Assembly (NCBI GenBank): GCA_024695285.1
Contig: JAILIM010000007.1
Span: forward strand, 1-8,075
DNA length: 8,075 nucleotides
Reading direction: 5' to 3'
From: Bacteroidales bacterium
Lineage (GTDB): Bacteria; Bacteroidota; Bacteroidia; Bacteroidales; UBA932
The notes beneath the pieces are model-generated. The model saw only the letters and a list, made by a program, of their open reading frames with translations, was not told the origin of the DNA and searched no databases. Positions 1-8,075 of the stretch are shown piece by piece; within the stretch, counting starts at the first letter, position 1, and each line of letters starts with the position of its first letter. A program made the position numbers and the translations under genes.

Positions 1-1
1 G

Positions 2-169
2 CTCAATAACGCAGGTACAAAGGGCTATTACATGCTCGACAATGTCACCGCCAATACCAACTCTATCTATACCATGTCATTCTTCGTCTCGCAAGAATAC
101 CTCGGCAGTTTCTCCGGCAACAGCGACCGCTGCTACGGCAACGCCGTCCGCGCCGTCCAACCCAAATAA
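2..169 (+). CDS. 3' end of a modular surface protein gene (partial)
   Basis: The frame beginning at base 2 is open to a TAA at 167-169 and gives the last 55 residues of a protein whose start lies outside the window. The fragment contains GYYMLDN, an aromatic and Ser-rich stretch, and ends in GNAVRAVQPK. This mirrors the end of the second large lipoprotein (GYYWSSS ... GHSIRPVKK), so the upstream gene probably carries the same C-terminal module and is a third family member. It ends 13 nt before the first small ORF, which suggests the same operon. The coding call rests on the family-like ending and codon use. The fragment is too short to say whether it has a lipoprotein signal or Ig-like domains. 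Function is unknown; a role as a surface adhesin is inferred only from its likely relatives. Confidence 0.7.
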   Translation, partial: LNNAGTKGYYMLDNVTANTNSIYTMSFFVSQEYLGSFSGNSDRCYGNAVRAVQPK

Positions 170-182
170 CCTCACCCGCCAT

Positions 183-317
183 ATGACTGACACCAAGTAC
201 CCGTACCGCACTCCGGAGACCGAGTCGGCCGCACCGATCCACAGCGCGGAACTGCTGTGCGAGAGCCCCGGACAGGGCTCCAATGAGGATCTGACCTTTG
301 AAAATTGGGACATCTAG
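183..317 (+). CDS. 44-aa small protein, copy 1, coupled to the downstream lipoprotein
   Basis: This small frame starts MTDTKYPYRTPETE, has a central AELLCESPGQG with one cysteine (Cys26), and ends in an acidic NEDLTFENWDI. It has no signal peptide or membrane segment, so it is cytoplasmic unless exported by an unknown route. ATG183 was chosen over an in-frame ATG at 42 because the paralogue at 2987 then has exactly the same 44-codon length, and the earlier start would overlap the upstream gene deeply. From codon 7 on, the two copies differ at 11 codons, 8 of them silent, as expected for a selected protein. The stop TAG is 4 nt before the lipoprotein ATG, so translational coupling is likely. 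From memory, short ORFs with a Pro/Glu-rich start, a (L)LC-S centre and an acidic, Trp-containing end occur ahead of Bacteroidales surface-protein genes; I cannot name a family. No function is assigned. It may be a small protein or a leader peptide. Confidence 0.72.
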   Translation: MTDTKYPYRTPETESAAPIHSAELLCESPGQGSNEDLTFENWDI

Positions 318-411
318 CGCTATGAAAAGGATTTATGCACTGATGCTTGCAGCCGCCTGTGCGATATGCCTGGCGGGCTGCACCAGGGAAATCCTCGTAA
401 GCGACGAGGCC
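199..411 (+). repeat. Direct repeat copy 1: small ORF, start junction and lipoprotein signal sequence
   Basis: This 213-nt block matches 3003-3215 without any indel. From 199 to 381 (most of the small ORF, the 4-nt junction and the signal peptide through Cys20) I count 14 mismatches in 183 positions. The following 30 nt match at only about two thirds of positions, and similarity then falls to the protein level. The first 35 nt are identical. The repeat marks the boundaries of a duplicated cassette. Confidence 0.9.
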
Positions 412-2961
412 GTCGCCAATCAGGAAACGACTCCCGGAGAAACCCTTACCCTCACGCATGAGGGCTGCTTCGTCTCCAATAGCGGAACCCCCGACACCAA
501 AACCATAGTCAAAAACAACAAAGAGGTCTGGTGGTTTGATGACGATGCTATAAACGTGTATGCGGCAGACGAGAGTTACGCATATGAATATATAAGCAAA
601 CTTGAGCCGGGGGCGTCGGCGAAGACCACCACCTTCGAGTTGAAGTACACCTGGGAAGATCCGTTTACCTACACAGGCCCCTTAAAATCCCCTGGGACCA
701 AGGCTGCCACCGCCAAGTATTATGCAATTTACCCCCGCTATAAAATAAGTTATACAAAAATGATTGCCGGATACGACGGAGATTATGACAGCCAGAAAGG
801 AGAAATCCAGATGCAAGTCGTTAACCGTCAATATCCGATGGTGAATGAGGTCAGGCACCTTCCATCTTTCGGCGTATTCAACGCCGGTGCGTCAGGCGTA
901 ACATTGAAAGCCGTTTGCGGAGGCCTGAAATTCCGTCTCTCACGCAATGACATCACCAAAATAATATTCACGGCAGACAGCCAGCACGGCATCTGTGGAC
1001 ATTTCATCCTGACAGGACTTGAAGGAACACCGAGAGTTAAGGAAGTCATCAGCGGGAGCAATGTCATAACGATAACTCCAAGCGAATGGAATGAATCGTG
1101 GTCTTCCTCTGTATCGGCAAGAACCTTCAAGGCCGGAGAGGATTATTTCATTGTCATGATACCGGGAACCATCAATGGATTTACCGCGAAACTCTCTACA
1201 ACCAGCGGAGATTACATCGAAGTCGCCAGCTCGAAGGCACAGACAGTCAAGGCCGGTGTTTTCGGTGAGCTTGCAAAGCCACTGGATCAGTATGGAACAT
1301 ATGTGCATCCAGTTCCCGAGGCCGTTGACCTGGGGCTCCCTTCCGGAGTGAAATGGGCTTCGTTCAACCTGGGGGCGTCATCCGTCGAAGACCGCGGAGT
1401 CTCTTACTGCTGGGGTGAGACTGAGCCGTATTTTGGCTATATGAAAGACGATGAGGAGTATAAATGGTGCGACAGTAACGGCAAGCTCACGAAGTACAAC
1501 TACGTCAGCGCCTATGGAGTCCAGGACTTCAAGTCGGTTCTCGACCTTGAAGACGACGCCGCACACGCCGCATTGGGCGGGGACTGGCGCATGCCGAACG
1601 AAGATGAATTTAAAGAGCTTAGCAGTAATTGTACAAAGGAATATGTGACTGTGAACGGAGTGAATTGCTGCAAATTCATATCCAATATTAATGCCGCCTC
1701 CATTATCATGGCCTCCGGCACAATGTGTTCCAATCTTGCCTTCGGTTACCCGTGGTATTATAACTATCATGCGCCAGGTTCAATAGAGCGTCTTGCCCGC
1801 GTTAATGCAAATGTTGTCCGACCGGTTTATGGCAAATACGTACCGGCGACTTCAATTCAAATCAATCACGAAAGTCTCAGATTGACCAAGGGGGATAGAA
1901 AGACGATGTGGATTACCGTCTTGCCCGACAATGCCACGGCGAAGAATTGGACTGCAATCAGTAGCGATGAGTCTGTCGCTACTTGCTCGTATGATGAATA
2001 CGGCGTGCGTGTCAGTGGCAAATCTTACGGCAAAGCTACCATAACGGTATATCCTTCAAGCGGAATCGAAGGTACTCCGGCGAGTTTTGAAGTTACCGTC
2101 GCCAAAGATCCCGAGTACGTCGACCTCGGCCTGAGCGTCAAGTGGGCCAAGTGGAACGTCGGAGCCAACACTCCCGAGGAGTACGGCAACTACTACGCCT
2201 GGGGAGAAACCACGCCCAAGGACGTTTATTCCTGGGGTACGTACCTCTGGTGCAACGGTACCGACCATACCCTCACCAAGTACAACGGCCGCAGCGAATA
2301 CGGCTCGGTGGTTGACCACATATCCCTCCTGAGCGACACCGATGATGTGGCTAAAGCCGAATGGAAGGGCCTGTGGCGCATGCCGACATACGCGGAAATC
2401 CAGGAACTGAGACAGAACTGCACATGGACCTGGACTGATGATTACAACGGGACCGGCATCAAGGGCTATGAGGTAACCGGCAACGGCAACAGTATTTTCC
2501 TCCCCGCCGCTGGTCGTAAGCAAGACAACGCATTATCAAACGACGGCAAATACGGGTATTATTGGGCCGGTACCGGAGCAACCCGTGGCACGCCTTATAC
2601 AGCCCATGATCTTTTCTTCCGCAATGGATATGAAGACAATACCGTTAATAAACGATTCTACGGCTTTTCTGTCAGGCCAGTATATGGCGAGTTCATACCG
2701 GTTGACTCGATAGAACTGAACCCTTACGATTTAACCATAGTGATTGGAGACAGTTGTGGGCTCAGTGTAATGTATGGTCCGAAGGGCTACTCTCAGGCAA
2801 CGAGCGCCGACTGGATTTCGGACAATCCTTCAGTTGCAACCGTAAGCAGCGAGGGCGTGGTTAAAGGTGTTGGCATAGGTTCCGCAAATATTACGGCCTA
2901 TTCATACAATGGCTTAAGCGCCACCTGCCAGGTATACGTAGTTGAGGATTCTCCGGAGTAG
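322..2961 (+). CDS. Lipoprotein with fimbrillin-like N-terminus and two VDLGL-module/Ig-like pairs
   Basis: The protein has 879 residues from ATG322. The in-frame TTG at 298 lies inside the small ORF and would place eight residues before a perfect lipoprotein signal, so it was rejected. Residues 1-20 are a signal peptide ending in the lipobox LAGC (Cys20). Residues about 21-325 look fimbrillin-like: TPDTKT (56-61), VWWFDDDAINVYA (69-81), a YYAIYPR segment, GGLKF (200-204), YFIVMIPG and KAGVFG (310-315). Two modules (334-504 and 597-789) alternate with two Ig-like domains (507-593 and 792-874). The second Ig-like domain has a canonical SDNPSVATV...GVVKGVGIG pattern. Module 1 is short and diverged in its second half. 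The protein probably sits on the outer membrane surface as a pilus-related or stand-alone adhesin; its ligand is unknown. It starts 4 nt after the 44-aa ORF and is followed after 25 nt by the second cassette. Domain calls are by motif reading, not a profile search. Confidence 0.93.
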   Translation: MKRIYALMLAAACAICLAGCTREILVSDEAVANQETTPGETLTLTHEGCFVSNSGTPDTKTIVKNNKEVWWFDDDAINVYAADESYAYEYISKLEPGASAKTTTFELKYTWEDPFTYTGPLKSPGTKAATAKYYAIYPRYKISYTKMIAGYDGDYDSQKGEIQMQVVNRQYPMVNEVRHLPSFGVFNAGASGVTLKAVCGGLKFRLSRNDITKIIFTADSQHGICGHFILTGLEGTPRVKEVISGSNVITITPSEWNESWSSSVSARTFKAGEDYFIVMIPGTINGFTAKLSTTSGDYIEVASSKAQTVKAGVFGELAKPLDQYGTYVHPVPEAVDLGLPSGVKWASFNLGASSVEDRGVSYCWGETEPYFGYMKDDEEYKWCDSNGKLTKYNYVSAYGVQDFKSVLDLEDDAAHAALGGDWRMPNEDEFKELSSNCTKEYVTVNGVNCCKFISNINAASIIMASGTMCSNLAFGYPWYYNYHAPGSIERLARVNANVVRPVYGKYVPATSIQINHESLRLTKGDRKTMWITVLPDNATAKNWTAISSDESVATCSYDEYGVRVSGKSYGKATITVYPSSGIEGTPASFEVTVAKDPEYVDLGLSVKWAKWNVGANTPEEYGNYYAWGETTPKDVYSWGTYLWCNGTDHTLTKYNGRSEYGSVVDHISLLSDTDDVAKAEWKGLWRMPTYAEIQELRQNCTWTWTDDYNGTGIKGYEVTGNGNSIFLPAAGRKQDNALSNDGKYGYYWAGTGATRGTPYTAHDLFFRNGYEDNTVNKRFYGFSVRPVYGEFIPVDSIELNPYDLTIVIGDSCGLSVMYGPKGYSQATSADWISDNPSVATVSSEGVVKGVGIGSANITAYSYNGLSATCQVYVVEDSPE
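1321..1833 (+). repeat. VDLGL module 1 of the first lipoprotein (diverged)
   Basis: Residues 334-504. The first half is typical (AVDLGLPSGVKWASFNLGA, CWGETEP, DLEDDAAHAALGGDWRMP). The second half lacks the usual WTWTDDYNGTG and SIFLPAAG motifs and reads NCCKFISN...ASIIMASGTMC before VVRPVYG. It is about 20-30 residues shorter than its siblings. Confidence 0.8.
1840..2100 (+). repeat. Ig-like (BIG_2-type) domain 1 of the first lipoprotein
   Basis: Residues 507-593 read VPATSIQINHESLRLTKGD, then TVLPDNATAKNWTAISSDES, VATCSYD, GKATITVYPSSG and end FEVTV. The pattern of a Pro-Asn-Ala-Thr strand, S(S/D)-SVAT and an alternating Thr-rich last strand fits bacterial Ig-like group 2 domains that act as spacers in surface proteins. 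Confidence 0.75.
2110..2688 (+). repeat. VDLGL module 2 of the first lipoprotein ('LSVKWA' subtype)
   Basis: Residues 597-789: PEYVDLGLSVKWAKWNVGAN, YYAWGETTP, LWRMPTYAEIQEL, CTWTWTDDYNGTG, SIFLPAAG, YGYYWAG and FSVRPVYG. It lacks the PSG insertion of the 'LPSGTKWA' subtype. Its first 40 nt are identical to 5721-5760 in the second lipoprotein gene. Confidence 0.88.
2695..2943 (+). repeat. Ig-like (BIG_2-type) domain 2 of the first lipoprotein, C-terminal
   Basis: Residues 792-874, with VDSIELNPYDL, SDNPSVATVSSEG, VVKGVGIGSANITAYS and NGLSATCQVYVV. It closely resembles the third Ig-like domain of the second lipoprotein (SVATYASG, MVKGVGIGTATLTFY). Unlike the second lipoprotein, this protein ends on the Ig-like domain, so a terminal module may have been lost here or never added. 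Confidence 0.85.
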
Positions 2962-2986
2962 ATTTGCAGTTCAAACAAGATTCAGA

Positions 2987-3121
2987 ATGATAATACAAAA
3001 ACACCCGTACCGCACTCCGGAGACCGAGTCGGCCGCAACGATCCACGGCGCGGAGCTGCTGTGCGAAAGCCCCGGACAGGGTTCCAACGAAGATTTGACC
3101 TTTGAAAACTGGGAGATTTAG
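2987..3121 (+). CDS. 44-aa small protein, copy 2, coupled to the second lipoprotein
   Basis: The frame runs ATG2987 to TAG3119-3121 and gives 44 residues, the same length as copy 1. It begins MIIQKHPYRTPETE and continues SAATIHGAELLCESPGQG to NEDLTFENWEI. Only the first six residues are freely diverged. Over codons 7-44 the changes are Pro18Thr, Ser21Gly and Asp43Glu plus eight silent ones. It starts 25 nt after the previous lipoprotein stop and ends 4 nt before the next start, with GGGAGA at 3111-3116 as a possible weak ribosome site for the lipoprotein, about 9 nt from its ATG. No signal peptide or membrane helix is visible and function is unknown. A size cut-off in ordinary annotation would easily miss it. 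Confidence 0.75.
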   Translation: MIIQKHPYRTPETESAATIHGAELLCESPGQGSNEDLTFENWEI

Positions 3122-3215
3122 CGCCATGAAAAGGATTTATGTACTGATGCTTGCAGCCGCCTGCGCGATATGCCTGGCGGGCTGCGTGAAGGAGATTCTC
3201 GGCGCCGACGAGGCC
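3003..3215 (+). repeat. Direct repeat copy 2: small ORF, start junction and lipoprotein signal sequence
   Basis: Partner of the block at 199-411, the same length with no gaps. The signal-peptide part (3126-3185) differs from copy 1 at only two of 60 positions (Ala6Val and one silent change), whereas the mature N-terminal domains that follow are much less alike. Confidence 0.9.
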
Positions 3216-6200
3216 ATCGCCCCGGCAACAGAAATGATCATCTGCGGCACGATGGGAGACCTCGTGGAAGACGGCGCCCAGGCGACGACTGACACCCCGG
3301 ACACCCGCACCCAGGTGAGGAACACCAAAGAGGTCTGGTGGATTTACACCGACCGGATCGCCGTGTTCATGTCGACCAGCACCACGGCGAGCGAGTTCAC
3401 GTCTACACTTACCAGCGGTATGTCCAAGACGTCATATTTCAGCGGTACTCTCAAGAAGACGGGAAGCAAATACTACGTCGGATATCCCTCCGGCGGAGCG
3501 GAATACAGCACGTCTTCGGACGGCACGCTGAGCCTCAGGGTGCCGTCCAGCCAGACGGCAGTATCCGGCTCTTTCAGCTCCAACACGCTTCCGTCATACG
3601 GTTCGTTCACATCGAGTTCCAAAAACTTCACCATGAAGCCTGCTGCCGGCGGTCTGAAGTTCCACGTCAGCCGCGACGACATCAAGATCGTGAAGTTCGA
3701 AGGCAACAACGGCGAGAAAGTGGCGGGGAAGGTAACGGTGGCAAAGCTCAGCAAGACTCCGGACATCAGCCGCAGCAGCAGCGGCGGCTCTACGAGCATC
3801 ACCCTCAAGCGTTCCTCCGGCAACCTGGAGAAGGATAAGAATTACTTCATCGTAATCACCCCGGGAAGCCTCTCCAAGGGCTTTACCATCACCCTTACCA
3901 CCGAGGGCGGCGAGTCTCTTGTTGTCACGAGCACCAAGTCCCGCACCATCAAGGCGGGTGTATTCGGCACGCTCTCCAAGGCGCTTGACGAATATGCGGA
4001 GCAGACTTCCGAGGCGATCGACCTGGGGCTTCCTTCCGGAACGAAGTGGGCTACATTCAATCTTGGAGCCACTAAGCCGGAGGGGTATGGAGATTACTTC
4101 GCCTGGGGCGAGACAGCGGCAAAGTCTGACTACAGCTGGTCAAATTATGCGCTTTGCAACGACGATAAAACTACTCTCAAAAGGTATAACACCAGCAGCG
4201 ACTATGGCTCCACGGTGGACTATAAGAGTGTACTTAACGCCACGGACGATGCTGCCAGTGTAATATGGGGAAATAATTGGCGGACGCCCACATATGCAGA
4301 ATGGATGGAACTCGAGTCGAATTGCACCTGGACATGGACTGATGATTACAATCAGACCGGAATCAAGGGCGAAGTCGTAACAGGCAGCAACGGCAACAGT
4401 ATTTTCCTTCCCTCCGCGGGCTATATGGAAGACGCCAATCTCTACGAAGACGGTTCCCACGGAAACTATTGGGCTTCTTCCCTTTATACGCGCAACCCGA
4501 TTGAAGCGTTTCGTGTATACTTTTATCCTGACGATATGGGCATGGGCACCAGCTCTCGCTACTTTGGGTTCTCAATTCGCCCCGTTTATGGTAAACTGGT
4601 TCCGGTTACCGGAGTGTCCCTGCCTGGAGAGACCATCCAGGTCGGCATCGGCAAGAGAGCTTCGTACCAGATAACGTTCACGCCTTCAAATGCCACAGAT
4701 AAGTCCATAACGGTCAAGATTGCCGATAAAAGTATTGCATCATTCACGTATAATACCACCACCGGTATCATAACCCTCGACGGCCTCGCCTCCGGCACGA
4801 CTACTATGACGGTCTACGCCAGCAGCGGCGTCAGCGCCACCTGCGAGATCAAGGTCGCCATCGAACCGGAGTACGTCGATCTGGGGCTTCCTTCCGGCAC
4901 CAAGTGGGCTAAGTGGAACGTCGGCGCCAACAAGCCGGAGGAGTACGGCGAGTACTTCGCCTGGGGTGAGACAGAGGCTAATTCTGATTACGATTGGTCA
5001 ACATACAAGTATTGCAACGGCAGCAAGACTACTCTTACCAAGTACAACACCAGCATCGAGTATGGCTCCGTGGTTGACTACAAGAGTGTACTGGATCCGG
5101 AGGATGATGCGGCCAGCGCCAATTGGGGCGAACAGTGGCGAACACCGACACGTGCAGAGTTGACAGAATTACATGATAGTTGTACCTGGACATGGACTGA
5201 TAATTACAACGGAACCGGAATCGCGGGCCAGGTCGTAACAGGCAGCAACGGCAACTTTATTTTTCTTCCTGCCTCAGGCCTTCGGAGTGGCACAGAGTTA
5301 TTCAATGTCGGTTCCGGCAGCACCTTCTGGGCTTCTTCCATCGATGTGGACAGCCCGGTTAGTGCATGGCTTATCGCCTTTAATTCCAGCGGTGCCAGAG
5401 TGTACGGCAACTACCGCGGAGCTGGATTCTCGATCCGCCCGGTCTATGGCAAACTTGTTCCGGTGACGGGGGTGTCCCTGTCTGAAGAGAACATCCATGT
5501 CACTGCAGGCCAGAGTTTCTCGTGCCAGGTCACACTCTCGCCATCAAATGCCACCGAAACTACACTGAAAGTTGTTCTAGATAGAAACGTTGCATTATAT
5601 CATTATTATCCTGACACCAATATATTATCTGTCACTGGTGTCGAGGCCGGCACTACCACCATGACGGTCTATGGCAGCAGCGGCGTAAGCGCCTCTTGCC
5701 AAGTCACGGTCACTGGAAGACCCGAGTACGTCGACCTCGGCCTGAGCGTCAAGTGGGCCACCTTCAACATCGGAGCAAGCGCGCCTGACGGATACGGCAA
5801 CTACTACGCCTGGGGCGAAAAGGATGCGAAGAGCAGCTTCAGCTGGAGCAACCACCTCTGGGGTGGCAGCGCAAGCACCATCTCCAAGTACAACCTCCTC
5901 AGCTCCAACGGCACCGTTGACCACAAGCGCACCCTGGATCTTGACGACGATGCCGCCAGGGCCGAATGGGGTGGAGACTGGCGACTGCCGACGCTGGAAG
6001 AATTCAGCGAACTCAGGAACACCTCCAACTGCACCTGGACCTGGACTACCCAGGGCGGCAGGTACGGTTACAAGGTAACAAGCAAGAAGAGCGGACACAC
6101 CGACAAATCCATCTTCCTGCCTGCTGCCGGTTCGTACGACGGATCAAGCGTCTCCGGCACAGGGTCATACGTAAGGTACTGGACATCAACTCCCAATTCT

Positions 6201-7160
6201 TCCGATTACAGTAAGTCCAATGCGCTGACCGCCCAGCAGAGCAGCGTCGGATTCAGCACGTTAAACCGTTACCTCGGACTTCCGATCCGTCCGGTTTACG
6301 GTAGTTTCACTCCCGTTAACGGCCTGACGGTTGACACATACATCACAGTAAAGGTTGGTACGACCGCAAGTATCAACGTGAAATTCTCACCTTCCCACCC
6401 AAGCGACAAGAGCCTGGAGGTCATCAGCAGCGACAGCTCCGTAGCCACCTATGCAAGTGGTATGGTCAAGGGTGTCGGTATCGGTACCGCAACACTCACA
6501 TTCTATACGCACAACGGCATCTCCGCCACGTGTAAGGTGTCAGTCATCAAGGAGCCGGAGTATGTTGACCTGGGGCTTCCTTCCGGATTAAAGTGGGCAA
6601 AATGGAACGTCGGCGCCAACAAGCCGGAGGAGTATGGCGATTACTTCTCGTGGGGAGAGACGGAGCCGAAGAAGTCATATTATTTTTCAACGTATAAATT
6701 TGGATTAGGGGGGACTACAGCTAATGGTCCATACTCAAAGTACGTAAACGACTCCAAGTACGGTACTGTGGATAATAAATTAGTCCTTGACCCTGAAGAT
6801 GATGCAGCTCACGTCAACTGGGGCGGAAATTGGCGTATGCCGACAGATGAAGAATGGAAGGAATTAAAAGAGAATTGCAGCTGGGAATGGACCAGTGATT
6901 ACAATGGAACAGGTGTCGCTGGCCGGATAGTAACGGGTAAAGTGTCCGGTTACGAAAATAAATCCATTTTCCTTCCCGCCGCGGGCTACATGTGGTCCAC
7001 AGATCTCAAGGATTTGGGGTCCATAGGCTACTATTGGTCTTCATCCCTGTTTACGGAGCGTTCGGGCAGCGCGTGGCGCCTCTTCTTTAGTTCCACTGGT
7101 GTCAGCAGGTACAGTTACGGCCGTACCAGCGGGCACTCTATTCGTCCCGTCAAAAAATAA
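3126..7160 (+). CDS. Large lipoprotein with fimbrillin-like N-terminus, four VDLGL modules and three Ig-like domains
   Basis: The protein has 1344 residues from ATG3126; an in-frame TTG at 3102 lies inside the small ORF and was rejected. Residues 1-20 are a lipoprotein signal ending LAGC (Cys20). Residues about 21-290 look fimbrillin-like: TPDTRT (57-62), VWWIYTDRIAVF (70-81), YYVGYPSGG, GGLKF (175-179), YFIVITPG (240-247) and KAGVFG (276-281). Modules lie at 296-489, 580-775, 866-1059 and 1143-1344. Ig-like domains lie between them at 492-579, 778-862 and 1062-1142. The chain ends on a module with HSIRPVKK, as the upstream truncated gene ends on a related motif. Modules have conserved Trp/Gly-rich cores and variable loops before RPV, resembling the Fib_succ_major/DUF1566 and C-type-lectin-like families in layout. 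A cell-surface ligand-binding or pilus-associated role is inferred. A 10-bp hairpin begins at the stop codon, so this is probably the last gene of the operon. Confidence 0.94.
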   Translation: MKRIYVLMLAAACAICLAGCVKEILGADEAIAPATEMIICGTMGDLVEDGAQATTDTPDTRTQVRNTKEVWWIYTDRIAVFMSTSTTASEFTSTLTSGMSKTSYFSGTLKKTGSKYYVGYPSGGAEYSTSSDGTLSLRVPSSQTAVSGSFSSNTLPSYGSFTSSSKNFTMKPAAGGLKFHVSRDDIKIVKFEGNNGEKVAGKVTVAKLSKTPDISRSSSGGSTSITLKRSSGNLEKDKNYFIVITPGSLSKGFTITLTTEGGESLVVTSTKSRTIKAGVFGTLSKALDEYAEQTSEAIDLGLPSGTKWATFNLGATKPEGYGDYFAWGETAAKSDYSWSNYALCNDDKTTLKRYNTSSDYGSTVDYKSVLNATDDAASVIWGNNWRTPTYAEWMELESNCTWTWTDDYNQTGIKGEVVTGSNGNSIFLPSAGYMEDANLYEDGSHGNYWASSLYTRNPIEAFRVYFYPDDMGMGTSSRYFGFSIRPVYGKLVPVTGVSLPGETIQVGIGKRASYQITFTPSNATDKSITVKIADKSIASFTYNTTTGIITLDGLASGTTTMTVYASSGVSATCEIKVAIEPEYVDLGLPSGTKWAKWNVGANKPEEYGEYFAWGETEANSDYDWSTYKYCNGSKTTLTKYNTSIEYGSVVDYKSVLDPEDDAASANWGEQWRTPTRAELTELHDSCTWTWTDNYNGTGIAGQVVTGSNGNFIFLPASGLRSGTELFNVGSGSTFWASSIDVDSPVSAWLIAFNSSGARVYGNYRGAGFSIRPVYGKLVPVTGVSLSEENIHVTAGQSFSCQVTLSPSNATETTLKVVLDRNVALYHYYPDTNILSVTGVEAGTTTMTVYGSSGVSASCQVTVTGRPEYVDLGLSVKWATFNIGASAPDGYGNYYAWGEKDAKSSFSWSNHLWGGSASTISKYNLLSSNGTVDHKRTLDLDDDAARAEWGGDWRLPTLEEFSELRNTSNCTWTWTTQGGRYGYKVTSKKSGHTDKSIFLPAAGSYDGSSVSGTGSYVRYWTSTPNSSDYSKSNALTAQQSSVGFSTLNRYLGLPIRPVYGSFTPVNGLTVDTYITVKVGTTASINVKFSPSHPSDKSLEVISSDSSVATYASGMVKGVGIGTATLTFYTHNGISATCKVSVIKEPEYVDLGLPSGLKWAKWNVGANKPEEYGDYFSWGETEPKKSYYFSTYKFGLGGTTANGPYSKYVNDSKYGTVDNKLVLDPEDDAAHVNWGGNWRMPTDEEWKELKENCSWEWTSDYNGTGVAGRIVTGKVSGYENKSIFLPAAGYMWSTDLKDLGSIGYYWSSSLFTERSGSAWRLFFSSTGVSRYSYGRTSGHSIRPVKK
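4011..4592 (+). repeat. VDLGL module A of the second lipoprotein
   Basis: Residues 296-489: EAIDLGLPSGTKWATFNLGA, YFAWGETA, NATDDAASVIWGNNWRTPTY, NCTWTWTDDYNQTG, SIFLPSAGY, NYWASSLY and FSIRPVYGKLVP. The YFYPDDMGMGTSSRY loop before the RPV motif is unique to this copy. Confidence 0.9.
4599..4862 (+). repeat. Ig-like domain A of the second lipoprotein
   Basis: Residues 492-579: VPVTGVSLPGETIQVGIG, FTPSNATDKSITVKIAD, SIASFTYN, LASGTTTMTVYASSGVSATC. The VxGVSL start, PSNATD strand and GTTTMTVY strand fit a BIG_2-like fold, although the SVAT motif is replaced by SIASF. Confidence 0.72.
4863..5450 (+). repeat. VDLGL module B of the second lipoprotein
   Basis: Residues 580-775: EPEYVDLGLPSGTKWAKWNV, YFAWGETEA, LDPEDDAASANWGEQWRTPT, CTWTWTDNYNGTG, FIFLPASGL, TFWASS and FSIRPVYGKLVP. 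It shares an exact 32-nt stretch with module D over the WNVGANKPEEY codons. Its loop before RPV (IAFNSSGARVYGNYRGAG) differs from every sibling. Confidence 0.9.
5457..5711 (+). repeat. Ig-like domain B of the second lipoprotein
   Basis: Residues 778-862: VPVTGVSLSEENIHVTAG, LSPSNATETTLKVVLDRN, then TNILSVTGVEAGTTTMTVYG and SSGVSASCQVTV. The middle part (about 5570-5640) is conspicuously AT-rich next to GC-rich ends. Confidence 0.72.
5721..6302 (+). repeat. VDLGL module C of the second lipoprotein ('LSVKWA' subtype)
   Basis: Residues 866-1059: PEYVDLGLSVKWATFNIGAS, YYAWGEKDAK, LDLDDDAARAEWGGDWRLPT, NCTWTWTTQGG, SIFLPAAGSYDG, RYWTSTPNSS and LPIRPVYGSFTP. It belongs with module 2 of the first lipoprotein. 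The segment before RPV is Ser/Gln-rich and unlike the others. Confidence 0.88.
6309..6551 (+). repeat. Ig-like (BIG_2-type) domain C of the second lipoprotein
   Basis: Residues 1062-1142: TPVNGLTVDTYITVKVGT, FSPSHPSDKSLEVISSDSS, VATYASGMVKGVGIGTATLT, NGISATCKVSVI. This is the most canonical BIG_2 pattern in the protein, with SSDSSVAT followed by a G-VKGVGIGTA turn. Confidence 0.85.
6552..7157 (+). repeat. VDLGL module D, C-terminal module of the second lipoprotein
   Basis: Residues 1143-1344: EPEYVDLGLPSGLKWAKWNV, YFSWGETEPKK, LDPEDDAAHVNWGGNWRMPT, NCSWEWTSDYNGTG, SIFLPAAGYM, GYYWSSSLF, SAWRLFFSSTG and HSIRPVKK. The YWSS...AW..FFSSG...RPV layout is like that of C-type-lectin-like variable domains at the ends of retroelement-diversified proteins. 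Part of the module (about 6670-6800) is AT-rich relative to the conserved blocks. Confidence 0.9.
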
Positions 7161-7186
7161 GGATTTCCGCTAGCCTGGAAATCCTT
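7159..7186 (+). terminator. Hairpin at the operon end, probable terminator
   Basis: A perfect 10-bp stem (AAGGATTTCC at 7159-7168 with GGAAATCCTT at 7177-7186) encloses an 8-nt loop and overlaps the stop codon of the large lipoprotein gene. Only three T residues end the + side. On the other strand the stem is followed by TTTTTT (complement of 7152-7157), so the structure may work weakly forward or in both directions. Placement supports termination; the short T tract limits confidence. Confidence 0.6.
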
Positions 7187-7197
7187 TGCCCCCCGAC

Positions 7198-7285
7198 TGC
7201 GCCAGGTAGGACATCAATTGTCCTATCTGGCGCAAAATCGGCCCATTATGCTCGTCGCAGGACATAAACTGTCCTATTAGGCGCA
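7198..7285. repeat. Two dyad-bearing repeat units spaced 51 nt apart
   Basis: Unit 1 (7198-7234) is a 16-bp inverted repeat, TGCGCCAGGTAGGACA against TGTCCTATCTGGCGCA, with one G-T pair and loop TCAAT. Unit 2 (about 7249-7285) keeps the inner dyad AGGACA-TAAAC-TGTCCT (7259-7275) and the right arm TGTCCTATTAGGCGCA, 14 of 16 matching, but its left arm has decayed. Both inner dyads have the same 5-nt spacer and lie exactly 51 nt apart. A further TTGTCCT is at 7297-7303. They could be operators, extra transcript-end hairpins or an intergenic palindromic repeat family. Confidence 0.75.
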
Positions 7286-7312
7286 CCCCGGCTCCATTGT
7301 CCTTTGTTAAAC

Positions 7313-7343
7313 TTTCTTTATCGGCATAAATTTACTATTTTTG
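7313..7343 (+). promoter_or_regulatory. Candidate Bacteroidota promoter for the DUF4988 lipoprotein gene
   Basis: TATTTTTG at 7336-7343 fits the Bacteroidota -7 consensus TAnnTTTG. TTTC at 7313-7316 sits 19 nt upstream, a suitable distance for a degenerate -33 box; a better TTTG at 7303-7306 is 29 nt away and too far. Transcription would start near 7350, leaving a leader of about 65 nt before ATG7416. The surrounding sequence is AT-rich compared with the genes on either side. Confidence 0.55.
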
Positions 7344-7348
7344 TCGTA

Positions 7349-7390
7349 CAAACCTTGATGCAGAAAACTAAGCTGCAAATCTAAGGTTTG
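7349..7390 (+). promoter_or_regulatory. Inverted repeat in the likely 5' leader
   Basis: CAAACCTT (7349-7356) is the exact complement of AAGGTTTG (7383-7390). Inside it, TGCAG (7359-7363) can pair with CTGCA (7373-7377) around a 9-nt loop. The structure would sit at the very start of the predicted transcript and may stabilise the 5' end or serve as a binding site. No known riboswitch was recognised. Confidence 0.4.
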
Positions 7391-7415
7391 TGAGAATTCA
7401 GCAAAATCAAACCAC

Positions 7416-8075
7416 ATGAAAAGACTTTTCACCATCCTTTTTGCTGCCGCGGCACTCGCAGTCGCAGCTACCGGTTGCTATGACGACTCATTCCTCCAGA
7501 GCCAGATCAACGAGCTCAAGGACCGCGTAGGCACCCTCGAGGAGCAGATGCGCACCGCCAACTCCAACATCGGCAACCTCACAACGCTCGTAGAGGCCCT
7601 CGGCAAGAAGCTCACCGTCACTTCCATCGAAGAGAAAGACGGCACCTACACCATCAACTTCTCCGAAGGCGCCCCCATAACTATAAAGAACGGCGTCAGC
7701 CCCCAGATCGGCGTCAAGCAAGACTCCGACGGCATTTACTACTGGACACTCAACGGCGACTGGCTCCTTGACGCCCAGGGCAACAAGCTCCGCGTCACCG
7801 GCCTCCCCGGTGAAAGCGCCACCGCCCCCAAGCTCGACATAGTCGATGGTTACTGGTACATCTCCACCGATGACGGCGCCACCTGGGAGAAGCTCGGCAA
7901 GGCCACCGGCGAAAACGGACAAGACGGCGACGCCTTCTTCAAAGCCATCGACTGGGATGCGGCCTACCTCTATTTAACCATGGCAGACGGCACCAAACTC
8001 ACCATCAGCCGCGGCACCTACGGCATCAAGCAGCTTGCGGTCGTGCCCGATTACAGCGACGGTTCTGTAATGATT
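7416..8075 (+). CDS. DUF4988-like coiled-coil lipoprotein (N-terminal 220 residues, partial)
   Basis: The frame from ATG7416 is open to the window edge. Residues 1-21 form a lipoprotein signal ending ATGC (Cys21). Residues about 26-62 are a heptad-like coiled coil (SQINELKDRVGTLEEQM). The next part, with VTSIEEKDGTYTINFSEG, ITIKNG, IGVKQDSDGIYYWTLNGDWL and LRVTG (66-129), matches my memory of the DUF4988 domain found at the N-terminus of Bacteroidales surface lipoproteins, including some polysaccharide-lyase-linked ones. The Gly-Lys-Asp collagen-like run often seen in this family is reduced here to short GENGQDG and PGES segments. A tandem of similar sub-repeats follows (LDIVDGYWYISTDDGATWEK). 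It has its own candidate promoter and is separated from the preceding operon by a hairpin. Codon third positions are strongly C-rich. The C-terminal, probably ligand-binding, part lies outside the window, so function cannot be stated. Confidence 0.9.
   Translation, partial: MKRLFTILFAAAALAVAATGCYDDSFLQSQINELKDRVGTLEEQMRTANSNIGNLTTLVEALGKKLTVTSIEEKDGTYTINFSEGAPITIKNGVSPQIGVKQDSDGIYYWTLNGDWLLDAQGNKLRVTGLPGESATAPKLDIVDGYWYISTDDGATWEKLGKATGENGQDGDAFFKAIDWDAAYLYLTMADGTKLTISRGTYGIKQLAVVPDYSDGSVMI

Follow-up and report, generated by a model that had tools for sequence, protein, structure and literature searches.

The two small open reading frames (ORFs) that precede lipoprotein genes in the window, i.e., the whole stretch of 8,075 nucleotides that was analyzed, belong to a large family for which neither Pfam nor NCBIfam has a name, and with a probability of roughly 70% they encode precursors of a dispersed Bacteroidales system of the RiPP type, comparable in its working to the linear polyphosphorylated peptides (LPP) of Bacillota. 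This reading builds on the family itself, the selection acting on it, its coupling to neighboring genes, the geometry of its motif, the content of an operon in relatives and the co-occurrence of small ORFs and operon.

The small ORFs of the window and their lipoprotein neighbors

As originally predicted, both ORFs encode 44 residues (Table 1) and end in TAG, followed by CGCT or CGCC and the ATG of the lipoprotein gene, and a recount over residues 7–44 returned the eight silent and three amino-acid changes. The predicted cores of both peptides are a single D/E change apart. Considering both strands of the window, the YxxP...Ser layout is present in two frames only, which are these two ORFs. The claim that a small ORF stands before each large lipoprotein holds for two of them but not for the third (7416–8075), which has none ahead. 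The likeness of the two copies runs on into the N-terminal residues of the lipoproteins (MKRIYALMLAAACAICLAGC and MKRIYVLMLAAACAICLAGC), and for this reason the pair of small ORF and lipoprotein judged by sequence most likely goes back to one duplication. The common 4-nt gap would therefore be inherited and not constitute independent evidence. This fixed distance is found in both window copies but is not a family trait, as in the family the commonest gap between the stop codon of the small ORF and the lipoprotein ATG is 12 nt with a range of −14 to 37.

Table 1. Features of the window, with positions counted from its first nucleotide.
Feature	Position	Strand	Remarks
Small ORF 1, 44 aa	183..317	+	predicted RRE-guided precursor peptide
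YxxP motif of ORF 1 (Y8-R-T-P11)	204..215	+	predicted RRE-binding site, by analogy with PMC13381572
Predicted core of ORF 1, Cys26–Ile44 (C1-E2-S3...)	258..314	+	putative
Predicted cleavage of ORF 1, Leu25|Cys26; predicted phosphosite Ser28	264..266 (Ser28)	+	register by analogy with LppA
Lipoprotein 1, 879 aa	322..2961	+	N-terminal type V pilin (FimA/Mfa) fold, Lcl_C/FISUMP-like (weak), Big_2 domains
TAGATTTG, −7 box (TAnnTTTG)	2959..2966	+	overlaps the lipoprotein 1 stop, 28 nt before ORF 2
Small ORF 2, 44 aa	2987..3121	+	predicted RRE-guided precursor peptide
YxxP motif of ORF 2	3008..3019	+	
Predicted core of ORF 2, Cys26–Ile44	3062..3118	+	putative; Ser28 at 3068–3070
Lipoprotein 2, 1344 aa	3126..7160	+	Lcl_C/FISUMP and Big_2 repeats

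The N-terminal 250 residues of lipoprotein 2 are 40% identical to those of lipoprotein 1. The likeness to type V pilins (FimA/Mfa) concerns the neighboring protein and not the small ORF, and the lipoproteins differ from these pilins by additional domains. Across the family, the neighbors have a lipoprotein signal in common and not one fold (pilin-like, GH3, Omp28/thioredoxin). The element TAGATTTG is the likely promoter of the unit of ORF 2 and lipoprotein 2, as its sequence suggests; TAnnTTTG is the −7 box consensus of Bacteroidota. It is found in the 100 nt preceding 46 of the 120 family ORFs, compared to 4.9 in shuffles.

A family of short peptides under selection

Of 120 distinct homologues examined in the genus of the window, 117 have a lipoprotein gene as their immediate downstream neighbor, showing that the originally noted coupling is conserved well beyond the window. 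Small ORFs were found in 107 of 151 genus genomes with up to 25 matches per genome, and the family model matched none of 500 antisense control segments. Sixty of the loci were drawn from profile matches listed without locus and are therefore biased to better scores; one locus (L007) was left out as a spurious match. In genome G121, a small ORF is present at 28 of 44 pilin-like lipoproteins examined and lacking at 14 to 16 of them, the 44 being those among the matches listed out of 49. No Pfam or NCBIfam family matched the small ORFs: Pfam gave one stray match for five peptides (SSV1_ORF_D-335, E 0.044, under its cut-off), and none of the NCBIfam models matched 10 family members.

That the ORF encodes a product under selection is supported by a pooled dN/dS of 0.178 (Fisher p 1e-43), obtained from 15 independent pairs of at least 60% identity with each ORF entered once; it amounts to 0.11 in the core and 0.23 in the leader. 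Moreover, YxxP is present in 120/120 distinct family peptides, and among the profile-found peptides a serine follows exactly 19 residues after the tyrosine in 108/120 cases in the genus and in 31/33 cases in family f111. Chance ORFs or mere spacer DNA copied together with duplicating lipoprotein genes, as might be suggested by the resemblance of the two window copies to one duplication, are already refuted by the dN/dS value, by the conservation of the motif across families and by the control segments, leaving next to no probability for this explanation.

The small ORF could alternatively act in cis, i.e., its translation or the stalling of the nascent chain would set lipoprotein translation, and the peptide would have no life of its own. 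This would be in line with the frequent position of the small ORF as first in the likely transcript, judged by the upstream TAnnTTTG, with the short gaps to the lipoprotein ATG, with the presence of Shine-Dalgarno-like motifs before 47 of 115 lipoproteins and only 5 of 120 small ORFs, and with a lower accessibility of the lipoprotein start (0.49 vs. 0.58, p 2e-7). However, RNA structure at the lipoprotein start is not in excess (mean z 0.16 across 115 loci, 4 of them below −2), the amino acids are conserved, most strictly in the core, and in 24 of the 33 loci of family f111 a long ORF ends no more than 60 nt ahead of the homologue. A purely cis-acting role also leaves unexplained the YxxP-19-Ser geometry and the co-occurrence with an unlinked PqqD/peptidase operon described below. 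It is thus improbable, and the regulatory leader peptide that had been considered for the window is disfavored, although translational coupling may exist besides the function of the peptide. An RNA attenuator was rejected for the same 115 loci due to the missing excess of structure. Regarding the proteins upstream of f111-type ORFs, their C-terminal pattern resembles a T9SS sorting domain; such a domain is not claimed, because neither NCBIfam nor Pfam returned a family of this kind for 10 of these tails at E ≤ 0.1.

Furthermore, the peptide might be a small dedicated chaperone or secretion helper of the neighboring surface protein, staying unmodified and intracellular. One peptide per surface protein, and neighbors that are alike in their lipoprotein signal and not in their fold, would suit such a helper. 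Against it stand the G121 neighbors devoid of a small ORF, the leader geometry and the operon association, which it does not explain, and the AlphaFold prediction, which gives no confident fold for the 44-aa peptide (mean pLDDT 59.6). For a precursor, the absent fold is neutral. The helper role appears quite improbable.

An unlinked operon fitting the motif

The YxxP...Ser layout led to an operon located elsewhere in the genome, which in relatives encodes an HprK-like kinase, a signal-peptidase-like protein, a PqqD recognition element and an ABC exporter. Both layout and operon had been overlooked in the original prediction; among the three roles suggested there, the small effector comes nearest to the precursor reading. 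Of the nine genus loci read, seven combine kinase, peptidase and PqqD, among them that of G001, the genome nearest to the window. In the order sample, 11 of the 14 genomes with small ORFs have all three in a single stretch. Several operon genomes are model seeds, but the seeds of A11 do not include G539, G362, G477, G519 or G236. A scan without masking under longer antisense frames revealed peptidase and kinase in L297, with 1/30 in the control.

The peptidase matches TIGR02228 (sigpep_I_arch; E 6e-9, under the curated cut-off) and SEC11A (E 1.4e-5), and that of L291 weakly matches Peptidase_S26 (E 0.018). Its invariant Ser35 and His73 are 38 residues apart (39 in LppS), whereas the invariant Asp88, a candidate for the third catalytic residue, follows His73 after 15 residues, the corresponding gap in LppS being 25. 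The kinase matches HprK_rel_A (TIGR04352) with E values from 1.6e-9 (L331) to a weak 0.004 (L291), all under the curated cut-off, and its P-loop SGTGKSTHS is invariant in seven sequences. PqqD matched TfuB1 (E 5.6e-6) and LppB (9x8z, E 0.0086). When the numbering is shifted by 18, as counted manually, its invariant Asn35 and Asp73 align with N33 and D70 of LppB, which hold the leader proline and tyrosine. PF05402 (PqqD) is over its cut-off in 127/151 genus genomes and in 13/14 small-ORF genomes of the order sample. Exporter domains (PF00664/PF00005) were found in L291, L295 and L331, and the exporters of the other loci were assigned by size and place only. The best NCBIfam models were MsbA (TIGR02203, E 3.8e-69) for L291 and CydC for L295, all below equivalog cut-offs. 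An NTP transferase (NTP_transf_5, PF14907, E 3.3e-33) is encoded in L343 of G229, a congener of the small-ORF genome G490, and none was noticed beside the genus operons. ORFs resembling it by appearance were seen in L330 and L334.

In the order sample, 13 of the 14 small-ORF genomes have the peptidase, compared to 9 of the 66 others (p 2e-8). Model seeds came from seven of these 14 genomes (G001, G262, G396, G446, G490, G508, G534); for the non-seed genomes, the comparison gives 6/7 vs. 9/66 (p 2e-4). The 14 were kept from 18 matched genomes; G198, G402, G217 and G240, none of which is among the 66 controls, were dropped because their matches could not convincingly be regarded as free-standing family ORFs. 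The nine control genomes with a peptidase are without profile-found small ORFs. The peptidase search missed that of G036 (L329), one of these nine, which was seen in another scan, and it therefore has false negatives. Within the genus the association is weak, the peptidase being present in 126 and small ORFs in 107 of the 151 genomes; G048 has 25 small-ORF matches and PqqD and no peptidase match, and in G444 neither peptidase nor PqqD matched. Across the genus, the presence of small ORFs correlates weakly with that of PqqD or the peptidase, and genome completeness acts as a confounder.

The nine genus operon loci contain no family match at E ≤ 1e-3. Since precursors and operon are unlinked in the genus, the identity of the substrate is something we infer. 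Outside the genus, the operon of control genome G170 has a candidate, a YxxP small ORF similar to the family (E 0.00097), immediately ahead of its kinase gene. Scanning 11 operon loci with a loose pattern showed another candidate between PqqD and kinase in G177, without profile support, and five further chance matches, antisense or misplaced.

The YxxP leader and the PqqD partner would also be compatible with ordinary lasso-peptide precursors, and the UniRef name of member P0025, from Xylanibacter muris, is "Benenodin family lasso peptide." However, the B2 peptidase (PF13471) is almost lacking in the genus, where small ORFs are so widespread: a single one of the 151 genomes exceeds the cut-off and 7 have a match at E ≤ 0.001. 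In addition, no NCBIfam model matched the 10 members mentioned above. Lasso peptides were rejected on the former ground and are very improbable.

Proposed maturation and comparison with known systems

In the preferred precursor reading, the PqqD-type recognition element would bind the YxxP of the leader, a SipW/Sec11-type serine peptidase would cut at the small-x-Ser site, which has a fixed spacing (Ser 19 residues after Tyr), between Leu25 and Cys26 in the LPP register, and the HprK-like kinase would phosphorylate Ser28. The ABC transporter would then export the short acidic core, which most often contains tryptophan. In the genus, the precursor genes are located apart from the machinery, each at a surface protein gene and probably on one transcript with it, upstream of pilin-fold and other lipoproteins here and downstream of long ORFs in f111. 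One shared enzyme set probably matures peptides that are each made with their own surface protein, and because each precursor gene sits at such a gene, the peptide probably acts with its surface protein or at the surface. It is conceivable, and more speculative, that one operon serves dozens of precursors, so that each adhesin-like lipoprotein or secreted protein with such a precursor is made with its own phosphorylated and exported peptide for binding, capping or marking it, which would represent a genome-wide surface peptide code and the first role assigned to an LPP-type system.

Gut and rumen Bacteroidales would likely possess an LPP equivalent in which every precursor is associated with a surface protein gene of its own, pointing to a role at the cell surface that becomes testable through one operon. 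Moreover, the precursor reading gives a reason for the many short ORFs without a name in Bacteroidales, and it may help to find out the function of such peptides.

Among known systems, the GG-leader RiPPs described in passages of PMC10352776 share small precursors with export and the same bacterial order. They differ in having GG motifs and peptidase-containing transporters, with radical SAM enzymes included, whereas YxxP and a separate peptidase are found here. Paeninodin-like phosphorylated lasso peptides, as outlined in parts of PMC13381572 and PMC7533575, have in common the [Y/W]xxP leader, a discrete RRE, an HprK-like kinase and an NTP transferase; here, in contrast, the B2 peptidase is nearly missing and the proposed leader peptidase is of the signal-peptidase type.

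The LPP core gene set, known from the lpp cluster of Paenibacillus alginolyticus, comprises kinase, SipW-like peptidase, PqqD and ABC exporter (PMC13381572). The discussion of that 2026 paper describes LPP as restricted to Bacillota and of unknown biological role, its section 6 places the peptidase cluster predominantly in Bacillota, and "bacteroid" has no occurrence in its main text. Among the papers listed in searches of the open PMC literature, no title or abstract start describes the small-ORF family or LPP in Bacteroidales. According to the passages of PMC13381572 considered, LPP clusters are often located at capsule loci, the first core residue is alanine, the Bacillota consensus is YxxPxVLxHQxIxFETxxS, and LPP maturation involves removal of the leader and multiple phosphorylation of Ser3 in the core. 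The system described here differs by its host phylum Bacteroidota, by genus precursors dispersed at surface protein genes outside the cluster, by a predicted core commonly starting with cysteine, and by the recurrence of only Y, P and S of the consensus. It resembles LPP, as characterized in the same passages, in the discrete PqqD-type RRE, the SipW/Sec11-like peptidase, the HprK-like kinase and the ABC exporter, with MsbA as the best model for one of the two exporters scanned with NCBIfam, and possibly in an NTP transferase (LppN), seen adjoining the operon in some families. Furthermore, both have a YxxP leader, a serine at near-equal distance (19 residues here, 18 in LPP) and a variable C-terminal part.

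The small ORF pair and its family

Taking all lines of evidence together, the two small ORFs of the window are best read, with a probability of roughly 70%, as members of a dispersed Bacteroidota variant of precursors of the type of the linear polyphosphorylated peptides (LPP) of Bacillota, which is paired with surface proteins. The original prediction holds in what it observed; its interpretation as a helper of lipoprotein synthesis or export, a regulatory leader peptide or a small effector is only partly supported, and a role of the peptide at the surface is a conjecture.

Both 44-aa ORFs are present as claimed and differ within residues 7-44 by three amino-acid and eight silent changes. Their likeness extends into the signal peptides of the two lipoproteins; most likely, therefore, both ORFs stem from one duplication, by which the common 4-nt gap would have been inherited. 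A fixed distance of 4 nt does not apply to the family, in which 12 nt is the commonest gap (27/115). The proposed pairing is seen for lipoproteins 1 and 2 and is absent for the DUF4988 lipoprotein, showing that it is not universal even inside the window. Two adjacent inverted repeats on AGGACA...TGTCCT, noticed by eye 3' of lipoprotein 2, are perhaps terminators or a mobile repeat.

Coordinates of features in the window and in two loci of relatives
Feature	Sequence	Position	Strand	Remark
Small ORF 1	window	183-317	+	44 aa
Lipoprotein 1	window	322-2961
Small ORF 2	window	2987-3121	+	44 aa
Lipoprotein 2	window	3126-7160
Inverted repeats	window	7196-7287
DUF4988 lipoprotein	window	7416-8075		after lipoprotein 2, without preceding small ORF
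Single open frame	L069 (= L133)	1501-2610
Family-like small ORF	L358 (G170)	2843-3019	-	E 0.00097

In the nearest genome searched (G001) the 44-aa query gave seven matches, six of them being small ORFs located 2-12 nt before a lipoprotein ATG. Profile searches found the family in 8/41 relatives and in 107/151 genus genomes with up to 25 matches per genome; the named relatives are the MAGs RUG12551 and RUG12750. The examined set of 124 copies, including both window ORFs, corresponds to 120 distinct peptides of 37-61 aa, and 117 of these are directly followed by a lipoprotein gene (115 identified by a lipobox rule and two, L062 and L189, on visual inspection). The three exceptions are L160 and L171 (convergent gene) and L210 (terminator-like stretch). 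The small ORFs of L160 and L171 are related and face similar convergent genes of 230-270 aa. At L069, family peptide and lipoprotein share a single open frame (YxxP...LCAS...MGIVCSSLLFLGTAC), which would be explained by natural fusion or by a start inside the frame.

TAnnTTTG, the Bacteroidota -7 box, occurs within 100 nt upstream of 46/120 small ORFs compared to 4.9 in shuffles, which probably often places the small ORF at the head of its transcript. In the genus loci, SD-like motifs are frequent before the lipoprotein start (47/115) and scarce before the small ORF (5/120), which is odd as Bacteroidota are said to use SD sequences little.

Selection, peptide layout and relatives outside the genus

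The predicted translation under selection is supported by a dN/dS of 0.178 (pS 0.408, pN 0.098) over 15 independent close pairs of small ORFs, with 0.28 before the Tyr of the YxxP motif, 0.23 in the leader and 0.11 in the predicted core. YxxP is present in 120/120 distinct peptides, Ser follows exactly at +19 from Tyr in 108/120 and Cys at +17 in 102/120. The part after the Ser has a mean length of 17.5 aa and a net charge of -4.8 and contains Trp in 91/117 peptides, these figures deriving from a looser pattern that presupposes the Ser and fits 117/120. The fixed distance between leader motif and predicted processing site suggests recognition of the motif by a PqqD-type recognition element (RRE).

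A related set exists outside the genus in the genome family f111 (104 matches in 13/15 genomes), with the Ser at +19 in 31/33 peptides. The profile of one set recognises that of the other (hhalign 97.4%), and cross-matches at E<0.01 were obtained for 84/109 and 32/33 peptides, for shuffled peptides none. In 24/33 f111 loci, a long ORF on the same strand ends no more than 60 nt upstream of the small ORF; unlike these, L067 precedes a lipoprotein. A further protein search yielded 138 relatives; among the 120 listed, the source names given read 'hypothetical protein' save one UniRef name. This one, P0025 from Xylanibacter muris, is named 'Benenodin family lasso peptide', yet no NCBIfam model matches it.

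A probable maturation operon in genomes with the small ORFs

PqqD (PF05402) scores above the cut-off in 127/151 genus genomes. In 7/9 genus PqqD loci examined, an HprK-like kinase (~300 aa), a signal-peptidase-like protein (~150 aa) and an ABC exporter accompany PqqD (89 aa); the kinase is missing at the PqqD locus L295. In the order sample, kinase, peptidase and PqqD lie in one stretch in 11/14 small-ORF genomes (G001, G519, G262, G446, G490, G508, G362, G534, G236, G539, G477) and are scattered across ~4 kb of a single contig in G206; G396 has no kinase within 7.5 kb and G444 none of the three. In other genomes, the peptidase adjoins PqqD in 1/30 high-scoring PqqD loci (G036). A peptidase search of 80 genomes gave 13/14 small-ORF genomes versus 8/66 others, or 9/66 with G036, which this search had missed (Fisher p 2e-8), and 6/7 versus 9/66 (p 2e-4) without the seed genomes. 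G170 is counted among these nine; its small ORF was found after counting and the group was left unchanged.

This small ORF (L358) carries YxxP, directly precedes the operon's kinase gene and has its Ser at +18, as in LPP, making it a candidate for a cluster-linked precursor. G048 (L293, L052, L158) has 25 small-ORF matches and no signal-peptidase-like match, and the PqqD match read there (L293) has no partner gene and lies outside the usual operon; the absent peptidase match may reflect a gap in the assembly or another peptidase acting in its place. G013 is the sole genus genome of 151 with a lasso B2 peptidase above cut-off (L299), ~6 kb from a PqqD match, and possibly holds a true lasso cluster.

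Comparison with LPP

In the LPP report, LPP genes encode a SipW-like peptidase, an RRE, an HprK-like kinase, an NTP transferase and an MsbA-like exporter, the precursor carries YxxP, is cleaved after position -1 and phosphorylated on Ser3, and N33 and D70 of the RRE LppB hold the leader Pro and Tyr (PMC13381572). The residues aligned with this N33 and D70 are invariant in nine PqqD sequences of relatives. In their signal-peptidase-like protein, which matches SEC11A, Ser35 and His73 are invariant. Asp88, invariant as well, is a candidate counterpart of the catalytic Asp of LppS and lies 15 residues after His73 (25 in LppS). Placed in the LPP register, both window peptides would have their cleavage site at Leu25|Cys26 and their phosphosite at Ser28; alternatively, the cut may fall after Ser28 according to small-x-Ser, the signal peptidase rule. 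In contrast to LPP, small ORFs and operon are unlinked in the genus and the peptides lack the full LPP leader consensus, and therefore they are not filed as LPP proper. By analogy, we propose a system which, short of LPP proper, would work like LPP.
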